Shown here: piece by piece, positions 1-64,000 of the stretch
How positions within the stretch are numbered: position 1 is the first letter of the stretch
How the letters are laid out: the number at the start of each line of letters is the position of its first letter
Virus record (IMG/VR): IMGVR_UViG_3300024239_000011
Coordinates: 454,303 to 518,302 of that record
Length of the DNA: 64,000 nucleotides
Reading direction: 5' to 3' (one strand)
From: a virus
Notes under the pieces: model-generated
What the model was told of the DNA's origin: nothing
What the model saw: the letters and a program-made list of their open reading frames with translations, nothing else
Databases searched by the model: none
Program-made: the position numbers and the translations under genes

Positions 1-322
1 GCGTTTCCGGTGATACGTCAGTGAGAACCGCTTGCTGAAGTATGTTATACTCTGGTTGTAATGTATCCAAGTAATGCTGTTCACGCTCAACTAATATTTT
101 TTGATCACAGGCGGTTAATTCGGTTATTTCAAAGACAAATGCATCTTCACCATATTTGTTCCAAGCATTTTGAAGATGTTTATTGTGATGTTTACCTTTA
201 CGTAGTTCGCAGCGGTGTTCGGAAAATCGTCGTGTTATATCTTTACTTGAGCCGACATACCGTTTTCCGTTCTTTGTATTCCTAATCTGGTAAACACCTG
301 ATCGTTTTATATGCTGTGCCAT
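1..322 (-). CDS. GIY-YIG homing endonuclease, 3' end outside window
   Basis: The protein starts at ATG 322 on the minus strand and runs off the left edge, so about the first 107 residues are visible. Near the N-terminus it reads GVYQIRNTKNGKRYVGSS, the GIY...YVG signature of the GIY-YIG nuclease domain. An Arg-rich helix and the downstream NKYGE and E-Q-YLD elements of the family follow. GIY-YIG proteins of this kind in phages are usually free-standing homing endonucleases that nick DNA and spread by gene conversion. It is preceded by a late-promoter-like motif and an inverted repeat. The domain call is firm; its target site cannot be seen here. Confidence 0.85.
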   Translation of the reverse strand, partial: MAQHIKRSGVYQIRNTKNGKRYVGSSKDITRRFSEHRCELRKGKHHNKHLQNAWNKYGEDAFVFEITELTACDQKILVEREQHYLDTLQPEYNILQQAVLTDVSPET

Positions 323-332
323 CTAGTCCCCG

Positions 333-362
333 ATGATAAACAGGTTATTACACCTATTTATC
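333..362 (-). promoter_or_regulatory. Late-type promoter motif with inverted repeat
   Basis: On the minus strand the sequence reads GATAAATAGG, close to the T4 late promoter TATAAATA. It is followed by AGGT-GTAATA-ACCT, which extends to a nearly perfect inverted repeat (GATAAATAGGT against ACCTGTTTATC). It lies about 30 bases before the GIY-YIG start codon. Assignment as a late promoter is by analogy with T4. Confidence 0.55.
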
Positions 363-447
363 ATCGGAGTTAAATGGAGTACGCGAATGCCCTTTTATGC
401 ACACGCATATACCATTCTACTAAATGGTGAGATTGGTCGGAGTACGA

Positions 448-2391
448 TCAACCCGCCCGACGAACGCGCATGTACCATTCCACGAGACGGCGCACTTGGC
501 GTTCGGTGTAGCCCTGCTCCACCATCCGGTTAAGGAAGTCGTGGTGTTTCTTCTCGGTGTCCTTGTCCTTCTTGGCACCGAACGAGATCACCGGCAGCAA
601 ATCTTCGGTGGCGCTGAACATGCGCTTTTCGATGACTTCCTTCATTTTCTCGTAGGAAGTCCACTTGGGCATTTTCCCGGCGTTGTTCGCTTTGTTGCAA
701 AGCACCCACTGGACGATTTCCTGACGGAAATCCTTGGGATTGGCGATGCCGCACGACTTCTCGATTTTCGACAGTTCAGTGTCGAGAACCGTCATGCTGA
801 ACATCTGACCGGTATCCGGGTCTTTATAATCCACGCCCTGACACCACGCATCCGCATAAGACACGTAACGCTCGAAGATGTTCTGACCGTATTCTGAATA
901 GCTGTCCAGATAAGCTTTCTGAAGGGTCTTTTCCAGATGCTCGGCATACTTGGGCGCCAGGAACTCCTTGATGAATTCAATGAGTTGCTGTTCTTTTTCC
1001 TCCGGGAACTGCTCGCGTTTGATTTCCTGTTCCAGCACATACATCAGATGCACGGGATCAGCCGCAACTTCGTTCGGGTCGAAGTTGAAGACTTTGGACA
1101 GGATTTTGAACGCGAAGCGGGTGGAGATGCCCTCCATACCCTCGTTGACGCCCGCGACATCACGATACTCTTGCATCGTCTTTGCCTTGGGGTCAACGTC
1201 CTTCAGACCTTCGCCGTTGTAGACGCGCATTTTTGAGAACAAGTTCGAGTTCTCGTGCTCCTTCAGACGCGACAGCACGCTGAATTGAGCCAGGATATCG
1301 AGGGTTTGCGGAGCGCACGGCGATTTTCCGAGGCTACCACCATCCAGCATTTTGCGATAGATGTCCACTTCCTCGTCATAGCGCAGGCAATAGGGTACCT
1401 TGATGACGCAGATACGGTCCAAGAACGCTTCGTTGTTCTTGTTATTGCGGAAAGTTTGCCACTCGGATTCGTTCGAGTGGGCGAGAATGATACCGTTGAA
1501 CGGGATCGCGCCCAGTGACTCGGTACCGATGTAGTTGCCTTCCTGCGTGGCGGTCAGCAGCGGATGCAGCACCTTGATGGGCGCCTTGAACATTTCCACG
1601 AATTCCATCACGCCCTGGTTTGCACGGCACAGAGCGCCGCTGAACGAGTAGCAGTCCGGGTCATTCTGGCTGTAGTGTTCCAGCTTGCGGATGTCCACCT
1701 TGCCAACTAGGGCGGAAATGTCCTGATTGTTCTCGTCGCCCGGTTCGGTTTTGCAGATCGCAACCTGCTTAAGACGGCTCGGGATCATCTTGACGACTTT
1801 GAATTTGGAATAGTCGCCACCGACTTCCCCCAGCCGCTTGACTGCCCATGGGGAGGTCAGACCGGTGATGTAGCGGGTCGGAATGTTGTATTCCGCTTCA
1901 ATTTCGTCTGCCAACGCCACCGGGAATAGGTTCAGGGGCGATTCGAAAACCGGTGACAGTTCGGAACGTTTACCGTCATCGAATTTCAGCACGTAGATCG
2001 GGTGCTTTTCCATCAGCGCCTTCAGGCGCTCAGCCAGCGAGGACTTACCACCGCCGACCGGACCAAGCAGGTAGAGAACCTGCTTGCGTTCTTCAAGACC
2101 CTGCGCGGCGTGGCGGAAATAACCAACGATGCGTTCCACGGTTTCTTCCATACCGAAGAAATCCGCAAAAGCCGGATACCGCTTAATCGTGCGATTCATG
2201 AAGATACGCGACAAACGCGGATCGGTGCTGGTATCAATAACTTCCGGTTCACCAATTGCCTTAACCATGCGTTCTGACGCAGAGGCATACATCAACGGGT
2301 CGGAGGCGCACTGTTGAAGGTATTCCTCCAAAGACATTTCCTCTTCGTGATCCCGTTGGAATGTCGCCTGGAACTTACTCAAAATCGACAT
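448..2391 (-). CDS. prkA: PrkA-type serine protein kinase (AAA+ domain)
   Basis: At 647 aa this matches bacterial PrkA/YeaG (about 640 aa) along its whole length. Walker A GPVGGGKS lies at about residues 110-117, within the PrkA AAA core, and the C-terminal kinase-like region with long charged helices follows. In bacteria PrkA takes part in stress and sporulation signalling and is usually next to yeaH and spoVR; neither partner is visible here. An upstream TTG at 2421 is in frame, but ATG 2391 has a good AAGGA seven bases away and is preferred. Codon use favours G/C-ending codons, unlike the AT-rich endonuclease genes. Phage copies probably alter host stress physiology, but that is inference. 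Confidence 0.9.
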   Translation of the reverse strand: MSILSKFQATFQRDHEEEMSLEEYLQQCASDPLMYASASERMVKAIGEPEVIDTSTDPRLSRIFMNRTIKRYPAFADFFGMEETVERIVGYFRHAAQGLEERKQVLYLLGPVGGGKSSLAERLKALMEKHPIYVLKFDDGKRSELSPVFESPLNLFPVALADEIEAEYNIPTRYITGLTSPWAVKRLGEVGGDYSKFKVVKMIPSRLKQVAICKTEPGDENNQDISALVGKVDIRKLEHYSQNDPDCYSFSGALCRANQGVMEFVEMFKAPIKVLHPLLTATQEGNYIGTESLGAIPFNGIILAHSNESEWQTFRNNKNNEAFLDRICVIKVPYCLRYDEEVDIYRKMLDGGSLGKSPCAPQTLDILAQFSVLSRLKEHENSNLFSKMRVYNGEGLKDVDPKAKTMQEYRDVAGVNEGMEGISTRFAFKILSKVFNFDPNEVAADPVHLMYVLEQEIKREQFPEEKEQQLIEFIKEFLAPKYAEHLEKTLQKAYLDSYSEYGQNIFERYVSYADAWCQGVDYKDPDTGQMFSMTVLDTELSKIEKSCGIANPKDFRQEIVQWVLCNKANNAGKMPKWTSYEKMKEVIEKRMFSATEDLLPVISFGAKKDKDTEKKHHDFLNRMVEQGYTERQVRRLVEWYMRVRRAG

Positions 2392-2447
2392 TTCTCGATC
2401 CTTGTCCGATTCCACCACCAAGGAACATCAATTCGATGCCCCAATAC

Positions 2448-2477
2448 GATATAGCCACAAGAGCAATAGCCTGTCAC
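2448..2477 (-). promoter_or_regulatory. Possible sigma70-like promoter for prkA
   Basis: On the minus strand a GTGACA-like -35 (2472-2477) and TATATC -10 (2448-2453) are separated by 18 bases, about 60 bases upstream of the prkA start. The -35 is weak. The rest of the 2392-2629 gap between the divergent genes holds nothing else I can identify. Confidence 0.35.
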
Positions 2478-2629
2478 TAAGTTTTGGGCCAAAGCGCGAT
2501 TTGATACCGCGCTCTCTGTGGCGATCCCGGTGAAAATATGCATACCCCAAGTCCATGGTGTTTGACTACGAATAAATTGAAGATTCGTTTATGGTTGTGA
2601 TAGGACGTATCAAACGACAGGAGACAGTC

Positions 2630-3484
2630 ATGAAGCTTACGTTTTTGGGTTCTGGAAGCGCATTCTTTCCGCCATGGGAAGGAAATTATCAGTCTAATAT
2701 GCTTCTCGAAACCGTAGATAAGCGACGTTTGATGATTGATTGTGGGACACACGCAGCACAATCTCTTCATGACGCTGGTTTGACGGTTTTCGACCTTGAT
2801 GCCTTTTATGTAAGTCACCAACATGCTGATCATATTGGTGGATTGGAGGAAGTTGCCTTCAAAACCTATTTTTCCCGTCTCGCCACTCTGCGCCAGAAAT
2901 ACAACCTCCCCCAGGAAGACATGGTTGACCTGATGCAGATGTTTGCTGATAGTGGCGAAGTGCCCATGAAGACGCTTAAGCCGAAGCTGTTTGCGAATGG
3001 TTCGATGCTTAACTACATCTGGGCGGAAAGCCTCAAGGGCGGGCTTGCAAGCATTCAGGGTAAAGTGGTCACGCTAGGTGACTACTTCGAATTGGTAGGT
3101 GTGCCGCGCAACGGTTCGTTTACCTGGGAAGGGGTCGAATTTCGGCTCATCCGTACCATCCATATCATGGATGGGTATGATTTTGTTCCGTCCTATGGGT
3201 TGATGTTTGAGGTGAATGGTAAGACCATTTTCATCACAACGGACTCACAACATTGTCCGAACCAGATCATGGACTTCTATCAAATGGCTGACATCATTTT
3301 TCAGGACTGTGAAACTACTCCCTTTAAGAGCGGGGTTCATGCCCATTTCTCGGATTTGTCTACCCTTCCGGCGGAAATCAAAGCCAAGATGTGGTTGTAC
3401 CACTTCAATCCGGGTGAGAAGCCGGATGCGGTGGCGGCGGGGTTCGCCGGATACGTCCAGAAGGGTCAGGTGTTCGATGTCTAA
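2630..3484 (+). CDS. Metallo-beta-lactamase-fold hydrolase
   Basis: A 284-residue protein with the zinc-binding motif HQHADH at residues 63-68, a later TTDSQH strand and a terminal HAHFSD/WLYH region, all typical of the RNase Z-like branch of the MBL fold. ATG 2630 is chosen because GGAG precedes it by seven bases; the longer frame from 2591 has no ribosome site. Candidate roles are tRNA 3' processing (this phage has tRNAs) or cleavage of a signalling cyclic nucleotide, as done by the phage anti-Pycsar enzyme Apyc1, which has the same fold and similar size. Neither can be decided here. The stop codon overlaps the next small gene. Confidence 0.8.
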   Translation: MKLTFLGSGSAFFPPWEGNYQSNMLLETVDKRRLMIDCGTHAAQSLHDAGLTVFDLDAFYVSHQHADHIGGLEEVAFKTYFSRLATLRQKYNLPQEDMVDLMQMFADSGEVPMKTLKPKLFANGSMLNYIWAESLKGGLASIQGKVVTLGDYFELVGVPRNGSFTWEGVEFRLIRTIHIMDGYDFVPSYGLMFEVNGKTIFITTDSQHCPNQIMDFYQMADIIFQDCETTPFKSGVHAHFSDLSTLPAEIKAKMWLYHFNPGEKPDAVAAGFAGYVQKGQVFDV

Positions 3485-3614
3485 GGATGGATGGTTCGTA
3501 GCGTGGATACAGCGGCTATTTTGCCGTCACGAACGGGCGGGTGTCTTCCGGAACCCCGGTGGTAACAAGCTCATATACCACTGCTGGAATTGTGACAAGT
3601 ATTGGACCAAATGA
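3477..3614 (+). CDS. Small Cys/His protein (45 aa)
   Basis: ATG 3477 overlaps the last codons of the MBL gene (ATGTCTAA), which implies translational coupling. The protein is basic, with CRH near the middle and CWNC near the C-terminus, so a zinc-ribbon is possible. A strong hairpin terminator begins two bases after the stop codon. I do not recognise a family. Confidence 0.6.
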   Translation: MSKDGWFVAWIQRLFCRHERAGVFRNPGGNKLIYHCWNCDKYWTK

Positions 3615-3616
3615 GT

Positions 3617-3646
3617 TAAGGCGGGATTTCTCCCGCCTTATTTTTT
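3617..3646 (+). terminator. Rho-independent terminator
   Basis: A perfect stem TAAGGCGGGA / TCCCGCCTTA with a four-base loop is followed by TTTTTT. It ends the MBL transcript and sits at the convergent junction with the next minus-strand gene, whose stop codon lies in the right arm. Confidence 0.9.
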
Positions 3647-4114
3647 GAGCCAAACTTGATCAGGGCGGAAGATGATGTATTCAGCTATATTGTATGAATC
3701 GCCATCAAACACCACACCATCGTGAACCGACCGATCTACCATTTTCATTGCTTCACGCTTGGCATTTCCAAACGTCATCCCCTTACGCCGGAATTTTTTG
3801 ATCAGCGGTGTGATGTTGAGCGGGTTCTGAATTTTCAGGTACGCCGATATAAGACGCTTACGCGGTCCTGATCCCCGGCGTGCAAAACTATAGGCATACT
3901 CTGGGGATGGAGAGAAGTAAGTTCCCTCAATATCATCATTTCGATGTACCGGCGCCGCTTTGGTATCGAACGTATCAAAATCATGAGAAGTCCCATGGTA
4001 AACCAGAAGCGGTTTGCCAGTTTTCTTATCGACCACCACGCTGTTCCCAAACCATTGGGAGAACTGCGGATCGGTTGCGACTTCATCTTCTAAAAGGATT
4101 TCGGAAAGGCGCAT
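3638..4114 (-). CDS. ADP-ribosyltransferase-like protein with capsid-targeting-like leader
   Basis: At 158 aa. Residues about 20-75 match the ADP-ribosyltransferase-like domain common in phage polyvalent proteins: FSQWFGNSVVVD, then LLVYHGTSHDFDTFD and GTYFSPSPEYAYSFA. The YHGT histidine and the Tyr-rich strand are the expected NAD-binding elements; the C-terminal half carries VVFDGD and a conserved FRPDQVW end. The N-terminus MRLSEILLEDE resembles T4 internal-protein leaders cut by the prohead protease, as in the ejected ART Alt. A late promoter with a hairpin lies immediately upstream. Ejection with the DNA to modify host proteins is my inference. Confidence 0.6.
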   Translation of the reverse strand: MRLSEILLEDEVATDPQFSQWFGNSVVVDKKTGKPLLVYHGTSHDFDTFDTKAAPVHRNDDIEGTYFSPSPEYAYSFARRGSGPRKRLISAYLKIQNPLNITPLIKKFRRKGMTFGNAKREAMKMVDRSVHDGVVFDGDSYNIAEYIIFRPDQVWLKK

Positions 4115-4117
4115 TAA

Positions 4118-4144
4118 TACCTCGCTACGACACGAGGTATTTAG
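4118..4144 (-). promoter_or_regulatory. Late-type promoter followed by hairpin
   Basis: Minus-strand CTAAATACC (4136-4144) leads directly into TACCTCG-(8)-CGAGGTA (4118-4139), ending four bases before the ATG of the ADP-ribosyltransferase-like gene. The mRNA would begin with this stem-loop. Confidence 0.65.
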
Positions 4145-4160
4145 GTAGCCACGAACAAAA

Positions 4161-4185
4161 AAGGCGCTGGTGAAACCAGCGCCTT
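4161..4185 (-). terminator. Terminator of the displaced DUF932 gene end
   Basis: On the minus strand AAGGCGCTGG-TTTCA-CCAGCGCCTT is followed by TTTTGTTC. It lies just after the orphan DUF932 C-terminal fragment and is probably that gene's original terminator, left in place when the endonuclease was inserted. Confidence 0.8.
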
Positions 4186-4202
4186 CTTGGATGTGACGTT
4201 GA

Positions 4203-4334
4203 TTACGCCGCCATTTCCAGCGCCACCTTCATGGCGTGGTCCTTGATGGTCAGACCGCGCCCAACGGTGTTGTTGAACATGCGGGTTTCGTCATTTGAAC
4301 CCGCGACATGATCCATGAAATAAGTTACAGGATT
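4203..4334 (-). pseudogene. Orphan 3' fragment of a DUF932 gene
   Basis: Read on the minus strand, this stretch encodes about 43 residues ending in a stop codon. They align with the C-terminus of the intact DUF932 protein next door: DHVAGSNDETRMFNNTVGRG here against DHVFGNNDESRMYNATIGRS there, and VALEMAA against VALEFAKAA. It has no start codon and ends abruptly where the homing-endonuclease region begins (about 4335). It appears to be the former gene end, cut off by insertion of the endonuclease together with a new 3' end. Confidence 0.85.
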
Positions 4335-4371
4335 GAATAAATAAAAATATAAACGGAGGAAGGAATTATTA

Positions 4372-5265
4372 ATGTTTACAGCCGTAGATAGAACTCCATA
4401 TACATATCATATTTGTTGGACTAATTATGATGTTCATTACTATGGAATACGATGGGCCAAAGGATGTAGTCCACAAGAACTTTGGTCAAAATACTTTACA
4501 TCGTCTTCGAGCGTGCATAATTTTAGAGCAATTTATGGTGATCCTGATGTTGTTGAGGTGCGTCGAATTTTCGATGATATTACAAAAGCCCGTTTATGGG
4601 AGAATACTGTTCTGCGACGCCTGAAGGTCATCTACCGTGATAAATGGCTGAATAAAACTGACAACATATCTATTGCGCCAGAATGTTGCCGAAGTGCGTT
4701 TGGTAAACCTGCTCTTAATCGAGATACTTCAATCTACCGTTTTTTCCATCCCGAATATGGTCAGCGCGAATATACACGCCATCAATGGATGGTAGAGTTC
4801 CCCTCCTTAAATTCGACCACCGTTTGTATGTTGATACGGGGGCGAGTAAAACAACATCAGGATTGGGTTCTGGGCACCGATGAAGATTATCTTCGTGTAA
4901 TGGCGGAAACGCATCAAAGTCGTAGCGCGGCTGCATCAACCCGTATACGTACTAATGAAAGTAATCGGAAACGAAGTGCTACACTAAAAGGTCGGTTAAT
5001 AACCGAAGAACATGCGCAAAAAATAAGTCAATCAAAACGTGGGATAAGGCAAAGTGATAAGACACGTATGAAGTTAAGAGATAAAAAACGCCAAGATAGT
5101 AGAATCTTTAAATTCTACTGTGATGGTCGTGAAATTTTTCATGGTACAAAATATGAATTTTTCGATCAATTCAAAAATGATTATGATTTGAAAAAAGGTG
5201 GTTTTAATTATCTTATCGCAGGGATTTGGTTGACATATAAAGGAATAACAAGCGAAGTGGTCTAG
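4372..5265 (+). CDS. GIY-YIG homing endonuclease with C-terminal DNA-binding repeats
   Basis: At 297 aa. The N-terminus has YTYHICWTNYDVHYYGIRWA, a variant GIY-YIG pair seen in phage endonucleases. Residues about 205-240 contain ITEEHAQKISQSKRG and a following basic helix, typical of NUMOD3 DNA-binding repeats. A strong GGAGGAAGGA site precedes ATG 4372, and an AATAAATA late-like box lies upstream. The gene is AT-rich compared with its neighbours, as expected for mobile DNA. It separates the intact DUF932 gene from a copy of that gene's 3' end, and so is the likely cause of the rearrangement. Confidence 0.85.
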   Translation: MFTAVDRTPYTYHICWTNYDVHYYGIRWAKGCSPQELWSKYFTSSSSVHNFRAIYGDPDVVEVRRIFDDITKARLWENTVLRRLKVIYRDKWLNKTDNISIAPECCRSAFGKPALNRDTSIYRFFHPEYGQREYTRHQWMVEFPSLNSTTVCMLIRGRVKQHQDWVLGTDEDYLRVMAETHQSRSAAASTRIRTNESNRKRSATLKGRLITEEHAQKISQSKRGIRQSDKTRMKLRDKKRQDSRIFKFYCDGREIFHGTKYEFFDQFKNDYDLKKGGFNYLIAGIWLTYKGITSEVV

Positions 5266-5283
5266 ACCACTTCGCTTGTTATT
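5244..5283. terminator. 40-base perfect palindrome between convergent genes
   Basis: AATAACAAGCGAAGTGG and its exact complement meet at a central TCTAGA. The palindrome contains the endonuclease stop codon and ends just before the DUF932 stop. It probably terminates transcription from both sides, although T-runs are short. Confidence 0.75.
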
Positions 5284-5287
5284 GGTG

Positions 5288-6382
5288 TTATGCAGCCTTT
5301 GCAAATTCCAGGGCTACTCGTAGCCCATGTTCCTTGATGGCGACAGAACGACCGATTGTCGCATTGTACATACGACTTTCATCATTATTACCGAATACAT
5401 GGTCAAGAACATATGTACAGCCGTTCAGCGCCGACCAAACCTTGCCACGCGAGGACGGAAGGTCAAGACCGGGCTGGTCATTGAACGCTTTAGCAGCGCG
5501 CTTGAACAGGTTTTTGCCACTGATCAGTTCACTGTTGATGTTCGCGACCGCATCCAGGGTTTTCGGCATGGTCATCTTGTATTCCTTCCCGTCCACCACG
5601 ACCAGAAGCGTTTTCTCGTTGAGAACCAGCTTGGGGGCGAACACGCGGGCGAGGTAGCGAACGATGCCCTGTTCATTGATGGCGGCAGTCGAGAGGATTG
5701 CCGCCTGATCCTTGAACGTTGTCATGGCATGTTTCATCCCAAGGGAAACTTTCATTTCCTCGATGGCATCCGCATCGAATTCGCGAGAATGGCTCAGCCG
5801 CCATTCGCCAATTGCCCCATTTTTCCCAGCGGTCAACCCTTTTTCATTAAGACCCACCGCCATCGTATTGGCGCACACCACGCGGGTCATCAGGAACTTC
5901 CAGATCATCGACCGCCCGAACTTGTGGAAGTTGAACCCCGCGAAATAACCACGCACTTCGTCGCCGCCAGCCAGCGAGAACGCCTCGGTCGTCTTGGCGA
6001 GAAACCAGACCACGGTACCATTCTTGAGGGCACCAGCCGTTTCCATGGTCATCTGACCGTTTTCGACATATTCCGCGAAGACATTAGCGGCGTCGATATT
6101 CTGAACGGGCTTGAACTTGTTGCCCACGATATCGAGACACACGGGATTGGTTTCGCCCTTATAAACGGGCGGACGCACCAGCATGTTGTTGCCGAGATTG
6201 ACGGAGACACCATTGATTTCGGACGGCAACGGCATGACTTCGACGTTCCAACCGAGGTTGGCGCGGTCCACCCACATACACGGCGGCAGATTCTCATCGA
6301 TGGGGACGCCAAGATTGTGCCAGGGACGACCGCCCGATACCGCCCATGCCATTGACCGCGCATCAACAAGATCGTGTGCCAT
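5288..6382 (-). CDS. DUF932 family phage/plasmid-like protein
   Basis: At 364 aa, matching the DUF932 (TIGR03299) family across its length: the N-terminal GRPWHNLGVPI segment, the middle VVCANTMAVGL motif, and the C-terminal LNGCTYVLDHVFGNNDESRMY region. The biochemical role of the family is not established; members are common on phages and plasmids. AGGAGG lies six bases before the ATG and a strong sigma70-like promoter lies about 30-50 bases upstream, so early expression is likely. A diverged copy of its last 43 codons remains at 4203-4334. Its present 3' end probably arrived with the adjacent endonuclease gene. Confidence 0.85.
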   Translation of the reverse strand: MAHDLVDARSMAWAVSGGRPWHNLGVPIDENLPPCMWVDRANLGWNVEVMPLPSEINGVSVNLGNNMLVRPPVYKGETNPVCLDIVGNKFKPVQNIDAANVFAEYVENGQMTMETAGALKNGTVVWFLAKTTEAFSLAGGDEVRGYFAGFNFHKFGRSMIWKFLMTRVVCANTMAVGLNEKGLTAGKNGAIGEWRLSHSREFDADAIEEMKVSLGMKHAMTTFKDQAAILSTAAINEQGIVRYLARVFAPKLVLNEKTLLVVVDGKEYKMTMPKTLDAVANINSELISGKNLFKRAAKAFNDQPGLDLPSSRGKVWSALNGCTYVLDHVFGNNDESRMYNATIGRSVAIKEHGLRVALEFAKAA

Positions 6383-6407
6383 GATGTCCTCCTAAATTAC
6401 GTCACCA

Positions 6408-6436
6408 AATTTATCGTGACGCGCCTAGATTGTCAA
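6408..6436 (-). promoter_or_regulatory. Sigma70-like promoter for the DUF932 gene
   Basis: Minus strand TTGACA (6431-6436), 17-base spacer, TAAATT (6408-6413). This is a near-consensus host-type promoter immediately upstream of the gene and suggests early transcription. Confidence 0.7.
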
Positions 6437-6498
6437 CCCATCATTTTCGTTGCCAAATTTAGACGTGTTTAACAGACAATCATCCCAAATAGCAAAGC

Positions 6499-6532
6499 AT
6501 AAATACCTCTAACGGCATGGTTACCTTAGAGG
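6499..6532 (+). promoter_or_regulatory. Late-type promoter followed by hairpin
   Basis: ATAAATA (6499-6505) runs into CCTCTAA-(13)-TTAGAGG, ending 11 bases before the small gene at 6543. Confidence 0.6.
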
Positions 6533-6542
6533 TTCTTTAGTC

Positions 6543-6713
6543 ATGATAGATAAAGCTGACAAGCTTGAGCAGCTTTTCGCGAGCAAAACCAAAGAGAAGG
6601 AAATCCGCGAAAAGAACCCAATAGTTAAGCAGGCGTGGGAACGCTACCAAGAGGTACTTGAGCTTTACATGAAAGCTGATACCCCTCGGCGCGCAAAGGA
6701 AGCCACTGCGTAA
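6543..6713 (+). CDS. Small charged helical protein (56 aa)
   Basis: A complete short gene, MIDKADKLEQLF... to a TAA at 6711, rich in Lys, Glu and Ala and almost certainly helical. It follows a late promoter with hairpin, so a late or virion role is possible. There is no clear Shine-Dalgarno apart from the hairpin's AGAGG arm. No family recognised. The next 165 bases (6714-6878) hold no gene. Confidence 0.6.
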   Translation: MIDKADKLEQLFASKTKEKEIREKNPIVKQAWERYQEVLELYMKADTPRRAKEATA

Positions 6714-6780
6714 TTATTGTTACGAATTTTCTTACTTTAGAAACCCGTATGGATCAACACAATAACTGGCACACCGTTTC

Positions 6781-6810
6781 TTGACATTATGTTGTAAATT
6801 GATATGTCAA
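6781..6810. other. Inverted repeat in a gene-free gap
   Basis: TTGACAT and ATGTCAA flank a 16-base AT-rich centre. It may be an operator or parts of overlapping promoters; nothing nearby decides this. Confidence 0.3.
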
Positions 6811-6878
6811 TACTGTGGGCAGACAACCCAGATTGAGCATAGTTTACTAAACCGTCAATTGCTTTGGTGGTCTGGTTA

Positions 6879-7445
6879 TCACTCGACCCATTTCAGTTTG
6901 AAGAGGGTGGCATCCGAGGATTTTTGAAAGGCATACACGACGGAATTCAGTCCAGCAGTTGCCCAAATCGTCCAGGGCATACGTACTGTTTTCGCGATCC
7001 ATTCGTGTAAATCGTCGTTGTCCAGCGATTCCTTTGGCATTTCCACCCAGTACGGCAGCAGTTCCTTGATTGCATCCCCAAAAGAACTGGTGGTGCAATT
7101 CTTCACGCGCTCCCACCACGGTCCATTAAAGAAAAATTCCCATTTGAGGCGTTTGTTTTTGTCAATCCACTGTGGGGTGATTTCAATGTGGTTCCCGTCC
7201 AAATACGGATTGAAGGTCGCATTGAAGGTTTCTGGCTCCCATCGGAGGACGTATTTTACAGCGTGGTTGATGTTGGGAATTACCAGCATACAAGAATCTG
7301 CTTCGCAGTAGTTATGAGCGTAGCGTTGAGCAACCGTGATTTTACCATCAGTAGAAGTAAGATGAAATTTGATTTTTTGTTTACGCAACCATAACACTAT
7401 TGTTAGTGGTAACTGCTTTTGGTAGAACTTGAATTGTATGGACAT
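6879..7445 (-). CDS. Unknown protein with ATLFKLKW C-terminal tail
   Basis: About 188 aa from ATG 7445, preferred over ATG 7466 because GGAG lies six bases upstream. The body is rich in Trp and aromatic residues and matches nothing I know. The last residues read AFQKSSDATLFKLKWVE, the shared C-terminal motif of this cluster (see the genes between 7403 and 11177, and at 18512 and 25538). It is the last gene of a minus-strand operon and overlaps the previous one. Confidence 0.65.
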   Translation of the reverse strand: MSIQFKFYQKQLPLTIVLWLRKQKIKFHLTSTDGKITVAQRYAHNYCEADSCMLVIPNINHAVKYVLRWEPETFNATFNPYLDGNHIEITPQWIDKNKRLKWEFFFNGPWWERVKNCTTSSFGDAIKELLPYWVEMPKESLDNDDLHEWIAKTVRMPWTIWATAGLNSVVYAFQKSSDATLFKLKWVE

Positions 7446-7765
7446 TCCTGACTCCAAAGCCTGCATCTATCCTGTATACAGGATTGACAGGGTTCCTCGT
7501 CAATTATCGTTTTTTCTTCCCATCGCAGACGGAATAAAGTGGCATCACTTGTTTTTTGGAAATAATAACTGGTGTGTAACTTTCTATTATTGCTCGTTAT
7601 AAAAACCTCGGCAGCACAATGACCAACAATCCATAGGTCAATTTCTTTAGTATGGGATTGATCCAGTATCACGCATTGACGCATTTTAGTCGTCAATGCA
7701 ATACCCCAGCGTCGGGAAATTGTTCCCACGTTATCACCGGTATTTCTGGAAAGCACTGTACCCAT
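7403..7765 (-). CDS. Unknown protein with ATLFRLRW motif and extension
   Basis: 120 aa. ATG 7765 shares its A with the TGA of the previous gene (TGATG), so translation is coupled. The motif YYFQKTSDATLFRLRWEE occurs near the end but, unlike its relatives, is followed by about 36 extra residues with several cysteines. That extension overlaps the next gene's start by more than 40 bases, suggesting loss of an original stop codon. Function unknown. Confidence 0.6.
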   Translation of the reverse strand: MGTVLSRNTGDNVGTISRRWGIALTTKMRQCVILDQSHTKEIDLWIVGHCAAEVFITSNNRKLHTSYYFQKTSDATLFRLRWEEKTIIDEEPCQSCIQDRCRLWSQECPYNSSSTKSSYH

Positions 7766-8025
7766 CAGCACCAGCGTATCTTAAACAGGGTCGCGTGTTG
7801 GCTCTGTTTGAAGCGGAATTGCCCTGAATTCCACGTCACGTAGCACCACAGGTTTTCGCCTGTTTTTTTGACCCGTTTCTCGGTACCAAAAATACTTCGA
7901 AGGCTTTGGGGGCATTTTGGACAATCCCCAATGGTTTCCCAAAGCCAGAATACGATAGGCTGACGGGAATTGACTGGAAATGGAATGGTTACCAAGTAGG
8001 GGTATTCAACCTCAACACCCATCAT
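7765..8025 (-). CDS. Small protein with ATLFKIRWC tail
   Basis: 86 aa from ATG 8025, which overlaps the upstream stop as TGATG. A MMGVEVEYPYLV start and a FWLWETIGDCPKCP segment precede the C-terminal RFKQSQHATLFKIRWC. Only the tail is shared with its neighbours. No function recognised. Confidence 0.6.
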   Translation of the reverse strand: MMGVEVEYPYLVTIPFPVNSRQPIVFWLWETIGDCPKCPQSLRSIFGTEKRVKKTGENLWCYVTWNSGQFRFKQSQHATLFKIRWC

Positions 8026-8783
8026 CAGCACCATTTCATACGGAAAAGGGTTGCGTGTTTTTTTTCTTTAAACATGATTTTTCTGGGGGCGCGAATTACC
8101 GGGAACGGGTAGCGGTCATATTCTTTCGTCATGAGGTGGGTTGGGCGGTACCCGTGTGGGGCGATGTGTTCCAACCAATCAAACAACCGCCACTCATTGA
8201 AATTGAACCGGGGACTGAAATCGTATTCCACCGCCGCTTTTGCAGTTGCCATTCCCATACCAATTTCATATTGATGCGTCGTGTATATCTGCTCATGAAC
8301 CGGACGGTCAATTTGTGCGATTAGTTGATCACGGGCAACCATTTGTGTCATTACTAGTTCAGCCATCCGACTACAAATTTGGTTGTATATCGGATCATTG
8401 CGGCTTTCTTCATCATCAAAGCCTTTAATGTCGAATGCAATCCATCCTCCTGATCGCCAACCATCAAATTCGCTGTGAAAATTCCAGGCGCGAGCTACGC
8501 ATGCAATTTTGTTTTCATGCTGGACTACCTCGGTATCAAGATTTCGGATTGCCAGGATCGTTCCGTCTTCGAGCGTGACCGATCCCTTCTTCATTGCTGC
8601 TTGTACCCTAGGGTCGTGTTGACGCACGACATGGGCGATGCCCGCACTCCATTCGCGAAGGTATTCCTCTTCGTCACCAATACGTTGACCGTTATCAACA
8701 ATCCCATTTACCTGCTTAACAAATTCTGGGTTTTGTTCTTCTTCACCAAGCTTGGTAAGAAATTCTTGAAGTCGCTGGTTCAT
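8025..8783 (-). CDS. Unknown protein with ATLFRMKWC tail
   Basis: 252 aa from ATG 8783, overlapping the radical SAM gene stop by ATGA. The middle has a HQYEIGMGMATAKAAVEYDF segment and the C-terminus ends IMFKEKKHATLFRMKWC. The in-frame extension to 8828 only overlaps the previous gene. I recognise no domain; it is the largest member of the shared-tail group. Confidence 0.65.
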   Translation of the reverse strand: MNQRLQEFLTKLGEEEQNPEFVKQVNGIVDNGQRIGDEEEYLREWSAGIAHVVRQHDPRVQAAMKKGSVTLEDGTILAIRNLDTEVVQHENKIACVARAWNFHSEFDGWRSGGWIAFDIKGFDDEESRNDPIYNQICSRMAELVMTQMVARDQLIAQIDRPVHEQIYTTHQYEIGMGMATAKAAVEYDFSPRFNFNEWRLFDWLEHIAPHGYRPTHLMTKEYDRYPFPVIRAPRKIMFKEKKHATLFRMKWC

Positions 8784-9823
8784 GCGACATTCCAATCGGT
8801 AAATTGTCGCACGATGAATTGCCCACATGCTGCACGAACCTCGCTGCCAACGCTGATCTGAACCTTTAAGAACGGGATTTCAGCAGCAAGACGATCCAAA
8901 ATCGTTTCGAACCGGTCGCTTTCGGACAACGGGGTGTTATCGCAATGATTGTAGCGCAGGATGCGGAATTCGTATTTTTCCAGACCGTGCTTTTTATGGA
9001 AGTTGATTAAAGCGTCGATTTCCCGGTCACTATCGTTCACGCCATGGATGAACATGTGGTGGAAAATGACGTTATGCTGGTTTCCCTCCGCATACTCTTT
9101 CAATGTCACCACGGACTCGTCTAGGGGCGTGGCACCAGGGATGATTTCGTTTCGAGTTTCTTGAATTGCCGAGTGCAAAGAGTAAAAAACTCGAAAACGG
9201 CTGCGGTTGATATATTCCTGGGGACCAGTTGCGTCTTGGGCATGAACCATCAGTTTGTTGTTGGGGTTGGTTGGAAACTGCTTTAGCTGATAGTCCAACT
9301 CGTGAAATACATCCATCCAGCGTCGGTGAATGTGGGGCGGAAGTACCGTCGCTAGATCGACGCCATCCACACCAGCCGCTAATTTATTATCCATCACATG
9401 AGTGAGGAAATCCATCGTCAGTCGGGCGGTGCGATCTGGGCGAATCATTTGATCTTCGCCCATACCCATCCAACACAGCTTCACGTAACGATCAGCAATG
9501 CCAGGATCATGGTCGGCTTGTACCGCAAGCGCAGATTTAAGGTTTTCCAGAATCGCGCTTTCATCCAGTTTTGCGTATTTCATCCCCTTCATAGTGAGAT
9601 AACAAAACTTACATTTCATGAAGCATCCAGCCGATGCCGAGGCAAACACGCTGTACTTATTGCGGTCAATGGAATTATGTTCAAGCTTGCCAGTCACCGG
9701 ATTGCGAATAGTATCGCACGAACTAACCATTTTCACGGCGGTTTCACTGTTATCCGCGTGAATAATTTTGGTAGTTAACGAATCATCACTGACAAATACT
9801 TCCTGCTCATCTAGCATGGACAT
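8780..9823 (-). CDS. RlmN-like radical SAM protein
   Basis: 347 aa. GCFMKCKFCY (Cys 67, 71 and 74) is the CxxxCxxC iron-sulfur/SAM site. The later SLHSAIQETRNEIIPGA, FIHGVNDSDRE and GSEVRAACGQ segments match the order found in RlmN, which methylates C2 of adenosine in 23S rRNA and tRNA. The C-terminal Cys in AACGQ corresponds to the methyl-carrying Cys355. The residue matching catalytic Cys118, seven before the first cluster Cys, is Phe here, so either the chemistry differs or another Cys replaces it. A strong promoter lies just upstream and the stop overlaps the next gene. Family-level call only. Confidence 0.75.
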   Translation of the reverse strand: MSMLDEQEVFVSDDSLTTKIIHADNSETAVKMVSSCDTIRNPVTGKLEHNSIDRNKYSVFASASAGCFMKCKFCYLTMKGMKYAKLDESAILENLKSALAVQADHDPGIADRYVKLCWMGMGEDQMIRPDRTARLTMDFLTHVMDNKLAAGVDGVDLATVLPPHIHRRWMDVFHELDYQLKQFPTNPNNKLMVHAQDATGPQEYINRSRFRVFYSLHSAIQETRNEIIPGATPLDESVVTLKEYAEGNQHNVIFHHMFIHGVNDSDREIDALINFHKKHGLEKYEFRILRYNHCDNTPLSESDRFETILDRLAAEIPFLKVQISVGSEVRAACGQFIVRQFTDWNVA

Positions 9824-9845
9824 TTCCCTCTCTTTTGAAGAGGGA

Positions 9846-9875
9846 ATTATATCGAAGCTAGACCATTAAGGTCAA
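9846..9875 (-). promoter_or_regulatory. Sigma70-like promoter for the RlmN-like gene
   Basis: Minus strand TTGACC (9870-9875), 18-base spacer, perfect TATAAT (9846-9851), about 25 bases before the start codon. It divides the cluster into two transcription units, although read-through is possible. Confidence 0.75.
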
Positions 9876-10339
9876 TTTTTCGACTTACGTTCTGGACCAA
9901 AGTATTTCTCAGATTTAATGAAGTTTGTTGGTTGAAAAAGGCAGGCATTAACCCGTTCTTCTAATTGAGAAATGGTTGTCCCAGCGGTGATAATCGCGTT
10001 TGCCCCGTACTGTGCTGCTTGGTTTACTCGGTTTTTGTCTGGGTCATCAAATAAGATGATTACCGGGACATATGGATTGGAGCCATATGCTCCATGCCGT
10101 ACATCGTCCAAAAGGGACAGTCCCGATATACCGGGGAGGTCAGCCGATAAAATTAGAAGATCATGAGGCTGTCGCATCGCATTCAAGGTTTCGACCCCAT
10201 CATTCACCTGAATTACCCAGAACCCCAAATTGAACAGTGACATTCCAAGCTGGGTACCTTTACTGGTGTCAGCAATAGCCACAATAATGACGATTTGTGA
10301 TCGAGTTTTGGTATTGGGGTTGATTTTAATTAATTGCAT
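9872..10339 (-). CDS. Degenerate CheY-like receiver domain protein
   Basis: 155 aa. The core follows a response-regulator receiver fold: a hydrophobic strand VIIVAIAD, then LLILSADLPGISGLSLLDDVR, where Asp of SAD fits the phosphorylation site, then VPVIILFDD and AAQYGANAIITAG. The conserved Lys of the last loop is missing (ITAGTT) and only one of the two N-terminal acidic residues remains, so phosphorylation may be impaired. There is no output domain. ATG 10339 directly follows the TAG of the preceding gene. It could titrate a host kinase or partner; this is speculation. Confidence 0.6.
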   Translation of the reverse strand: MQLIKINPNTKTRSQIVIIVAIADTSKGTQLGMSLFNLGFWVIQVNDGVETLNAMRQPHDLLILSADLPGISGLSLLDDVRHGAYGSNPYVPVIILFDDPDKNRVNQAAQYGANAIITAGTTISQLEERVNACLFQPTNFIKSEKYFGPERKSKN

Positions 10340-10654
10340 CTATGCCCATCGCAAGCGGAATAAGGTAGCCTCTTGTGAAAGAGAGAATCTGGCAAAGTAC
10401 CATGCCCCATTCATGGAAAAATAATTGGTTTTCAGATTATACACGAAAATGATTTTCGTTAAAAAATTGACGGTACCCTGACAGGTTTCCTGGCACCATT
10501 CCTTCATACGCGGATAGTCGTAATCATTAGTGAAAAGAATATCCAAACGGGTCTTTTTGTATGGCAGCGATTGTTCAAAAAGAAGATGCATTGGAATCCG
10601 CGTGGGGTCAATACTATCCTCATATGGGCATAATCGAGTTGCTTGTTTTCTCAT
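10340..10654 (-). CDS. Unknown protein with ATLFRLRWA tail
   Basis: 104 aa from ATG 10654, which overlaps the previous stop (ATGA). The start MRKQATRLCPYEDS leads into a hydrophobic strand-rich body and ends RFSLSQEATLFRLRWA. Apart from the tail, no similarity to neighbours and no known family. Confidence 0.6.
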   Translation of the reverse strand: MRKQATRLCPYEDSIDPTRIPMHLLFEQSLPYKKTRLDILFTNDYDYPRMKEWCQETCQGTVNFLTKIIFVYNLKTNYFSMNGAWYFARFSLSQEATLFRLRWA

Positions 10655-10872
10655 GCCCACTTCAGTCTGAACATGGTTGCTTGCCGCCGGTCTTCAAACC
10701 GAAAGGTTCGGGAAACTTTCGAGTCCGGACACACCGCCCCAAAAAAAGCAACCAACCCCGATGTTTCTTCTTGATCCACGTCTACAATACCGAAACCGAT
10801 GTCTTTACACCACGAGAGCATCTGAAATACCTGCTCTTGTGTCGCATCAATATTCACGCATACGGAATTCAT
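10651..10872 (-). CDS. Small protein with ATMFRLKWA tail
   Basis: 73 aa. ATG 10872 overlaps the upstream TGA (ATGA). The sequence begins MNSVCVNIDATQEQV and ends FRFEDRRQATMFRLKWA. It is small enough that the shared tail is a quarter of the protein. Unknown function. Confidence 0.6.
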   Translation of the reverse strand: MNSVCVNIDATQEQVFQMLSWCKDIGFGIVDVDQEETSGLVAFFGAVCPDSKVSRTFRFEDRRQATMFRLKWA

Positions 10873-11177
10873 TTAAGCCTCGCAAAGGGTGCGGTAAATT
10901 TGTTTTGATCCTCGCATGCCTTCATTTTAGCAAGCGTCGCAAATTGGGGATCATCAAATGCAATGATTATCTCCAACGCGGACCCGACCGTAGAGAAAAC
11001 CGGCTTTAAATCAATGCGATATTGTCCTGCGCAAAAACTGTCCAACCACGTGAATGTATCAGGGTATTCTTCTCTCGCTTCACCCATCATAAATTGGATG
11101 TCTTCGGCGGTTGCCCCTCGGCGCCCGGCGTGTCGAACTCGTGTGCCCATACGGCCAATGGATACAGCTACAGTCAT
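10869..11177 (-). CDS. Unknown protein with a diverged ATLAKMK tail
   Basis: 102 aa, first gene of the cluster, with AGAGG nine bases before ATG 11177. The segment IIAFDDPQFATLAKMKACED is a divergent form of the shared motif and is followed by 14 more residues. No family recognised. Upstream (11178-11290) I see no convincing promoter on this strand. Confidence 0.6.
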   Translation of the reverse strand: MTVAVSIGRMGTRVRHAGRRGATAEDIQFMMGEAREEYPDTFTWLDSFCAGQYRIDLKPVFSTVGSALEIIIAFDDPQFATLAKMKACEDQNKFTAPFARLK

Positions 11178-11290
11178 TTTGTACCTCTTTGATTCGTAAG
11201 ATAATGTTCACGTTATGTTCCGTCGATTTATTTTTCATTGCTATCGAGAAAAATTCACACAGCGGTAACATAGTATGGTGATACAAGTCG

Positions 11291-11312
11291 GTAAATAACC
11301 TCAACTAGGAGG
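11291..11312 (+). promoter_or_regulatory. Late-type promoter with SD-pairing hairpin
   Basis: GTAAATA is followed by ACCTC, which can pair with the GAGG of the Shine-Dalgarno site six bases later. ATG 11319 follows. This suggests late, possibly structure-modulated expression of the lipid-type operon. Confidence 0.5.
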
Positions 11313-11318
11313 CAAATA

Positions 11319-12077
11319 ATGAAGGCTTATCGTACTATTTGGATTAGTGATACGCATTTAGGGACTAAAGGTTGTAAAGCATCATTTTTAGTCGATTTCT
11401 TAAAACACAATACTTGCGATACACTTTATCTTGTTGGCGACATCATCGATGGATGGCGCATGAAAAGTGGCATGTTTTGGCCGCAAGAACATACAAATGT
11501 AGTCCGTCGAATATTGACCAAGGCAAAACGCGGTACGAGCGTTGTTTATATTCCAGGGAACCATGACGATTTTCTTCGGGCGTGGTTGGAGTATCATCCT
11601 CAATTCGGGAACATAGTAATACAGAACGAAGCGATTCATACCTTGAGTGATGGACGTAAGGTGTTGGTAACTCATGGCGATCTTTTTGATGGCATCACGT
11701 GTTATGCGCCGTGGCTTTCAAAACTAGGTGATCACGGATATGGTTTTTTGCTAACATTCAATCATTTGTTCAATAAGGTTAGGAGTAAATTAGGGTACAA
11801 ATATTGGTCCTTGAGTTCTTTTGTAAAAGGAAAGGTCAAATCCGCTGTGAACTTTATTACCAGTTTCGAGCAATCACTTGCACGTGAGGCAAAAACACGG
11901 GGACTGGATGGGGTGATTTGTGGACATATTCACCATGCGGAGATACGCGAGATTGACGGAATACTCTATGCCAATGATGGTGATTGGGTAGAAAGTTGTA
12001 CCGCACTAGTCGAACATCATGACGGGCGTCTTGAGATCGTCAAATGGGTTGAAATTTCACATGAGCAAGAAATATGA
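11319..12077 (+). CDS. PlcP/LpxH-like metallophosphoesterase
   Basis: 252 aa, complete calcineurin-like phosphoesterase: DTHLG (D11, H13), GDIIDG (residues 40-45), GNHDD (80-84), THGD (118-121) and GHIHH near the C-terminus. It closely resembles the alphaproteobacterial family usually labelled UDP-2,3-diacylglucosamine diphosphatase, with its hallmark DGWRMK, YWSLS and GDWVESCTALVEH segments. That family includes PlcP, a phospholipase C that removes phosphate head groups during phosphate starvation. The next gene overlaps by ATGA and is a GT4 glycosyltransferase, the same order as the plcP-agt operon. An LpxH-like lipid A role is the alternative. Confidence 0.8.
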   Translation: MKAYRTIWISDTHLGTKGCKASFLVDFLKHNTCDTLYLVGDIIDGWRMKSGMFWPQEHTNVVRRILTKAKRGTSVVYIPGNHDDFLRAWLEYHPQFGNIVIQNEAIHTLSDGRKVLVTHGDLFDGITCYAPWLSKLGDHGYGFLLTFNHLFNKVRSKLGYKYWSLSSFVKGKVKSAVNFITSFEQSLAREAKTRGLDGVICGHIHHAEIREIDGILYANDGDWVESCTALVEHHDGRLEIVKWVEISHEQEI

Positions 12078-13081
12078 AGATAGTAATTTGCACAGATGCC
12101 TCCCGTCCACAGATCAACGGGGTCGTAACTACTCTGGAACATACAAAAACAGAGCTTGAAAACCTTGGTCATGAAGTCATTATGATCGAGCCATCGTTAT
12201 TCGCAACGATACCTTGTCCAAGTTATTCGGAAATTCGCTTAGCGTATAATGCTTTTTGGCATCTACCCCGCCTTATAAATGAAATTGACCCGGATTCCAT
12301 ACATATAGCAACGGAAGGTCCGATTGGCGCTGCGGCGCGGTTATACTGTGCGTTAAAACAGATACCATATTCAACATCTTACCATACAAAATTTCCAGAA
12401 TATGTTCGCAAACGTTGGCCGATACCGTTATGGGTTACGTATGGTTACCTTCGCTTGATACACGGCAGCGCCAAGGCAATATTGGTTACGACTGGATCAA
12501 TGGCTACCGAATTACATGAGCGTGGATTTAAAAACCTAGTCGTATGGTCTAGAGGCGTGGATTCGGATTTGTTTTCACCATCGCGTGCGACTGATCTCGG
12601 GTTGCCACGCCCAATTCATCTGTCGGTAGGGCGTATATCAATAGAGAAAGGTTTGGATGATTTTCTCGCCCTACAAATACCCGGCACCAAATTGGTAGTT
12701 GGGGATGGTCCACAATTGAAGGATATGAAGAGCCGATATCCTGATGCGATTTTTGTAGGAGCAAAGCGTGGAACCGATCTGGCGACATATTACGCCTCTG
12801 CTGACGTTTTTGTATTTCCGAGTAAGACCGACACATTTGGGGTGGTAATGCTTGAAGCAATGGCGTCCGGTACCCCCGTCGCGGCTTATCCGGTTACCGG
12901 ACCAAAAGATGTGATCACCAATGGGAGCGGTAAGCTGGATACCGATCTCAAAAGGGCAATTGAACATTGTTATACGATTGACCGGCGTCAATGCGCTGAG
13001 TTGGGGCGCACATTCACCTGGGAGTCATGCGCCCGCACTTTCCTCAATTCATTGGCGATCATCCCCAAATTTACGCGCTAA
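12074..13081 (+). CDS. GT4 glycosyltransferase (Agt-like, lipid type)
   Basis: 335 aa. The N-terminus ICTDASRPQINGVVTTLEHT and middle IHIATEGPIGAAARLYC are typical of the GT4 enzymes that glycosylate diacylglycerol in alphaproteobacteria and related bacteria. The donor site VFPSKTDTFGVVMLEAMASG carries the variant TDTFG...LEA motif of that group. ATG 12074 overlaps the phosphoesterase stop by 4 bp, so the two are translated together. If the pair acts like PlcP-Agt, the first makes diacylglycerol from phospholipid and this one adds a sugar to it. Acceptor and sugar cannot be read from sequence. Confidence 0.8.
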   Translation: MKIVICTDASRPQINGVVTTLEHTKTELENLGHEVIMIEPSLFATIPCPSYSEIRLAYNAFWHLPRLINEIDPDSIHIATEGPIGAAARLYCALKQIPYSTSYHTKFPEYVRKRWPIPLWVTYGYLRLIHGSAKAILVTTGSMATELHERGFKNLVVWSRGVDSDLFSPSRATDLGLPRPIHLSVGRISIEKGLDDFLALQIPGTKLVVGDGPQLKDMKSRYPDAIFVGAKRGTDLATYYASADVFVFPSKTDTFGVVMLEAMASGTPVAAYPVTGPKDVITNGSGKLDTDLKRAIEHCYTIDRRQCAELGRTFTWESCARTFLNSLAIIPKFTR

Positions 13082-13085
13082 ATAG
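13078..13085 (+). promoter_or_regulatory. Late-type promoter motif
   Basis: CTAAATAG overlaps the stop codon of the glycosyltransferase gene and lies 28 bases before ATG 13113. No clear hairpin follows. Confidence 0.45.
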
Positions 13086-13112
13086 AAAAACCGATGTTAT
13101 TTGGAGTAGGTG

Positions 13113-13607
13113 ATGAGGTTGATTGAGGTGCTGGAAGAGAGCGCAACCGATAGCCTTCAGCGCAGAATTGCAAGTCTCGAAGCCATTATGAACGATCCTG
13201 CTGCAACAGCCGGGGAACGGGAGAATGCTCGTCTCTTGAAGGACAATTTGGAGCGGAAACGCGCATCAAGCATACCTACGGTGGAAACCGTTCTTATTCA
13301 AGTCCTTCAGAACATGAACGCTTATTGCGAACCGCCTTATTACGGGGCGCAACTTTGGGGTTTGAACTGGATACGTTTCATCGAATTTCTAACATCTGCG
13401 TTGCGTCCGTACTGCACCATCGTTGGGCGTAGTCCAACAAGTGGCGACTATTCCATCAGTATGGACTACTCCCGGCGTATAATCACAATTAGTTATAACA
13501 GCAGTTATATGAAAGTCGCCAGCCCCCAACATTTCATTGGGAAGTTGCTATTTGCAGACCTAAAGCCAATCGTTGAACGGATGGTCGCGACGAGTAGAGC
13601 CGCTTAA
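13113..13607 (+). CDS. Unknown late protein with MRLIEVLEES leader
   Basis: 164 aa. ATG 13113 is chosen over GTG 13110; GGAG lies upstream. The leader MRLIEVLEESATD is strikingly like MRLSEILLEDEVATD of the ADP-ribosyltransferase-like protein at 3638 and like T4 capsid-targeting peptides. A helical segment ATAGERENARLLKDNLERK follows, then a globular strand-rich domain with SISMDYSRRIITISYNS. Function unknown; packaging in the head and ejection is a reasonable guess. The stop overlaps the convergent gene by four bases. Confidence 0.6.
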   Translation: MRLIEVLEESATDSLQRRIASLEAIMNDPAATAGERENARLLKDNLERKRASSIPTVETVLIQVLQNMNAYCEPPYYGAQLWGLNWIRFIEFLTSALRPYCTIVGRSPTSGDYSISMDYSRRIITISYNSSYMKVASPQHFIGKLLFADLKPIVERMVATSRAA

Positions 13608-14359
13608 CCATTTTGTAGGATAAGCGCCCGATCATCTAGTGCATGGGTGAGGATGATCGTCTCCCCTACCATGGCGGCGGACCACGCCGCACCAAGTATA
13701 CCTTCAAGCGTATTGCATTGCCAACGGGCAGATTCGTCCAGTCGGAATGGACTGTTTAGGTTGTGACGGCGCATTGTGCGATCTGCGGTACCGAAGTCAA
13801 TCACATTGAACCGGTATTTTTGGGTCGGTGTCTCGATCACCAGCTTTTCGTCAATAATGCCAACGCGATCTGCAAATGAATTCATAAGGAAAGCTGTCGC
13901 CGCCTCATTGGTGTTACGTTTTTTCTTGCCAGTGGATTCGTGACCATCGTCCCCAATATTAATATACTTTTCAACATTCTCTTTGGTCAGGTTTTCGACC
14001 TTCTTGTGCTTATACGGTTTAAATTTCCATATATCGACATCCACCAAAACTTTTATTTCGCCTATGAGTTCCATAAGCTCTTCGGGGAATTTGTCCCCAC
14101 GGGGGTATTCCACAAATACGAGGTAGTACCCATCTTCATTGGGTGCCGGTGATGGTTCCGTATCCAGTATCTTGTTCGCCCCTTTTTCGATAAACCGAGA
14201 CAAATCGTTCGCGGGGTCTTCGTCCTCAACGAAGAAGGCGACGACGATCACCTCCTTGTCGTTACCGAGTTTGCTCTTATATTCATCGATAGAGATGAGA
14301 GGTAGCACAAGCTCCTTGAGATCGCCAGCGCGTAAACCTTCATAGATGTTATATCGCAT
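13604..14359 (-). CDS. Unknown phage protein, probable structural partner
   Basis: 251 aa from ATG 14359 (GGGAG seven bases upstream; an in-frame TTG at 14365 is less likely). It starts MRYNIYEGLRAGDL and has ISIDEYKSKLGNDKEVIVVAF and a SPAPNEDGYYLVFVEY segment, followed by a Lys-rich linker and a C-terminal domain. I have an impression that similar proteins occur in T4-like jumbo and cyanophages but cannot name a function. It follows the gene at 14372 closely and probably shares its late promoter. Confidence 0.6.
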   Translation of the reverse strand: MRYNIYEGLRAGDLKELVLPLISIDEYKSKLGNDKEVIVVAFFVEDEDPANDLSRFIEKGANKILDTEPSPAPNEDGYYLVFVEYPRGDKFPEELMELIGEIKVLVDVDIWKFKPYKHKKVENLTKENVEKYINIGDDGHESTGKKKRNTNEAATAFLMNSFADRVGIIDEKLVIETPTQKYRFNVIDFGTADRTMRRHNLNSPFRLDESARWQCNTLEGILGAAWSAAMVGETIILTHALDDRALILQNG

Positions 14360-14371
14360 AGGCAAACTCCC

Positions 14372-14947
14372 TTATAGGTTTAGGTCTAATTGGTCATCGC
14401 CTTGGGCGGGTTGACTATCTGGGTTATCCGCGCCGCCCTGGGCATCGGTATCGGCATTGTTAAGACCCATGTCCAAACCTTCATCTTCGGCGGATTCAAC
14501 ATCTTCAATTTCCACCTCGTCATCATACATTTCGATGGATTGATCAATAATTTCATCAATAAAACGGCGTGGTATTCGCATACTCACTAGCCAAATTTTG
14601 GTATGTTCCAATTTTGGTTTACGGGTGCCATCGCGGAAGTCGTTGGGTGTTTCTACTTTGATTGGATTAAGTTCAGTGCTTTCTTTAAAAGAAACTCGCA
14701 CGTCATGCTCGACCAACCGCATCCCTCCTTTTGGATCAGGCATCTTGCTGTAAGGATATTTGAGAGTCATTTCACACCAATACCGACTAACCACCGGACC
14801 TTCGACTACCTCGCCATCTATCCAATTCTTAAAGGCATACAGGTCGAGGCTGTCGAGGAAGTCTTCCATCTCAATAAGGATATCAAGCAAGCTTTCATTC
14901 TCGTTTAAACGCTTGATCACTTCTGCGGGGTTCAGTTCTCTCGGCAT
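14372..14947 (-). CDS. Unknown acidic-tailed protein
   Basis: 191 aa. A helical N-terminal region is followed by a strand-rich middle (SRYWCEMTLKYPYSK) and a long acidic, Asp/Gln-rich, probably disordered C-terminus. Downstream of a late promoter and hairpin, and cotranscribed with the gene at 13604. The disordered acidic tail would fit a scaffold or adaptor role, but there is no direct support. Confidence 0.6.
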   Translation of the reverse strand: MPRELNPAEVIKRLNENESLLDILIEMEDFLDSLDLYAFKNWIDGEVVEGPVVSRYWCEMTLKYPYSKMPDPKGGMRLVEHDVRVSFKESTELNPIKVETPNDFRDGTRKPKLEHTKIWLVSMRIPRRFIDEIIDQSIEMYDDEVEIEDVESAEDEGLDMGLNNADTDAQGGADNPDSQPAQGDDQLDLNL

Positions 14948-14954
14948 TGGAAAT

Positions 14955-14998
14955 CCTCGGTTTTCATGCCTTCATCCATAGGCACCGAGGTATTTATC
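14955..14998 (-). promoter_or_regulatory. Late-type promoter followed by long hairpin
   Basis: Minus-strand GATAAATACC (14989-14998) begins an inverted repeat CCTCGGT ... ACCGAGG that ends eight bases before the ATG and includes the GAGG ribosome site. Confidence 0.65.
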
Positions 14999-15029
14999 AT
15001 CGCTCTTCGAAAAAATTTTGAAAATAGTG

Positions 15030-15058
15030 TTGACAACCTGAAGCTGGGTAAGTAAATT
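15030..15058 (+). promoter_or_regulatory. Sigma70-like promoter for the MucR-like gene
   Basis: TTGACA (15030-15035), 17-base spacer, TAAATT (15053-15058), about 70 bases upstream of the start codon. This leaves a leader of roughly 60 bases where autoregulation could occur. Confidence 0.75.
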
Positions 15059-15127
15059 GATCTTCAGACGGGGAGCCGAACCCAGTCGAAGACAACAGAT
15101 CGGCACATGGACTACGGAGAACAAAAT

Positions 15128-15604
15128 ATGTCTGCCCAAAACACCGAACGTAATGCCTTCATCACCCAGGGCGTCAACGCCTTCCTCAACGGCGCTGGTG
15201 CCGGTGTCACCCGCGAGAAGATCGCTGAAGTCACCGCCGCGCTGGGCGATGCCTTCGACAGCATGAACAAGCCCGCCGAAGTCGTCGCCGAGAAGCCGGT
15301 GCCCGCCATCGCGGTCAAGAAGTCGATCAACCCCGATTTCATCGTCTGCCTGGAAGACGGCAAGAAGCTGAAGATGCTGAAGCGCCATCTGCGCACCACC
15401 TACAACCTGTCCCCCGAGGAATATCGGGAAAAGTGGGGTCTGCCCGCCGACTACCCGATGGTCGCCCCGAACTACGCCGCTCAGCGTTCGTCGCTGGCGA
15501 AGGAACACGGTCTGGGTCGCAAGCCCGCCGCTGCCGCCCCGGCTGCCCAGCCCGCCGACGCCAAGCCGCGCCATCGCCGCAAGAGTGCCGACAAGGCGGC
15601 GTAA
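15128..15604 (+). CDS. MucR/Ros-family transcriptional regulator
   Basis: 158 aa from ATG 15128 (GGAG eight bases upstream). The family core is clear: NPDFIVCLEDGKKLKMLKRH, then LSPEEYREKWGLPADYPMVA and RSSLAKEHGLG. MucR/Ros proteins bind AT-rich DNA and control exopolysaccharide, motility and cell-cycle genes in Alphaproteobacteria. The usual second Cys of the zinc finger is Asp and the second His is Thr (RHLRTTY), so zinc may not be bound, as reported for zinc-less relatives in Mesorhizobium. The gene is far more GC-rich than its neighbours, suggesting recent capture from the host or strong translational selection. Confidence 0.9.
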   Translation: MSAQNTERNAFITQGVNAFLNGAGAGVTREKIAEVTAALGDAFDSMNKPAEVVAEKPVPAIAVKKSINPDFIVCLEDGKKLKMLKRHLRTTYNLSPEEYREKWGLPADYPMVAPNYAAQRSSLAKEHGLGRKPAAAAPAAQPADAKPRHRRKSADKAA

Positions 15605-15665
15605 CAGCCGCCTACCCCTCCCCAATGTCACTAACTAGGGGAGGCGGCAATGCCCGAAAGCTAAG

Positions 15666-15697
15666 AGGGGTCGTCTTAACGGGCGACCCCTTATGCA
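15666..15697 (+). terminator. Probable terminator after the MucR-like gene
   Basis: AGGGGTCG ... CGACCCCT with a ten-base loop, followed by a TT-rich stretch. An upstream GC-rich inverted repeat (CCTCCCC/GGGGAGG, 15615-15645) may add to it. Confidence 0.5.
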
Positions 15698-15717
15698 TTT
15701 TCTTCGGAGTATTTAAT

Positions 15718-16020
15718 ATGCAAACATTTCACTTAAAGAATATACAAATCCTTATTCCGCTTCCGGGATTGGATTCAACAAATGAGGCTCATCAAGAAAT
15801 TTTGAGTGACCTCTGTTACAATATGCACCAAGCAACATATCCATGCACATTCGTCAAGTGGTGTTATCTGGGACGAGATGAGGCGTCTGGATACGGCATT
15901 GTGATGTTGATGCATTGTAATGAACAGGATACTCTTGAAACATTAGCAACGCGCTTTACCAAGATGGATGAGGCTATTAAGAAATTACTAGCCCAGTATA
16001 TTCCATCCAGTGTTGAGTGA
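15718..16020 (+). CDS. Unknown protein (100 aa)
   Basis: ATG 15718 follows CGGAG at good spacing; the longer in-frame extension upstream overlaps the MucR gene and is rejected. The protein starts MQTFHLKNIQILIPLPG and contains CTFVKWCYLGRDEASGYGI. Its base composition is ordinary for this genome, unlike the MucR gene. No domain recognised. Confidence 0.6.
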   Translation: MQTFHLKNIQILIPLPGLDSTNEAHQEILSDLCYNMHQATYPCTFVKWCYLGRDEASGYGIVMLMHCNEQDTLETLATRFTKMDEAIKKLLAQYIPSSVE

Positions 16021-16057
16021 TCGCTAGTCGCTAGTAGCGATCATCTTATAGTATTTT

Positions 16058-16085
16058 GGTAGGGATGAGTTGCCTCATCCCTACC
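16058..16085. repeat. Perfect hairpin between convergent genes
   Basis: GGTAGGGATGAG-TTGC-CTCATCCCTACC. With the smaller repeat GATCGCT/AGCGATC just before it (16019-16042) it probably separates the convergent transcripts, although no T-run follows. Confidence 0.6.
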
Positions 16086-16092
16086 AATATGC

Positions 16093-16833
16093 TTATTCTT
16101 CGCCGTAGAGTTCGAGGACTTCTTTCACCACTGGGTGACGCTTCACATCTTCGCGGCTGAATTCCACCACCGTGATGTGGCTGGATTTCTTGATGCGACC
16201 CAGGAAATCCTTCAGACCGTTGGCTTCGTAACCACGGTCGTGCTGCTGAAGGTCGCCAGTAATGAAAATGCGGCTACCATCACCGATACGAGTTAGGATC
16301 ATCTTGGTCTGTGACGGAGTGGAGTTCTGCATTTCGTCAGCGATGACGTAGGCGTTCTTGAAGGTACGCCCGCGCATATAAGCGAGCGGGGCGATTTCAA
16401 GGATTCCTTCTTGGAGCATGTTGGCGATCTCTTTAACCGAGTAATGCTCCTTGAACACGTCCAGAATGGGCAGAACCCATGGTTCCATTTTCTGGTTGAT
16501 GTCACCGGGCAGGAAGCCATGTTGCTCGTCGGTTGAAACCGCCGGGCGAGTAATCACGATTCTTTCAATTTTTCCCTCTTGGAGGTCTTGAATTGCCTTC
16601 ATGGTTGCCAAGAGCGTCTTACCACAGCCCGCAGGACCAACCGCTGCGACGATGTACATTTCATCATCGTCCAGTGCGAGGACATATTCTTCTTGGTTGA
16701 TGGAACGGGGAACTATTTCGATGCGTTTCTTGCGCTGGTGCGGACGGTAATTATCGAGATCAATAAGCGTGGCAGTGGGCTGGTAGTCTGTAGCGAGTTT
16801 GCGATTAACTCGACGCTGCTGCTTTTTAGCCAA
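16093..16833 (-). CDS. phoH: PhoH-like ATPase
   Basis: About 246 aa. Walker A VGPAGCGKT is at residues 65-73 and a Walker B region YVIADEMQNSTPSQ near residue 160, followed by ITGDLQQ, all diagnostic of PhoH. PhoH proteins are ATPases with RNA-related roles and are frequent in T4-like phages; their phage function is unsettled. No ATG fits: TTG 16833 lies six bases after ACGGAGG and gives MAKKQQRRV, whereas the GTG at 16863 overlaps the leader hairpin, so TTG is preferred. A late-type motif lies 45 bases upstream. Confidence 0.9.
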   Translation of the reverse strand: MAKKQQRRVNRKLATDYQPTATLIDLDNYRPHQRKKRIEIVPRSINQEEYVLALDDDEMYIVAAVGPAGCGKTLLATMKAIQDLQEGKIERIVITRPAVSTDEQHGFLPGDINQKMEPWVLPILDVFKEHYSVKEIANMLQEGILEIAPLAYMRGRTFKNAYVIADEMQNSTPSQTKMILTRIGDGSRIFITGDLQQHDRGYEANGLKDFLGRIKKSSHITVVEFSREDVKRHPVVKEVLELYGEE

Positions 16834-16878
16834 TGGAAACCTCCGTAATAGGGCACCCGACACCGCGTGGGTGCAAAA

Positions 16879-16887
16879 GTATTTACG
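16879..16887 (-). promoter_or_regulatory. Late-type promoter motif before phoH
   Basis: Minus-strand CGTAAATAC, followed by GCACCC/GGGTGC hairpin in the leader. The CCTCCGTAA and TTACGGAGG arms on either side give both divergent genes a GGAGG ribosome site. Confidence 0.5.
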
Positions 16888-16896
16888 GAGGCAGAA

Positions 16897-16986
16897 ATGA
16901 TTAAGAGTGGTGTTTTATCCATACTGCGTGCGCAGCTAAATACTCTACTGTTGACGTGTGATCTGAAAAAACCCACCCGGTGTTAA
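16897..16986 (+). CDS. Possible 29-residue ORF
   Basis: ATG 16897 is five bases after a perfect ACGGAGG and reads MIKSGVLSILRAQLNTLLLT... to a TAA that lies inside the terminator stem at 16970. The good ribosome site and terminator position support it; its brevity, lack of similarity, and the fact that the GGAGG is part of an inverted repeat with the phoH leader count against it. Confidence 0.4.
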   Translation: MIKSGVLSILRAQLNTLLLTCDLKKPTRC

Positions 16987-17008
16987 CACCGGGTGGGTTT
17001 TTATTTTT
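16970..17008. terminator. Strong bidirectional terminator
   Basis: A 30-base perfect palindrome AACCCACCCGGTGTT and its complement, with A-rich sequence on one side and TTTTATTTTTT on the other. It ends the minus-strand gene at 17030 and any plus-strand transcript from 16897. Confidence 0.9.
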
Positions 17009-17029
17009 TGGAAACGGTATTTGCAGGTG

Positions 17030-17341
17030 TTACGCTGCATTTACCTTCTTGCGACCACGCCCGCTGCGGGTGTTGTACACCGCGTGAAATTCGCGGAAGG
17101 TATCCGGCAGCGCGTCAAAAGCAGCCATTCCTTCCGGAGACACTTCAAAACCATAACGCTTGATGGCGCGCATCAGACCACTCTTGTGTTGCGCAATGAA
17201 ATGTTGACTGACCCACACGGTCTTGCCGCCGGTCACGACACGTTTCTGAAGCATCCACTGAAGGCTATCGGCGCCGATACGCCAATCGTTGTTGAGTGCC
17301 AGGGCGAAATCATCGTTGATGGGAGCAGTTTCGGCAGTCAT
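17030..17341 (-). CDS. Unknown protein (103 aa), early-type promoter
   Basis: Starts MTAETAPINDDFALAL and ends in a basic SGRGRKKVNAA tail. GAGGG precedes ATG 17341 and a near-consensus promoter lies about 30 bases further up, with a strong terminator at the other end, so it is a single-gene unit. The basic tail may bind nucleic acid. I do not recognise it. Confidence 0.65.
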   Translation of the reverse strand: MTAETAPINDDFALALNNDWRIGADSLQWMLQKRVVTGGKTVWVSQHFIAQHKSGLMRAIKRYGFEVSPEGMAAFDALPDTFREFHAVYNTRSGRGRKKVNAA

Positions 17342-17370
17342 GGCATACCCTCGATCTCGTTTATGTGAGT

Positions 17371-17399
17371 ATACTACCTTACCATGTATTACATGTCAA
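17371..17399 (-). promoter_or_regulatory. Sigma70-like promoter
   Basis: Minus strand TTGACA (17394-17399), 17-base spacer, TAGTAT (17371-17376), driving the gene at 17030. It overlaps the 3' end of the HAD gene. Confidence 0.75.
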
Positions 17400-17980
17400 G
17401 CAACCGGCCAAATATTTTTGCTGTATTCGTATATTTCTTTCCAGCCAGTTACAACGGTTGGACCCTCATGGGCTTCCATTGTATTGTATTCACGGTCAAT
17501 AAGGAATGCTTTATGCCCTAGCCGATGCCCTGCGTTCGCATGGCGCCACGTGTCTTCTACCCAGATTGTGGGGTCGTATTTAGACAACCAGTGTTCCTTG
17601 CTGTCATGTACACCAACCGTGTGGATATGATCGAAGATCGGACCAAAGCACGTTTCGAGGTTCTGCTTCCGCATCCGGTAGGTGATGTCAGCAGGACCGC
17701 AGGCAGTGATGGCGACAAATCGCCATCCATCCTCCACAAATTTCGGGATGTATTCCAGTGCATCGTCAAAGGGCGGTAGCGTGGAAAGTGCATCCCCGTC
17801 GTGAAATTCACTGATTATACGGGTGGCTTCGTCCGGATGAATGTCAAGCCAATCCTCGACGTGGTAATGGCTCGCCCAATCCTTGGTGATTGGGAGCTTG
17901 AGGACGTTTCGTACATAATCCTCAAAGGCTTTCTTCCAGTATAAAAGTACACCGTCTACATCCGTGAGAATAGTTCTCAT
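17396..17980 (-). CDS. HAD-superfamily hydrolase, nucleotidase-like
   Basis: 194 aa from ATG 17980, which overlaps the previous stop (ATGA). DVDGVLLYWKKAF near the N-terminus is HAD motif I (DxDG). FVAITACGPADITYR gives the motif II Thr/Ser region, and IWVEDTWRHANAGHRLGHKA holds the late acidic/Lys motifs. The arrangement resembles 5'-nucleotidase (NT5C)-type enzymes of phages. Dephosphorylation of nucleotides during host DNA breakdown is likely but not proven; substrate unknown. Confidence 0.7.
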   Translation of the reverse strand: MRTILTDVDGVLLYWKKAFEDYVRNVLKLPITKDWASHYHVEDWLDIHPDEATRIISEFHDGDALSTLPPFDDALEYIPKFVEDGWRFVAITACGPADITYRMRKQNLETCFGPIFDHIHTVGVHDSKEHWLSKYDPTIWVEDTWRHANAGHRLGHKAFLIDREYNTMEAHEGPTVVTGWKEIYEYSKNIWPVA

Positions 17981-18519
17981 TTGCATTTCTTTGACGCCTG
18001 CGGGAGATCGTTGTATTCGCTCGTCCAATACGAGCCAAGTTGTTTTCGTGCCCAATCCATGACTTTGTGGCTATAATTCCATACGTAACCATGCTCATAC
18101 GCCAACCCGAAGCCAACTTCCCACGCGGTGCCTTCTGCGGACATAGTAGACATGGTGTAGCCACGACCACGGAGAACGGTTGTAGACATGACATGATGCC
18201 CAAGTTCATGGAAGAATGCGGCTATTTCAATCTCTGGGTCGTCAAACTCACCCATGAAGATTTCGTTCCCTGCGCATGCAGCATGATTACGACCGCAATT
18301 CTCGGTATCGCGATAAACGGTGACCTTGTAAAGCTTTGCAATCCGATTGATTTCTGGTGACAAATCGTTGGATACGGGTCCACGATATTTCTCACGAAAT
18401 CGCCATATTCCGGTCAGCCGGGTATGTACCATCGCCATTTTGTGATGGTATTCGCGCATCATATAACATAATGCCCGCAAATAATCAAAACCCGTTTTGT
18501 GATCTTCAGTTTTACTCAT
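17977..18519 (-). CDS. Zinc metallopeptidase-like protein (HELGHH)
   Basis: 180 aa. IAAFFHELGHHVMS is the HExxH zinc-site of metallopeptidases, followed by a Glu-containing helix (MSAEGTAWEVGFGLAYEHGY) that can supply the third ligand. Upstream, ACAGNEIFMGEFDDPEIE fits the strand before the active helix of ImmA/IrrE-like peptidases. ATG 18519 overlaps the shared-tail gene stop. A role in cleaving a host or phage regulator is possible; target unknown. Confidence 0.7.
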   Translation of the reverse strand: MSKTEDHKTGFDYLRALCYMMREYHHKMAMVHTRLTGIWRFREKYRGPVSNDLSPEINRIAKLYKVTVYRDTENCGRNHAACAGNEIFMGEFDDPEIEIAAFFHELGHHVMSTTVLRGRGYTMSTMSAEGTAWEVGFGLAYEHGYVWNYSHKVMDWARKQLGSYWTSEYNDLPQASKKCK

Positions 18520-19012
18520 CCCATTTCAACCTATAAAGGGTGGCGTATTTTTTCTCTTTAAAAATGTAAAACTGCCGTTGTGGTTTATCGGCTTTGAATT
18601 GATAGCGAATGTATTCAGTTTCGTTTAATGTCTCACGTTGCCAAGCCCATTCTTCATCAGTACATGGACCTGTGACTATGGCACACCCCGTCATATCGAT
18701 GATTTCTTCAATAACTTGAGCAAGGAATTCAGCTTGGCGTTGCCAATACCCGGCTAGTTCTTCATACTCTTCAGCTTTTTTAATAAATGTTTCCGCGTAA
18801 TCGAGATCACCAGATTCGCTTTCCGCTTCTTTTATAAACCGATACAACGTCGCTTGGTCATCATCTGCATCGGCTTTGCAAACGGCGTTCTGGATGGTTC
18901 TAATCGCCCCCAGAAGGCGTCGTTTCTCGTAATCGGATGATGAAGGCTCCGCTGGTGCTTCAGCGGCAAATCCCGCCAAGACCTCTTTCAGCGAAGCCCC
19001 CATAATCTTCAC
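18512..19012 (-). CDS. Helical protein with ATLYRLKWDE tail
   Basis: 166 aa, mostly helical and acidic in the middle (FIKKAEEYEELAGYWQRQAE). The end YIFKEKKYATLYRLKWDE is the same C-terminal motif found in the 6.9-11.2 kb cluster, here 7 kb away. The start MKIMGASLKEVLAGF may also be an amphipathic leader. The stop overlaps the metallopeptidase start and the start overlaps the upstream gene. Function unknown. Confidence 0.65.
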   Translation of the reverse strand: MKIMGASLKEVLAGFAAEAPAEPSSSDYEKRRLLGAIRTIQNAVCKADADDDQATLYRFIKEAESESGDLDYAETFIKKAEEYEELAGYWQRQAEFLAQVIEEIIDMTGCAIVTGPCTDEEWAWQRETLNETEYIRYQFKADKPQRQFYIFKEKKYATLYRLKWDE

Positions 19013-19422
19013 TCCGCAGCGACAACAGTTGCGCTGATGTCAGGCGATTGCTCGGACGACTCAAGCTCAATTCCATTGATCTTAATATCGTCTTCAACAA
19101 CATCCGGGACGCGACCATGCAGCATCATATACTGCATTACGACCTTTGATACCTGTTCCTTGTACTTGTCGATGTAGAAATCAACCAAATCCTTTTCCGG
19201 GACGGTATCGCCAACGCGGTTGCGCACCAGTTTCTTGCTCAGCAAGTCGATGATGAAGGTCGCGCTGATCATGACCTTGGATTTGATCTGAAGGTCGAAC
19301 GAAACCTGTTCGTTAACATTCATTTCACCCTTTTGCATCCAGTTCTTTTCCGCAGTGTTGGAGCCGGGTACCGGCGTGCGGGTGTGATGGACGATCATAT
19401 ATGGGCGCTTCTTGACGGTCAT
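19009..19422 (-). CDS. Unknown protein (137 aa)
   Basis: Starts MTVKKRPYMIVHHTRTPVPG and has a helix-rich centre with DLQIKSKVMISATFIIDLLS. It sits between the Nudix gene (2-base gap) and the shared-tail gene (ATGA overlap), so it belongs to the same operon. No recognised domain. Confidence 0.6.
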   Translation of the reverse strand: MTVKKRPYMIVHHTRTPVPGSNTAEKNWMQKGEMNVNEQVSFDLQIKSKVMISATFIIDLLSKKLVRNRVGDTVPEKDLVDFYIDKYKEQVSKVVMQYMMLHGRVPDVVEDDIKINGIELESSEQSPDISATVVAAE

Positions 19423-19424
19423 TC

Positions 19425-19865
19425 TCAGTTCTCTCCAATGTCATGAAAAATCGTAGGACCGGCGATGTCGGGGTCCAGGGCAAAAGGAATCAACCACCGG
19501 AGGTTCGGTATCACCGGAGTTGACCATAGCGCCGTTACATCGATTATCGCAATTTCTTCGTCAGTTTTGTTTTCGAAGTCTTCGTAGATTGCGCTTACAG
19601 TGCTAAAGCAGTGAACGCGGTACATTCGTTCTTCGCTCACAATCACCGCAAAGTGCTTCCAGTTCATCGGCTGGATATATAGCCCAGATTCCTCATTACA
19701 TTCTCGTACCATTGCTTCGATAGGTTCTTCGCCCTCTTCGATCTTCCCACCTATACCGTTGTAATGGTTTCGCTGCCACGCTGGTCGGTTTTTCTGTATC
19801 AATAGCACTTTGGTGTGGTCTGGTGAAAAAACAAATCCCACCACGTATTGCTGTATATAAGACAT
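19425..19865 (-). CDS. Nudix hydrolase
   Basis: 146 aa. The Nudix box GGKIEEGEEPIEAMVRECNE plus ESGL fits GX5EX7REUXEEXGU exactly at residues about 38-60, with all catalytic Glu residues present. The rest has the expected alpha/beta layout. Substrates could be oxidised nucleotides, NAD- or ADP-ribose-type compounds, or capped RNA. Given the ADP-ribose-related genes elsewhere in this genome, an ADP-ribose link is attractive but unproven. Confidence 0.85.
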   Translation of the reverse strand: MSYIQQYVVGFVFSPDHTKVLLIQKNRPAWQRNHYNGIGGKIEEGEEPIEAMVRECNEESGLYIQPMNWKHFAVIVSEERMYRVHCFSTVSAIYEDFENKTDEEIAIIDVTALWSTPVIPNLRWLIPFALDPDIAGPTIFHDIGEN

Positions 19866-19894
19866 TGTTCACCTTCTATGTTATTTTTACTTCG

Positions 19895-19927
19895 CTAAAT
19901 ACCACCGCTTCATGAATAATAGGTGGT
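19895..19927 (+). promoter_or_regulatory. Late-type promoter followed by hairpin
   Basis: CTAAATACC begins ACCACC ... GGTGGT, ending five bases before ATG 19933. The GGTGG arm may also act as the ribosome site. Confidence 0.6.
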
Positions 19928-19932
19928 GTTAA

Positions 19933-20484
19933 ATGGGAAAGAGGTCTGATTTTGAACGAGTTGAACGCGATTTCTATCCAAGCCCCTATGCTGCTGTTAT
20001 CCCGTTATTTCCGCACCTTGCTGCCGGTACTCACTTTGACGAGCCGTGTTGCGGCGATGGGGCACTAATCAAGCATCTTGAAAAGAACGGGCACGTTTGT
20101 TCGTTTTTCTCGGACATCGAGCCACAAATCGACGCGCCGCGCCTGGATGTATTTTCGCTGACCGAATGTCGCGGCGATGTGTTCATTACCAATCCCCCAT
20201 GGGATCGCAAAATTCTTCACCCTCTCATCGATCACCTGACCAATTTGGCCCCAACTTGGCTCTTGTTTGATGCGGATTGGGCACATACCGTTCAGTCTGG
20301 TCCCTACATGCAATATTGCCGTAAGATCGTAAGTATCGGTCGCGTCAAGTGGATTGAAGACTCAAAGATGACCGGAAAGGATAATGCCTGTTGGTACCTC
20401 TTCGATAAGAAAGCAGACGGACCAACTGTGTTTTACGGTCGAAAAACCGACCAGTCCTTGAATTCAGCGTTGTTTCAGTTTTGA
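19933..20484 (+). CDS. Class I SAM-dependent N6-adenine-type methyltransferase
   Basis: 183 aa. FDEPCCGDGALI is the SAM-binding motif I and FITNPPWDR is motif IV (NPPW), the pair typical of amino-methyltransferases acting on adenine in DNA or RNA. The order I to IV is as in gamma-type and Dam-like small phage enzymes. A late promoter drives it. It could protect phage DNA from restriction; recognition sequence unknown. Confidence 0.75.
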   Translation: MGKRSDFERVERDFYPSPYAAVIPLFPHLAAGTHFDEPCCGDGALIKHLEKNGHVCSFFSDIEPQIDAPRLDVFSLTECRGDVFITNPPWDRKILHPLIDHLTNLAPTWLLFDADWAHTVQSGPYMQYCRKIVSIGRVKWIEDSKMTGKDNACWYLFDKKADGPTVFYGRKTDQSLNSALFQF

Positions 20485-21461
20485 TAGCGCCACCCATAGC
20501 CTCCGGTGGATTTGCGTTTGCCTTTGCATACTGCGGCGATGTTCGCTCCATTGAGCATGTTCATCGCCGCTGCCGCCGACGCAATGCATTCAAAGGATTC
20601 TAGAACTTCGCCGGTCACCAAATCAATTTTCTCCACCGGGCGCATCTGATCGCGGTTTCCTTCACGGATTCGCTGTTTGTGATCGTCAGACAATTGGCGG
20701 GCATCTTTAGTTGGTTCGGTGACATATCGCCAGCCGAAACCTCCGTGAGTCTTAGATGGTCCCCCTTTGCACACTCGACTAATGCTTGCTGCTTGCAAAT
20801 CTAACGTTTTTGCTGCCTCGCTAATCGACTGAAATACCCGAATAAGCGTTCTATAGTCCGGGGTAAATTGTTGAACAGCAAGCCATTGATGGGAATTTGC
20901 AAGCCTTCTCTTTTCAACCACGTCTTGCGGTTGTTTCTTTCCCCAACGATGACTTTCTTGCCCTCGTTTATGGGGGTTATTTTGCTTCCAAAACTCAGAC
21001 CGAGTTTCTTTTTGTTCATCCGACATTTGCTTACCAAACATTGGGTTTTTGTCCCCAAGTTTCGCTTGGCGAATGTGGTCGGCGTGCGTGTCAGATTTTT
21101 TCTTCCCTTTAAGGGATTTGCTGAGATTTTGACGGTGTAGGGCGGTGGCAATGTACCCATAGGTACCTTCACCACCGTCCGTCATATTCATCCCGATACC
21201 AGTTGGATACCGAACCATGTTGGTTTGGTATTCTTCTATAAGCATGATCTCTTTCATCATTGCTTCTTCTGGCGACCCATACGAGGCAACTTCGACCATG
21301 ACAAAGTTCTCTCTGCCGTATTTCTGGATGCAATTTTGGAGATAGCAGTTTTTCTTGTCACCACGACAGTGACGTTCAAACCGCTTCTCCAAAGGTTGCC
21401 GTGTCCAGCCAAAGTATACTTTGCCGGTTATTGTGCATGTGATCTTGTAGACTGTGTTCAT
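20475..21461 (-). CDS. GIY-YIG homing endonuclease with NUMOD modules
   Basis: 328 aa. VYKITCTITGKVYFGWTRQP is the GIY-YIG core (VYK, VYFGW), followed by the conserved Arg helix. Residues about 115-180 hold NUMOD3-type repeats (SLKGKKKSDTHADHIRQAK), and the C-terminal half has two copies of a NUMOD1-like unit ending GGFGWRYVT and GGYGWRYQN. It overlaps the 3' end of the convergent methyltransferase gene by 10 bases. Expressed from an exact TATAAATA late box with a leader hairpin that sequesters the start. Confidence 0.85.
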   Translation of the reverse strand: MNTVYKITCTITGKVYFGWTRQPLEKRFERHCRGDKKNCYLQNCIQKYGRENFVMVEVASYGSPEEAMMKEIMLIEEYQTNMVRYPTGIGMNMTDGGEGTYGYIATALHRQNLSKSLKGKKKSDTHADHIRQAKLGDKNPMFGKQMSDEQKETRSEFWKQNNPHKRGQESHRWGKKQPQDVVEKRRLANSHQWLAVQQFTPDYRTLIRVFQSISEAAKTLDLQAASISRVCKGGPSKTHGGFGWRYVTEPTKDARQLSDDHKQRIREGNRDQMRPVEKIDLVTGEVLESFECIASAAAAMNMLNGANIAAVCKGKRKSTGGYGWRYQN

Positions 21462-21501
21462 AGTGATGTCTCTGACTTTGGTTACTCCATCACTATTTAT
21501 A
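21462..21501 (-). promoter_or_regulatory. Exact T4-type late promoter with start-adjacent hairpin
   Basis: Minus-strand TATAAATA (21494-21501) is followed by AGTGATG ... CATCACT, and ATG 21461 lies immediately after the right arm, so the start codon would sit at the hairpin base. T4 homing endonuclease mRNAs are known to use similar inhibitory hairpins. Confidence 0.7.
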
Positions 21502-21509
21502 AAACAGCC

Positions 21510-22670
21510 TTAATATGCCCGACATATGGTCAATTTCTTTGCTGCGCGGGTTATAGCAGTGTATGCCCATTCGGCTCTTATGGACGAATCCCACATACCA
21601 AATCCGTCGTCGTAGATGAATACTTCCTCCCATTGTGATCCCTGCGATTTGTGACAAGTTACGGCAAAACCGTAATCGAACAGTTGTATTGTCCGACTTC
21701 TTAACTCGTCCATCACTTCTTTGTCTGTTCGCTTACGCGAATAGTCAATGAAAGCGCCGGTACCGATCTCCAAGTCCTCAAGTACGGTTTGGTCTTCATC
21801 CACCACGGACTGAAGGATGAATTTGCCATTCTTGCTGATGTAGGGTTTCTCACCAGCAGTCCAGAAAGTCATACCGTTGAGAAGACCTAAATTGTGTCGA
21901 TTGCGAAGGCATATGAGCTTGATCCCCTGTTTAAGAGGATAAGCATCCGTGAAACCATGGGCATCCTTGATTTCTTTGTTGAGCATGCGCCGGGTGTCGT
22001 TCTTACCCGTGATGATCTGCTCGGCATTCAGGAGGTGATTGAAATCCAGCGTGGTGCTGTTGATATCGACCACCCGTACACCATCGCCGTAGTCGCCCAG
22101 CGGGATCGTCTTCTTCTCTCGCGCCCACGTTGCCAGTTTGATAATTGGCGAATCCGCAGCTTGACGATGCACTTCGGTGAGGAAGTGATCAGGGGTTTGG
22201 CGCGTGAAGGCGCCCTCGCCCTTGATGGGACGAATCTGCCCCGGATCACCCAGGACAAGAATTTTGACTCCAAACGACTTCAAGTCGTTCGCCATGTTGT
22301 CATCAATCATCGAGCATTCGTCCAGCACCACCAGCTTGGTGCTACGAAGCATGCTATCCTTGTTCAGGCGAAACTTGATATGCCCATGTTCGTCCTCATA
22401 CGGCTGGTAGATCATGCGGTGAATGGTCGTGCTGGTAATCAATCCGTTCTTTCGCATGACCAGCGCCGCTTTGCCGGTATACGCACCGAACATCACATCC
22501 AGATCGCTTGCAATTGACAGTCCGAGAGCGTCAATGGCGTACTGGGTGATCGTGGTTTTACCGGTACCAGCATAGCCCGCCAGATAGAAAACCTGATTAT
22601 CACCTTGCCTGAACCACTGGATGATCTTGCGGATACCTTCGTTCTGTTGTTCTGTAGGTTTGAAATCCAC
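21510..22670 (-). CDS. dda: Dda-like SF1 DNA helicase
   Basis: 386 aa. Walker A AGYAGTGKTT at residues 31-40, LVVLDECSMIDD (motif II), ILVLGDPGQIRP (motif III) and the C-terminal FAVTCHKSQGSQWEEV (motif V) plus YTAITRA (motif VI) match RecD/Dda-type superfamily 1B helicases. T4 Dda helps start replication and removes proteins from DNA. Located next to the clamp loader in a replication block, although several small genes intervene. Confidence 0.85.
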   Translation of the reverse strand: MDFKPTEQQNEGIRKIIQWFRQGDNQVFYLAGYAGTGKTTITQYAIDALGLSIASDLDVMFGAYTGKAALVMRKNGLITSTTIHRMIYQPYEDEHGHIKFRLNKDSMLRSTKLVVLDECSMIDDNMANDLKSFGVKILVLGDPGQIRPIKGEGAFTRQTPDHFLTEVHRQAADSPIIKLATWAREKKTIPLGDYGDGVRVVDINSTTLDFNHLLNAEQIITGKNDTRRMLNKEIKDAHGFTDAYPLKQGIKLICLRNRHNLGLLNGMTFWTAGEKPYISKNGKFILQSVVDEDQTVLEDLEIGTGAFIDYSRKRTDKEVMDELRSRTIQLFDYGFAVTCHKSQGSQWEEVFIYDDGFGMWDSSIRAEWAYTAITRAAKKLTICRAY

Positions 22671-23018
22671 TTAGGTAATCCTTTGTCCGGTGACGATTCG
22701 CTCCCGTGGGGGGAGCGAATCGACGTGCGCTTCAAAAAGGCGCATTTGTTCTTCTGTCGGGAAATAGATTTCGATGAACCACTTATGCTCGAAGCACTTG
22801 ATCCAACCTGGGCAATGTTCATCGAGCCATGGATGTAGTTCATCACGAACATTTTTTTCCGGTAGCCGCCAATGAAGACCCCAAGATAAACCCACCACTT
22901 TATCAAAAAACGACGGGTCGTCTTGTACATCCACGCGAATGACAAAGCCATCCGTTTTGCCTTCAAGTGCGACGTATCGCAGTTCTGGAAACCATACTGG
23001 TCCAAACCGCATTCTCAT
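22671..23018 (-). CDS. Unknown protein in replication block (115 aa)
   Basis: ATG 23018 overlaps the previous stop by ATGA, so the longer in-frame extension is discarded. It starts MRMRFGPVWFPELRYVALEG and is rich in Trp and charged residues. The stop is one base from the Dda gene start. No family recognised; genetic position suggests a replication or recombination accessory role. Confidence 0.6.
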   Translation of the reverse strand: MRMRFGPVWFPELRYVALEGKTDGFVIRVDVQDDPSFFDKVVGLSWGLHWRLPEKNVRDELHPWLDEHCPGWIKCFEHKWFIEIYFPTEEQMRLFEAHVDSLPPRERIVTGQRIT

Positions 23019-23323
23019 CCTCGACACCTTTCCATGTATTTCCACATGGTACGGACACGAACGTTTCGTAGGAAGCTCTCGATGACTTCCGGTTCCCCGT
23101 CCATTGTGGTTTTGATTTTTTCTTTCTTGAACATGCGGTCGATTACGTCTTCGGGACACCGAAGACGTATCATCCAGTCTTCGATTTTGACTGGCTCCCC
23201 TGCTTGCTGTTTTCGTTTATTCACGCAAAGATCGGCAATCTGATCGGAAAAACGCTCTACTTCTTGAGCGAGATTTACTTCTCGATCACCGATTTTTGTA
23301 TTGATGGTAGTAAGATCGATCAT
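23015..23323 (-). CDS. Unknown protein following the clamp-loader gene (102 aa)
   Basis: Begins two bases after the gp44-like gene. In T4 this position holds gene 62, the second clamp-loader subunit, but that protein is nearly twice as long and I see no convincing similarity. The sequence is charged and helical (NLAQEVERFSDQIADLCVNK). A reduced gp62 is possible; equally it may be unrelated. Confidence 0.55.
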   Translation of the reverse strand: MIDLTTINTKIGDREVNLAQEVERFSDQIADLCVNKRKQQAGEPVKIEDWMIRLRCPEDVIDRMFKKEKIKTTMDGEPEVIESFLRNVRVRTMWKYMERCRG

Positions 23324-23325
23324 GC

Positions 23326-24276
23326 TTACCCCCGACGAATTTTTGCCAAAGATACAATCGTGGCGCTCAAATTTATTTCTGGATCGCAGACCAATGCATG
23401 TTTATAAAGCCCGTCACGGATCACCAGAATTGCTTCATCCTGCTGTTCCAGTTTGTCGCCCCACCAATCTAGATTACGGTAGAACATGGTGTATAGTTCC
23501 TCGTATTCATCGGCTTTGGCCTGCTCCACAATCATCTTGCGGGCTTCCGTGATCTTCCCCTTCTTGAAGAGATCAATAGCGGCAACTTTGTAATCTTGTG
23601 ATCCAGAAGTATCACTGGAATTGGGCTTGACGAGTCTGCCATCAATGACATTGTTTTGAACATCGTTGATGCATTTGCGCAGATCGGGATACGCCGCTTG
23701 AACAAAGGTGTTCAAGATGTCCACGTCTTCAGCCGTCGCAATAGCGACACCTTCAGCCTGAAGAATGGTAATCATACGCATAAGGAATTCTTCGAAATCC
23801 AACTTCTCGATATGGAATCGTTGACAACGGCTATTTGAAAGTGCCGGAATGATTTTTTGGGGATAATTACACGTGAGAATGAAGCGGCAATTGTTGTGAT
23901 ATTGCTCGGTGACACCACGTAGTACCGCCTGGGCGCTCAGCGACAGGTAATCCGCTTCGTCCAGCACGACGTACTTGAAGTCGTAATCACCAAACGGCAT
24001 TGTCGAGGCAAAGTTCACGACTTTTTCGCGGATGGTATCGACATTGTTTTCCTGAGATGCATTGATCTTCAGAATGTCGCCATTTTTGACGCCCAATTCA
24101 TTGAGCAGCACATAAGCAAGGCTGGTTTTTCCGACGCCTTGAGTGCCCGACAAGAGCAAATGGGGTAGGGCGCCATCTTTGACCCAATCAAAGCACTTAC
24201 GTTTCTGATCGCTATCACGGAATACATATTCGGACAGTTTCTTCGGGCGGTATTTTTCAGTCCAAAGTTCGCGCAT
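23326..24276 (-). CDS. Sliding-clamp loader ATPase, T4 gp44-like
   Basis: 316 aa from ATG 24276, close to T4 gp44 (319 aa). WTEKYRPKKLSEYVF opens the protein as in RFC small subunits; Walker A SGTQGVGKTS (residues 43-52), YVVLDEADYLS (Walker B) and FILTCNYPQKIIPALSNSRC (sensor 1 and SRC arginine finger) follow. It loads the sliding clamp for replication and, in T4, for late transcription, matching the many late-promoter motifs here. A host-type promoter lies just upstream. Confidence 0.9.
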   Translation of the reverse strand: MRELWTEKYRPKKLSEYVFRDSDQKRKCFDWVKDGALPHLLLSGTQGVGKTSLAYVLLNELGVKNGDILKINASQENNVDTIREKVVNFASTMPFGDYDFKYVVLDEADYLSLSAQAVLRGVTEQYHNNCRFILTCNYPQKIIPALSNSRCQRFHIEKLDFEEFLMRMITILQAEGVAIATAEDVDILNTFVQAAYPDLRKCINDVQNNVIDGRLVKPNSSDTSGSQDYKVAAIDLFKKGKITEARKMIVEQAKADEYEELYTMFYRNLDWWGDKLEQQDEAILVIRDGLYKHALVCDPEINLSATIVSLAKIRRG

Positions 24277-24307
24277 AACCCAAATTTCTCCTTCTGTTCT
24301 GCCAGGA

Positions 24308-24336
24308 CGATAGCAGAACGCCTCGATAGGGGTCAA
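24308..24336 (-). promoter_or_regulatory. Sigma70-like promoter for the clamp-loader gene
   Basis: Minus strand TTGACC (24331-24336), 17-base spacer, CTATCG (24308-24313). The -10 is weak, but position and spacing match the other promoters of this type. Confidence 0.5.
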
Positions 24337-24376
24337 TTTACGGCGTCGAGGGGAGAATGGTCAATTTAAGAGAAAT

Positions 24377-24408
24377 AAAGCCGCCAGCGAAGTAATCGTG
24401 GCGGCTTT
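24377..24408 (-). terminator. Terminator after the rhomboid gene
   Basis: Minus strand AAAGCCGCCA-(12)-TGGCGGCTTT followed by ATTTCTC. It lies eight bases after the original stop codon of the rhomboid gene. Confidence 0.75.
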
Positions 24409-24415
24409 ACATGGA

Positions 24416-25022
24416 TTAAGCAGTAATGGGACGCGGTGTTCGCGCTCGTACTATATGAGCGGTGACAATTCCCGCTAACATACCACAAAGATGACCTTCC
24501 CATGAGATACCGGGTTGACCCGGTAGGACACCGAAGATGATCGTTCCGTAGTAAAATACAACACCAATGGTGGTTATTATGGCAAGGGCAGATCGTTCCG
24601 TAGTAAAATACAACACCAATGGTGGTTATTATGGCAAGGGCAGATCGTTCCGTGAAAGCCAGCGCCAGTACGTAGCCGAACAGTCCGAAAATTAAGCCAC
24701 TGGCGCCGATGTGGACGCTATGGGGGTTTCCCAAGACCCACGTTCCCAATCCACCCATGAAGATAACCAGCATAGATACCATCAAGAACCGGAACATCCC
24801 GCGAGCAGCGACCAGACACCCAAGGATGAACATAGGACCGGTATTACTGATTAAATGTCCACGCCCGCCGTGCAGGAAAGGTGAAGCGAAGATTCCCGGA
24901 AAAGGATTTGAAGAACCCGGTTTGATACCATATTGGTCAAGCCGGTGTCCCATGCCCTGGTTAATGAACTCGATTATCCATATCGCGGCAATGAACAGGA
25001 CAACCGGCGCAAAACGTTTCAT
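24416..25022 (-). pseudogene. Rhomboid-family membrane protease, frameshifted by a 52-bp duplication
   Basis: From ATG 25022 the protein has several hydrophobic membrane segments and the rhomboid catalytic-Ser motif GASGLIFGLFGY. The catalytic His segment (GHLCGMLAG) lies further on, but in another frame. Between them the 52-bp unit 24539-24590 is exactly repeated at 24591-24642; since 52 is not a multiple of 3, the frame shifts after the first FYYGT. With one unit removed the frame would continue through GTIIFGVLPGQPG and HLCGM to TAA at 24416-24418. As it stands the His is lost and an unrelated tail is made. It may be a pseudogene, a reversible switch, or a sequencing or assembly artefact. 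Rhomboids are rare in phages. Confidence 0.8.
24539..24653. repeat. 52-bp perfect tandem duplication plus 11-base partial copy
   Basis: Unit 1 is 24539-24590, unit 2 is 24591-24642, and the next 11 bases (GATCGTTCCGT) repeat the unit's start. An 11-base direct repeat flanking a single unit would be enough for slippage to create or delete the extra copy. Confidence 0.95.
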
Positions 25023-25067
25023 TCTTTGTCCTCGACTTGAATTTACACCAGTTTCGGTTTAAGCCTT

Positions 25068-25541
25068 TTAGGGAAGGATGTAAACCACTGGCTGAATGTC
25101 AGTGAACGAAGTTTCGATGATCTCAGCGATCACTTCCCATTTCCCGCCCCCTCGGTCGGCACCAATAAGGGGCATGCCGACGCGGGTTCCCATGGTACCT
25201 CCGGTTGCGGTATTGACCGCTACCATGTCAGCGTTAATTTTTGCAAAGCAGTCTGCCAGGGCGTCATAGCTGACGTATCGCTTCCCATCATACCCATAGA
25301 ATTGCTGGGTAATGCAATTTGCAATCATCTTCGAACCGCAATCTGCCCATATTACTTGTCCGAGGTGCAGAACATTACCTTGATCAATGTACGTTTTGCG
25401 GTATTCGGTGAAAGCTGGGGGAAAATGGTTTTTAATAGCTAAAGCGACCCCTGACCCTTGCACCCCCATGGAATTGCAACCATGTAAAATGCAATATTCC
25501 TCTGCGCGTAACAAATCACCTTCAATATATTCGATTTTCAT
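25068..25541 (-). CDS. Macro-domain ADP-ribose-binding protein
   Basis: 157 aa from ATG 25541, overlapping the previous stop (ATGA). IEYIEGDLL at the start, HGCNSMGVQGSGVALAIK and the MGTRVGMPLIGADRGGGKWE loop match macro domains of the ADP-ribose-1''-phosphate phosphatase (Poa1p) type. Such proteins bind or hydrolyse ADP-ribose derivatives and can reverse ADP-ribosylation. Together with the ART-like and Nudix genes it suggests NAD/ADP-ribose management, perhaps against host NAD-based defence. That link is inference. Confidence 0.8.
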   Translation of the reverse strand: MKIEYIEGDLLRAEEYCILHGCNSMGVQGSGVALAIKNHFPPAFTEYRKTYIDQGNVLHLGQVIWADCGSKMIANCITQQFYGYDGKRYVSYDALADCFAKINADMVAVNTATGGTMGTRVGMPLIGADRGGGKWEVIAEIIETSFTDIQPVVYILP

Positions 25542-25957
25542 GCCCATAACCTGAATAGAGTGGCATCGCGTTTGTTGTCGAATGCCACTATGGTGTGCCG
25601 TGTCATGGGACCGCCGGTCGCCGGGGCATAGGCGACAACGGCAATTTCGGCAGTGCCGGTGATTCGTACATCCAACCATGCCCTGAAAGCGTCGGTGCGG
25701 TCTTCCATGCCGTCAACTGTAACATAGGTGGATGGTTCAAACGAAAAAAGAAATGGGGTGATCCGGGCAAGCATAACTTTGACCGTATCAATGTTAGGGA
25801 AGTATTTGTATGTATAGGATGTTGTACTGATGTCTGGTACAAGACCAGTCAAGCCGAGGTCGCGTAGCAAAATACGACGACACTCGGCTTGAAAATCTAG
25901 AGCTTGCTGGGGAACCCAAGCAGGATTTCTTGGGAGATACAGGCGGTACTCAGTCAC
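25538..25957 (-). CDS. Unknown protein with ATLFRLWA tail, GTG start
   Basis: 139 aa. GTG 25957 overlaps the GroES-like gene's stop as GTGA and is the only start fitting that coupling. The body contains YKYFPNIDTVKVMLARITPF; the end is TIVAFDNKRDATLFRLWA, the shared-tail motif with the basic residue before Trp missing. Unknown function. Confidence 0.6.
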   Translation of the reverse strand: MTEYRLYLPRNPAWVPQQALDFQAECRRILLRDLGLTGLVPDISTTSYTYKYFPNIDTVKVMLARITPFLFSFEPSTYVTVDGMEDRTDAFRAWLDVRITGTAEIAVVAYAPATGGPMTRHTIVAFDNKRDATLFRLWA

Positions 25958-26277
25958 ACACCCTCGGGATTTTCGTCCGCCACAACCAATACGCCTTCCG
26001 GATACTTGATGCGTTGGATGTCTTTTTCACCCTCGGAAGTCTGAACTTTGACCCGGTAGGTCCACTGACCATGTTCAACCAAAACCCAGTTACCGGGATG
26101 AATATCTGTTATATTCGCCCCTACCGCATAGACCTTGGCCCAACGTGGTCTAACACCCGTATCACGACCATTATCATCCAAACGGATAATGCCATTGACC
26201 AGTTTTTCACCCACATCCATATTCTCGACTAGAACATGGTTGCGCAGTGGGGTAACGTCACCAGAAATGGTTTGCAT
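25954..26277 (-). CDS. GroES-like co-chaperonin (gp31-type)
   Basis: 107 aa. PLRNHVLVENMDVGEKLVNG, then GRDTGVRPRWAKVYAVGANI and GNWVLVEHGQWTYRVKV follow the GroES beta-barrel: an N-terminal strand, a mobile loop replacing the usual GGI segment, and the G-V-G strand pattern. T4 gp31 replaces GroES during capsid folding and is highly diverged too. The mobile loop here (VNGIIRLDDNG) retains a hydrophobic triplet suited to GroEL binding. Plausible, not certain. Confidence 0.6.
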   Translation of the reverse strand: MQTISGDVTPLRNHVLVENMDVGEKLVNGIIRLDDNGRDTGVRPRWAKVYAVGANITDIHPGNWVLVEHGQWTYRVKVQTSEGEKDIQRIKYPEGVLVVADENPEGV

Positions 26278-26801
26278 TAGTCCTTCTCCACTATTTTTCT
26301 AGTGCGAGCAGGTTTACGCACGGTTTCCTGCTCGTCAAACTCATCCTCTATATCAGAGGTCAGGGGGTCGCGTGCAATTTTATTCTGCTGGGCAAATTGT
26401 TCAACAAGTTCTGCTTGCCGTGCGAGTTGAGCCGCACGGGTTTCTGCGAAGATTTGTTCAGGTGTTTTGAATTCAATATCCGGTGCATTCTGTTGTTGAT
26501 TACGAAAGAAATTTGGATCAGCCGCATAAACACGCGATCCATCGGCAACCAATGGGGCATCCGGAATTGCAAGCATCTGCTCACGTTCGCGCAAATTAAC
26601 ATGGCGAACAGACCGGGCATTACTTCGATGATATTCTTCCGCAATTTGCTCACGAGAATGGACAACCTCACCGCCACGCCCGATAATATCACCGCGTGCA
26701 TTCATCCGAGCATTGCCGAGCGCAGGTTCCTTTGCGTTCTGGGTACGTAACGTATCTATGTCAATCGGAATACCGCGCATGGTACGATGAACAATTTTCA
26801 T
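26277..26801 (-). CDS. Unknown late protein, Gln/Arg-rich
   Basis: 174 aa. The segment NAKEPALGNARMNARGDIIG resembles a conserved element of T4-like phage hypothetical proteins. The C-terminal half is helical, rich in Gln, Ala and Glu, ending in a basic RKPARTRKIVEKD. It begins a late transcript (exact TATAAATA upstream) that continues into the GroES-like gene with a 1-base overlap, consistent with a head-assembly role. Confidence 0.6.
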   Translation of the reverse strand: MKIVHRTMRGIPIDIDTLRTQNAKEPALGNARMNARGDIIGRGGEVVHSREQIAEEYHRSNARSVRHVNLREREQMLAIPDAPLVADGSRVYAADPNFFRNQQQNAPDIEFKTPEQIFAETRAAQLARQAELVEQFAQQNKIARDPLTSDIEDEFDEQETVRKPARTRKIVEKD

Positions 26802-26836
26802 TCTATAACTCCCGCTAATCTGATACCAGATGTCCT

Positions 26837-26844
26837 TATTTATA
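26837..26844 (-). promoter_or_regulatory. Exact T4-type late promoter
   Basis: Minus-strand TATAAATA, 36 bases before ATG 26801, within CCAGAATATAAATAAGGACATCTGG, whose outer bases form a short inverted repeat. Confidence 0.7.
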
Positions 26845-26873
26845 TTCTGGAAATAGCAGGTTTTATACTTATA

Positions 26874-27395
26874 CTACTTAAGGAATTCGTGGATATCTAA
26901 ATCATAGCGGAGTGAGTTGATTTTATGCACGCCGATGAGAAATAGAACATACGATGCAACCGAACTACCACGACCAACACCCCAAACTATGTTGTTCTTG
27001 CGCAAGGTATCCACAAGATAGATCATGAGGCGCAGAAGATCAGTTAAGTCGCGTTCCTCATACATAGTCATTTCTTCGTGAACACGAATACGTTCACTAT
27101 CAGTTTTGCACCGTGACAAAACATACTCGCGGACATTGATGCTGCGGTAAGGTTCTGGGGTAAACCATTCAAGCCGCTCGATGGGTTTATCCATCGACGG
27201 ATCGTAGATATTCAATGGACGATAAACATTGTTATGAAGTCGTGCGAACTGATTGAATAATTCCGCATCGCTGGAATGTTCAACGGTCAGCCCTTCGATA
27301 TTTGCATTCCCTGAGTACATCAGATCGAAAAGACCGGAACCGTCAAAAACAACGGTTCCGGTATCGGTTACGTGGCGACCTTTAAGTGTCAGCAT
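26874..27395 (-). CDS. DNA polymerase III alpha-like fragment
   Basis: 173 aa from ATG 27395. The last third reads IVWGVGRGSSVASYVLFLIG, then YDLDIHEFLK, matching the DnaE palm motif GxGRGSSAGS...LGIT...Y.L.FERFL. The polymerase ends right after this element; the catalytic Asp motifs are missing, so it cannot be an active polymerase. Small DnaE-like fragments occur in some T4-like phages with unknown role. An earlier TTG at 27431 overlaps the upstream gene and has no ribosome site. Confidence 0.65.
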   Translation of the reverse strand: MLTLKGRHVTDTGTVVFDGSGLFDLMYSGNANIEGLTVEHSSDAELFNQFARLHNNVYRPLNIYDPSMDKPIERLEWFTPEPYRSINVREYVLSRCKTDSERIRVHEEMTMYEERDLTDLLRLMIYLVDTLRKNNIVWGVGRGSSVASYVLFLIGVHKINSLRYDLDIHEFLK

Positions 27396-27405
27396 TGTTC
27401 TCAGA

Positions 27406-28050
27406 TCAGTCGTCTTTTTTCGTCCCGTCAATAACGGTGGGGCGAAATGTGGGGCGAATCACTTCTGCTTTTTTTGGTGCAGCAGGCTCATGGAATTCGA
27501 ATTGTACGAACCAGTGCGGGCGTTGGTCAATTTTATCCTTGTTACGTGGACGCACATCACGGGTGGTCGCATCAGGACGCATCCACCATGAATGTTCAAA
27601 GTACCGACGCGGACCAAGCCACTCTTCTGCCGTGGGAAGGTAGGCAACCGCGTCACCACCGAAGGTGAATTCCAGACCACCCGTATCGCTAGTCATTTGG
27701 ACAATACCAAAGTGAACTCCCCGCTCTGATATCGCATTCATTTTCGCCTGGAATACCATTGTCAGCCATTCTTCAGACGGCTCGAACGGACAAACGACGA
27801 GGTTATTTGCAGACTGACGGAACGCTTTGTCTGCCCATTTGTTATCAACAAAATAGAAGACGCTGTTACCAATAATATAGTCGAAGAAATAATCCACTTT
27901 GGCGAACGCAAGGTTCACGTCATTATCCCCTGCTTCCTCAGTCACGATGACTTCAGCTTTCAGGGTCCACAAGGTCGGGAAAATGTTGCGTCCAATCACC
28001 TTAATGCCGCGAAATTCGGTCTTATACGTAATGGAGAAATCGTCGCTCAT
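27406..28050 (-). CDS. Unknown protein (214 aa)
   Basis: ATG 28050 with GAAAGA upstream, giving MSDDFSITYKTEFRGIKVIG. Conserved-looking blocks include VDYFFDYIIGNSVFYF, CPFEPSEEWLTMVFQ and SDTGGLEFTFGGD; the C-terminus is Pro/Lys-rich. It is strand- and aromatic-rich like a globular domain, but I cannot assign a family. A late motif lies about 165 bases upstream. The 28051-28243 gap holds no gene. Confidence 0.6.
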   Translation of the reverse strand: MSDDFSITYKTEFRGIKVIGRNIFPTLWTLKAEVIVTEEAGDNDVNLAFAKVDYFFDYIIGNSVFYFVDNKWADKAFRQSANNLVVCPFEPSEEWLTMVFQAKMNAISERGVHFGIVQMTSDTGGLEFTFGGDAVAYLPTAEEWLGPRRYFEHSWWMRPDATTRDVRPRNKDKIDQRPHWFVQFEFHEPAAPKKAEVIRPTFRPTVIDGTKKDD

Positions 28051-28213
28051 ATGTTGTCTTTCTTTCGATAGTACCATGGCGTGTAGCTCAAGGGACAGAT
28101 GTCGTCATGATCAAACCGCGTGTCGAAATCGACGGCTGGTGAACGGGGAAAGACCCATACAGATTAGCTGGACACAAAATGGTAGTTTTGCGTAACCCAT
28201 TGCCTATTATCTG

Positions 28214-28221
28214 TATTTATA
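28214..28221 (-). promoter_or_regulatory. Exact T4-type late promoter
   Basis: Minus-strand TATAAATA in CCCTATAAATACAG, upstream of the gene at 27406. The leader would be about 155 bases, longer than usual here. Confidence 0.55.
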
Positions 28222-28243
28222 GGGTGTTTGTCCTGTCACTATA

Positions 28244-28525
28244 TCAGCCTTTAATCTCGAAATCCTTGCGGGCTTTCTCCATCTTCAACGCACGCTCTTT
28301 TTCTTGACGTTCCATTTCCTTACGGAGACGGTCGTTCGCTAAATCATAGAGTTCATTGGCCAGCATTCGAAGCTGGTTAATCATTTGCGTGTTCCCTGTC
28401 CCTTGAGCATACACCATACGCTTGTTTAGTTCAGAGATTTTTTCATGGATTTTGTCGATACTGAGGTTAGTCAAGTCCTCATTATGTTCTGCCATCCAAA
28501 TCTCTGCCAAAAACGGATGCAGCAT
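28244..28525 (-). CDS. Small coiled-coil protein (93 aa)
   Basis: ATG 28525 lies six bases after GGGGAGGT; the longer in-frame extension has no site. From residue about 20 on, the sequence is continuous amphipathic helix (LSIDKIHEKISELNKRM ... DRLRKEMERQEKERALKMEK), a probable coiled coil. No family named. Confidence 0.65.
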   Translation of the reverse strand: MLHPFLAEIWMAEHNEDLTNLSIDKIHEKISELNKRMVYAQGTGNTQMINQLRMLANELYDLANDRLRKEMERQEKERALKMEKARKDFEIKG

Positions 28526-28552
28526 TTTGCACCTCCCCGTCAACTTAAAACC

Positions 28553-28632
28553 ACTAAATAAGAACGGTAATCGAATCGGACCAACGATTCGAAACCTTCG
28601 CGGAGACAAAGGCTGTCCCGTTCTCTATTTAG
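28553..28632 (+). promoter_or_regulatory. Late-type promoter with 80-base inverted repeat
   Basis: ACTAAATAAGAACGG at the left is mirrored by CCCGTTCTCTATTTAG at the right, with an inner repeat CGAATC...GATTCG. It precedes the homing endonuclease at 28645 and could fold over the region just before its ribosome site. Confidence 0.6.
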
Positions 28633-28644
28633 CGGAGAAAAATC

Positions 28645-29568
28645 ATGCCTAAGGGCAATCCCTTTACAACAGAAATGTTCATCGAGAAATGTCGCCATAT
28701 TCATGGTGATCGTTATGATTATTCTCTAGTAGAGTATAAGAACGCACAGGAGAAGGTCAAAATTATTTGCCTCGCCCATGGTGTGTTTGTGATGTACGCG
28801 AAACATCATACACGTGGGCATGGATGTCCTGAATGTGGTAAAATTTCTACAGGAAAGAAGAAAAGACTTGATTTGCCGGAATTTCTAACGAAAGCCAAAT
28901 CAATTCACGGTGATCGGTATGATTATTCATTAGTCGTCTACGAGACTGCTAAAGTACCCGTTGAAATTATTTGTCCGATCCATGGAAGTTTCTGGCAAAC
29001 CCCTGATTGTCACATTGGTTTAAAAGAATCAGGTTGTAGCAAATGCAGCGGTATGTTCAAAAAAGATACACAGTATTTTATCGAACAAGCTAAATTGATA
29101 CATGGTGATACTTACGATTATTCAAAAGTTGTTTATCAAACCGTAAAAGATCAAGTAGAAATTATTTGTCGAATGCATGGAAGTTTTTTACAAACCCCGG
29201 ATAGTCATCTAAATACAAAAAGTGGATGTCCGCGATGCGTTTCTCTAATATCTGATCAAGAAACTGCATGGTTAAATCATCTTGGAATCCCCAATGATCC
29301 CACTCATAGGCAGGTATATCTCAGGCTAGATGATGGGTCGCGAATCCACGCAGACGGGTATGTTGCGTCAACTAATACCATTTATGAATATTATGGTGAC
29401 TATTACCACGGGAACCCAAATGTGTATGATCATCGAAAAATGAATACGACGTGTAAAAAGACCTTTGGTGAATTACACGAGCGTACCATAAAACGAGAAG
29501 AACGGATATTACGCTCCGGGTACAAGCTTGTAACTATGTGGGAAGCACAATGGAAGAGTGGCGGCTAA
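28645..29568 (+). CDS. Vsr/EDxHD-type homing endonuclease with zinc-ribbon repeats
   Basis: 307 aa. Three tandem repeats of the HGDRYDYSLVEYKNAQEKVK type (DUF723-like) each end in a HG...GCPxC zinc-binding element. The C-terminal domain, from about residue 205, has RIHADGYVASTNTIYEYYGD (the D...E-Y pattern of Vsr-like nucleases) and YKLVTMWEAQW. This architecture belongs to phage homing endonucleases with a PD-(D/E)XK-type fold. It is AT-rich, flanked by an inverted repeat and a terminator, and looks like a self-contained mobile unit. Confidence 0.8.
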   Translation: MPKGNPFTTEMFIEKCRHIHGDRYDYSLVEYKNAQEKVKIICLAHGVFVMYAKHHTRGHGCPECGKISTGKKKRLDLPEFLTKAKSIHGDRYDYSLVVYETAKVPVEIICPIHGSFWQTPDCHIGLKESGCSKCSGMFKKDTQYFIEQAKLIHGDTYDYSKVVYQTVKDQVEIICRMHGSFLQTPDSHLNTKSGCPRCVSLISDQETAWLNHLGIPNDPTHRQVYLRLDDGSRIHADGYVASTNTIYEYYGDYYHGNPNVYDHRKMNTTCKKTFGELHERTIKREERILRSGYKLVTMWEAQWKSGG

Positions 29569-29585
29569 ACGCCGCCACTTTCTAT
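29557..29585 (+). terminator. Terminator overlapping the endonuclease stop
   Basis: AGTGGCGGC-TAAAC-GCCGCCACT followed by TTCTATTT. The stop codon is in the loop. Confidence 0.85.
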
Positions 29586-30005
29586 TTAAATATCTCCTTC
29601 GGCACGATTCTCCGAACGTTCAATAGAAAATCCACCCGGATACCGAGCCGAGAGTTTATTGACGTTCTTTATTATTACGTCTTCCATTGAAATGCCCAGA
29701 GCGATACATCCATTCATTGCATACCATAGAACGTCACTTAATTCACTACAAAGATGGGCATGAAGGTCGGCGGTCATGGGCTTGCCATGAAAAAAAACCT
29801 TTTTCATGATGCCCAAAAATTCACCACTTTCATCATTCAACCCGATTGCAGCAGTGGTGAGACGGGAAATCTGCCCGCCCATACCAACGGCGGCAAATTC
29901 GGTTTTGAGGGCAGCAAGGCGCTCGAACCAAGCGTCATCGTTCTTGCTGGCTTCGCTGGTTACACCGTCAACAAATGTGGCGTACTGAGTAAGGATATCG
30001 GACAA
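29586..30005 (-). CDS. MazG-like nucleotide pyrophosphohydrolase
   Basis: 139 aa. RLTTAAIGLNDESGEFLGIM followed by LCSELSDVLWYAMNG gives the ExxE...ExxD metal-binding helices of the MazG/all-alpha NTP pyrophosphatase fold. Phage MazG proteins hydrolyse dNTPs or (p)ppGpp-like nucleotides. GAGAA precedes ATG 30005 weakly. It has its own sigma70-like promoter, suggesting early expression. Confidence 0.75.
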   Translation of the reverse strand: MSDILTQYATFVDGVTSEASKNDDAWFERLAALKTEFAAVGMGGQISRLTTAAIGLNDESGEFLGIMKKVFFHGKPMTADLHAHLCSELSDVLWYAMNGCIALGISMEDVIIKNVNKLSARYPGGFSIERSENRAEGDI

Positions 30006-30041
30006 GGAAGCTTCTCCTGTTCATGGAATGTTCTCATGAGA

Positions 30042-30070
30042 AACTACCGCCGGGTTCTCGGTGTGGTCAA
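30042..30070 (-). promoter_or_regulatory. Sigma70-like promoter for the MazG-like gene
   Basis: Minus strand TTGACC (30065-30070), 17-base spacer, GTAGTT (30042-30047), about 37 bases before ATG 30005. Confidence 0.55.
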
Positions 30071-30072
30071 TT

Positions 30073-30315
30073 TTATTTGTTCTTTGTGAATGCCGGATTA
30101 CCAACTTTATGAAGATGACCACAGTTTGCACAATAGAACTCAATCGTGCGGAAGATCATGTTCGATAAATTGAAATTTGCTTTGGTGAGGCAATGTGGGC
30201 AGGTAAATTGGAGTTCACCCATCAAGATATCGAGACCTTGTGGTGGCTTGATATACTTAGGCTTTGTGCCCTTTTTTCCCAATTCCGATGTACCCGGAAA
30301 CTGGATCACCTTCAT
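30073..30315 (-). CDS. Zinc-ribbon protein (80 aa)
   Basis: CPHC at about residue 39 and CANC at about residue 61 form a four-Cys zinc ribbon typical of small phage transcription- or translation-related proteins. AGGAGG precedes ATG 30315 and a late-type motif lies 40 bases up. Exact role unknown. Confidence 0.65.
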   Translation of the reverse strand: MKVIQFPGTSELGKKGTKPKYIKPPQGLDILMGELQFTCPHCLTKANFNLSNMIFRTIEFYCANCGHLHKVGNPAFTKNK

Positions 30316-30354
30316 GGCATCCTCCTATGTTCCGGTTACGCAAAAACTACCGTA

Positions 30355-30364
30355 CATATTTAGT
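30355..30364 (-). promoter_or_regulatory. Late-type promoter motif
   Basis: Minus-strand ACTAAATATG, 40 bases before ATG 30315; CGGTA and ACCG in the leader can pair. Confidence 0.5.
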
Positions 30365-30374
30365 GTCCGGGTAC

Positions 30375-30402
30375 TTGACTTATCAGCGGTTATCTCTAAT
30401 AT
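30375..30402 (+). promoter_or_regulatory. Sigma70-like promoter
   Basis: TTGACT (30375-30380), 16-base spacer, TAATAT (30397-30402), 25 bases before ATG 30427. Confidence 0.55.
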
Positions 30403-30426
30403 AGGCAGACGGATGGAGGAAATCAG

Positions 30427-30819
30427 ATGGGTGATTCGGTTCAGGCTGTTCCTCTGGACGCGCTCAAGGAATTGTGCAATCCATTCGATGGCATCTGTTG
30501 GCGGGGTCTGGAAAAACCGGTCACCCGACAGGAAATCGCCGCTGCGCTGGCATCTAATACGCTGTTAGCCCCGGATGGTTCTTCGACGTTGACCCTGGAC
30601 CGTGCTGGGCATATTGCTCGCATTGCGTGGTTCGTCGTTCATGGATGGACCGACCATATCGAAATCGATGTTGGGGTTCCATCTATGGGCTGTTACGTTC
30701 AATGGCCGGTCGAAGACGGCAACCACCGATATGCAGCGGCAATCTATCGTGATGATGCGACGATTGCTGCTGAAATCTCGGGGTCACTGAACTATGCTGA
30801 AGAGATCGGTTTGTTTTAA
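30427..30819 (+). CDS. Unknown protein (130 aa)
   Basis: ATGGAGGAAATCAG precedes ATG 30427, so the start is firm. The C-terminal half has YVQWPVEDGNHRYAAAIYRD, a block I have seen in phage proteins of unknown role. It is a single-gene unit with its own promoter and overlaps the convergent gene at 30816 by four bases. Confidence 0.65.
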   Translation: MGDSVQAVPLDALKELCNPFDGICWRGLEKPVTRQEIAAALASNTLLAPDGSSTLTLDRAGHIARIAWFVVHGWTDHIEIDVGVPSMGCYVQWPVEDGNHRYAAAIYRDDATIAAEISGSLNYAEEIGLF

Positions 30820-31430
30820 AGCTTGCGCCCGCTGAAATAATGCGTCAAGTGGCTCTTGCAATACGGCAAGATTGCCTTGATGCGGATATTATGGGTGCCT
30901 TCCGACGCCAGTTTCAATTCAATGGTTGAATTGTTTTCCACGATCACTTTACGGATAGAAGAGTCGTGTCCATTAATTTCCATGGTTGACGGGTCGGTTT
31001 CGCTAAAGCGAGGACGCATATTTTTTACTGACAATTCACTGACATCGGAAACCAATTTCTTTTGATCGTCAACCACCGCAACTTTGAATTTGAGAACGTT
31101 TGTGTGGCTGTAGTAGCTTTCGCTGGCTTCATCATAAAACGTACCATCCTCGGGAATCAGTGATATCCCCTCATATCGAATTGCGTTGTTCCCTTCATCA
31201 AGGAACGCGAACATTGACCAATTCGAGCAAACCACCTTCAGTGACTTGTACAAATCTTTGTGAATGCGTCCGAGCAGTTTCACCTTCAGCCGAGGGTCTG
31301 GAAAATTAATGTTCTCAATCGGAAGTAGAAACCCAAAGAGCATGGTTATCCGGTTTCTCTCGGTTGGGTCGTATACCACCCAATAGAAACTGTCAGGGTT
31401 GTATTTCGGGTTGGAGGTGAATTCAACCAT
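30816..31430 (-). CDS. Unknown protein in fibre module (204 aa)
   Basis: Starts MVEFTSNPKYNPDSFYWVVY and is strand-rich throughout, with KNMRPRFSETDPSTMEINGH. It overlaps the U32-like gene by eight bases and lies downstream of the fibre genes on the same strand, so it may be cotranscribed. Structural or assembly role possible; no family recognised. Confidence 0.55.
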   Translation of the reverse strand: MVEFTSNPKYNPDSFYWVVYDPTERNRITMLFGFLLPIENINFPDPRLKVKLLGRIHKDLYKSLKVVCSNWSMFAFLDEGNNAIRYEGISLIPEDGTFYDEASESYYSHTNVLKFKVAVVDDQKKLVSDVSELSVKNMRPRFSETDPSTMEINGHDSSIRKVIVENNSTIELKLASEGTHNIRIKAILPYCKSHLTHYFSGRKL

Positions 31431-32436
31431 TCCCTTTCTCCTTCAGAATGGTTTCGAAGACCTTATCACAAAAATTGCAAGTGACGCACTGATTTCGACA
31501 TGTTGAAACCTTCTCGGAATACCCAAGGGTTTCAAGATCGCTGAAGTAAATCGTCCGGTAGCCCACGTGATGGGTGGTGGCGAAAAAATCGTACAAGCTG
31601 AACGAAGAGTTTCCATACATGTACGCGGTTACCAGTGTTTTCAGGCGTTTCTTGTCGATCATACGTCCGACAATCTTTACGCTGTCGGCATATGGCTCAA
31701 ACAATTTCAGCCCAGCAGGCGTGATAAAGGGGCTTTTGAGGGTGTCAGCCGGGTTACGTTGGTAGTGCATCGTACAGAGGTGGTTCTTGTGCCACATCTG
31801 AAGTTCCTGTACTTCGGCTGGCTGTTGTTTCGGATACTGGCTGATCAAATTGTCGCAGTGCTGTTTCCACACACAGGACGGTAAGCAACCTTCATTTGCC
31901 ATCACCGTCAGGGTGATGTTGCGTTCCTTGGTCCACTCATGGACACGCTGAAGTTCTTCGAGGTTGCGGTTGATCGCCCTGTCGAGGATAAAATGCCGCA
32001 GACCAATGTTCTCGAAGCAGAACTTGACGCTTTCAAGCGTGCCTATCTTGTTGTTGGTGCTGGTTTTCACAACCATCGGCGGGAGGTTGCCAAAGAACGT
32101 CTCGTCGCGCAACAGAACGGTGTTGTTAAACGTGATGACTTCACATCCTTCGCGCCAGACTGAATAGAACAGGCGCAACATATGATCCACGCCCGAAGCA
32201 CTGTAGATGTCGTTATCATAAACAGCGGAATTGACAACATAATTCAATTTGATACCAAAATCATCTTTGATCCGCTTTATCTCATCCCAGTATTCGGGGG
32301 AGAATTTGATGTCGCGGTTGCTGATCGATTTTGAAGGATCGCTGAAATAGATATCGTCTATTTTTAGACGAGTGTCGTCGGGAAGCTCCGTAATTATATC
32401 ATATAACCCCGGTGCGTAAGGAAGTGAATACTTCAT
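31423..32436 (-). CDS. U32-like (UbiU/YegQ-type) Cys-rich protein
   Basis: 337 aa. The middle reads FILDRAINRNLEELQRVHEW, then TVMANEGCLPSCVWKQHC, reminiscent of the U32 family, where Cys residues bind an iron-sulfur cluster. The C-terminus holds four more Cys in CRNQCVTCNFCD. Early segments (LPDDTRLKIDDIYFSD) fit a TIM-barrel. In bacteria U32 proteins support RNA or ubiquinone hydroxylation rather than proteolysis. Presence inside a fibre gene block is unusual. Family call moderate. Confidence 0.45.
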   Translation of the reverse strand: MKYSLPYAPGLYDIITELPDDTRLKIDDIYFSDPSKSISNRDIKFSPEYWDEIKRIKDDFGIKLNYVVNSAVYDNDIYSASGVDHMLRLFYSVWREGCEVITFNNTVLLRDETFFGNLPPMVVKTSTNNKIGTLESVKFCFENIGLRHFILDRAINRNLEELQRVHEWTKERNITLTVMANEGCLPSCVWKQHCDNLISQYPKQQPAEVQELQMWHKNHLCTMHYQRNPADTLKSPFITPAGLKLFEPYADSVKIVGRMIDKKRLKTLVTAYMYGNSSFSLYDFFATTHHVGYRTIYFSDLETLGYSEKVSTCRNQCVTCNFCDKVFETILKEKGNG

Positions 32437-32444
32437 AATTGCCT

Positions 32445-34796
32445 TTACTGTTGTATACCTTGGATGTCACCTTTGTTCGTCGTCACAACACCGGTCGAAT
32501 CAATCCATGTGATCTTATTCAGTCCTGATATTGCCGCCCCTGGCGCTCCACCAATGGCACCATTGACTACATTGTTACCACCGAATAACGTTGGCTGCAA
32601 TTTTTGAACAGATACACTTAGTCCATTACCGCCTGATATTGAAAAGTCTTGTGTAATATCAGGAAGATCAATGACGCGATATTCTAGCCACATTCCGCGA
32701 TTACCAGAGACAGTATACGTTTTATAGAACCCAAAACTGTTAAGCGGGTTGTTTGATCCGTTCAATTCTTGAACAAGATTACTGATTGTCGTCAGTATGT
32801 CATGAGTGTCGATATGTACTTCGTTGACCCCAGGTACCGATTCGACAAACGTATAGGTGACATTATTCACGGTGATGGTTTGACCATTTGTTATTGTTGC
32901 CGGGAACAGTACGAGATAAGATTCGTAAAGAAAACGACAGCCGCTTCCCGTGCCCGGTTCAACAATAAATGTATTTCCGATATCACTCACGGTTTTATGC
33001 TCGATGAATAACCCTTGCGTGCTTTCTTGATTTCCATTTTTTGTATACATAATAGTTGGGGCATTTTGTACCGTATAGGATGCAGTGTTAATATTCGCGT
33101 GTAGGGTCATGCGTAAATTTTCCAATGTGTCCGCAATTGATGTGCCAATGGCAATTTGCGAACCGAATGTAAAGGGTGTTCCCCCGACCCGGATAGTAGA
33201 CCCCAAGGTTGGCTGGTCATACATGACCACATAGCCACGTGCCGGTTCCGCCGGTAGCGGTTGGGATGCACCACCGGAAACATTGGTGTCACCTCCATAG
33301 CCGCCTGCTCGCCCAAGTGCCCTTGCGGTACCACCAGCACCACCCGTAACGATATTCCCCGATTGACCATTATTACCATGGCGTTCGTTAGTGCGTTCCA
33401 CCAGACGATTTTCAGTTTTGCTGAATTTGGAACTCACCGTGCCACCAATACCAGCATTGAAATCTGATCCGCCAGCACCACCGCCGCCGCCACTACCACC
33501 GACGTAAATTTTCATGAGGTTTACGTCATCCCAAATGATATTGGATGGCGCACCACCACCACCACCGCCGGTTCCAAAAATATGACCTTCGATGTTGCAG
33601 ATGGAAATTGGATACGATAGCATCATGGATACACCACCGGTCTTACCAGGGGCACCAATTTGCGGTGTGCGCGGGATATCATCGGTAGTGATATCACCAC
33701 CATCACCACCCGCCCCACCGGCTCCAACAATATAGCCTTTGTTAATGAGTTTAACCGTGGTAGCGGTATTCGTGAAATTACCAAGCATGAAAGCCGGTAC
33801 GCTTTCGTCCATGCTACTGATCAATACCGACCGCCCAACACGTACCGTAATATTCAGCGGTTGCGTTGCTTCATTCCACAAAGGGTATTTTGTTAGAATG
33901 TAGTTTTTCAAACTGAAATTGTATGTGTTGCTATCAAGGTTGATCGTGATATTGCTTGGTACGGTCGAATCAGGGACCGCCGCAGGCGGTATATAAACGT
34001 TGTTGCCTGTCTGAAAACCTTTGATCTTGAACAGGTTACAGAACCATCGAATGCCCACGGTTGCAGTTGAACTGTCTGAATGCAGCACCGCCTTAAGGAC
34101 GAATTTACCGTACTTTGCGGTTCCTTCCTCACCGTCAGCCCAATAGGGGCTGAACGTCGTAAAGCCTGCTGGAATACCATAGTTGTTGTATGGTATGTAG
34201 AAATCATACTTGTAGAGAACTGAAAATCCTTTGAATGCGTAGTTGGCGCGCTCAGTTCCATCCAGTCCTGAGAATAGGAATGGGTCAATAATTGCTTCAA
34301 ACACTACGGGGGCAGTGGAACCGTAACCACTACTGTATGTTTGCTGACCGGTGTTTACTTTACCATTTGCGACGTATGAATTGCCACCGAACGCAGGTAA
34401 TGTATCAGTCAATTTACCACGTATTACGTCAAATCCCAGGACGGTTGATCCATTAATCGTTTGAACCCCAGGGGTATCATTGTTGATGTATTGCAACTCG
34501 ATTGCACCAGTCACATTTCGTTGTATCTTGTTCAATACTTGTGACATTGCTTCAATCGTCGGGTTACTGCTCGTACCAGTGTTTGTAGTTGTACCGGTTA
34601 CAAGGTCACGGTCGGTGACCAAGTTGGTCCACGTGTCTCGTATGTATGCTTCGATCCGATTATTCGAATAGCGCACCATTCCGTTGATCGAATCCGCCGG
34701 TAGCGGGCGTTGAACTGTTGTTCCCTCGGGAATACCTAAGTGGCTGGTATCGGTCTGGGCTATGTTACCCTTTTGTATGGACTTACCTACGCGCAT
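32445..34796 (-). CDS. Large tail-fibre/adhesin with glycine-rich repeats
   Basis: 783 aa. The N-terminal region MVRYSNNRIEAYIRDTWTNL is the fibre motif G-(V/I)RYN...E.Y..G.W shared with its neighbours. A middle domain ends with GKFVLKAVLHSDSSTATVGI, shared with the two upstream fibre proteins. From about residue 355 on come long glycine stretches (GAGGAGGDGG, GTGGGGGGA, GGSGGGGGAGG), as in receptor-binding gp38 adhesins that pack polyglycine helices. The C-terminal third has repeated NNVTYTFVESVPG-like units. Probably the receptor-binding tip; a good candidate for host-range variation. Confidence 0.75.
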   Translation of the reverse strand: MRVGKSIQKGNIAQTDTSHLGIPEGTTVQRPLPADSINGMVRYSNNRIEAYIRDTWTNLVTDRDLVTGTTTNTGTSSNPTIEAMSQVLNKIQRNVTGAIELQYINNDTPGVQTINGSTVLGFDVIRGKLTDTLPAFGGNSYVANGKVNTGQQTYSSGYGSTAPVVFEAIIDPFLFSGLDGTERANYAFKGFSVLYKYDFYIPYNNYGIPAGFTTFSPYWADGEEGTAKYGKFVLKAVLHSDSSTATVGIRWFCNLFKIKGFQTGNNVYIPPAAVPDSTVPSNITINLDSNTYNFSLKNYILTKYPLWNEATQPLNITVRVGRSVLISSMDESVPAFMLGNFTNTATTVKLINKGYIVGAGGAGGDGGDITTDDIPRTPQIGAPGKTGGVSMMLSYPISICNIEGHIFGTGGGGGGAPSNIIWDDVNLMKIYVGGSGGGGGAGGSDFNAGIGGTVSSKFSKTENRLVERTNERHGNNGQSGNIVTGGAGGTARALGRAGGYGGDTNVSGGASQPLPAEPARGYVVMYDQPTLGSTIRVGGTPFTFGSQIAIGTSIADTLENLRMTLHANINTASYTVQNAPTIMYTKNGNQESTQGLFIEHKTVSDIGNTFIVEPGTGSGCRFLYESYLVLFPATITNGQTITVNNVTYTFVESVPGVNEVHIDTHDILTTISNLVQELNGSNNPLNSFGFYKTYTVSGNRGMWLEYRVIDLPDITQDFSISGGNGLSVSVQKLQPTLFGGNNVVNGAIGGAPGAAISGLNKITWIDSTGVVTTNKGDIQGIQQ

Positions 34797-34806
34797 ATAC
34801 CCACCT

Positions 34807-35607
34807 TTAGAATTGATCGAAATTGCGGAATTTATAAAGCATTACCATCCAGCGAACGCCAATTTGGGTGTAGTCATTGCTGTTGAAGAAACTTTGTAGT
34901 CGCATAGTAAGACGGAACTTTCCGTAATCCTGGGAGGCAGTGTCGGTTGTTATTGGCAGCATCGTAGTTGAGTTGTGCCAATATTTGTTACCGCTGTTCA
35001 TGCCATCCATGATTTCGAACAAACAACTGAATGCATCGTATTTGTAGTTTCCACGATTTGACTGATCAAAACCAACCAACGCCGCAATATCGATTATGAA
35101 ACGCGCTTCAAACCAACCATTTTGTACCGAATTCGACCCAGCGTTGGGAATATTTCCCACGATGAAGTTTGATTCCGCGTCGTATAGTCCGATGGTAATA
35201 TTGTCAGATGACGGGTTTTCTACGGTAATCCATGATGGTTGAATAGTTGGTTGTCCTACCCCATAACTGTACCCAATCGTAGGATATTTACCAACCCCAA
35301 GTACCACACTTCCGGTTCGTGTTTCATTCAGGCGTTTGAGAATTTCCGAAATAACCCCACGGGTCAGATTACTCGAAGTATCTGTCGTGTCGGGCGTATA
35401 CCCTTCTGGGGTTAAGTCTTTAGTTGTGATCAAGTTGACCCAATGACCATTAATGTAGGCTTCATAGCGACTACTATTATTGTTGAAGCGAACTTCACCA
35501 CCCCCTGCATTTGCCGGTTGTTCAGAAGTTCTCCCACGTGGAAACTGGTAGTAGTTTTTCGCAGTAACAGACACATCAGTTGTGAAATCAATCTTTCCCG
35601 TGCGCAT
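34807..35607 (-). CDS. Tail-fibre protein, short (266 aa)
   Basis: ATG 35607 overlaps the upstream stop (TGATG). It has the shared N-terminal element GGEVRFNNNSSRYEAYINGH and the shared C-terminal domain ending DYTQIGVRWMVMLYKFRNFD. It corresponds to the first half of the glycine-rich fibre without the adhesin part, so these are duplicated genes that diverged. Confidence 0.7.
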   Translation of the reverse strand: MRTGKIDFTTDVSVTAKNYYQFPRGRTSEQPANAGGGEVRFNNNSSRYEAYINGHWVNLITTKDLTPEGYTPDTTDTSSNLTRGVISEILKRLNETRTGSVVLGVGKYPTIGYSYGVGQPTIQPSWITVENPSSDNITIGLYDAESNFIVGNIPNAGSNSVQNGWFEARFIIDIAALVGFDQSNRGNYKYDAFSCLFEIMDGMNSGNKYWHNSTTMLPITTDTASQDYGKFRLTMRLQSFFNSNDYTQIGVRWMVMLYKFRNFDQF

Positions 35608-36977
35608 CAGAAATTCCTATACTTGGTTAGCTGCCCAACCCACGAAATACCAACCGCATTTGCATAGTATCCAGCAGCACCGTATAATCCGATGTGGACG
35701 TTGAAGATGCCATAGTTGGTATCGTTAACACTGGTCCATGCAGGGGTCATATTAACGGTATAGCGAAGAGGAACGCCCGCATATCCCGAGTTGCCTGACG
35801 CGGTGTAATACCAGTCGAAAATTTTGGTCAAACCCGTGAAGATGTTGATTTTATAGTCTTTGACCTTGGATGCAGGGACACCACAGGCTTTGAATATATC
35901 AAACTGAAAATCCAGCGAGAAACTGGTGCCGTGAACTGACGCATAGAAATAGGTTTCGAGACGAACATACGATCCGTTTTTCGGAAGCGTTATATAGGCA
36001 TCGGTAGTATACCCGGCACCTTTATCGACAACCGAGAATGCTTTGATGGCGCCATTATCTACGATAGGCTGAAATACTGCTGGGGTTGTATGGGTACCGT
36101 GAATGGTAATTGGACCGAGATTGGAGGCATATCCGGCGCCGGAATCGATCACGCGCACAGCAAGTATTTTACCGTTACCCAGCGTGACAGAGATCGCCCC
36201 GCCGGTTCCTGAAGTATCTTCGATGACGACGGTTGGGTTGGTATAATCGCGCCCGCGCGTAATCATTCGCGCTCCCGTGATCACACCATTGGTGACATCA
36301 AGCGCCATTTCCGCGCCATATCCAGTTGGATCGGTAATGCGGGCAGTCGGTTCGGTGTATCCATGACCGCCAGCAGTTACCGTAACAGTGTCAATCAACC
36401 CATCACCGAGAATCGGTACCGCGTATGCACGCATGTAGTTTAGGTTTTCATTGACGAATGGATTGAGAGTAATCCCGCCGGTACTCGTACCGGAGTACGT
36501 GAAACCCTCATTAGCCGCACTACCATTGACGATGTACAGAGGCATTGCACTGTTCGAGTCGTCTGGCATGTAGTCTTCTACCGATGGTGGGAAGAAACTT
36601 CCACCGGTTCCGGTATGGCTGGTGTTGTGCCAAATATCGAACGACCCCACCGACATCTTGAAGAAGTCGGAGATCATCCCGGCCAACATTTCCACGGTCA
36701 TGTTGGCGTTTGGGTCCACAAATTCCAGATCACTGCTATTAGTGACCAGATCGAGCAACGATACCAGCGGGGTCCATTCTCCATCCTGATACACTTCAAG
36801 AGCGCCAGTTGAACCACCACCAACGTTGATGTCGGTGTTATAGCGGATTTGCCCAGAAGTGGGGCTACGATCACCAACTACAGTGCTTTCACGGTCATCG
36901 GTAGACCCGGATGGCATCGCAATAAAGCCATGTCCATTCACTTCTACGGTTGATGGTTCCAGTCTACCAAATTTCAT
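35607..36977 (-). CDS. Tail-fibre protein with internal beta repeats (456 aa)
   Basis: ATG 36977 overlaps the previous stop by ATGA. The N-terminus has SGQIRYNTDINVGGG and EVYQDGEWTPLV. The middle contains several copies of a unit like VTVTAGGHGYTEPTARITDP and VRVIDSGAGYASNLGPITIH, a repeat (GxGYTxP) common in phage fibre and adhesin proteins. The C-terminus (GISWVGQLTKYRNF) matches its two downstream paralogs. Structural role clear, exact location in the fibre not. Confidence 0.7.
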   Translation of the reverse strand: MKFGRLEPSTVEVNGHGFIAMPSGSTDDRESTVVGDRSPTSGQIRYNTDINVGGGSTGALEVYQDGEWTPLVSLLDLVTNSSDLEFVDPNANMTVEMLAGMISDFFKMSVGSFDIWHNTSHTGTGGSFFPPSVEDYMPDDSNSAMPLYIVNGSAANEGFTYSGTSTGGITLNPFVNENLNYMRAYAVPILGDGLIDTVTVTAGGHGYTEPTARITDPTGYGAEMALDVTNGVITGARMITRGRDYTNPTVVIEDTSGTGGAISVTLGNGKILAVRVIDSGAGYASNLGPITIHGTHTTPAVFQPIVDNGAIKAFSVVDKGAGYTTDAYITLPKNGSYVRLETYFYASVHGTSFSLDFQFDIFKACGVPASKVKDYKINIFTGLTKIFDWYYTASGNSGYAGVPLRYTVNMTPAWTSVNDTNYGIFNVHIGLYGAAGYYANAVGISWVGQLTKYRNF

Positions 36978-37717
36978 CGGGTCACCTTTATGCACCACAT
37001 ATTAGTTGGATTATCAACATGTCCCGGTCCCGTTAAAGGCAATGTGCCATTAACGAGGAAAGATGACACGTCGAGATATAGTCGATTGGTATTATACAAA
37101 TATATTTCATCAGGAATTACCATGCGTCCCTGATTGTCGTAAACTAATGCCATGACAACGCGCTTATTCAATCCATGATCAATTGGAATTAAGCGCGACC
37201 CAGCCGTAATACCCATTGCCAGCATAGTGGCATCCAATAGAATTTGCCCACCAACCGGATTGTTCAATACTACGGTAACGATGTTGCTGTGGTCAAAAAA
37301 AACGTCATTTGTTTGGGCATCTGGGGGTCCAACAAGTTCCCAATGTGGTGTAGGTTGAAATGTCCACGCATAAAGCTTACGCCGGTCAGTATCCCAAAAT
37401 AATTGCCCTTCAATAAGACCATTGGGTAGGGTATTCCCAACTTGTACGCCGGTAGCAATAACCCAATGCGTTCCGTCGTACACATACAACTTGAAATCAG
37501 TTGTATTGAACCAGATTTGCCCAGTTAACGGATTGCCTTCAGGTGCGGTCGGATTGGCAAAATTTTCAAGTAAGTGAACAAGGTTTTCTGCCCAAATTTC
37601 ACCATAGTTGACGAAATTACGCCCAAGTAGTTTCAATGAAGTGTGGGTGGAATCAACAACACCATCTTCGAGGGTAACTACGGCTTCACCGTTGTATTTG
37701 TTAATCAAATAGGACAT
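36974..37717 (-). CDS. Tail-fibre/baseplate protein, paralog of next gene (247 aa)
   Basis: Contains two copies of the fibre unit (LTGQIWFNTTDFKLYVYDGT and EGQLFWDTDRRKLYAW). The last 105 residues (from DHSNIVTVVLNN to NMWCIKVTR) align along their length with the end of the protein at 37736, so the C-terminal domain is duplicated. A late promoter lies just upstream of ATG 37717. Confidence 0.7.
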   Translation of the reverse strand: MSYLINKYNGEAVVTLEDGVVDSTHTSLKLLGRNFVNYGEIWAENLVHLLENFANPTAPEGNPLTGQIWFNTTDFKLYVYDGTHWVIATGVQVGNTLPNGLIEGQLFWDTDRRKLYAWTFQPTPHWELVGPPDAQTNDVFFDHSNIVTVVLNNPVGGQILLDATMLAMGITAGSRLIPIDHGLNKRVVMALVYDNQGRMVIPDEIYLYNTNRLYLDVSSFLVNGTLPLTGPGHVDNPTNMWCIKVTR

Positions 37718-37730
37718 TATTCACCATCCA

Positions 37731-37740
37731 CGTATTTATC
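37731..37740 (-). promoter_or_regulatory. Late-type promoter motif
   Basis: Minus-strand GATAAATACG, 14 bases before ATG 37717, overlapping the stop region of the gene at 37736. The leader would be very short. Confidence 0.5.
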
Positions 37741-38806
37741 GGCTAATTTTTACACACCATTTATTCGTGCTGTTGTCCGGAAGACTTGGCCCGTTATTTG
37801 GCAGTATCCCAGAAAACAAGAAAGACGACACATCAATCAATGCGACTGTGGTAGAATACAAATACACTTCGTCGGGAATGACCATCTTCCCCTGGTTGTC
37901 GAATACCTGAACAATGTTGTAGCGGTTATCGAGGTCATGGAAGACACGAAGCAATTTCATCCCTGGCTCAATACCCATAGACATCATGGTAGAATCGATC
38001 TGTATTTGTCCTGCCCCTGCCGTACCAGTTACTACGGTTAGGAAGTTGGTGTGGTCGAACAATTCCGTATGAGTATTTGCCCCGGTTAATGGCACCCACC
38101 CTTTTTTGGCATTGAAATATTCAGGGCAGTCATAATCAGTATTGAAACGAAAATCACCGGGTACCGCTACACCTGGGCGATCTACTGTCGTACTGGAAGG
38201 TAGCTTTAAGCTTCCCTTTCGATCCATGATGAAACGGGCATTGGTATCTGAATAGAAGTCGTCCAGTTTGAAAATATCATCGGTGATTTTTAGTCGTTCA
38301 ACGGCATTTACAACTACACGGAATCGGGGATTTCCTGCCGACGTACCGTGCTGGGTAAATTCCGTCTTGGTTTGATTGACATATTGGTAGGTATTTCCAT
38401 TGATTCCGACCGAATAATCGTCGTCGGTCACGATCAGACGATCACGATTGTCCACGATTACGTGGAACCGCGAGTTCCCAGGTGAAGTGCCATACTTGCG
38501 AAAAATTGTGCGCGTCTCGGTGATATTCAAATGGGTATTCCCATTGATATCAAGGTTGAGATCGCCCCCGGACGGAAGTTGTCCATCAATCCGGGTCTGT
38601 GTAACGATTACTTTATCTGTACCAGCCACCGAGAGCTTAAGCGAACCTGTCGTGGGGGCGATATTCAGCCGGGCATACGTATCGGCAGCAACAAGGTAAT
38701 CCTTGGTGTCGTCGGTGGTGATCTTGAAACGAACGTTATCACTCCCGGTGAAATGAGGGATGTTCGTAACAAGGATTTGGTTTTTGTCTTTTATGACACC
38801 AGTCAT
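37736..38806 (-). CDS. Tail-fibre protein (356 aa)
   Basis: The N-terminal 200 residues repeat a unit of the type HFTGSDNVRFKITTDDTKDY, SPGNSRFHVIVDNRDRLIV and SAGNPRFRVVVNAVERLKIT, an internal triplication. The VAVPGDFRFNTDYDCPEYFN segment is the fibre motif and the last 105 residues match the gene at 36974. It follows the large fibre gene by 11 bases and is part of the same transcript. Confidence 0.7.
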   Translation of the reverse strand: MTGVIKDKNQILVTNIPHFTGSDNVRFKITTDDTKDYLVAADTYARLNIAPTTGSLKLSVAGTDKVIVTQTRIDGQLPSGGDLNLDINGNTHLNITETRTIFRKYGTSPGNSRFHVIVDNRDRLIVTDDDYSVGINGNTYQYVNQTKTEFTQHGTSAGNPRFRVVVNAVERLKITDDIFKLDDFYSDTNARFIMDRKGSLKLPSSTTVDRPGVAVPGDFRFNTDYDCPEYFNAKKGWVPLTGANTHTELFDHTNFLTVVTGTAGAGQIQIDSTMMSMGIEPGMKLLRVFHDLDNRYNIVQVFDNQGKMVIPDEVYLYSTTVALIDVSSFLFSGILPNNGPSLPDNSTNKWCVKISR

Positions 38807-38817
38807 GTATTCACCAC

Positions 38818-40614
38818 TTAACAGAAGTTGTGCCGGATAAAGCCGTAAAGGTATTTACCGTCGCAATGAAACTCGATAACGTCGGTTGCGTTCGGTACAG
38901 TAGTCAGACGTGGTTTCCCGCCGGGGAACTTAATCATGTCTGCAAATTTGATGTCGTGACCACCAACATCGTCTTGATGGATGAAGAGGACATAGGTGTG
39001 ACCCGCCACGCACCCATCCACCGACAGTTCGATAGGTTTGTCCAAGAAAAGGGTCATGGTCCGCGAGCGATTCATCAACCAAACCGTTTTTGCATCACAC
39101 GGAAGTTCACCATGTGAGACGGTCATTACTTCGTTCCAGCCGGTTACCTCGCAGACTTCAAAGCTGGTCGTCTCTTCGTTGTAGCGAATCAGCCCGGTTT
39201 CATGCTCGCCTCGGTCATAGGTTCGGCCACATGGAACTTTCAAACCGCGCCGCCCACCAACACGTAGATTGGACGCCAGAGAAATGACCGGATTACCAAG
39301 GGCACCGTCTCCATTTACTATGTCGATTTGATCTGGTTGACCAACCAGGGTACGACCAACCAGATTATCACCCACCTTGATCATCACCCCACCGAGGACA
39401 CCCGTAACCTTATCAACTACGGCACCGTCTTGCTTCAGGTCGCGCCCATCAATCACTCCACCATCTGGGAATACGATACTGCCACGGATGTACAGATCGC
39501 CTTTGATTGCATCACCCGTTTTGGTAATGAAACGGTCGTCCGCCTCTGACTTGGTGTAGTGGTTCGGAAGCTGGGTCTGAATGATTGCGTTCGACAAACC
39601 CTTGACCACGCCAGAACCGCGCACGTCGCCCTGGAAGGTTAGTTTGAAATCGGAGGCACCGATCTCTGGGTTCCCATCGAAACCGTCTCCATGGCGTACC
39701 GTAATACCACTGACACCCTTAATTTCACGCGGGGCAGTCTCGGTACCGGGACGACGTTGAACCACGAAGCCTGCGGCGTTGCCCAAGGTGGAACGCAAAT
39801 ATCGAGTATCATTGTAATCGCGGTCGCCAATATGAGTACCATAGATGGGTTCCTTGACGCCCTTCAGGTAATTACCATTGAGATCAAGGGTTCCCATCAT
39901 CTTCCCACCGGTCGTGGAAAGCACTTCATTGGTGTCAAGACGGAGGTTCAGAACTATGTCCTCAAGGTTTTTAACCTTCACCGAGCCTTTGACATCGCCC
40001 CGCACCACCAGATTGAAGCCCTTAATACCCACGGTCGGCGGACCCTGTACACCGTCATGATTTAGGACGCGCAAGCCATCAATGGCTTCAAGATGACGCC
40101 CAGTGAATACGCCATCTGCTTGCCGCACCAGAATACCACTTTTGGTATTTATGCGGTCTAGCAGCAGTCCATCCTTGGTTAAATCACGACCAGCAACCGT
40201 GAAACCGTCATCAACATGAATGTTGGCGTTCTTCATGACCAGATCACCTGTCATGGTATCGCCGGTTTGGTTGACGTAGGTGTTTGAGCCATCTTCGACT
40301 GAAACAATACGTCCTTTTATATCCACTGTGATTTTAGCTGCATCGTATGTACCGGCAACAACACCGGTTTCTGTCAGGCACAACTTGATTTTGAGGGGGT
40401 CGCTGCCTTCAGCAATGTATGAGGAAACGCCAACAACATCACCCTCTACCTTGATGAACTTGTTCTGGATGCGACTAATTTCATCTGCCGCCTGTCCTAG
40501 ATTATCTGCGATAGAGGCAAAGTTGTCCCGAAAACCCTGTGTTGAATTTGCCTGCTTGGCCTTCGGAAAGTCTTTGTCAATGCCGGTAATGTCTATTTTT
40601 GACCCAAATGCCAT
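38818..40614 (-). CDS. Long tail-fibre protein (598 aa)
   Basis: The N-terminal segment QANSTQGFRDNFASIADNLG resembles the start of T4-like cyanophage fibre proteins. The rest is repetitive: GDTMTGDLVMKNANI, GGKMMGTLDLNGNYL and GDAIKGDLYIRGSIV copies, AGRDLTKDGLLLD and DGRDLKQDGAVVD copies, and RHLEAIDGLRVLN-type units, as in shaft domains. The C-terminus has the TGLIRYNEETTSFEV fibre motif and a globular end. First gene of the fibre block, behind a late promoter. Confidence 0.8.
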   Translation of the reverse strand: MAFGSKIDITGIDKDFPKAKQANSTQGFRDNFASIADNLGQAADEISRIQNKFIKVEGDVVGVSSYIAEGSDPLKIKLCLTETGVVAGTYDAAKITVDIKGRIVSVEDGSNTYVNQTGDTMTGDLVMKNANIHVDDGFTVAGRDLTKDGLLLDRINTKSGILVRQADGVFTGRHLEAIDGLRVLNHDGVQGPPTVGIKGFNLVVRGDVKGSVKVKNLEDIVLNLRLDTNEVLSTTGGKMMGTLDLNGNYLKGVKEPIYGTHIGDRDYNDTRYLRSTLGNAAGFVVQRRPGTETAPREIKGVSGITVRHGDGFDGNPEIGASDFKLTFQGDVRGSGVVKGLSNAIIQTQLPNHYTKSEADDRFITKTGDAIKGDLYIRGSIVFPDGGVIDGRDLKQDGAVVDKVTGVLGGVMIKVGDNLVGRTLVGQPDQIDIVNGDGALGNPVISLASNLRVGGRRGLKVPCGRTYDRGEHETGLIRYNEETTSFEVCEVTGWNEVMTVSHGELPCDAKTVWLMNRSRTMTLFLDKPIELSVDGCVAGHTYVLFIHQDDVGGHDIKFADMIKFPGGKPRLTTVPNATDVIEFHCDGKYLYGFIRHNFC

Positions 40615-40636
40615 ATTCCCGCCCTCGTGCTGTTCT

Positions 40637-40647
40637 GAATATTTATC
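40637..40647 (-). promoter_or_regulatory. Late-type promoter for the fibre block
   Basis: Minus-strand GATAAATATTC, 23 bases before ATG 40614. It lies back to back with a plus-strand late motif at 40663, so both strands start transcription from this 60-base gap. Confidence 0.6.
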
Positions 40648-40662
40648 CAGAGAGAGGGTTGC

Positions 40663-40670
40663 CTAAATAC
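40663..40670 (+). promoter_or_regulatory. Late-type promoter at a nearly leaderless gene
   Basis: CTAAATAC lies four bases before ATG 40675. If the start point is as in T4 late promoters, the mRNA would begin at or inside the start codon. Confidence 0.5.
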
Positions 40671-40674
40671 TGGC

Positions 40675-41193
40675 ATGAAGATGATCGAGCTATTCGAGTA
40701 TACAGTTGATGGTTTCGTGATCCAAAATAGCGCGAGCATGATCACACCGGCTGGTGAAGTCATACCGTGTGATTTCGCTGGGCACAGTGATACCGTGGTA
40801 CATTGGATGGAAGTTAATGATCCAGACACTCTAGCACAGTGGATCAACGATGGGATTGTTGGCTGGACTGCCGTTAATGGGCACAAAACTGTAAGTGATG
40901 AGCAAAAAGTGATGGAAGCAGCCATTCTACATGGGTGGGTACGGTATTACTTTAGCGGCAAGGTCAATGATTGGGACGAATTTATTCTTCGTTATGTCAG
41001 AAATGCTCGTTATCTGGTAGGTTTTACATGTTCCCCCTCCCACCTCAATGGGAATACTGCTACTGCTTGCTTTCGATTATTAACAAATTTGCAGAAGATG
41101 CAGCCGATTGCAGTGGAATTGGGCGGATATACAGAGTCGTCATATTCGGTGGTACCGTACCGGAAGGCGGTGGAATTCTTCCGATCAATATGA
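40675..41193 (+). CDS. Unknown late protein with MKMIELFEYTVDG leader
   Basis: 172 aa. The leader MKMIELFEYTVDG is close to the N-terminus of T4 Alt (MELITELFDED), an ejected protein. The remainder is globular (GHSDTVVHWMEVNDPDTLAQ; a Cys/His-bearing middle), without a recognised domain. The late promoter is immediately upstream. Capsid packaging is my inference. Confidence 0.6.
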   Translation: MKMIELFEYTVDGFVIQNSASMITPAGEVIPCDFAGHSDTVVHWMEVNDPDTLAQWINDGIVGWTAVNGHKTVSDEQKVMEAAILHGWVRYYFSGKVNDWDEFILRYVRNARYLVGFTCSPSHLNGNTATACFRLLTNLQKMQPIAVELGGYTESSYSVVPYRKAVEFFRSI

Positions 41194-41205
41194 CTTTTAT
41201 GCGGT

Positions 41206-41255
41206 TATAAATACCTCCACACACAGGGAGTAATTCCACACACATCACCGGAGGT
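41206..41255 (+). promoter_or_regulatory. Exact T4-type late promoter with SD-pairing hairpin
   Basis: TATAAATA (41206-41213) is followed by ACCTCC, which can pair with GGAGGT (41250-41255) just before ATG 41260. The ribosome site of this gene is thus inside the leader hairpin. Confidence 0.75.
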
Positions 41256-41259
41256 AATT

Positions 41260-42264
41260 ATGACGGATAACCCGTTTTCGATTCGTTTTTCCTGTCTTGA
41301 ACTTGCTCTAAAGTCGTCCATCGACCCAGAGAATGTGCTTCTCACCGCCACCAAATACTACAATTTCGTCAATGGTGATTTTACTTCCATTCCTGAATTG
41401 TCAGACAAAGTGAAGTTAGTTCAGCGCGAAAACTCTCCCAACCTTTCCAAGGTGTCGGTCCAAATCCGTGACACTGGTTACGAAACCACAGTGCTTGAGC
41501 GTATTCGCAAGGCACCGGAGCGCAAGATTTTTGCCATCGATTTGGAAGACAAGTCTCCTGAAGACATTGTTGAAGCTCTTGAGGAATACAAATCCAAGTT
41601 CGAAACGTTGATTGAACTCAAGGCCATGAAGAAGCTTGCTGGTGTTAGCGAAGACATCGACCTAGATGCGCTCTCGCCAACAGATGATAGTCCAACCCTT
41701 TGTGAGTTTAATCGTGCAGAAGTTCTCGAAATGAAGAACCTACGCAACCTTGTTGCCGATGAGTCAACGGCGGAAAATGAAGAACTTGCCAACGCGATCA
41801 CCAAACTGAAAGCGTCGATCAATTACAAACCGAAATTTGGTGGTAAGATCACCAATCCCATCGAAACTTTGTTCCGCGCTGCTGATACCAAGATCGCTGA
41901 AGTAGCAGAAGATGGCGAAAGCATCAATGCCACCCTACAGTACGCAGTGGATAAAGCGATCAATGAAGCTGCTCGTGTATTGATCGTGGCTAAGGTAGAT
42001 CAAATCATGGTGCCAATGTCGGTTATTCTAGCACTAGATCACGCAGCATTGGGTACCAAGAGCATCAATCCGGATAATGGCATGGCAATGTTCTCGTTCT
42101 TGTCAGGTGGGTATGTGGAGATTCGTGAAAGCGTTGATCCGGAAACTGAAAATCTTGCACCGTATGATTATTTGGTTATGCGGGGGACGATGGGTAGTCA
42201 GTCACCGAAAGATTATAATGGGCGTACCATATATTTGGTACGGGATGCTTCTCCACGAGCATAA
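41260..42264 (+). CDS. Unknown late protein (334 aa)
   Basis: Perfect GGAGGT and the strongest late promoter in the window precede it, so it is probably abundant late. The sequence is acidic with long helices in the middle (IVEALEEYKSKFETLIELKA) and a compact C-terminal domain (VPMSVILALDHAALGTKSIN). A virion or assembly protein is likely; I recognise no family. A terminator follows. Confidence 0.6.
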   Translation: MTDNPFSIRFSCLELALKSSIDPENVLLTATKYYNFVNGDFTSIPELSDKVKLVQRENSPNLSKVSVQIRDTGYETTVLERIRKAPERKIFAIDLEDKSPEDIVEALEEYKSKFETLIELKAMKKLAGVSEDIDLDALSPTDDSPTLCEFNRAEVLEMKNLRNLVADESTAENEELANAITKLKASINYKPKFGGKITNPIETLFRAADTKIAEVAEDGESINATLQYAVDKAINEAARVLIVAKVDQIMVPMSVILALDHAALGTKSINPDNGMAMFSFLSGGYVEIRESVDPETENLAPYDYLVMRGTMGSQSPKDYNGRTIYLVRDASPRA

Positions 42265-42270
42265 ACCAAC

Positions 42271-42300
42271 GGGGCGGGAGAACTCTCGCCCCTTCTTCTT
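42271..42300 (+). terminator. Rho-independent terminator
   Basis: GGGGCG...CGCCCC hairpin with an inner GAG/CTC, followed by TTCTTCTTT. It separates the preceding gene from the glycan-type operon. Confidence 0.75.
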
Positions 42301-42304
42301 TCCG

Positions 42305-42330
42305 CTAAATACCCTGGAATCAAACCAGGG
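42305..42330 (+). promoter_or_regulatory. Late-type promoter followed by hairpin
   Basis: CTAAATACCCTGG ... CCAGGG, ending six bases before ATG 42337. No other promoter is visible before 46555, so it probably drives all five following genes. Confidence 0.65.
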
Positions 42331-42336
42331 GGCAGC

Positions 42337-43230
42337 ATGGCTTTGCAAAATATTGTTGGGGAGTTGAACCCCTATATCGAAAATGGTGTGCAAATCGAAG
42401 AAACGTTTGGTAAGTACAAAACAAAATTACTTCGTTCCGATAATGACCATTTTACGTTTGATTTTTATCCATCATTTGATGAATTATCAGTATATTACGA
42501 TCAGGTTTACCCGAATACTGGGGGTCGCCCATTCTGGTATAATGCCGATAACAATTATGCAGATGAACGATGGGTTGGGGTGGTTCCAGCAATTGAACAA
42601 TGGATTGAACACCACTTCGGTCGCCGCGATATCACGATCCATGAGGTTGGGTGCGGTTTTGGTGGGCTTGTCGCCAAGCTTCGATCTTTAGGACTGGATG
42701 CTTCCGGTACCGATCTCAACACAAAAGCTATCAGCGATGGACGCACCCGGAAGGGTAATCAACACATCCATGGTCGAAGTGTATATGAGTTCCTTGCGGA
42801 GTATGGCAGTCAGGATATGATCTTGATGCAACATTTCCTTGAGCATGTGACTGATCCAGTAGAAATTCTCAAAAATATGAAGGATCATATCAATCCCGGT
42901 GGATTGATATTCGGGCGCGTTCCAAATAGCCAATTCTACCTAGCGAAACATCGCACTATTCGCTCGCACTGGTATGGATACCCACACCATCTACATTATT
43001 TTTCCGCAGCGTCCATTGAGAAAATCCTGACTCATTGTGGATATACGGTATTGATGGTTGGCGCGACCGACGCGGAAATGTTTGGTGATCGTCAATGGAA
43101 GAAATTCGATGAAATCGAAGAGGTTGCTCGTGAACGCGGAGACTGGAATGGGTCATGGGATGATTTGGTAAACCTGCTCATTACGCGAAATGAAGCGAAA
43201 GAAGTTCAATTTGTAGCGCGAGTGGACTAA
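42337..43230 (+). CDS. Class I SAM-dependent methyltransferase (Methyltransf_23 type)
   Basis: 297 aa. An N-terminal region with FDELSVYYDQVYPNTGGRPF precedes the Rossmann core IHEVGCGFGGLVAKL (motif I), ASGTDLNTKA (acidic loop) and MILMQHFLEHVTDPVEILKN (motif IV region), then HHLHYFSAASIEKIL. This arrangement is typical of methyltransferases in polysaccharide and glycan clusters. First gene of a tightly packed operon; the stop overlaps the next ATG (TAATG). Confidence 0.8.
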   Translation: MALQNIVGELNPYIENGVQIEETFGKYKTKLLRSDNDHFTFDFYPSFDELSVYYDQVYPNTGGRPFWYNADNNYADERWVGVVPAIEQWIEHHFGRRDITIHEVGCGFGGLVAKLRSLGLDASGTDLNTKAISDGRTRKGNQHIHGRSVYEFLAEYGSQDMILMQHFLEHVTDPVEILKNMKDHINPGGLIFGRVPNSQFYLAKHRTIRSHWYGYPHHLHYFSAASIEKILTHCGYTVLMVGATDAEMFGDRQWKKFDEIEEVARERGDWNGSWDDLVNLLITRNEAKEVQFVARVD

Positions 43231-43994
43231 TGCCAAAAGGATTAATTCAGCCTAAAGACTATGGCGACATCATTGCCTTGCAAGGTATTGCCAATTTTCA
43301 CGGGGTAACGGCTTGGCCGGTATGTCCTCATGTAATTGAAGTCTTCCGGCACTTCCCCGATATCGAACCAATCCTATTAGATGGATGTACTGATCTGGCA
43401 CAACATTACTATCACCAAGCTTATGATGTACTCGTAAGGCGTGGATTTGATGTGGTTGATACTATGTGGCATGGACGGGCAAATGGGTGGGAACGACAAC
43501 GTACCGTGGAAGGTCTTAAGAGGTGGCCGCAGCAAGTTCGCGAGACGCTGTTCGTAGACGAACTCAAGTACCTGATGGCGGAAGTACCGATTGAAGAGAA
43601 ACATCGGGGTTTCCGGTGGAAGCGTTTCCCAGACAAAGAAAATACTTTGCTTGACCATGCTCGACAAATAGCGGGTGGGTCGCGGTATGTAGTGGTTCAT
43701 CAATATGATAACGATTACAAAAGCGTAATGGCAGAACCTATTCGTTTGGTAACTGATCTACCCGTTGTCAAGGTCGAAGCCATTCCGGGTTTTACGGTAC
43801 TGGACTGGTATGCGGTGTTTTGTGAGGCAACTGAAATCCATATGATTGATAGTGCCCCGGCAAACTTCGTTGAATGTGCTGGTATTGGCGAGGTAAAGCA
43901 TCTCCACCTCTATGCGCGAAAGAACACACGTCTACAACCGAAACAAAAATGGGGGTTCGCGTTCCGGGATGATTGGACAAAGCATTATGCATAG
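43230..43994 (+). CDS. GT9-like glycosyltransferase-fold protein
   Basis: 254 aa. It begins with a short basic segment (MPKGLIQPKDYGDIIALQGI), and the C-terminal half has SRYVVVHQYDNDYKSVMA and the later WYAVFCEATEIHMIDSAPAN, which follow the donor-binding half of GT-B enzymes of the heptosyltransferase type. The acceptor half is short. Overlaps the preceding stop and lies within an operon with two more glycosyltransferase-like proteins and two methyltransferases. Activity not certain. Confidence 0.5.
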   Translation: MPKGLIQPKDYGDIIALQGIANFHGVTAWPVCPHVIEVFRHFPDIEPILLDGCTDLAQHYYHQAYDVLVRRGFDVVDTMWHGRANGWERQRTVEGLKRWPQQVRETLFVDELKYLMAEVPIEEKHRGFRWKRFPDKENTLLDHARQIAGGSRYVVVHQYDNDYKSVMAEPIRLVTDLPVVKVEAIPGFTVLDWYAVFCEATEIHMIDSAPANFVECAGIGEVKHLHLYARKNTRLQPKQKWGFAFRDDWTKHYA

Positions 43995-44005
43995 TGAGGT
44001 TGGTC

Positions 44006-44908
44006 ATGGTTGATATTTTGGTACCTGCCGGTATTGGTGACATCTATTGGGTGATGATCAAAATGCAGTCGTTCATAGAAAAACGACTTGGTGGCGAAAT
44101 CCCAACAATTTACACCTGCGAAGTAGACCCGAAGAAAAGCAATCGCAGTCAGGAATTCATGGAGCGCATTCCTTTTGTGAAATATGGCGGTGGTTTTTTT
44201 ACCAAATCTGCGATTGGTACTAATAGTTGGTTTGGGACTGATTGGCTCATTCCTGATTATGAGCATAATGGTCGTAAATTTGATTACCTTTTTTGTCTAA
44301 ATGGAGTGGTTCGAAACGGTTTCGATCTTGAACGAGAGTGCGGGCTTGATGCATTCGAGACTAACTGGTATTTCCCTATCAACCCAGCGCCCGAGGAAGA
44401 CGTTGCCGCCCTCCAATATCGTTCCGAATTGGGGAATTATGTGGTTGGATTTTTCTCAGGTGATGGAATGTTTAGTCGATGGGTCGCGGAAATGAACCAT
44501 CACGCCATCTATGACCATCTGACCAAAATACATGAACGGACTGGCTTTAAAATTGTCCTTACCGGGAAAGATTGGGATTGGGACACAGGCGTTAACCAGA
44601 AAATACTTGCTCTGGATGCAAACAAAGGCATTCTCGTCAACAAACTCGGACAGACTACGGTTAACCAATTATTTGCTTTGATGAAAAATTCAAAGGGAAT
44701 TTTTGGCTGGCATGGTGGTAATACCATGATGGGCGTCGTTTTCAAAGTCCCTACATTTATGATATGGAGCAAATATTTCAAAAATTCAAAGTTCTACGAG
44801 AACTGCTTACCGCCCGACAAAAATGGGTGGTATGATTTTGATGTAGCAAGTAATTGGGTATCTGGAAACTATGTAGACCGCTTTCTCAAGTTGGGCACCC
44901 ATGATTAA
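44006..44908 (+). CDS. GT9-like glycosyltransferase
   Basis: 300 aa from ATG 44006 (GAGG seven bases up; the 11-residue extension upstream is rejected). VDILVPAGIGDIYWVMIKMQ is the N-terminal GIGD motif of heptosyltransferase-like GT-B enzymes. The C-terminal half has GFKIVLTGKDWDWDTG and SKGIFGWHGGNTMMGVVFKV, the donor-binding P-loop-like element. Likely adds a sugar to a glycan; nature unknown. Overlaps the next gene by eight bases. Confidence 0.65.
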   Translation: MVDILVPAGIGDIYWVMIKMQSFIEKRLGGEIPTIYTCEVDPKKSNRSQEFMERIPFVKYGGGFFTKSAIGTNSWFGTDWLIPDYEHNGRKFDYLFCLNGVVRNGFDLERECGLDAFETNWYFPINPAPEEDVAALQYRSELGNYVVGFFSGDGMFSRWVAEMNHHAIYDHLTKIHERTGFKIVLTGKDWDWDTGVNQKILALDANKGILVNKLGQTTVNQLFALMKNSKGIFGWHGGNTMMGVVFKVPTFMIWSKYFKNSKFYENCLPPDKNGWYDFDVASNWVSGNYVDRFLKLGTHD

Positions 44909-45908
44909 GAGAATTACTTTTTTGGGCGATTTTCTTCGAACCAATCCGGGTGAAACTGTCAATAGTAGCGGTTTCAATGTAAGGTGGTTATCGCATTTGT
45001 TGCGGTGGCAAATCAACGCTGCATCAAATTTACCGCAAACCGTGTTTATTCCAGATCAAAATAAATTCGAAGAAATATATAATCAAATTGGTTTAATACC
45101 ATGTTTCGAAAACTGGGTGTCGTCGTTTGATCGACCGCTTAATGGAGATATCCTACTACCATTTGTAGAAAATGATTTGGTAATCGGGTTTGAATTATCA
45201 CCAACAATCAAGCGGATGCTTGATCATATTGAGGTACCATATATTAATATTCAACTACATCCCATCCGATATTTCGAAGACCTTATGTTCTCGTTTGAGA
45301 GTAATAACCCGGATATCGAGGATAGTATTCATCAATTTTCGGTGACGACAGATGTAGTGGATTTCCAAACCAATATTTTTCAGGCACACCTAGCCCAAAA
45401 TGCGCTGCCATATTTTGACGAACCCGTGGTTGTTGTAATGGGTCAAACGTTTTGTGATAAAGCACTTATCGTGCAAAACCGATTGGTAAATTTCAATGAT
45501 TTTGCGGAACCATTAATAAAGCTCATCAAAACCCAAAAAGTGGTTTTCAAACCTCATCCACATGCGAATGACCAATGCCCCCTTGGGTCTTGGATGCGTG
45601 AAAATGAAGTGCAGATTGTTGATGCGAATGCTTACACGTTGATGGTATCACCATTAGTAAGCAAATTCATCACTATGAGTTCTGGATCGGTTTCCGAAGC
45701 TATATACTTGGGGAAAACTGGGCAATTTTTAGTGCATAATCCACTGGATTATCACAAGAATGCGGTAATGCATCAATTTTTCACCGTGAATTTTTGGTCC
45801 ACTATATTATCACCCGTTATTCCCACCCGAAATGGGGTAGCTGAAATGCCATTTGTGTCTGATCGGTGCAGACGTAGTTTGACCACATCATGGGCTTATA
45901 GACGTTAA
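44901..45908 (+). CDS. Capsule-type glycosyltransferase-like protein
   Basis: 335 aa. VVFKPHPHANDQCPL and the following TMSSGSVSEAIYLGKTGQFL are typical of the donor-binding region of capsule (Kps/CDP-glycerol-transferase-like) GT-B proteins. The N-terminal half has the expected alpha/beta alternation but no clear motif. The start follows the overlap with the preceding gene. The protein may transfer a sugar or polyol phosphate; substrate unknown. Confidence 0.55.
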   Translation: MIKRITFLGDFLRTNPGETVNSSGFNVRWLSHLLRWQINAASNLPQTVFIPDQNKFEEIYNQIGLIPCFENWVSSFDRPLNGDILLPFVENDLVIGFELSPTIKRMLDHIEVPYINIQLHPIRYFEDLMFSFESNNPDIEDSIHQFSVTTDVVDFQTNIFQAHLAQNALPYFDEPVVVVMGQTFCDKALIVQNRLVNFNDFAEPLIKLIKTQKVVFKPHPHANDQCPLGSWMRENEVQIVDANAYTLMVSPLVSKFITMSSGSVSEAIYLGKTGQFLVHNPLDYHKNAVMHQFFTVNFWSTILSPVIPTRNGVAEMPFVSDRCRRSLTTSWAYRR

Positions 45909-45921
45909 AATGGAGAGTGAT

Positions 45922-46551
45922 ATGATTAAGCGTGGATCAATGTTTGTTCTTGATGATGACAACTTTTTTGGTGGATTATTTGATCGTTCCGGCGATCAAT
46001 TTGAAACTGGTAACCTCAAAGCCGCATTGAAATATGTCCGGATATGGGGGACTGCTATAGATGGTGGTGCCCATTACGGTAGTTGGACCCGTTACCTTAC
46101 CGATTTCGCGAAGATCATTGCATTCGAGCCGCGTCAAGACATCCATGAGTGTCTGGTACGCAACACTGAGCATATTCCTCATGTGGATTGCCGCCGCCAA
46201 GCTCTTGGTGATCGAATGGATTCCGTCTCGGTAGGAATCGGCAAGCATTATGATAATTCCGGATGTGGTACCGTGCTGGGTAATGGTGACACCCCAATGA
46301 TCACCATCGACAGCCTGGGGCTTGACGACGTAGGATTTATTAAACTTGACGTTGAAGGAATGGAATATCACACCCTCAAAGGAGCAGAAGAAACTCTTAA
46401 AAGATGCAAGCCAGTTGTGTTATTCGAAGATAAAGGTCATAGTGAAGATTATGGGGTTACCAAAGGTGAGTGTGGGAAATTTCTGCAAAGTCTGGGCGCA
46501 TCTGAACTTTTGGTGATGAGCAAACGAGACTTCATTTATGGATGGCGTTGA
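45922..46551 (+). CDS. FkbM-family methyltransferase
   Basis: 209 aa. AIDGGAHYGSWTRYLTDFAK (motif I), IIAFEPRQDIHECLVRN (acidic strand and helix), and FIKLDVEGMEYHTLKGAEET are diagnostic of FkbM-type O-methyltransferases, which often act on sugars. Start ATG 45922 has GGAG seven bases upstream, better than ATG 45910. Last gene of the operon; a new promoter starts three bases after its stop. Confidence 0.85.
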   Translation: MIKRGSMFVLDDDNFFGGLFDRSGDQFETGNLKAALKYVRIWGTAIDGGAHYGSWTRYLTDFAKIIAFEPRQDIHECLVRNTEHIPHVDCRRQALGDRMDSVSVGIGKHYDNSGCGTVLGNGDTPMITIDSLGLDDVGFIKLDVEGMEYHTLKGAEETLKRCKPVVLFEDKGHSEDYGVTKGECGKFLQSLGASELLVMSKRDFIYGWR

Positions 46552-46554
46552 TAC

Positions 46555-46583
46555 TTGACGATCATTTTTGTCTATCGTATATA
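46555..46583 (+). promoter_or_regulatory. Sigma70-like promoter
   Basis: TTGACG (46555-46560), 17-base spacer, TATATA (46578-46583). It starts the transcript for the genes at 46679 and 46970 and probably tRNA-Thr. Confidence 0.75.
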
Positions 46584-46624
46584 TCGAACCACTATCTCAT
46601 CATTACCCCCAAATGGGATGGTAT

Positions 46625-46658
46625 GTGTCCCGCTAGTGGTTCGTTGCTGGCGGGACAC
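46625..46658 (+). repeat. Leader hairpin
   Basis: GTGTCCCGC and GCGGGACAC with a 16-base loop, ending 20 bases before ATG 46679. Could stabilise the mRNA or regulate it. Confidence 0.55.
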
Positions 46659-46678
46659 AGTTTAACAAAGGACACCCA

Positions 46679-46966
46679 ATGACTGACATTCGCCGCATTA
46701 TCTTGGAAACGGTTGAATCGCTTGGTGCTATCAAAGGCATTGAACTTGTCACCCGTGTGACCGTGCGTTTGTGTGAGGATGAACGGAAGGGTGGTGTCAC
46801 ACCGGTAAGTGATGAAATCATTTCCACCCTGAACATCATGGTGGCTGCGGGAGATTTGGTGGAAATTGAGTACGTGGTTCCTGGCATGGAATACCGAATC
46901 AAGTCGATCTACATGCCCAAGGGCACCCAGGTGGTCAGCGTCGGCGGAATTGCTGTCCGGGAGTGA
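46679..46966 (+). CDS. Unknown protein (95 aa)
   Basis: Starts MTDIRRIILETVESLGAIKG; the layout of two or three helices then strands (PVSDEIISTLNIMVAAGDLV) resembles a winged helix, as in small DNA-binding proteins. An AAAGGA site precedes it. Early/middle promoter upstream. Function unknown. Confidence 0.6.
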   Translation: MTDIRRIILETVESLGAIKGIELVTRVTVRLCEDERKGGVTPVSDEIISTLNIMVAAGDLVEIEYVVPGMEYRIKSIYMPKGTQVVSVGGIAVRE

Positions 46967-46969
46967 CCC

Positions 46970-47365
46970 ATGTCGATAATGCCCATTGAAGCGTTTCAGG
47001 CGGCGCTTGACCGCTGCGAGGTGGACATCACCATCCCGTCGCCGTTCACCGTGTTGTCGGGCATGGAACCGCCGCGCACGGACCTTACCCCAATCCAAAA
47101 GTTCTATTTGATTCGCCGTTGTTGCGAAGAGATACACGACTTCATCGTCGGGGCATCGGACTATCCGGTGTATTTTGGGAACTATCTGCGTTTCATGCTG
47201 CGGTCACTCGGTAATGACCATGCCATGATGATCTTGGCTGCACGAATGCTAATGCAGCAGTTTCGCCATTTTAAAGTTGACCCGCCCTCCGGTGATTGGT
47301 TAGAAAAGATTCCAGAGTGGATCGAGGTCGATACTAAATACAGGGAAGCGATTTTGACCGATTGA
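46970..47365 (+). CDS. Unknown protein (131 aa)
   Basis: Four bases after the previous gene, so cotranscribed. Starts MSIMPIEAFQAALDRCEVDI; mostly helical with RCCEEIHDFIVGASDYPVYF. tRNA-Thr begins nine bases after the stop. No family recognised. Confidence 0.6.
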   Translation: MSIMPIEAFQAALDRCEVDITIPSPFTVLSGMEPPRTDLTPIQKFYLIRRCCEEIHDFIVGASDYPVYFGNYLRFMLRSLGNDHAMMILAARMLMQQFRHFKVDPPSGDWLEKIPEWIEVDTKYREAILTD

Positions 47366-47373
47366 ATGGTAAT

Positions 47374-47448
47374 GCTGCGGTGCCTCAATGGTACAGGACC
47401 GCTCTTGTAAAGCGGCATTTGGGGGTTCAAGTCCCTCCCGCAGCACCA
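47374..47448 (+). tRNA. tRNA-Thr (UGU)
   Basis: 75 bases with CCA encoded. The acceptor GCTGCGG pairs fully with CCGCAGC; the anticodon stem CCGCT/AGCGG closes the loop CTTGTAA, giving anticodon TGT. T-arm stem and TTCAAGT loop are intact. The HNH gene on the other strand ends one base beyond the 3' end. Confidence 0.95.
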
Positions 47449-47449
47449 T

Positions 47450-48073
47450 TCAATAACTCTTTCCTTCCGCATACCGCTGCCGACGCCTATATCGCCCATT
47501 CCCCTTGTTTTTGCCCTTGTATGTCGGGGTAAGACTGTGGCAGTTAGGACATAGCAATATCACGTTATCGAGGGTATTGTTTGAAGCGTCTCCGTCGATG
47601 TGTTCGATTTCTACATTGACAGGCATCTTTTCGAAATCCCACGCACAAGTTGGTGACATGCATCGTTCGCCGTGTTGTTCGATGAGATAACGCTTCACTT
47701 GGCGCGCGTTTTTTGCAATTCCCGCAACAATTTCCTCGTTTTTCTTGCGTTTTCGATCTTCGACGTGGCAGGCAAGCGAGCAGTATTTTCCGCCCGATTT
47801 GATTGGCTTTCCACACACCACGCATGGTTCGCCAGGGTTGCGTGGTGTTGGTATTGCTGTTGGTGCATTTGTGCCTCGTTGCCGGTTGTTGAATGTTGCC
47901 GCGCAAGCCATACAACAAAATTTGTTGTCTCGTTTAGCATATGGTATGGTTGCGTTACAGTTTGGACATCGCTTTGGCGAATCTTCATAAGCTTTCTTAA
48001 ACGAAGCGTTCCGTTCTGCATGAATCAGTTTGCTGTTTTCGTACCCTAGTTTACCTGCTTCTGATTTGTCCAT
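47450..48073 (-). CDS. HNH homing endonuclease with zinc fingers
   Basis: 207 aa. VEIEHIDGDASNNTLDNVIL followed by LCPNCHSLTPTYKGKN is the HNH core (H, N, H with the extra CxxC). The N-terminal half has two Cys-rich zinc units (CPNC...CCMAC; CVVCGKPIKSGGKYCSLAC). Late promoter and hairpin upstream. It abuts tRNA-Thr and lies about 1.6 kb from an intron-containing tRNA that has no endonuclease of its own, so it might help those introns move. Confidence 0.85.
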   Translation of the reverse strand: MDKSEAGKLGYENSKLIHAERNASFKKAYEDSPKRCPNCNATIPYAKRDNKFCCMACAATFNNRQRGTNAPTAIPTPRNPGEPCVVCGKPIKSGGKYCSLACHVEDRKRKKNEEIVAGIAKNARQVKRYLIEQHGERCMSPTCAWDFEKMPVNVEIEHIDGDASNNTLDNVILLCPNCHSLTPTYKGKNKGNGRYRRRQRYAEGKSY

Positions 48074-48080
48074 TTGCCCG

Positions 48081-48117
48081 GTTCCAGACTTGTTGGTGTA
48101 TCTGGAACTATTTATTC
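48081..48117 (-). promoter_or_regulatory. Late-type promoter followed by hairpin
   Basis: Minus-strand GAATAAATAG, then GTTCCAGA-(12)-TCTGGAAC, ending eight bases before ATG 48073. Confidence 0.65.
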
Positions 48118-48142
48118 AACTGTTTCGACTCGGTGTCTCGGC

Positions 48143-48616
48143 ATGCCATCATCTGATACTCTTGAAAATTTCCTGCGCTGTCCAAGCTGCGGGCGCGTTT
48201 ATCTTCGCCCCTATGATGGGGTTGGTATTTGCTGGACCCTTGGGTGCAAAGACCCTGTGTTGGTTCAGCCGACTCAGGAACAGATGGATGCTTTGCCCAT
48301 GGGCTGCACCATCAGCACGCCCACCATTCTTCGCCCCGAGCAAGAGATTCGGTTCCGATACGTGAATTGGAAGGGCGAGGAAGGTATTCGTCGCGCTATT
48401 CCCATCGGGCTGTTCTGGGGATCGAACGAGTATCATCCGATCCCCCAGCATTTGATGCGCGCCTACGATTGCGACAAGAATGCGCTGCGCATTTTTGCTT
48501 TACTCGACATCAAAGAATGGCTGACAATGGCACGCCCACAATTAAGTCCAGAGGAAGAATATAATCTACTCAGCCAGGATGCTGAGTTGGTTGCGGTAAC
48601 GCGGTGGGAACTCTAA
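48143..48616 (+). CDS. Zinc-ribbon phage protein (157 aa)
   Basis: From ATG 48143: CPSCGRVYLRPYDGVGICWT carries a CxxC, with further Cys nearby, forming a zinc ribbon. The C-terminal part EEGIRRAIPIGLFWGSNEYH, PQHLMRAYDCDKNALRIFAL is a conserved-looking phage block. No strong ribosome site; the longer frame overlaps the divergent promoter. Function unknown. Confidence 0.55.
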   Translation: MPSSDTLENFLRCPSCGRVYLRPYDGVGICWTLGCKDPVLVQPTQEQMDALPMGCTISTPTILRPEQEIRFRYVNWKGEEGIRRAIPIGLFWGSNEYHPIPQHLMRAYDCDKNALRIFALLDIKEWLTMARPQLSPEEEYNLLSQDAELVAVTRWEL

Positions 48617-49029
48617 TGCCAATACAAATCATATCCGATCTGGTTGATCCGGATGATCCGCAGGGTCGCACCTACAAGCAACTTAACGCCGATAAAACCC
48701 ATGGCATTCCGGTGGGAACGTTGGTGGAGCTTGAAAATGGGGTGCGATTGTTCGTTGTGTACCAGGGTCGTGATTGTGACCAAACGCCGCTCTATTGGTT
48801 GTCGGTAGACAAGAATGACACGGTTAGGGAAGACCCGCGTTTCCTGAATAGTTCGTGGGATGGTGGTTATCCAGAAAGCGCATTGAGTGTCGTTTTGCGT
48901 TCCCTGGACGATGCTCGTAAGCTGGTTTGGCAGTTGGTTGATGGGCACAGTGATTTTGATGATCGCGACCCCGAATCTATTGCCGTAGTTGAACGTCTCG
49001 CCGCGCATATGTGCGTGGGGATGCCATGA
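48616..49029 (+). CDS. Unknown protein (137 aa)
   Basis: ATG 48616 overlaps the previous stop (TAATG). Starts MPIQIISDLVDPDDPQGRTY; the core PVGTLVELENGVRLFVVYQG looks like a small beta-barrel. The stop overlaps the next microORF by ATGA. No family recognised. Confidence 0.6.
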   Translation: MPIQIISDLVDPDDPQGRTYKQLNADKTHGIPVGTLVELENGVRLFVVYQGRDCDQTPLYWLSVDKNDTVREDPRFLNSSWDGGYPESALSVVLRSLDDARKLVWQLVDGHSDFDDRDPESIAVVERLAAHMCVGMP

Positions 49030-49112
49030 CGTGGGAAATCCATTTCACATCATTTAATGCGCGTTCAACCTTCATCCATACCTACTTGCAGAATGCAGGA
49101 ATACGGCAATGA
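49026..49112 (+). CDS. 28-residue microprotein
   Basis: ATG 49026 overlaps the stop of the gene before it and its own TGA overlaps the ATG of the gene after it (both ATGA). That double coupling is the main reason to believe it. Sequence MTWEIHFTSFNARSTFIHTY..., unknown function. Confidence 0.5.
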   Translation: MTWEIHFTSFNARSTFIHTYLQNAGIRQ

Positions 49113-49387
49113 CTGATGTACCTAAGACGCATGATCTGGTGGCGAAATTGCGCAAAGCGGTTGATGGTGCCTGCTGTTATGGTCAGCCAGTGCCGTATAC
49201 CATGGTCAAAGTGGCCAATCTAAAAATTGCTGCCGATGAATTGGACAAAATGGCGGCGGAATTGGCACAATGGCGTGGTATTGCGTCCATCGGGAACGGC
49301 AGTCCATGCTATACACCAGAACGCCTTGAGAAAGAACTTACCGCCCTCATCGCTGAACGCGCTCAGTCAGACCATGAACACGCTTGA
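49109..49387 (+). CDS. Unknown protein (92 aa)
   Basis: Starts MTDVPKTHDLVAKLRKAVDG, helical, with ADELDKMAAELAQWRGIASI. Coupled to the genes on both sides. Resembles small phage helical proteins of unknown role. The following gene starts 14 bases before its end. Confidence 0.6.
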   Translation: MTDVPKTHDLVAKLRKAVDGACCYGQPVPYTMVKVANLKIAADELDKMAAELAQWRGIASIGNGSPCYTPERLEKELTALIAERAQSDHEHA

Positions 49388-49628
49388 ACATGCGCCTGAA
49401 GTTCTGAACGACATGGCAGACAAGCTTAATCTGCCGATGGGTTATCAGAGTATTCTTCGCAGTACGGCAAGCCGTATTGAACTTCTTCGGTCAGTGGTTG
49501 AACACTGCTGGATTCATTCAAACTATCCAGACTGCGGGTATACCCAAATGACGACCGAACAAAAAGAAATGTATAATTGGGCTATTGGGCGTGAAAATGT
49601 GGTTGACAATATCGCCGAAGAAAGTTAA
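49374..49628 (+). CDS. Unknown protein (84 aa)
   Basis: ATG 49374 inside the end of the previous gene; MNTLEHAPEVLNDMADKLNL with a predicted-helical body. No Shine-Dalgarno except within the coding region of its neighbour. tRNA-Lys starts 32 bases later. Unknown function. Confidence 0.55.
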   Translation: MNTLEHAPEVLNDMADKLNLPMGYQSILRSTASRIELLRSVVEHCWIHSNYPDCGYTQMTTEQKEMYNWAIGRENVVDNIAEES

Positions 49629-49660
49629 AACCTTTTCAACGAAACGACAGAATTCCTAAT

Positions 49661-49929
49661 GTTCGGGTAGCTTAGTGGTAAAGCAATCGACTTTCAATGG
49701 GAGCTTCTACAAGAAATTGTAGTCGATCACTGCTCAAATTCGGGGAACGCTGTAAAATGCCAATCCCGAGCCAAGCCGCGAGAGCGGAAGGTGTAGAGAC
49801 TAGACGGGCAGCACCTACGGCAGAATGCTACGGTGAAGGGATAGTCCAGACCACAAACCGTAAGGGCGGTAAAAGCCGAAGTGGTATGTAATCGATAGAC
49901 CGAGGGTTCGAATCCCTCCCCGAACACCA
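49661..49929 (+). tRNA. tRNA-Lys (UUU) interrupted by a group I intron
   Basis: 5' exon 49661-49694 and 3' exon 49889-49929 join to a 75-base tRNA with CCA encoded. Acceptor GTTCGGG pairs with CCCGAAC, D-stem GCTT/AAGC, anticodon stem ATCGA/TCGAT, loop CTTTTAA (anticodon TTT), and an intact T-arm. The joined loop is identical to that of bacterial tRNA-Lys. The intron lies between positions 35 and 36, inside the anticodon. AAA/AAG decoding may help in a GC-rich host. Confidence 0.9.
49695..49888 (+). ncRNA. Group I self-splicing intron (194 bases) in tRNA-Lys
   Basis: P1 forms between CTTTC across the splice site and GGGAG downstream, placing a U-G wobble at the cleavage site. The core AATCCCGAGCCAAGCC (P4-P6) and GGTGTAGAGACTAGACGG ... 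GGGATAGTCC (P3-P7) is typical of group I introns. The last intron base is G. It has no open reading frame. Confidence 0.85.
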
Positions 49930-49935
49930 AAGTTT

Positions 49936-49970
49936 AAAAAGGCTGGGATTTATTCCCAGCCTTTTTGTTT
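49936..49970 (+). terminator. Rho-independent terminator after tRNA-Lys
   Basis: AAAAAGGCTGGGA and TCCCAGCCTTTTT with a five-base loop, then GTTTTC. Confidence 0.9.
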
Positions 49971-49975
49971 TCGGC

Positions 49976-50004
49976 TTGTTCTCATATCTAACCTGGGTTA
50001 GACT
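49976..50004 (+). promoter_or_regulatory. Possible sigma70-like promoter
   Basis: TTGTTC (49976-49981), 17-base spacer, TAGACT (49999-50004), just after a terminator and 40 bases before the next gene. Confidence 0.45.
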
Positions 50005-50044
50005 CTTCTGATGATTCGTGCTCCATGCGCCAAGGAGAGAGAAC

Positions 50045-50356
50045 GTGCTATCTGCTCATTTCGTTTGTGCCGAAATTCAGAAGCCCATGCTGATTGGGAT
50101 CGACCATGAAGAGTTCTTATCCTTCCTTGACGATGAAGTATCCAGATGTGAAGAAACCGGTAAGGAAATAGATATCGAGATCGCGGACAATAACCAATAC
50201 ACGTTTGCAGTTGGCGGTGTTCCTTACTGCGTCCCTGAAGGTACACCGATTGATGCCGACTTTATTTCCCGCCTAGGCATTGATATGCCAGTTCTGTCCG
50301 GTCGATACCCTGGCTGGTATTTCTATGCGATCTTCAGACCTCGCACGGTGAACTAG
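50045..50356 (+). CDS. Unknown protein (103 aa), GTG start
   Basis: GTG 50045 has GGAGAGAG at correct spacing; the in-frame extension to 50018 has no ATG with a ribosome site. The core LIGIDHEEFLSFLDDEVSRC and IADNNQYTFAVGGVPYCVPE suggest a small alpha/beta domain. Own promoter. Not recognised. Confidence 0.55.
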   Translation: MLSAHFVCAEIQKPMLIGIDHEEFLSFLDDEVSRCEETGKEIDIEIADNNQYTFAVGGVPYCVPEGTPIDADFISRLGIDMPVLSGRYPGWYFYAIFRPRTVN

Positions 50357-50380
50357 TGGCGACGATCAACGCGGCTGACT

Positions 50381-50406
50381 GATAAATACCCTAAACATTT
50401 TAGGGT
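50381..50406 (+). promoter_or_regulatory. Late-type promoter followed by hairpin
   Basis: GATAAATA (50381-50388) runs into ACCCTAAA-CAT-TTTAGGGT, ending six bases before ATG 50412. Confidence 0.65.
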
Positions 50407-50411
50407 GCAAA

Positions 50412-51131
50412 ATGAAAGTCAGCGAGCTAGTTGGTTCCCAAGAAATCCTCCAATACATCCAGTTCCATGAGGAACTTAATCCTACTCTTTGGGAAAATAA
50501 ACACCTAAAGCAGGAAGTTCGCGACAAGCTCTTGGAGATCGCGGACGAGTTCTATGAGTTCCTAGAGCTTCCGAACCTAGAGATCATTGACATCATTTTC
50601 TGTGGCTCAAATGCTGCTTTTAATTACAGCAGCTTATCTGATATCGACTTGCACCTTCTGGTCGATATGAGCAAGATCGACTGTGAGCGATTGGCTGAGA
50701 ACTTCTTTAACACCAAGAAGACCTTGTGGAACAAGCTGCACGAAATTGAGATCAATGGGTTCAGTGTCGAACTCTATGTCGAAGACGTGAAGAACCCGGT
50801 GAATGCCGCTGGCATCTATAGCGTCAAGCATGATCGGTGGAAGAAAGAACCTACCCCGTCGAAGCCGGGTATTGATGACACGTCGTTAGTTTCCAAGACG
50901 AATCAATATATCGATGCCATTGATTCGTTGATGGCATCTGAACCGGCCAAGGGTGAAGTGCGTGCCCTACTGGACGACATTTATGCTCTACGCAAAGCTG
51001 GTCTGGAAACCGGTAGTGAATTTTCAATCGAAAATCTCACATTCAAAAGTTTGCGCAATCTCGGTTATATGGACAAGTTACGCGGTTATATCATCAAAGC
51101 CAGCGACCGGGAAATGTCGATCTACAACTAA
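50412..51131 (+). CDS. Nucleotidyltransferase-like protein with MKVSELVG leader
   Basis: 239 aa. FCGSNAAFNYSSLSDIDLHL is the GS...SDIDLH motif of the nucleotidyltransferase superfamily, with both metal-binding Asp residues, and VELYVED supplies the third acidic strand. Families with this motif transfer nucleotides to antibiotics, tRNA or proteins. The leader MKVSELVGSQE resembles the other putative capsid-targeting leaders and the gene has a late promoter with hairpin. An ejected nucleotidyltransferase that modifies a host target is a tempting hypothesis. Confidence 0.7.
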   Translation: MKVSELVGSQEILQYIQFHEELNPTLWENKHLKQEVRDKLLEIADEFYEFLELPNLEIIDIIFCGSNAAFNYSSLSDIDLHLLVDMSKIDCERLAENFFNTKKTLWNKLHEIEINGFSVELYVEDVKNPVNAAGIYSVKHDRWKKEPTPSKPGIDDTSLVSKTNQYIDAIDSLMASEPAKGEVRALLDDIYALRKAGLETGSEFSIENLTFKSLRNLGYMDKLRGYIIKASDREMSIYN

Positions 51132-51133
51132 TC

Positions 51134-51162
51134 TTGAAAATATTCCGCGTCCAGTGTATCCT
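51134..51162 (+). promoter_or_regulatory. Sigma70-like promoter
   Basis: TTGAAA (51134-51139), 17-base spacer, TATCCT (51157-51162), 25 bases before ATG 51188. Confidence 0.5.
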
Positions 51163-51187
51163 TCGTCGCCTTTGACGGAGATTTCCT

Positions 51188-51925
51188 ATGACGTTGCCGC
51201 CCGAGCGTATTGGGTATAAGGGACAGAGCTACAAGATCGTCGTGGATGACGATGAGTGTGGACCCTATGTGATTGGTTGGACCAATGACCCGAACCAACC
51301 GGTCGCACACCTCAATACCCGTCCGGGATGGAGCAACGCTCGCGTCGAGAAAGTGTCATTGTGGCGTTTCCCTCTTCAAAATAAGCGCATCACCACCACG
51401 AATGATTCGATGTCGTTTGTGGGGAAGGATTTCGCGTGCGAAACCGAACTCCCATTACCGCCGCATGTTGGTGCGTTCGGTACCGTGCGCCGACATCATG
51501 TACATGAAGGGGTTGATCTCTACGCATTGAATGGAGAACCTGTGTATGCGGTCGAGGATGCTGTTGTGGTTAACATTGTCCAATTCACCGGAGAAGGCGT
51601 TCATACCCCGTGGTGGCACGATACTTGGGCTGTGATGGCAGAAGGTGCCGCTGGGGTCGTCTGCTATGGGGAAATCGTTCCACTGCCCTCGTTGGTCCCC
51701 GGAGCGAGTTTGGTCGCTGGGCAATTGGTCGGACACGTCAAGACGGTCCTGAAGAAGGACAAGGGGCGTCCGATGTCCATGCTTCATCTGGAACTGTATC
51801 AGCACGGGATCACGGAACCCATCAGCGTGGAACAGCATATCGAGAACCCTGGCGTCCCGGTAAAGATCGAAGAGACGCCGTTGCTCGACCCAACCCCATT
51901 CCTTTTGGAGGCAACCCATGACTGA
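51188..51925 (+). CDS. M23-family (LytM-type) peptidase-like protein
   Basis: 245 aa. HHVHEGVDLYALNGEPVYAV holds the first HxxxD metal ligands and SMLHLELYQHG the HxH element of M23 zinc metallopeptidases, with the V-Y-A...G.V barrel strands between. Such enzymes cut peptidoglycan cross-links. It has no signal peptide, so it may be a lysis endopeptidase, possibly delivered with the small membrane protein that follows. The TGA overlaps the next start. Confidence 0.75.
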   Translation: MTLPPERIGYKGQSYKIVVDDDECGPYVIGWTNDPNQPVAHLNTRPGWSNARVEKVSLWRFPLQNKRITTTNDSMSFVGKDFACETELPLPPHVGAFGTVRRHHVHEGVDLYALNGEPVYAVEDAVVVNIVQFTGEGVHTPWWHDTWAVMAEGAAGVVCYGEIVPLPSLVPGASLVAGQLVGHVKTVLKKDKGRPMSMLHLELYQHGITEPISVEQHIENPGVPVKIEETPLLDPTPFLLEATHD

Positions 51926-52064
51926 CGACGAAGAACGGTTGAAGAACTTGGTTTTGTTCAAGTTCTATGGTACGGACAAGGAAATGGAGGAAGCTGCCCC
52001 GTTCTCCTTTGCCGTGCTGGCGGTGATCATCGTTGGCGGCGTGCTTTACGCTCTGTTCAAGTAA
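51918..52064 (+). CDS. Small single-pass membrane protein (48 aa)
   Basis: Acidic N-terminus MTDDEERLKNLVLFKF, then one hydrophobic segment FAVLAVIIVGGVLYALF and a terminal Lys. GGAG precedes ATG 51918. Next to the peptidase, it could be a holin- or spanin-like lysis factor, but a single segment is weak evidence. Confidence 0.6.
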   Translation: MTDDEERLKNLVLFKFYGTDKEMEEAAPFSFAVLAVIIVGGVLYALFK

Positions 52065-52102
52065 GGAATCACTGATGATCACGAATACAACCACGTTGAC
52101 CT

Positions 52103-52148
52103 GATCAATGTGTTGTTGGATGAGCGATCAATGTGTTGTTGGATGAGC
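52103..52148. repeat. 23-bp perfect tandem duplication
   Basis: GATCAATGTGTTGTTGGATG (plus AGC) occurs twice in direct succession (52103-52125, 52126-52148). A short coding-like frame (DDHEYNHVDLINVLLDERKF...) that would otherwise end overlapping the next start codon (GATGCTTGA) is shifted by the extra copy. The 52065-52205 gap holds no other intact gene. Confidence 0.9.
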
Positions 52149-52205
52149 GTAAGTTCAGACCCGCTCACCCCGACCTGTCTAAGTATTTCGGCACAAAAGG
52201 ATTAT

Positions 52206-52691
52206 ATGATGCTTGAAGTGGTAGTGGTGCGAGTTGAAAACGTGACGAATCATCCTACGCGGGATAGTTTAACAATTAACACTTTATCGGATGGTGCTAT
52301 CGCAGTGAGTAATCGAAATGACAATGGAACACCGCGATATGTTATTGGGGATTTAGTTGTAAGAATCCCCGAGCGCGCCATCGTTCCCGAATGGCTGCTG
52401 AAGCATCAGCATTGTTGGGACGAAGCCAAGGGCAAGGGCACCTGTGCCGGTTCCAAGGGCAACCGCGTCAAGAACCGCAATTTTGATGGTATCGCCTCGG
52501 AAGGCATGCTATTCGCTGGTACACAGGATAACAAGTATGCTCCTGACATTGAACCTCCCGAGGGTGAAGAGAACGATAAGTTGTACAAGAGCGGGCGCAT
52601 TTTGGTGATCCGAAATGAATCCTCCGATGATTATTTCTTCCAAGGTGATTCGGTCATCGACTTCCTCGGGATCACCGAGTGGGAAGGCTGA
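52206..52691 (+). CDS. OB-fold-like protein (tRNA-binding/RNA-ligase N-domain type)
   Basis: 161 aa from ATG 52206 (AAAGGA upstream). VVRVENVTNHPTRDSLTINT, then YVIGDLVVRIPERAIVPEWL resembles the HPxADxL...GDLVVY...LPEWL pattern of the OB-fold domains in tRNA-binding proteins and in some RNA ligases. The C-terminal half (GIASEGMLFAGTQDN) continues that pattern, but no nucleotidyl-Lys motif is present. A nucleic-acid-binding role is likely; no enzyme activity assigned. Confidence 0.5.
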   Translation: MMLEVVVVRVENVTNHPTRDSLTINTLSDGAIAVSNRNDNGTPRYVIGDLVVRIPERAIVPEWLLKHQHCWDEAKGKGTCAGSKGNRVKNRNFDGIASEGMLFAGTQDNKYAPDIEPPEGEENDKLYKSGRILVIRNESSDDYFFQGDSVIDFLGITEWEG

Positions 52692-52696
52692 TCGTG

Positions 52697-53050
52697 ATGT
52701 CCGATAATCATTGTCCCGAGTGTAAGACACCCCTGGATGAAGTTCCTTTCTATGACTGCCGTCGCGCAGAAATGGAAGGGAACATTTTCTTCGTTCGGGA
52801 GGATATCGCAATAACCCCGGCAGATGGGATGTGCATCACCAATCGGTGGTGGGCATTTCACCCGGAAAAGGGGTTGGCGTTTTACTACGTTGCAGACGGG
52901 TTCTACGGCACCCCCGAACCGTGCCCGCAGTGCAATAATGACGAGTCCACGGCACGGAAGCTTATTGCCGATCTTCTTCCCGATCTTCAAGTGAAATTTG
53001 TGCCGGTAGTCTTCCTGGCGCATGCCCGTCGTATCGCGAGGCAACACTAA
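52697..53050 (+). CDS. Zinc-ribbon protein (117 aa)
   Basis: CPEC at the N-terminus and CPQC at about residue 79 bracket a Trp/Tyr-rich domain (ITNRWWAFHPEKGLAFYYVA). Starts six codons into the longer frame at ATG 52697. Four Cys suggest zinc binding. No specific family. Confidence 0.55.
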   Translation: MSDNHCPECKTPLDEVPFYDCRRAEMEGNIFFVREDIAITPADGMCITNRWWAFHPEKGLAFYYVADGFYGTPEPCPQCNNDESTARKLIADLLPDLQVKFVPVVFLAHARRIARQH

Positions 53051-53067
53051 ATACCAGCATGCTGGTA
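53047..53067 (+). promoter_or_regulatory. Late-type promoter merging into a palindrome over the start codon
   Basis: CTAAATA (53047-53053) overlaps TACCAGCATGCTGGTA (53052-53067), a perfect 16-base palindrome with ATG 53059 at its centre. The transcript would start within or next to this hairpin. Confidence 0.6.
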
Positions 53068-53751
53068 GAAGAAATTTCCCTGACTGCTGAACATGTAATC
53101 ACTGCAATTAAACATGATTGCAGTGATTACATTGCTTTGCTTGCTGCGGGGACACCACCGCTTGTACGCGGTCTGGCTGGCTACACCGTCCCATTCAAAC
53201 TCAACGAAATTCCCCGTCCGAACCGCGACCGACACGAAGAGAATCTTTGGTTGGAAGTTCTGGCTGACCGGTATCTGACTGAGTTGGGGATTGAAGCTAA
53301 GCGTCTGCAAAGTTGGTTCGCCACGTCTGATCAGAACATGGCAGAGCAATATGCTCGTGATGGTGGATCACTCTATTACGTGTTTCCTAAGAACGGCGTG
53401 CCTTATGCTCACACAGATTCTACCTACGATCTCCACCTCTCCGCAGAGAACTGGGTGTATCAGGATGGGATCGACATTCTCGATGAGAAGGGACTTAGTG
53501 AGGGGCGCCTTGCAGCCATGTTGCATGACTGCAATGGCGACCTCAGTACGTTTTCAATCTATGTCCGCCATTCCCCACAGGTGATGGCGTTTTTCTATCG
53601 CTACTTCTTAGGGCGACGCGGCTTCACTGACCAGCATTTGCCCCAGGCGATGCAGCGCGGTGTAGAAGTGTGGTTCAAGGGTCCGTATCACATGATTCGG
53701 ACAGATCAAAACCACATGATGTCGTTGCTTACTTCCACAGCGGCCAAGTGA
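53059..53751 (+). CDS. Unknown late protein, possibly ADP-ribosyltransferase-like
   Basis: 230 aa. Leader MLVEEISLTAEHVI is of the capsid-targeting type. PPLVRGLAGYTVPF, then WFATSDQNMAEQYARDGG and YYVFPKNGVPYAHTDSTYDL follow a pattern seen in phage proteins where an Arg-containing first strand and a TS pair resemble the Arg and Ser positions of ADP-ribosyltransferases. A catalytic Glu is not obvious. Promoter and palindrome sit over the start. I rate the ART link as weak. Confidence 0.5.
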   Translation: MLVEEISLTAEHVITAIKHDCSDYIALLAAGTPPLVRGLAGYTVPFKLNEIPRPNRDRHEENLWLEVLADRYLTELGIEAKRLQSWFATSDQNMAEQYARDGGSLYYVFPKNGVPYAHTDSTYDLHLSAENWVYQDGIDILDEKGLSEGRLAAMLHDCNGDLSTFSIYVRHSPQVMAFFYRYFLGRRGFTDQHLPQAMQRGVEVWFKGPYHMIRTDQNHMMSLLTSTAAK

Positions 53752-53836
53752 ACAGCACGCTCACGATGTAAGTCAATAGTGAGAGAGCGATATAAAAAGA
53801 AAACATATAGACGCCATATGCGACGTTTGTAGGCAT
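53729..53836 (-). CDS. Small membrane protein (35 aa)
   Basis: Minus-strand ATG 53836 with GAGG eight bases upstream. The sequence MPTNVAYGVYMFSFYIALSL continues as one hydrophobic membrane segment and ends TWPLWK. It overlaps the 3' end of the plus-strand gene by 23 bases. Too short to classify; could be an antiholin- or toxin-type peptide. Confidence 0.5.
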   Translation of the reverse strand: MPTNVAYGVYMFSFYIALSLLTYIVSVLFTWPLWK

Positions 53837-53901
53837 AACGACCTCGTGATTGGATGTTGCATTGCAACATATTTACCGATGTTTGGTTATACGGAGCCAT
53901 G

Positions 53902-53909
53902 CTAAATAC
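53902..53909 (+). promoter_or_regulatory. Late-type promoter at a nearly leaderless gene
   Basis: CTAAATAC, four bases before ATG 53914. Same geometry as at 40663. Confidence 0.45.
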
Positions 53910-53913
53910 GCAT

Positions 53914-54096
53914 ATGTATAATCCAGAAGAATTCCCCTATTGTGCCTACACATCATCCGGATCACTGGTATTCGAATATGCACGCCAAGATGGTAGTCAT
54001 ATCGAAGTGTTGGATCGTGGTCAGCTACGATATTTCTTTGTGGATGATTTCGTATTGAAATTGAAGAAACGTGAAAATGATTCATCGACTGGATAA
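53914..54096 (+). CDS. Unknown small protein (60 aa)
   Basis: MYNPEEFPYCAYTSSGSLVF followed by a charged region ending KLKKRENDSSTG. An alternative start at ATG 53899 has GGAG only two bases away and would place the late motif inside the coding region. Unknown function. Confidence 0.5.
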   Translation: MYNPEEFPYCAYTSSGSLVFEYARQDGSHIEVLDRGQLRYFFVDDFVLKLKKRENDSSTG

Positions 54097-54131
54097 ATCA
54101 AAAAAGATATTGCAGTCAGATGCTAAAGTTG

Positions 54132-54139
54132 CTAAATAG
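54132..54139 (+). promoter_or_regulatory. TAAATA motif before tRNA-Asn
   Basis: CTAAATAG ends 10 bases before the tRNA. TTGCAG 17 bases upstream makes it readable also as a host-type promoter, so class is uncertain. Confidence 0.45.
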
Positions 54140-54149
54140 GTTTAGTTGT

Positions 54150-54460
54150 TCCGGCGTAGCTCAGTTGGTAGTAGCATCTGACTGTAGATATGCAGCTTCC
54201 ATCAGTAATGATGGTCGAATAACTGGGTGAATTCGGGGAAACCCTAGTAATAGGGCAATCCCGAGCCAAGCCAGGGGAAGGTCGTGGTACCCTGGAAGGT
54301 GTAGAGACTAGGTGGTGAGGAACCAATCCAATAAACCACCCGCGAGCGCCCAGCACCCTAACAAGTAATGTTGAGGGTGATGATATAGTCCACTTCCGAT
54401 AGTAATATCGGGTTAAGTGTAATCAGAGTGTCGCAGGTTCGAGTCCTGCCGCCGGAACCA
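54150..54460 (+). tRNA. tRNA-Asn (GUU) interrupted by a group I intron
   Basis: 5' exon 54150-54185 and 3' exon 54420-54460. Acceptor TCCGGCG pairs with CGCCGGA, followed by A and encoded CCA; anticodon stem TCTGA/TCAGA closes loop CTGTTAA, the standard tRNA-Asn loop. The discriminator is A rather than the G common in bacterial tRNA-Asn, and the D-arm has one extra base. If the intron ended elsewhere the anticodon could be read as GUA (Tyr), but the terminal G of the intron and P1 favour Asn. Insertion again lies between U35 and U36. Confidence 0.85.
54186..54419 (+). ncRNA. Group I self-splicing intron (234 bases) in tRNA-Asn
   Basis: P1: CTGT at the 5' splice site pairs with GCAG, with a U-G wobble at the cut. 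The core has GCAATCCCGAGCCAAGCC, GGAAGGTGTAGAGACTAGGT and GATGATATAGTCC, closely matching the intron in tRNA-Lys. Ends in G; no open reading frame. Confidence 0.85.
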
Positions 54461-54478
54461 ATTATCGAGATTTTACCA

Positions 54479-54703
54479 ATGACCAAATCATGTTGTGGCG
54501 CGGTGTTTTGCTCATGCGAGCAGGAAACTAAACACAAAGAAAAATCTGTGGAGTTTTCAACGCTCCCAAATGTTGCTGTTAGCACCCCACCCCAGGTTAC
54601 CGAAACCGCCATGACGGCGGTGGCAACGGACGCGGCGCTGGATGTGGTTGGTGGACTTCTTGAAGGGATCGGAGAAGTCATAGGGGGAATTCTTAGTGCA
54701 TAA
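54479..54703 (+). CDS. Unknown Cys-rich and Gly-rich small protein (74 aa)
   Basis: From ATG 54479: MTKSCCGAVFCSCEQETKHK, then a Ser/Thr/Pro linker and a hydrophobic helix LDVVGGLLEGIGEVIGGILS that could insert into membranes. The terminator overlaps the stop. Looks like a small toxin, lysis or membrane-active protein, but there is no proof. Confidence 0.55.
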   Translation: MTKSCCGAVFCSCEQETKHKEKSVEFSTLPNVAVSTPPQVTETAMTAVATDAALDVVGGLLEGIGEVIGGILSA

Positions 54704-54714
54704 GAATTCCCCCT
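54682..54714 (+). terminator. Rho-independent terminator
   Basis: AGGGGGAATTCTTA and TAAGAATTCCCCCT with a five-base loop, then GTCTTAT. Confidence 0.8.
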
Positions 54715-54728
54715 GTCTTATGCCATAA

Positions 54729-55397
54729 TTACAAAAGATGTGTTCCCGCCTTTGAGAACAGCATCAGACCTTTCCGACCACCAAGGTGATGTGCCAAATT
54801 TTCCGGGACATTGTTCACCGCGATCAGAGTGATCGGGGTGGTGTTCACGAAAACTCGCTTCCCCAGGAGGGTACTGATCTCGCTTACCGATTTATCGGTG
54901 TAGACGAGATGGGCGTTCTTGGCATCCGACCGACGTTTGGTGTCAGCGAACACGGCGCCAGCTATCAGTGCAGGGGTGACACGGGTGGTTCCACGCTCGG
55001 TAAGCACAAACCACTCATAATTCATATCCAAAACTTCGACTTGACGCAGCGTCTTGAATTCAACGCCCGACATGTTGCCCAAACGGTCGTGTAGAATGGT
55101 ATGCTCGGTTGTATCGGTGACTTTAACAATCACTATATTGTCGATTTGTTCTTGGATGAAACCTTGGCGCGACGGGGTATCTTGAGTACCGGTGTCAACC
55201 CCGCTCAATACCGCATCACAGTTTTCCAGGGTTGATGTCAGATATTCAGGAGCATCGTAGATATCGGTTGACAGGTGGTAGCGGTCATTCGTCATGCGTT
55301 CGACACGAACCAAATGTCCCCGTAAATAGGCAGCGGGATAATTCATCCCAAACATCAAGCCATAGCGAACGGGGGAGTGTGTCGAACGTCGTTCCAT
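54729..55397 (-). CDS. Unknown protein (222 aa)
   Basis: Starts MERRSTHSPVRYGLMFGMNY at ATG 55397, with AGAGG eight bases upstream. The rest is strand-rich (IVIVKVTDTTEHTILHDRLG) with a C-terminal RKGLMLFSKAGTHLL. Probable early promoter upstream. No family recognised. Confidence 0.55.
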   Translation of the reverse strand: MERRSTHSPVRYGLMFGMNYPAAYLRGHLVRVERMTNDRYHLSTDIYDAPEYLTSTLENCDAVLSGVDTGTQDTPSRQGFIQEQIDNIVIVKVTDTTEHTILHDRLGNMSGVEFKTLRQVEVLDMNYEWFVLTERGTTRVTPALIAGAVFADTKRRSDAKNAHLVYTDKSVSEISTLLGKRVFVNTTPITLIAVNNVPENLAHHLGGRKGLMLFSKAGTHLL

Positions 55398-55423
55398 GAT
55401 CATCACCTCTTATTGGTTCGATC

Positions 55424-55452
55424 ACTGTAACAACCCTATCGGGCAAATGCAA
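55424..55452 (-). promoter_or_regulatory. Possible sigma70-like promoter
   Basis: Minus strand TTGCAT (55447-55452), 17-base spacer, TACAGT (55424-55429), about 27 bases before ATG 55397. Confidence 0.45.
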
Positions 55453-55461
55453 TGGGACAGG

Positions 55462-56460
55462 CTATGTTTGCTGTTTCTCTGCAATTAGAGCTTTCCAGCG
55501 GTCAAACGCCCGAACAATCCCCGTCAGCCCGTGTTCTTCCTCGCCATTTTTATTACGGTACAAATCCACGAATTGATTCTTGGCAATGTCAAAGTTGTTG
55601 CTGCCGTATCCGGCACCTAGGCTTGGACTCGCCCATCGTACCGTCGCCCGAACTTTTTCCGGGGTAACCGGCGGTGTGGGCATCTTATCGTTAGTTCCCA
55701 AACCACGAATACGCTCTGGTTGTTTTGGATTTATTTCGTCGGTGAAAATCTTAATGACGATGTACTGGTTATCACCCTCTTCAATACGAACCTGAGATAC
55801 AATTTGGAATGCATCTGAGTAGCGCAGGCGTTCCTTTTTTGCTGGTTCAATAGTAACAGTGCCATAATTCTTACCAATTTCTGCTACCTGTTTTGCAACT
55901 TCTTGGACTTGGGTATACCCACTTCCTTTGGAACGATCCATGCCGATGATATTAATGCAACGTGGATCAAGTACAAGAAGTTGAACCTCAGAAGTATGAA
56001 TCGACATGGTATCATCAAAGACGGCATCATACCCCATCGACCGCAGCATCTTGTTGAAAGCTCCGATGATTTTGCCATTACCATTCTCATAAGCAAAATA
56101 CGCTTGAAGCATACTCCAAACCATATCCACGCGCTTATGGATGTTCTCTGGTGGATATTGCTTCATGTATGCCGTGTACTTGTTGGTGATCCCCACCGTA
56201 TCAACAATCGTTTCAAGTTCTTCTTGGGTGATGCGGGAGAGGTCGAGTATCCGTGCGGTTGGCTTCAACGTCGCACGGAATTTGTAGGGCATTTTGGTCC
56301 AATATGAATGAGGTTCAAAATCCGCTGGGAAGAAATACAGCCCGGCGGGGTCTTGGTGCGACGGATTGGTATTGATTTTCAGTACCGGAATGCGGCTGTA
56401 ATGCACCCAAACCGACGCCCATTCATCTATACTTTCATTGAGTATGGCATTTAAAATCAT
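55462..56460 (-). CDS. ADP-ribosyltransferase-like protein with MILNAILNES leader
   Basis: 332 aa. WVHYSRIPVLKINTNPSHQD, then GLYFFPADFEP and YKFRATLKPTARILDLSRI resemble phage ART-like domains with a histidine-Tyr first strand followed by a Tyr-containing strand. A glutamate late in the domain is not certain. The leader MILNAILNESIDEW is of the proposed capsid-targeting type. ATG 56460 overlaps the upstream stop (ATGA), so it shares that gene's late promoter. The C-terminal 100 residues look like a separate domain. Confidence 0.5.
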   Translation of the reverse strand: MILNAILNESIDEWASVWVHYSRIPVLKINTNPSHQDPAGLYFFPADFEPHSYWTKMPYKFRATLKPTARILDLSRITQEELETIVDTVGITNKYTAYMKQYPPENIHKRVDMVWSMLQAYFAYENGNGKIIGAFNKMLRSMGYDAVFDDTMSIHTSEVQLLVLDPRCINIIGMDRSKGSGYTQVQEVAKQVAEIGKNYGTVTIEPAKKERLRYSDAFQIVSQVRIEEGDNQYIVIKIFTDEINPKQPERIRGLGTNDKMPTPPVTPEKVRATVRWASPSLGAGYGSNNFDIAKNQFVDLYRNKNGEEEHGLTGIVRAFDRWKALIAEKQQT

Positions 56461-56855
56461 GGGATAATTTTCGCCTCGATCAGTTTTGTGTGAAGTTTTG
56501 GAAGGTGGCGTTTGACCGATTCAAAATTTTGAAGTTTGCCCCAAAGTGGATGAGCCTTAACGGATGCCGGTGGTTCGGGAAGTCTTGATTTCGGGAGATC
56601 AATCTGCTTGGGGGAATTCAATGGGTTTTGCTTATGTGAGAACATTTTAATGATGTATTCCCGTAGCAAACGAAGTTCCCGCACTAACCCTATGAGTTCC
56701 TTGATTAAGCTATCGTTCTCACCATGATCTTCCCGTTGAGCTTCTTTTTTTAATCTTGTTATTACACGGTCGATATATTGGACAACAATTGCAGGGGAAT
56801 TTGCGGCGTTATTTCCCGTTCCACTATCTTCTTGAATCAATTCGGTGATTTTCAT
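56457..56855 (-). CDS. Unknown late protein with MKITELIQED leader
   Basis: 132 aa. After MKITELIQEDSG comes a helical bundle-like segment (QYIDRVITRLKKEAQREDHG; GLVRELRLLREYIIKMF) and a Pro-rich linker. Downstream of a late promoter, cotranscribed with the ART-like gene. Likely a head-internal protein by analogy; unproven. Confidence 0.6.
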   Translation of the reverse strand: MKITELIQEDSGTGNNAANSPAIVVQYIDRVITRLKKEAQREDHGENDSLIKELIGLVRELRLLREYIIKMFSHKQNPLNSPKQIDLPKSRLPEPPASVKAHPLWGKLQNFESVKRHLPKLHTKLIEAKIIP

Positions 56856-56876
56856 GGAACCCTCCCGGTTTTCTTT

Positions 56877-56884
56877 TATTTAGT
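56877..56884 (-). promoter_or_regulatory. Late-type promoter motif
   Basis: Minus-strand ACTAAATA, 21 bases before ATG 56855; GGGAGG serves as ribosome site. Confidence 0.55.
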
Positions 56885-56890
56885 TCTCCA

Positions 56891-56919
56891 TTGACATTAC
56901 CAAGTTGCGCGTTTAGATT
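56891..56919 (+). promoter_or_regulatory. Sigma70-like promoter
   Basis: TTGACA (56891-56896), 17-base spacer, TAGATT (56914-56919), 43 bases before ATG 56963. It is back to back with the late motif on the other strand. Confidence 0.7.
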
Positions 56920-56962
56920 GTTTGGTACCTTCACGGGTGCTTAGACGACGGAGTATCGAGAC

Positions 56963-57523
56963 ATGTTGTCGATAGTGGAATTTGCATACAATGGTCCCAA
57001 GTCGAACTTCGGGGGTGGTGGGTCCGACGAAGCGTTGACCAAAGCCTCCAAAAAAGTTGCGCGGGCATTGAACGATATGGGCTTCAAATGGCGGTTTACC
57101 TATCGTTGGCCCGATGGCTCGTGCTATTGTCTCGTGGTGTCACCGGAAACCGGAAGCGCCCTCTGCGATTTGATCAATGCAAAATTGCGCCAGCGTCGTG
57201 GTAAGTCGCGTATGGTTCGCGCAAAGAACGCAGACGTAATGTGCCCGGTAAACTCACATGGTGGGAGTATGAATTACTCGCTCTATGGTGAGTTTCTTGG
57301 AATGCGTTCGTATGATGGTCATCGCATCAAGGTTATTGATGTGGCGGATCACGAGGAATTCTTGAACACCCGGTTCGCGTCTGGGAATGATGATGTGATC
57401 ATTCTGCGACATGGGGATCAGGTTCGTTTCCTGCGGGATCGGTGTGGTCTGGAACATCATCGCCCTGGTCAAACTTGCCATGTGCGGTGGGTTTCTGCAA
57501 TTCTTGAGAAGCAAGCCGCATGA
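56963..57523 (+). CDS. Unknown protein (186 aa)
   Basis: ACGGAG precedes ATG 56963. MLSIVEFAYNGPKSNFGGGG, a basic middle (AKLRQRRGKSRMVRAKNADV) and DDVIILRHGDQVRFLRDR near the C-terminus. First gene of a four-gene plus-strand operon. No domain recognised. Confidence 0.6.
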   Translation: MLSIVEFAYNGPKSNFGGGGSDEALTKASKKVARALNDMGFKWRFTYRWPDGSCYCLVVSPETGSALCDLINAKLRQRRGKSRMVRAKNADVMCPVNSHGGSMNYSLYGEFLGMRSYDGHRIKVIDVADHEEFLNTRFASGNDDVIILRHGDQVRFLRDRCGLEHHRPGQTCHVRWVSAILEKQAA

Positions 57524-57783
57524 CCGTCACCGTTCGTACCGCCTACGTCAGCCAGCCCAACACACCGGAAACGGATCGGCTCCTGACGGTTCCTCACACA
57601 GTTGAGGGGACCGCGTTCGGGCGCACGGTCACCATCCAAGTCAATGCGACCGACCCGGCAGATGCCATGCGGGTTGCCCGGCTGCGCCCGTGGGAGGAAT
57701 GGACCGATGTCCTTACGGGCAAGGCACCGCGTGAAGGGTTTGTGGATTTCAAAGACGCGCCGTCCGGATGGATGAAGGGATAA
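57520..57783 (+). CDS. Unknown protein (87 aa)
   Basis: Overlaps the previous stop by ATGA. Starts MTVTVRTAYVSQPNTPETDR; beta-rich with ADAMRVARLRPWEEWTDVLT. Unknown function. Confidence 0.55.
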   Translation: MTVTVRTAYVSQPNTPETDRLLTVPHTVEGTAFGRTVTIQVNATDPADAMRVARLRPWEEWTDVLTGKAPREGFVDFKDAPSGWMKG

Positions 57784-57785
57784 CC

Positions 57786-58391
57786 ATGTCCAGTTGCATC
57801 TTTATGATTTTTGATGCGCCTGTCGCTATCGATGAGTGGGCGCAATTCTGCGAAAAGAACCTGATTACGTTCTCCCCGAACACCGTTGGGCAGAACACCT
57901 TCTACAGTCAGAGCGGCACGGGTCAGGTTGAAATCTCGTTGAACGAAGAAGGTTCGGTGGACAAAACCGCTACAGGCTATCGGTGGGAAACTGCCAGACC
58001 GCCCCTTCAGTTTACTGGACTGACCGTCAGCAGCTATCACGGCTGTAACTACGCCGAGATTGGCAACATTGCCCGGAATATTGCGTCGGTGTTCCCGTGC
58101 TTGGTGTCGTCCAGTCCGGAACTCGCCCATGAGATTGTGGACCTCGACCACAAGTTCGACATCACCGATTACGATGACTGCTATCTGTCCACCGATTTCC
58201 CCGAGGCATGGACCCGTGTTGGCGATACCATGACCGCACGGGTCGATGGTGGGCTTGCGAAGCTCGATCTCGGTGAGAAGGTCGTATTCAGTTTGTACGG
58301 GATCAAACGCGCCACATTCCGGGACGTGAATACTGCCATTGCCTATGCTGGGCGGTGCAATTGGGATTGGTGGTATGGAGATCGACCGTGA
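57786..58391 (+). CDS. Unknown protein (201 aa)
   Basis: AAGGGA precedes ATG 57786. SSCIFMIFDAPVAIDEWAQF, with a central STVSSYHGCNYAEIG-like segment and EIVDLDHKFDITDYDDCYLS. Compact alpha/beta look, no recognised family. Ends four bases into the next gene (GTGA). Confidence 0.55.
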   Translation: MSSCIFMIFDAPVAIDEWAQFCEKNLITFSPNTVGQNTFYSQSGTGQVEISLNEEGSVDKTATGYRWETARPPLQFTGLTVSSYHGCNYAEIGNIARNIASVFPCLVSSSPELAHEIVDLDHKFDITDYDDCYLSTDFPEAWTRVGDTMTARVDGGLAKLDLGEKVVFSLYGIKRATFRDVNTAIAYAGRCNWDWWYGDRP

Positions 58392-58792
58392 AATATTTAC
58401 TCGAAACGGCATGGCAAGAATTCAAAAAACTGGTTACCGATCCCAAGGAATTGGTGCGCATTGGTGACGAACTTCTTTGTCAGATCGATCATGATTTTGC
58501 ATCTATGTGCGTTCAGGGTTATGAAATTGCCAATGACCTGCGGGATATGGATGATGGGTATTGGTTGCTCGCACATGATTACGCCAATACCCTAGAAGAA
58601 GTTCAGAAAGCCGTCGCCTTTGATATGAAAGAAAATGGGATGACGCCCGAACGCGCGGTAGCCATCATCGCGTATTGGCGAAAGAAAGACGGACAAACGG
58701 ATGAGTTAACCGTTTTGAACGAAGAAGCAGGGCGCCTTCAAGCCATGTTAGAAAGTGTACAAAAGCGCATTCGCGACATAGCGGGAGGTTAG
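58388..58792 (+). CDS. Unknown helical protein (134 aa), GTG start
   Basis: GTG 58388 overlaps the previous TGA. Nearly all helix, with repeated heptad-like stretches (EELVRIGDELLCQIDHD-like; LQAMLESVQKRIRDIAGG) suggesting a coiled coil. Ends four bases into the convergent gene. Unknown function. Confidence 0.55.
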   Translation: MKYLLETAWQEFKKLVTDPKELVRIGDELLCQIDHDFASMCVQGYEIANDLRDMDDGYWLLAHDYANTLEEVQKAVAFDMKENGMTPERAVAIIAYWRKKDGQTDELTVLNEEAGRLQAMLESVQKRIRDIAGG

Positions 58793-59577
58793 TCCTCCAA
58801 CCGCAGCAGGCGTTCGACCGCCAACATAAGGTCATCGAAGGACGCCTGCTGCTGGAACGCCGCTTTGGCGAGACGGACCACTTCCTTCTCAGCAGCCGGG
58901 ATACCGCGCTTCTCACGCTCTTGCTGATCGATTTCGGCTTGGCGTTCCTTGCGCACACCTTCCCAATGTACCGCCATCCGCTCATCCCATGCCTTACGGG
59001 CAGCTTCTTTCTGCTCTTCCGTTAGCACTGGTTTCGGGGGTTCGGGGGTCGGATTGATTCGCTCTTTCCAGTGTTCTTCGAAGCTCATGGTGCCGACGAC
59101 GGGCACCCCGGTTTCGAGGAAGGTCTTACCATAGTGATTGATGTCACCACACACCTTGCCCAAAGACACAGGGTTTTCAATCAAGTTGAACATATGGAAG
59201 GTATCGGCAAGTTCTTTGCCGTACTCGTAGATGTCATTCCATTCGGGTTTTTCACCAACTTCTTCAATATATTCCGCGAAACGGATTTTCAGCACCGCGA
59301 GGGTGATTTCACGCCCTTTTTCGGTCGCATGATAATTCCACGCTTCGATGTAGGTATCCACCGACTGATTGATCGGATGACACGCAACCCATTCGTTCTT
59401 AATCAGGAACTCAGCCGTCCGTGCATCGACCTTGATTGTATCGCGAAACAAGTTGAGGTCGTACCCAACTTTACCCGAAGCCTTAAACGTGGTGCGGCAC
59501 AACAGCGGATTAGCCGACGACACTAGCCGTGCCATCACGATCCATTGCTTGTCGGTCATCCGAACAGGCTTGGTCAT
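58789..59577 (-). CDS. Unknown protein with charged helical C-terminus (262 aa)
   Basis: ATG 59577 preferred; GTG 59583 overlaps the previous TGA (GTGA) and is an alternative. The N-terminal two thirds are globular (VRMTDKQWIVMARLVSSANP), the last third is Glu/Lys/Arg-rich helix (KERQAEIDQQEREKRGIPAA). Cotranscribed with the gene at 59580. No family named. Confidence 0.6.
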   Translation of the reverse strand: MTKPVRMTDKQWIVMARLVSSANPLLCRTTFKASGKVGYDLNLFRDTIKVDARTAEFLIKNEWVACHPINQSVDTYIEAWNYHATEKGREITLAVLKIRFAEYIEEVGEKPEWNDIYEYGKELADTFHMFNLIENPVSLGKVCGDINHYGKTFLETGVPVVGTMSFEEHWKERINPTPEPPKPVLTEEQKEAARKAWDERMAVHWEGVRKERQAEIDQQEREKRGIPAAEKEVVRLAKAAFQQQASFDDLMLAVERLLRLED

Positions 59578-59579
59578 AA

Positions 59580-59858
59580 TCACGCTTCCCGGATGGTGGC
59601 GCGACAGAACTGATCAACATCGGCAGCGACGTATACGTGCGGGTAGTTCATGCCGTTCTTGTTGATCAGCAGGGTTTCCGGCTGCGCCATGGCGAGATCA
59701 GTGCTGGTCCCACCACCGGTAACATGGGTGAATCGCATACCCGTCACCTTACAGAACTGGGTCTTGCTGGTCGTCGCCATGACGCAAGCACATTGAACAA
59801 GCTTGCCATCGATCAGGGCGTTGACCGAACCAGAAAAAACGCTGAGCTTGCGAGCCAT
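59580..59858 (-). CDS. Unknown protein (92 aa), strong promoter
   Basis: MARKLSVFSGSVNALIDGKL from ATG 59858 with GGTACC upstream. Beta-rich; CACVMATTSKTQFCKVTGMR. The strongest host-type promoter of the window lies about 25 bases before it. Probably early; function unknown. Confidence 0.6.
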   Translation of the reverse strand: MARKLSVFSGSVNALIDGKLVQCACVMATTSKTQFCKVTGMRFTHVTGGGTSTDLAMAQPETLLINKNGMNYPHVYVAADVDQFCRATIREA

Positions 59859-59883
59859 GATGGTACCCCAATCAATTTCAATT

Positions 59884-59912
59884 ACTATAACAGCTTTAGG
59901 GTGTATTGTCAA
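59884..59912 (-). promoter_or_regulatory. Near-consensus sigma70-like promoter
   Basis: Minus strand TTGACA (59907-59912), 17-base spacer, TATAGT (59884-59889). Confidence 0.8.
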
Positions 59913-59985
59913 TTTGCGGCCAAAGAATTTTTCTATTCTTTTCAAATCATGCTATACCGCAATGGGTTAGAGAGATTACTAGGTC

Positions 59986-60978
59986 ATGATCAAACCATAT
60001 TTCAAAACGCAGAACGTCACATTGTACCACGCAGACAATCTGGGTGTGCTGGAAAATCTCTCATCCGAGAGTATCAACCTGATCTATTGCGATGTTCTTT
60101 ACAACACCAAGAGTAAATTCGCAGACTACGTTGATGACCTCGGAAGTCCACAAGAGGCAGTGGAGTGGTACCGGGCACGGTTTGAGCATATGCATCGAGT
60201 GTTGCGCAACGACGGCAGTATTTACATCCACTGCGATTGGCACCTCTCTGACTATCTGAAGGTATTGTTGGATGAGATATTCGGGTTTGCAAACTTCCGA
60301 AACCGGCTCATCCGCATCCAGTGTACTGCCAAGAACAATGGGTCGAACTGGGGTCGGGTCTACGACGAAATCCTGTACTTCGTGAAGAGCAAAAACTTCA
60401 CATGGAACACCCCGCACGAACCGAAGATCGACGGCAAGCTTGCCCAGCAGTACAACAAGCTGGACGCCAATGGACGTGCCTATACGACGATCTCCCTGAA
60501 TGCGAAGGGCGAGCGGAAAGGCGAAACCGGGCGCCCGTGGAACAGCGCAAGTCATGGCGTTGTCGAATTGCCCAAGGGGCGCCATTGGACGACCATGCAT
60601 GCCGAACTTGAAGCCTTGGATAAGGCAGGGTTGGTCGAGTGGAGCAAGAACAACGTTCCTCGCAAGATCGCCTATGCGGATGAAAGCATCGACCAGAAGT
60701 GTCAGAACATCCTTGACCTAAAAAGCGTCGGCAAAGAGTCGTCGTACTTCGATGACGTGTATGACACCCAGAAACCGATTGAACTCTTGGACAAGATCAT
60801 CAGCGCATCGAGTAATCCCGGTGATGTGGTTGCGGACTTTTTCATGGGGAGCGGAACCACCGCAGTTGCCGCGTTGGCGGGTGGGCGCAAATTCATCGGC
60901 TGCGACATCAGTTTGCGGTCACTTCAGATGACCCAAAGTCGGATAGATGCTGGTGGTAATGATCTGTTTGAATGGTGA
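59986..60978 (+). CDS. N6-adenine/N4-cytosine DNA methyltransferase with altered motif IV
   Basis: 330 aa. The order is of the beta class, like type III Mod subunits: motif IV first, then a target domain (GRVYDEILYFVKSKNFTWNT), motif X-like TQKPIELLDKIISASSNPGD and motif I VVADFFMGSGTTAVAALAGG. Motif IV should read DPPYNT but is CDVLYNTKSKF, keeping Asp and Tyr but losing both prolines. The enzyme may be inactive, bind DNA only, or use a rare variant. No restriction partner is visible. Confidence 0.75.
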   Translation: MIKPYFKTQNVTLYHADNLGVLENLSSESINLIYCDVLYNTKSKFADYVDDLGSPQEAVEWYRARFEHMHRVLRNDGSIYIHCDWHLSDYLKVLLDEIFGFANFRNRLIRIQCTAKNNGSNWGRVYDEILYFVKSKNFTWNTPHEPKIDGKLAQQYNKLDANGRAYTTISLNAKGERKGETGRPWNSASHGVVELPKGRHWTTMHAELEALDKAGLVEWSKNNVPRKIAYADESIDQKCQNILDLKSVGKESSYFDDVYDTQKPIELLDKIISASSNPGDVVADFFMGSGTTAVAALAGGRKFIGCDISLRSLQMTQSRIDAGGNDLFEW

Positions 60979-61008
60979 AAAAATTATTGACCCGGACAAA
61001 ACGTCGGT

Positions 61009-61017
61009 GATAAATAG
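61009..61017 (+). promoter_or_regulatory. GATAAATAG motif before tRNA genes
   Basis: The motif lies 23 bases before the tRNA-like sequence. TTGACC 18 bases upstream of TAAATA also gives a host-type promoter reading. It could drive both tRNAs. Confidence 0.4.
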
Positions 61018-61039
61018 TCCTCAGAAGTTGGAACTAGAC

Positions 61040-61112
61040 GATCACTTCAGTAGCTCAACGGTAGAGCAAAAGTATGATAAACTTTCCGTGCGGTTCAAAT
61101 CCGCCAGTGATT
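61040..61112 (+). tRNA. tRNA-like sequence, anticodon GAU (Ile), probably degenerate
   Basis: GATCACT could pair with AGTGATT (G-U and A-U at the end), GCTC/GAGC forms a D-arm, AAAGT/ACTTT closes loop ATGATAA (anticodon GAT), and GCGG/CCGC a T-stem with TTCAAAT. However four extra bases separate the acceptor from the D-arm, the variable region is short, the T-stem has a mismatch and no CCA directly follows. It may be a decayed tRNA-Ile. Confidence 0.45.
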
Positions 61113-61140
61113 TTCACCATCACCGACTTCTAATCCCTAT

Positions 61141-61217
61141 GGACCCTTAGCTTAGTGGTCGAAAGCGCCGGTCTCATAAACCGGGGATCGTTGGTTCGAA
61201 TCCAACAGGGTCTACCA
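61141..61217 (+). tRNA. tRNA with anticodon CAU, tRNA-Ile2 candidate
   Basis: 77 bases with CCA encoded. Acceptor GGACCCT pairs with AGGGTCT (first pair G-U), anticodon stem CCGGT/ACCGG with loop CTCATAA, T-arm GTTGG/CCAAC. C4-G69 and C5-G68 are present, features reported for recognition by TilS, and the overall sequence resembles bacterial tRNA-Ile2. A TilS gene lies 2.4 kb away. Elongator tRNA-Met cannot be excluded; it lacks the C1-A72 mismatch of initiator tRNA. Confidence 0.9.
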
Positions 61218-62036
61218 AATCACGGGGTGCGAGAAATCTAGCACCCCGTTTGCTATTCCGGCGATGTCTTCTGCACGCAAAACTGCTAATTTCCCGCCCA
61301 TTGCTTTCCATTTGCACTGGTCGCGATCCGGCTGATGTTGATGCCCTTTGACCTCGATATAGAGGTCGTATTCCGGTAGGTAAAAATCTGGAAAGTAGTG
61401 TCTCGTAGTACCGTTCCAAATATATGGTATTGGTTCTATTTGATTAGTCCATGTAATGCCACATGCATCAAGTAGTTTCGCAGTATACAGTTCCCATTTC
61501 CCGGTCAGGATGGAATTCCCGTAGTAAATTTTCTTGACCCGACCGTTAACATTTGCTGCACAATATGACGATGGATATTTCTCCACCGTTTGACGCATGT
61601 AACGACTGTGGATTTGCCGTCTTTCGGTAGTCCAAAACGTCTCGGATGCTTTCCGCGCACTGGCGGACAACTTAGCTCGCGTTTCTGCACTGATTTCTAC
61701 GGTACGCCCTTCTTCGACTGCCTTTGTATGCTGGTTGCCATGGTGTCCATGTTTGTTGAAACATGCTCGACAACAATATTTCGGCTCTGGCTTTTGCGGT
61801 CGGATAATAGCTTCGAATGTTTTCCCACATACACACACGGTGTGTTTTCGATGGTATTTGTGGTCTTGGCTGCGATTGGGGTTTAACCCGGCATTGGTTA
61901 ATGCATCATTCCACGACCCGAACCGTTTTTTGTAGGTCGATGCGTTGGTAAAGTCACGCATGGCGGGTGTCCGTCCATGTTCTGCGTGAAATGCACAAAG
62001 TGCGGCCAATAATTCTTGATCTGTGATTTTGCACAT
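61212..62036 (-). CDS. PD-(D/E)XK-type homing endonuclease
   Basis: 274 aa from ATG 62036 (CGGGAG nine bases up). ELLAALCAFHAEHGRTPAMRD followed by YKKRFGSWNDALTNAGLNP is the homing-endonuclease-associated DNA-binding repeat. CVCGKTFE...KYCCRACF is a zinc element, and RHYFPDFYLPEYDLYIEVKG gives the D...ExK catalytic strand of PD-(D/E)XK nucleases. The stop codon lies within the 3' end of the tRNA(CAU) gene, so the endonuclease gene abuts and overlaps a likely homing site. Confidence 0.8.
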   Translation of the reverse strand: MCKITDQELLAALCAFHAEHGRTPAMRDFTNASTYKKRFGSWNDALTNAGLNPNRSQDHKYHRKHTVCVCGKTFEAIIRPQKPEPKYCCRACFNKHGHHGNQHTKAVEEGRTVEISAETRAKLSASARKASETFWTTERRQIHSRYMRQTVEKYPSSYCAANVNGRVKKIYYGNSILTGKWELYTAKLLDACGITWTNQIEPIPYIWNGTTRHYFPDFYLPEYDLYIEVKGHQHQPDRDQCKWKAMGGKLAVLRAEDIAGIANGVLDFSHPVIW

Positions 62037-62047
62037 GATATTTCTCC

Positions 62048-62135
62048 CGATAAATAGCCCGGCGGGACAGCCCTCTCTCCCGAGGGGTTTTGTTGGTGTT
62101 CCCGCACCAACGATTACCGCCATTCCTATTTATCG
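62048..62135. promoter_or_regulatory. Paired late motifs in an inverted repeat
   Basis: Plus-strand CGATAAATAG (62048-62057) and its mirror CTATTTATCG (62126-62135), giving a late motif on each strand. The plus copy would start transcription of the gene at 62147 and the minus copy that of the endonuclease. A GTTGGTG/CACCAAC hairpin lies between. Confidence 0.55.
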
Positions 62136-62146
62136 GAGTCTGATAG

Positions 62147-62854
62147 ATGACGTTGGCATTTGATGCTATTGCGGTGCGTCGTTATGTGGACGAAACTATC
62201 ATTCGCCCGCATGTTTACGAAGACTCTGGGCGTCCAAAGCTCGAAACCGACCCATGTTATTTTCATTATATAGACGCTATGTGTTTTATATCGCGGGTAT
62301 CGGAAGGGTTGGACATCATCGCGAACGGGTTTTCCGATGAAGACATACGTCCATTCACAACCGCACGCGATTTTTACAAGGCATTGGTTGGTAAGCTTCC
62401 GCTAACTTTTTATGCTCAGTTGGATGGCGCCAATAAACTGCTCAAATTGTCCACGGACGATACAACCGGGAAAGAAATCACTATTGGTTCCCGGCGGTAT
62501 TGGATGGTCGAAAATATTCGCGACCAAGTGCCGTATCCGTCTGCGGCGAGCCGGGCAAATGTTTACGAGCGTATCATCAAGTGTGTAACTCGGGATATGT
62601 CGGCTCGTTCCCAGATGGGCGACCAAGGCTGGTTTGATGGTATTGAAGACGCCATTCGTCGGCTCGATCAGTCAATCAAAGACACTGCTGATTTTGTGTT
62701 CCAAACTCTGACCGGTATTGACCCAAACAAGGTCATGGTGTCGATAAACGAGGATGGTACATATAATCGGTTGGTTCCTTATTTGGTCAACCGCGATGCA
62801 ACGATTTCCCCATATGTAAGCAATGGACATCGGTTAATCGCCTATGAGTTTTGA
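62147..62854 (+). CDS. Unknown protein (235 aa)
   Basis: TCGGAG precedes ATG 62147. MTLAFDAIAVRRYVDETIIR; the middle has WMVENIRDQVPYPSAASRAN and the end GTYNRLVPYLVNRDATISPY. Mixed alpha/beta. Late motif upstream. I recognise no domain. Confidence 0.6.
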   Translation: MTLAFDAIAVRRYVDETIIRPHVYEDSGRPKLETDPCYFHYIDAMCFISRVSEGLDIIANGFSDEDIRPFTTARDFYKALVGKLPLTFYAQLDGANKLLKLSTDDTTGKEITIGSRRYWMVENIRDQVPYPSAASRANVYERIIKCVTRDMSARSQMGDQGWFDGIEDAIRRLDQSIKDTADFVFQTLTGIDPNKVMVSINEDGTYNRLVPYLVNRDATISPYVSNGHRLIAYEF

Positions 62855-62999
62855 TATGACCCTAGATGAAGCTATCCAGCACGCTGAAGAAGTTGCCGCC
62901 GAATGCGGCTCTTGTGCTGACGAACATCGTCAACTCGCCATATGGTTGCGTGAATTAAAGCGGAGACGCGACAATGACATGCCCGTTCCACCATTGTGA
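62844..62999 (+). CDS. Small helical protein (51 aa)
   Basis: ATG 62844 overlaps the previous gene's end by 11 bases; MSFDMTLDEAIQHAEEVAAE, Cys-containing, then basic LRELKRRRDND. A start at 62856 (MTLDEA) is also possible. Overlaps the next gene by 26 bases. Unknown. Confidence 0.5.
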   Translation: MSFDMTLDEAIQHAEEVAAECGSCADEHRQLAIWLRELKRRRDNDMPVPPL

Positions 63000-63438
63000 A
63001 TACATTGCATCCGAGGAAACGGTTGATTGGTTGTTTGGCGCCACGCGAGATTGGGATAATCCTCCCTCGCGAGAGAAGATCATTGAAGATTTGAAAGACC
63101 CTTGTAATCACATCAATTATCTATACCCACATGTGTTCAAAACATGTAATACAATGGTGTCCCGTCCCCCGTGGTTGCCAAGGAGTTCGAGAGTGAAAAT
63201 CGAGTACGGTAATGGGGCAACTGAGTATGGTCCCGGTATCAACATTCATTTAACAGGCGCCGAAGTCGCGACCGCAATTGATGCGTGGCTGGTTGCGCAC
63301 GGCATTCATGTCAGCGGTCCCCGAACGGTAACCGTAAACGGTGAACTTTGCGGCATCGGTAAAGTCTACGTTGATCCGAGTGGGTTCGTCATCGCTGATG
63401 GGAAGCGTTTTTCTGGACGTGGGGAAAGTGATGTCTGA
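62974..63438 (+). CDS. Unknown protein (154 aa)
   Basis: CGGAGACG precedes ATG 62974. The N-terminal half has CPFHHC, EETVDWLFGATRDWDNPPSR; the C-terminal half GINIHLTGAEVATAIDAWLV and HVSGPRTVTVNGELC looks like a separate small beta domain. Ends overlapping the next ATG. No family named. Confidence 0.55.
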   Translation: MTCPFHHCEYIASEETVDWLFGATRDWDNPPSREKIIEDLKDPCNHINYLYPHVFKTCNTMVSRPPWLPRSSRVKIEYGNGATEYGPGINIHLTGAEVATAIDAWLVAHGIHVSGPRTVTVNGELCGIGKVYVDPSGFVIADGKRFSGRGESDV

Positions 63439-63643
63439 CTGGGCAAACATCGGGCTGACTATTGTCGCCTTGGCGTTTCTATTTTTCGTCTTGATCCCGT
63501 TGGTTCGCCGGGCCATAGGCAGCATGTCCGACAATCGATGTGATGTTTGCCCGTATCGGAACCGAGATAATGACAAGTCTACATGGACAACCATCATTGA
63601 ACCCCGAAAAGAGGTATCTCGTCGCCGTATCCGGCGGGGTTGA
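63431..63643 (+). CDS. Small membrane-anchored Cys/basic protein (70 aa)
   Basis: ATG 63431 (GAAAG upstream) overlaps the previous stop. One hydrophobic segment NIGLTIVALAFLFFVLIPLV is followed by a basic tail with CDVC and RRRIRRG. The TilS start lies inside its 3' part, an unusually long 74-base overlap. Confidence 0.5.
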   Translation: MSDWANIGLTIVALAFLFFVLIPLVRRAIGSMSDNRCDVCPYRNRDNDKSTWTTIIEPRKEVSRRRIRRG

Positions 63644-64000
63644 TTCGGTCGCCTTACTGCACTGGATGCAAGACCGTGGACTTGCTCATGGGGTTGTTCA
63701 TGTGGACCACATGTTGCGCGATGAATCGGCGGCTGATGCCGCGTTCGTCCGTGAGTTGACCCGTTCCCTCGCCTTACCGTATTTCGAGAAGCAGATTGAC
63801 GTATACGCCTATTGCAAGGGCGACCGTCGTAGTATCGAAGACGGGGCGCGAGAGGTACGTCGGGCATTTATCAACGAGGTCATGGCGGCTTTTCACTATG
63901 ATTACGTCGTTCTCGGTCATCACGCCGACGATCAAGCGGAAACAATCCTGAACAATATCCTGCGCGGTCCTTCAGTGTTGGGTTTGGCAGGGATGTTGGC
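63570..64000 (+). CDS. tilS: tRNA(Ile)-lysidine synthetase TilS, 3' end outside window
   Basis: The first 143 codons are visible. RYLVAVSGGVDSVALLHWMQ is the PP-loop ATP site (SGGxDS), VVHVDHMLRDES the second strand, and VVLGHHADDQAETILNNILR the diagnostic GHHxDDQAET motif. TilS converts C34 of tRNA-Ile2(CAU) to lysidine, so that it reads AUA as Ile rather than AUG as Met. ATG 63570 overlaps the previous gene by 74 bases; TTG 63597 is an alternative. The C-terminal domains cannot be checked. Confidence 0.85.
   Translation, partial: MTSLHGQPSLNPEKRYLVAVSGGVDSVALLHWMQDRGLAHGVVHVDHMLRDESAADAAFVRELTRSLALPYFEKQIDVYAYCKGDRRSIEDGAREVRRAFINEVMAAFHYDYVVLGHHADDQAETILNNILRGPSVLGLAGML

What the first reader, a model, noticed from the sequence alone, without database searches (positions are those of the whole stretch)
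11291..13081. Candidate phage lipid-remodelling operon (PlcP-like phosphoesterase plus GT4 glycosyltransferase)
The two genes overlap by ATGA and occur in the order of the bacterial plcP-agt operon, which under phosphate starvation strips phosphate from phospholipids and replaces them with glycolipids. All catalytic motifs are intact. A phage using this could free phosphate for DNA synthesis or change the host surface. The late-type promoter points instead to action near virion assembly or lysis. I know of no described phage system of this kind.
Basis: partly seen in the sequence, partly recalled or inferred. Interest (0 to 1): 0.85.

Follow-up and report, generated by a model that had tools for sequence, protein, structure and literature searches.

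The report
Phage glycolipid-swapping gene pair (plcP-agt)
A giant bacterial virus carries two genes that bacteria use when starved of phosphate to swap membrane phospholipids for sugar lipids, and many related viruses carry the same pair, often behind a phosphate-starvation switch, so viruses may remodel the membranes of the cells they infect.

Summary
plcP (11319-12077 +) and agt (12074-13081 +) overlap by ATGA inside a 543-kb T4-type jumbo phage record. The phosphoesterase is PlcP, not LpxH: 57% identity to the experimentally studied P. aeruginosa PlcP versus 24% to E. coli LpxH, a 100/100 tree split, and GNHD instead of GNRD. The glycosyltransferase belongs to the DAG-glycosylating Agt/GTcp clade and keeps every tested catalytic, UDP-sugar and DAG-site residue except one variable position. 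The pair is not a one-off. Of 70 viral agt loci, 65 have plcP directly upstream; 18 of 37 contigs tested carry phage hallmark genes. Viral copies are under purifying selection. New here: many viral plcP genes have Pho-box tandem repeats upstream (22/93 exact, none at seven other spacings, about 0.02 expected). Some sit directly behind a phage pstS; three contigs add olsB. The window's own operon has no recognisable Pho box, and the claimed late promoter is no better than chance. Best reading: a phage phosphorus-sparing, phospholipid-to-glycolipid module; activity is inferred, not shown. No open-access paper found describes it. Cultured relatives Atu_ph07 and Phosso lack plcP; isolates Mosig and S-SRM01 carry plcP alone, labelled as LpxH-type enzymes.

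The parts
11178..11318 (+). intergenic leader holding the unidentified promoter of the pair; no Pho box, no significant late (TATAAATA) or sigma-70 match
11307..11312 (+). ribosome-binding site AGGAGG of plcP
   Evidence: sequence read directly
11319..12077 (+). plcP: PlcP-type metallophosphoesterase (phospholipase C type), 252 aa, all metal ligands, GNHD motif
12074..13081 (+). agt: GT4 diacylglycerol glycosyltransferase of the Agt/GTcp clade, 335 aa, ATGA overlap with plcP
13110..13607 (+). third ORF of the same-strand cluster, 165 aa, starts 28 nt after agt; no family match, not found next to plcP-agt elsewhere; membership in the system uncertain
13604..14947 (-). two virion structural genes (13604-14365, 14372-14947) that end the core block shared with Atu_ph07 and Phosso; boundary of the cargo cassette, not part of the system

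Best explanation
The pair is a phage-borne copy of the bacterial plcP-agt lipid-remodelling pathway, kept as accessory cargo by this jumbo phage and by many other large T4-type phages. PlcP cleaves the head group from glycerophospholipids to give diacylglycerol plus a phospho-alcohol. [quoted passage not shown] In the infected cell this makes membrane phosphorus available for phage DNA and spares the host's phosphate budget. In related phages the module is most likely switched on by the host PhoB regulator. Shown here: protein identity, conserved active sites, operon conservation, viral location, purifying selection, and Pho boxes with pstS linkage in relatives. Inferred: enzyme activities, the acceptor and sugar in this phage, timing, and benefit to the phage. 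In this window the promoter type is unknown.
For: PlcP identity: 57.3% to P. aeruginosa PA3219, the PlcP of a genetically shown pathway; about 280-365 bits to most bacterial PlcP beside agt versus 24-28 bits to LpxH; LpxH split off 100/100 in the tree; GNHD in all viral and bacterial PlcP (146/147 with the Asp, 147/147 with the His), GNRD in 4/4 LpxH. Agt identity: 50% to Thalassospira, Methylophaga and Rhizobium Agt, 44% to Agt1 PA3218. Residues whose mutation abolishes or nearly abolishes GTcp activity (H104, D256, G16, G82, G85, R163, R190, K195, T257, F258, G259, E264, W320 in PMC8231724) are all present at the matching window positions. Predicted GT-B fold, pLDDT 91, MshA as top hit. Operon: 65/70 viral agt loci have plcP upstream; bacterial loci 50/80 by the same automatic count, about 56/80 on inspection. 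Viral: gp23, portal or terminase on 18 of 37 contigs. Selection: median dN/dS 0.05 for plcP and 0.13 for agt among viral copies. Phosphate link: exact TGTMAY-N5-TGTMAY upstream of 22/93 viral plcP, none at seven other spacings, shuffles 0.02; independent E. coli-type consensus scan 18 versus 3.6 expected, 0/300 shuffles as high; Pho box on 6/16 contigs with hallmarks; PstS equivalogs directly upstream of plcP, with Pho box.
Against: No enzyme assay, expression or lipid data exist. The window operon has no Pho box within 400 nt, and G000 has neither pstS nor olsB, so the phosphate link rests on relatives. More than half of the viral plcP loci nearest to the window (49 of 80) show no agt on the fragment held. 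PlcP frees phospho-alcohols rather than free phosphate, so further enzymes are needed. The Agt acceptor cannot be read from sequence alone.
Confidence: 0.72

Rival explanations
1. The pair makes glycolipids, but the benefit is a changed cell envelope (charge, adsorption, superinfection exclusion, peptide resistance) rather than phosphorus.
For: Glycoglycerolipids raise polymyxin resistance in P. aeruginosa (PMC9804370). Glycosphingolipids lower phage adsorption in Caulobacter (PMC6445935). The window copy has no Pho box.
Against: Relatives place the genes behind Pho boxes and next to pstS. No evidence that DAG glycolipids affect a receptor here.
Confidence: 0.15
2. The glycosyltransferase uses another acceptor (for example ceramide or an LPS or surface precursor), with PlcP acting separately.
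For: GT4 enzymes accept many substrates; Caulobacter Sgt1 is a lipid GT4 specific for ceramide. One of the nearest bacterial rows in the Agt tree is a Brevundimonas protein with no plcP within 3 kb.
Against: Tight plcP-agt coupling in phages and bacteria; conserved DAG-site residues R160 and W316; about 50% identity to the GTcp/Agt clade, whose tested members glycosylate DAG.
Confidence: 0.06
3. The phosphoesterase is an LpxH-type UDP-2,3-diacylglucosamine hydrolase for lipid A, as database labels say.
For: Nearest solved structures are LpxH; relatives are annotated so.
Against: 24% identity and 24-28 bits to LpxH; far below the curated LpxH cut-offs (46 of 190 bits and 41 of 134 bits); tree split 100/100; GNHD, not GNRD. 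No PlcP was named among the PDB hits, so LpxH as nearest solved fold is expected.
Confidence: 0.03
4. The pair is silent cargo picked up from a host, or the viral contigs are bacterial contamination.
For: Cultured relatives Atu_ph07 and Phosso lack plcP. Many IMG/VR contigs are fragments without hallmark genes.
Against: The window pair sits directly after a structural block syntenic with Atu_ph07 and Phosso. Hallmarks on 18/37 contigs. dN/dS 0.05-0.13. Virus-only PlcP and Agt clades.
Confidence: 0.04

Closest known systems
Bacterial plcP-agt lipid-remodelling operon (P. aeruginosa PA3219-PA3218; Methylosinus trichosporium OB3b; SAR11 HTCC7211)
   Same: Same two enzymes, same order, overlapping stop-start in many members, same catalytic residues; Pho boxes in many bacterial and viral members
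   Different: Carried by T4-type jumbo phages; the window copy has no recognisable Pho box; virus-only sequence clades
GTcp of Candidatus Pelagibacter HTCC7211 and Agt of A. tumefaciens (GT4 DAG glycosyltransferases)
   Same: All key catalytic, donor-site and DAG-site residues; GT-B fold predicted; about 50% identity to clade members from genera named in PMC8231724
   Different: Donor sugar untested; about a quarter of viral relatives (not the window) have Glu at the catalytic Asp
Phage phosphate genes under host PhoB control (cyanophage pstS)
   Same: Phage genes behind Pho boxes for use in phosphate-starved hosts (PMC10976474); in several relatives plcP follows pstS directly
   Different: Acts on membrane lipid rather than on phosphate uptake; the cyanophage S-SRM01 has a PlcP alone
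LpxH, UDP-2,3-diacylglucosamine hydrolase
   Same: Same calcineurin-like superfamily and nearest solved fold
   Different: 24% identity, separate clade, GNRD instead of GNHD

Membership tests
PlcP phospholipase C-type metallophosphoesterase | groups with experimentally studied PlcP and apart from LpxH | tested here: met
   tree split 100/100; 57.3% to PA3219, 23.9% to E. coli LpxH
PlcP phospholipase C-type metallophosphoesterase | complete two-metal site and GNHD motif | tested here: met
   all ligands present; His of GNHD in 147/147 viral and 62/62 bacterial PlcP, Arg in 4/4 LpxH
PlcP phospholipase C-type metallophosphoesterase | hydrolyses phospholipids to diacylglycerol | not testable with these tools
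   needs an enzyme assay
Agt/GTcp GT4 diacylglycerol glycosyltransferase | sequence clade with GTcp homologues (46-58% identity within the clade, under 25% to other GT4, PMC8231724) | tested here: met
   50-51% to Thalassospira, Methylophaga and Rhizobium members; 592 or more bacterial relatives, best at 54%; GTcp and atu2297 themselves were not to hand
Agt/GTcp GT4 diacylglycerol glycosyltransferase | catalytic dyad His-Asp, donor residues and DAG residues shown by mutation in PMC8231724 | tested here: met
   H104, D253, G16, G82, G85, R187, K192, T254, F255, G256, E261, R160, W316 present; T162 position is Ser in the window and variable in the family
Agt/GTcp GT4 diacylglycerol glycosyltransferase | makes glycosyl-diacylglycerol | not testable with these tools
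   needs expression and lipid mass spectrometry
plcP-agt operon | agt directly downstream of plcP | tested here: met
   ATGA overlap in the window; 65/70 viral agt loci
plcP-agt operon | phosphate-starvation control (Pho box) | tested here: not met
   no Pho box within 400 nt of window plcP, though present in many viral relatives; in bacteria too only 17/47 plcP upstreams have a recognisable one, so this feature is common rather than strictly defining
LpxH | NCBIfam LpxH equivalog cut-off | tested here: not met
   46.2 of 190.35 bits (TIGR01854) and 41.4 of 134 bits (NF003743)
T4-type late promoter control | TATAAATA upstream | tested here: not met
   6/8 match, equalled or beaten by most shuffles; exact sites occur at four other places in the window

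The most novel reading that the evidence does not exclude
Large T4-type phages carry a movable Pho module (pstS-plcP-agt, in some contigs with olsB) that listens to the host PhoB system. It actively replaces host phospholipid by phosphorus-free glycolipid and ornithine lipid during infection, turning the host membrane into a phosphorus store for phage DNA.
Probability: 0.4. Interest if true: 0.88.

Novelty: new variant of a known kind. Interest (0 to 1): 0.74.

Why it matters
Phage auxiliary genes for phosphate uptake are known, but a complete two-enzyme pathway for replacing membrane phospholipid is, as far as the open literature searched shows, undescribed in phages. If active, it adds membrane lipid to the pools that phages mine and links viral infection to the phosphate-stress glycolipids of aquatic bacteria. 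It also means that some viral genes labelled lpxH, and counted as lipopolysaccharide genes in virome surveys, may be misassigned. The hypothesis is directly testable in E. coli and with isolated phages.

Tried and rejected
LpxH identity: rejected. Late promoter: rejected as no better than chance. Pho box in the window: searched with three methods, absent. sigma-70 and terminator scan: no excess over shuffles. Third ORF as a system member: no family and no relatives beside plcP-agt. pstS or olsB elsewhere in G000: none. Host-derived contamination: rejected for the window. Literature searches for a described phage PlcP-Agt: nothing; the library is open-access only. The S. meliloti PlcP fetched (L239) is a pSymB copy and was not shown to be the characterised chromosomal enzyme, so it was used only as one more PlcP row.

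Full report
WHAT IS THERE. Two ORFs lie on the + strand at 11319-12077 (252 aa) and 12074-13081 (335 aa) and share ATGA. An AGGAGG site precedes the first. The window is bases 454303-518302 of a 543,035-base IMG/VR virus record with a T4-type major capsid gene (PF07068, E 4.6e-81) and portal gene (PF07230, E 9.7e-111). The cassette is flanked by genes on the opposite strand.

The core block on its right contains a clamp-loader homologue, two small genes, PhoH and two virion structural genes. It matches the same block in Agrobacterium phage Atu_ph07 (490 kb) and Sinorhizobium phage Phosso (469 kb). The plcP-agt cassette lies just beyond the end of that block, and a whole-record search finds no plcP in either relative. 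The pair is therefore accessory cargo at a core boundary of a phage that probably infects an alphaproteobacterium. The MucR-type regulator at 15107-15604 has its named phage relatives in phages of Mesorhizobium, Erythrobacter and Citromicrobium.

THE PHOSPHOESTERASE IS PlcP. It is 57.3% identical to the PlcP of P. aeruginosa and 23.9% to E. coli LpxH. The P. aeruginosa protein (L240, WP_003091510.1) was taken to be PA3219 from its downstream glycosyltransferase and neighbours; that pathway is shown by genetics and lipidomics in PMC8528852. Bacterial PlcP beside agt mostly score 280-365 bits against the window protein; LpxH scores 24-28. In the tree, LpxH separates at 100/100. The His of GNHD is present in 147/147 viral and 62/62 bacterial PlcP, where 4/4 LpxH have Arg. 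The protein misses the curated LpxH cut-offs by a wide margin. The nearest solved folds are LpxH at 18-20% identity. So the two share a superfamily but are not the same family.

THE GLYCOSYLTRANSFERASE IS OF THE Agt/GTcp CLADE. Identity is 50-51% to Thalassospira, Methylophaga and Rhizobium members and 44% to Agt1 PA3218. PMC8231724 lists GTcp residues whose mutation destroys or nearly destroys activity. Each has its counterpart in the window protein (H104, D253, G16, G82, G85, R187, K192, T254, F255, G256, E261, R160, W316); only the variable Thr162 position differs (Ser). The predicted structure (pLDDT 91) is GT-B with MshA, the paper's own template, as first hit. Identity to GTcp or atu2297 themselves was not measured because those records were not to hand.

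IT IS WIDESPREAD AND CONSERVED IN VIRUSES. Of the 70, 65 have plcP directly upstream. Contigs of 31-453 kb were checked for hallmarks: gp23, terminase and T4 portal. Of 37, 18 have at least one, including the 453-, 338- and 323-kb contigs. Viral sequences form several virus-only clades in both trees. Between close viral pairs the median dN/dS is 0.053 (plcP) and 0.13 (agt), similar to bacterial copies. Isolated phages with PlcP are few. Pelagibacter phage Mosig has one (51-52%), divergent to a phosphate-transporter gene, and Synechococcus phage S-SRM01 has one (37%); neither has agt.

A PHOSPHATE SWITCH IN RELATIVES. A scan with the consensus given in PMC8528852 (CTGTCATNNNNCTGTCAT) found 18 of 95 viral plcP upstreams at 10/14 or better, against 3.6 in dinucleotide shuffles (0 of 300 as high). 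Bacterial plcP upstreams, the positive control, gave 17 of 47 against 1.9. Exact tandem TGTMAY-N5-TGTMAY occurs upstream of 22 of 93 viral plcP, never at the other spacings tested (2-4, 6-9), against 0.02 in shuffles. A matrix refined on viral sites marks 37 of 93 plcP upstreams, mostly at -40 or -50, versus 20 of 676 other ORFs of the same loci; that figure uses a matrix trained on the same data. Six of 16 contigs with hallmarks have the box at plcP. In L045, L014 and L068 the gene directly before plcP is a curated PstS equivalog with its own Pho box. In L090, L092 and L093 an Acetyltransf_5/OlsB-type gene (L093 above the curated OlsB cut-off) lies upstream of plcP-agt, but these three contigs gave no hallmark. 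PMC10976474 warns that Pho boxes predicted in phages are not always functional.

WHAT THE WINDOW LACKS. There is no Pho box within 400 nt, no pstS or olsB in G000, and no convincing promoter of any type. Timing is open.

MECHANISM. Following the bacterial pathway (PMC8528852, PMC9239053, PMC8231724), PlcP would cut phospholipids to diacylglycerol and a phospho-alcohol, and Agt would cap the diacylglycerol with a sugar. The phage gains phosphorus and avoids diacylglycerol build-up and membrane loss. The enzyme steps follow from family membership. The benefit is inference, supported by the Pho-box and pstS linkage in relatives. The main rival keeps the chemistry but makes the envelope the target.

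NOVELTY. Searches of open-access papers found plcP only as a bacterial gene or as an influence on phage binding, never as a phage gene. Virome surveys count lpxH among viral genes (PMC10653327); some of these may be plcP, which was not checked. The enzymes are known; a phage-borne pair, and its Pho-box control in relatives, appear new.

Noticed in passing
IMG/VR loci L054, L067, L075, L049, L015 and others, 39-51 nt (L054 123 nt) before plcP: Pho-box tandem repeats (TTGTAAC/T NNNN CTGTAAC/T) precede viral plcP genes far above chance; a phage Pho regulon in uncultured phages.
   Followed up: yes
L014:4900-5910, L045:4923-5918, L068:4897-5937: PstS equivalogs directly upstream of viral plcP, each with a Pho box.
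   Followed up: partly
L093:3699-4607, L090:2820-3728, L092:3425-4327: OlsB-type ornithine acyltransferase genes beside viral plcP-agt, with Pho-box-like repeats; only three related contigs and no hallmark gene found on them.
   Followed up: partly
viral Agt column matching window D253: 24 of 100 viral Agt have Glu at the catalytic Asp, a change that cost GTcp over 90% of its activity (PMC8231724); the window keeps Asp.
   Followed up: no
L003:5748-7835 (MT836169.1): Polyphosphate kinase gene near a plcP in an unverified faecal 'Bacteriophage sp.' record; possibly bacterial DNA.
   Followed up: no
window 21494, 26837, 28214 (-) and 41206 (+): Exact TATAAATA sites, most of them upstream of ORFs on the same strand, as T4 late promoters would be; the count itself is not above chance (14 of 100 shuffles).
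   Followed up: partly
window 448-2421 -: Full-length PrkA serine protein kinase (PF08298 + PF06798), unusual cargo for a phage.
   Followed up: no
window 15107-15604 +: ROS/MucR transcriptional regulator, hint of an alphaproteobacterial host.
   Followed up: partly
window 7765, 8025, 10340, 10651 (- strand gene ends); related DNA repeats at 6887 and 7519: Four otherwise different small genes end in the same C-terminal tail, A-T-L/M-F-R/K-x-K/R-W-A/C (e.g. QATMFRLKWA, HATLFRMKWC), and a 28-nt DNA repeat marks two more places; a shared C-terminal tag of unknown purpose.
   Followed up: partly
L101:36-3876: DNA polymerase B gene with intein-splicing domains, close upstream of plcP-agt on a 453-kb phage contig.
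   Followed up: no
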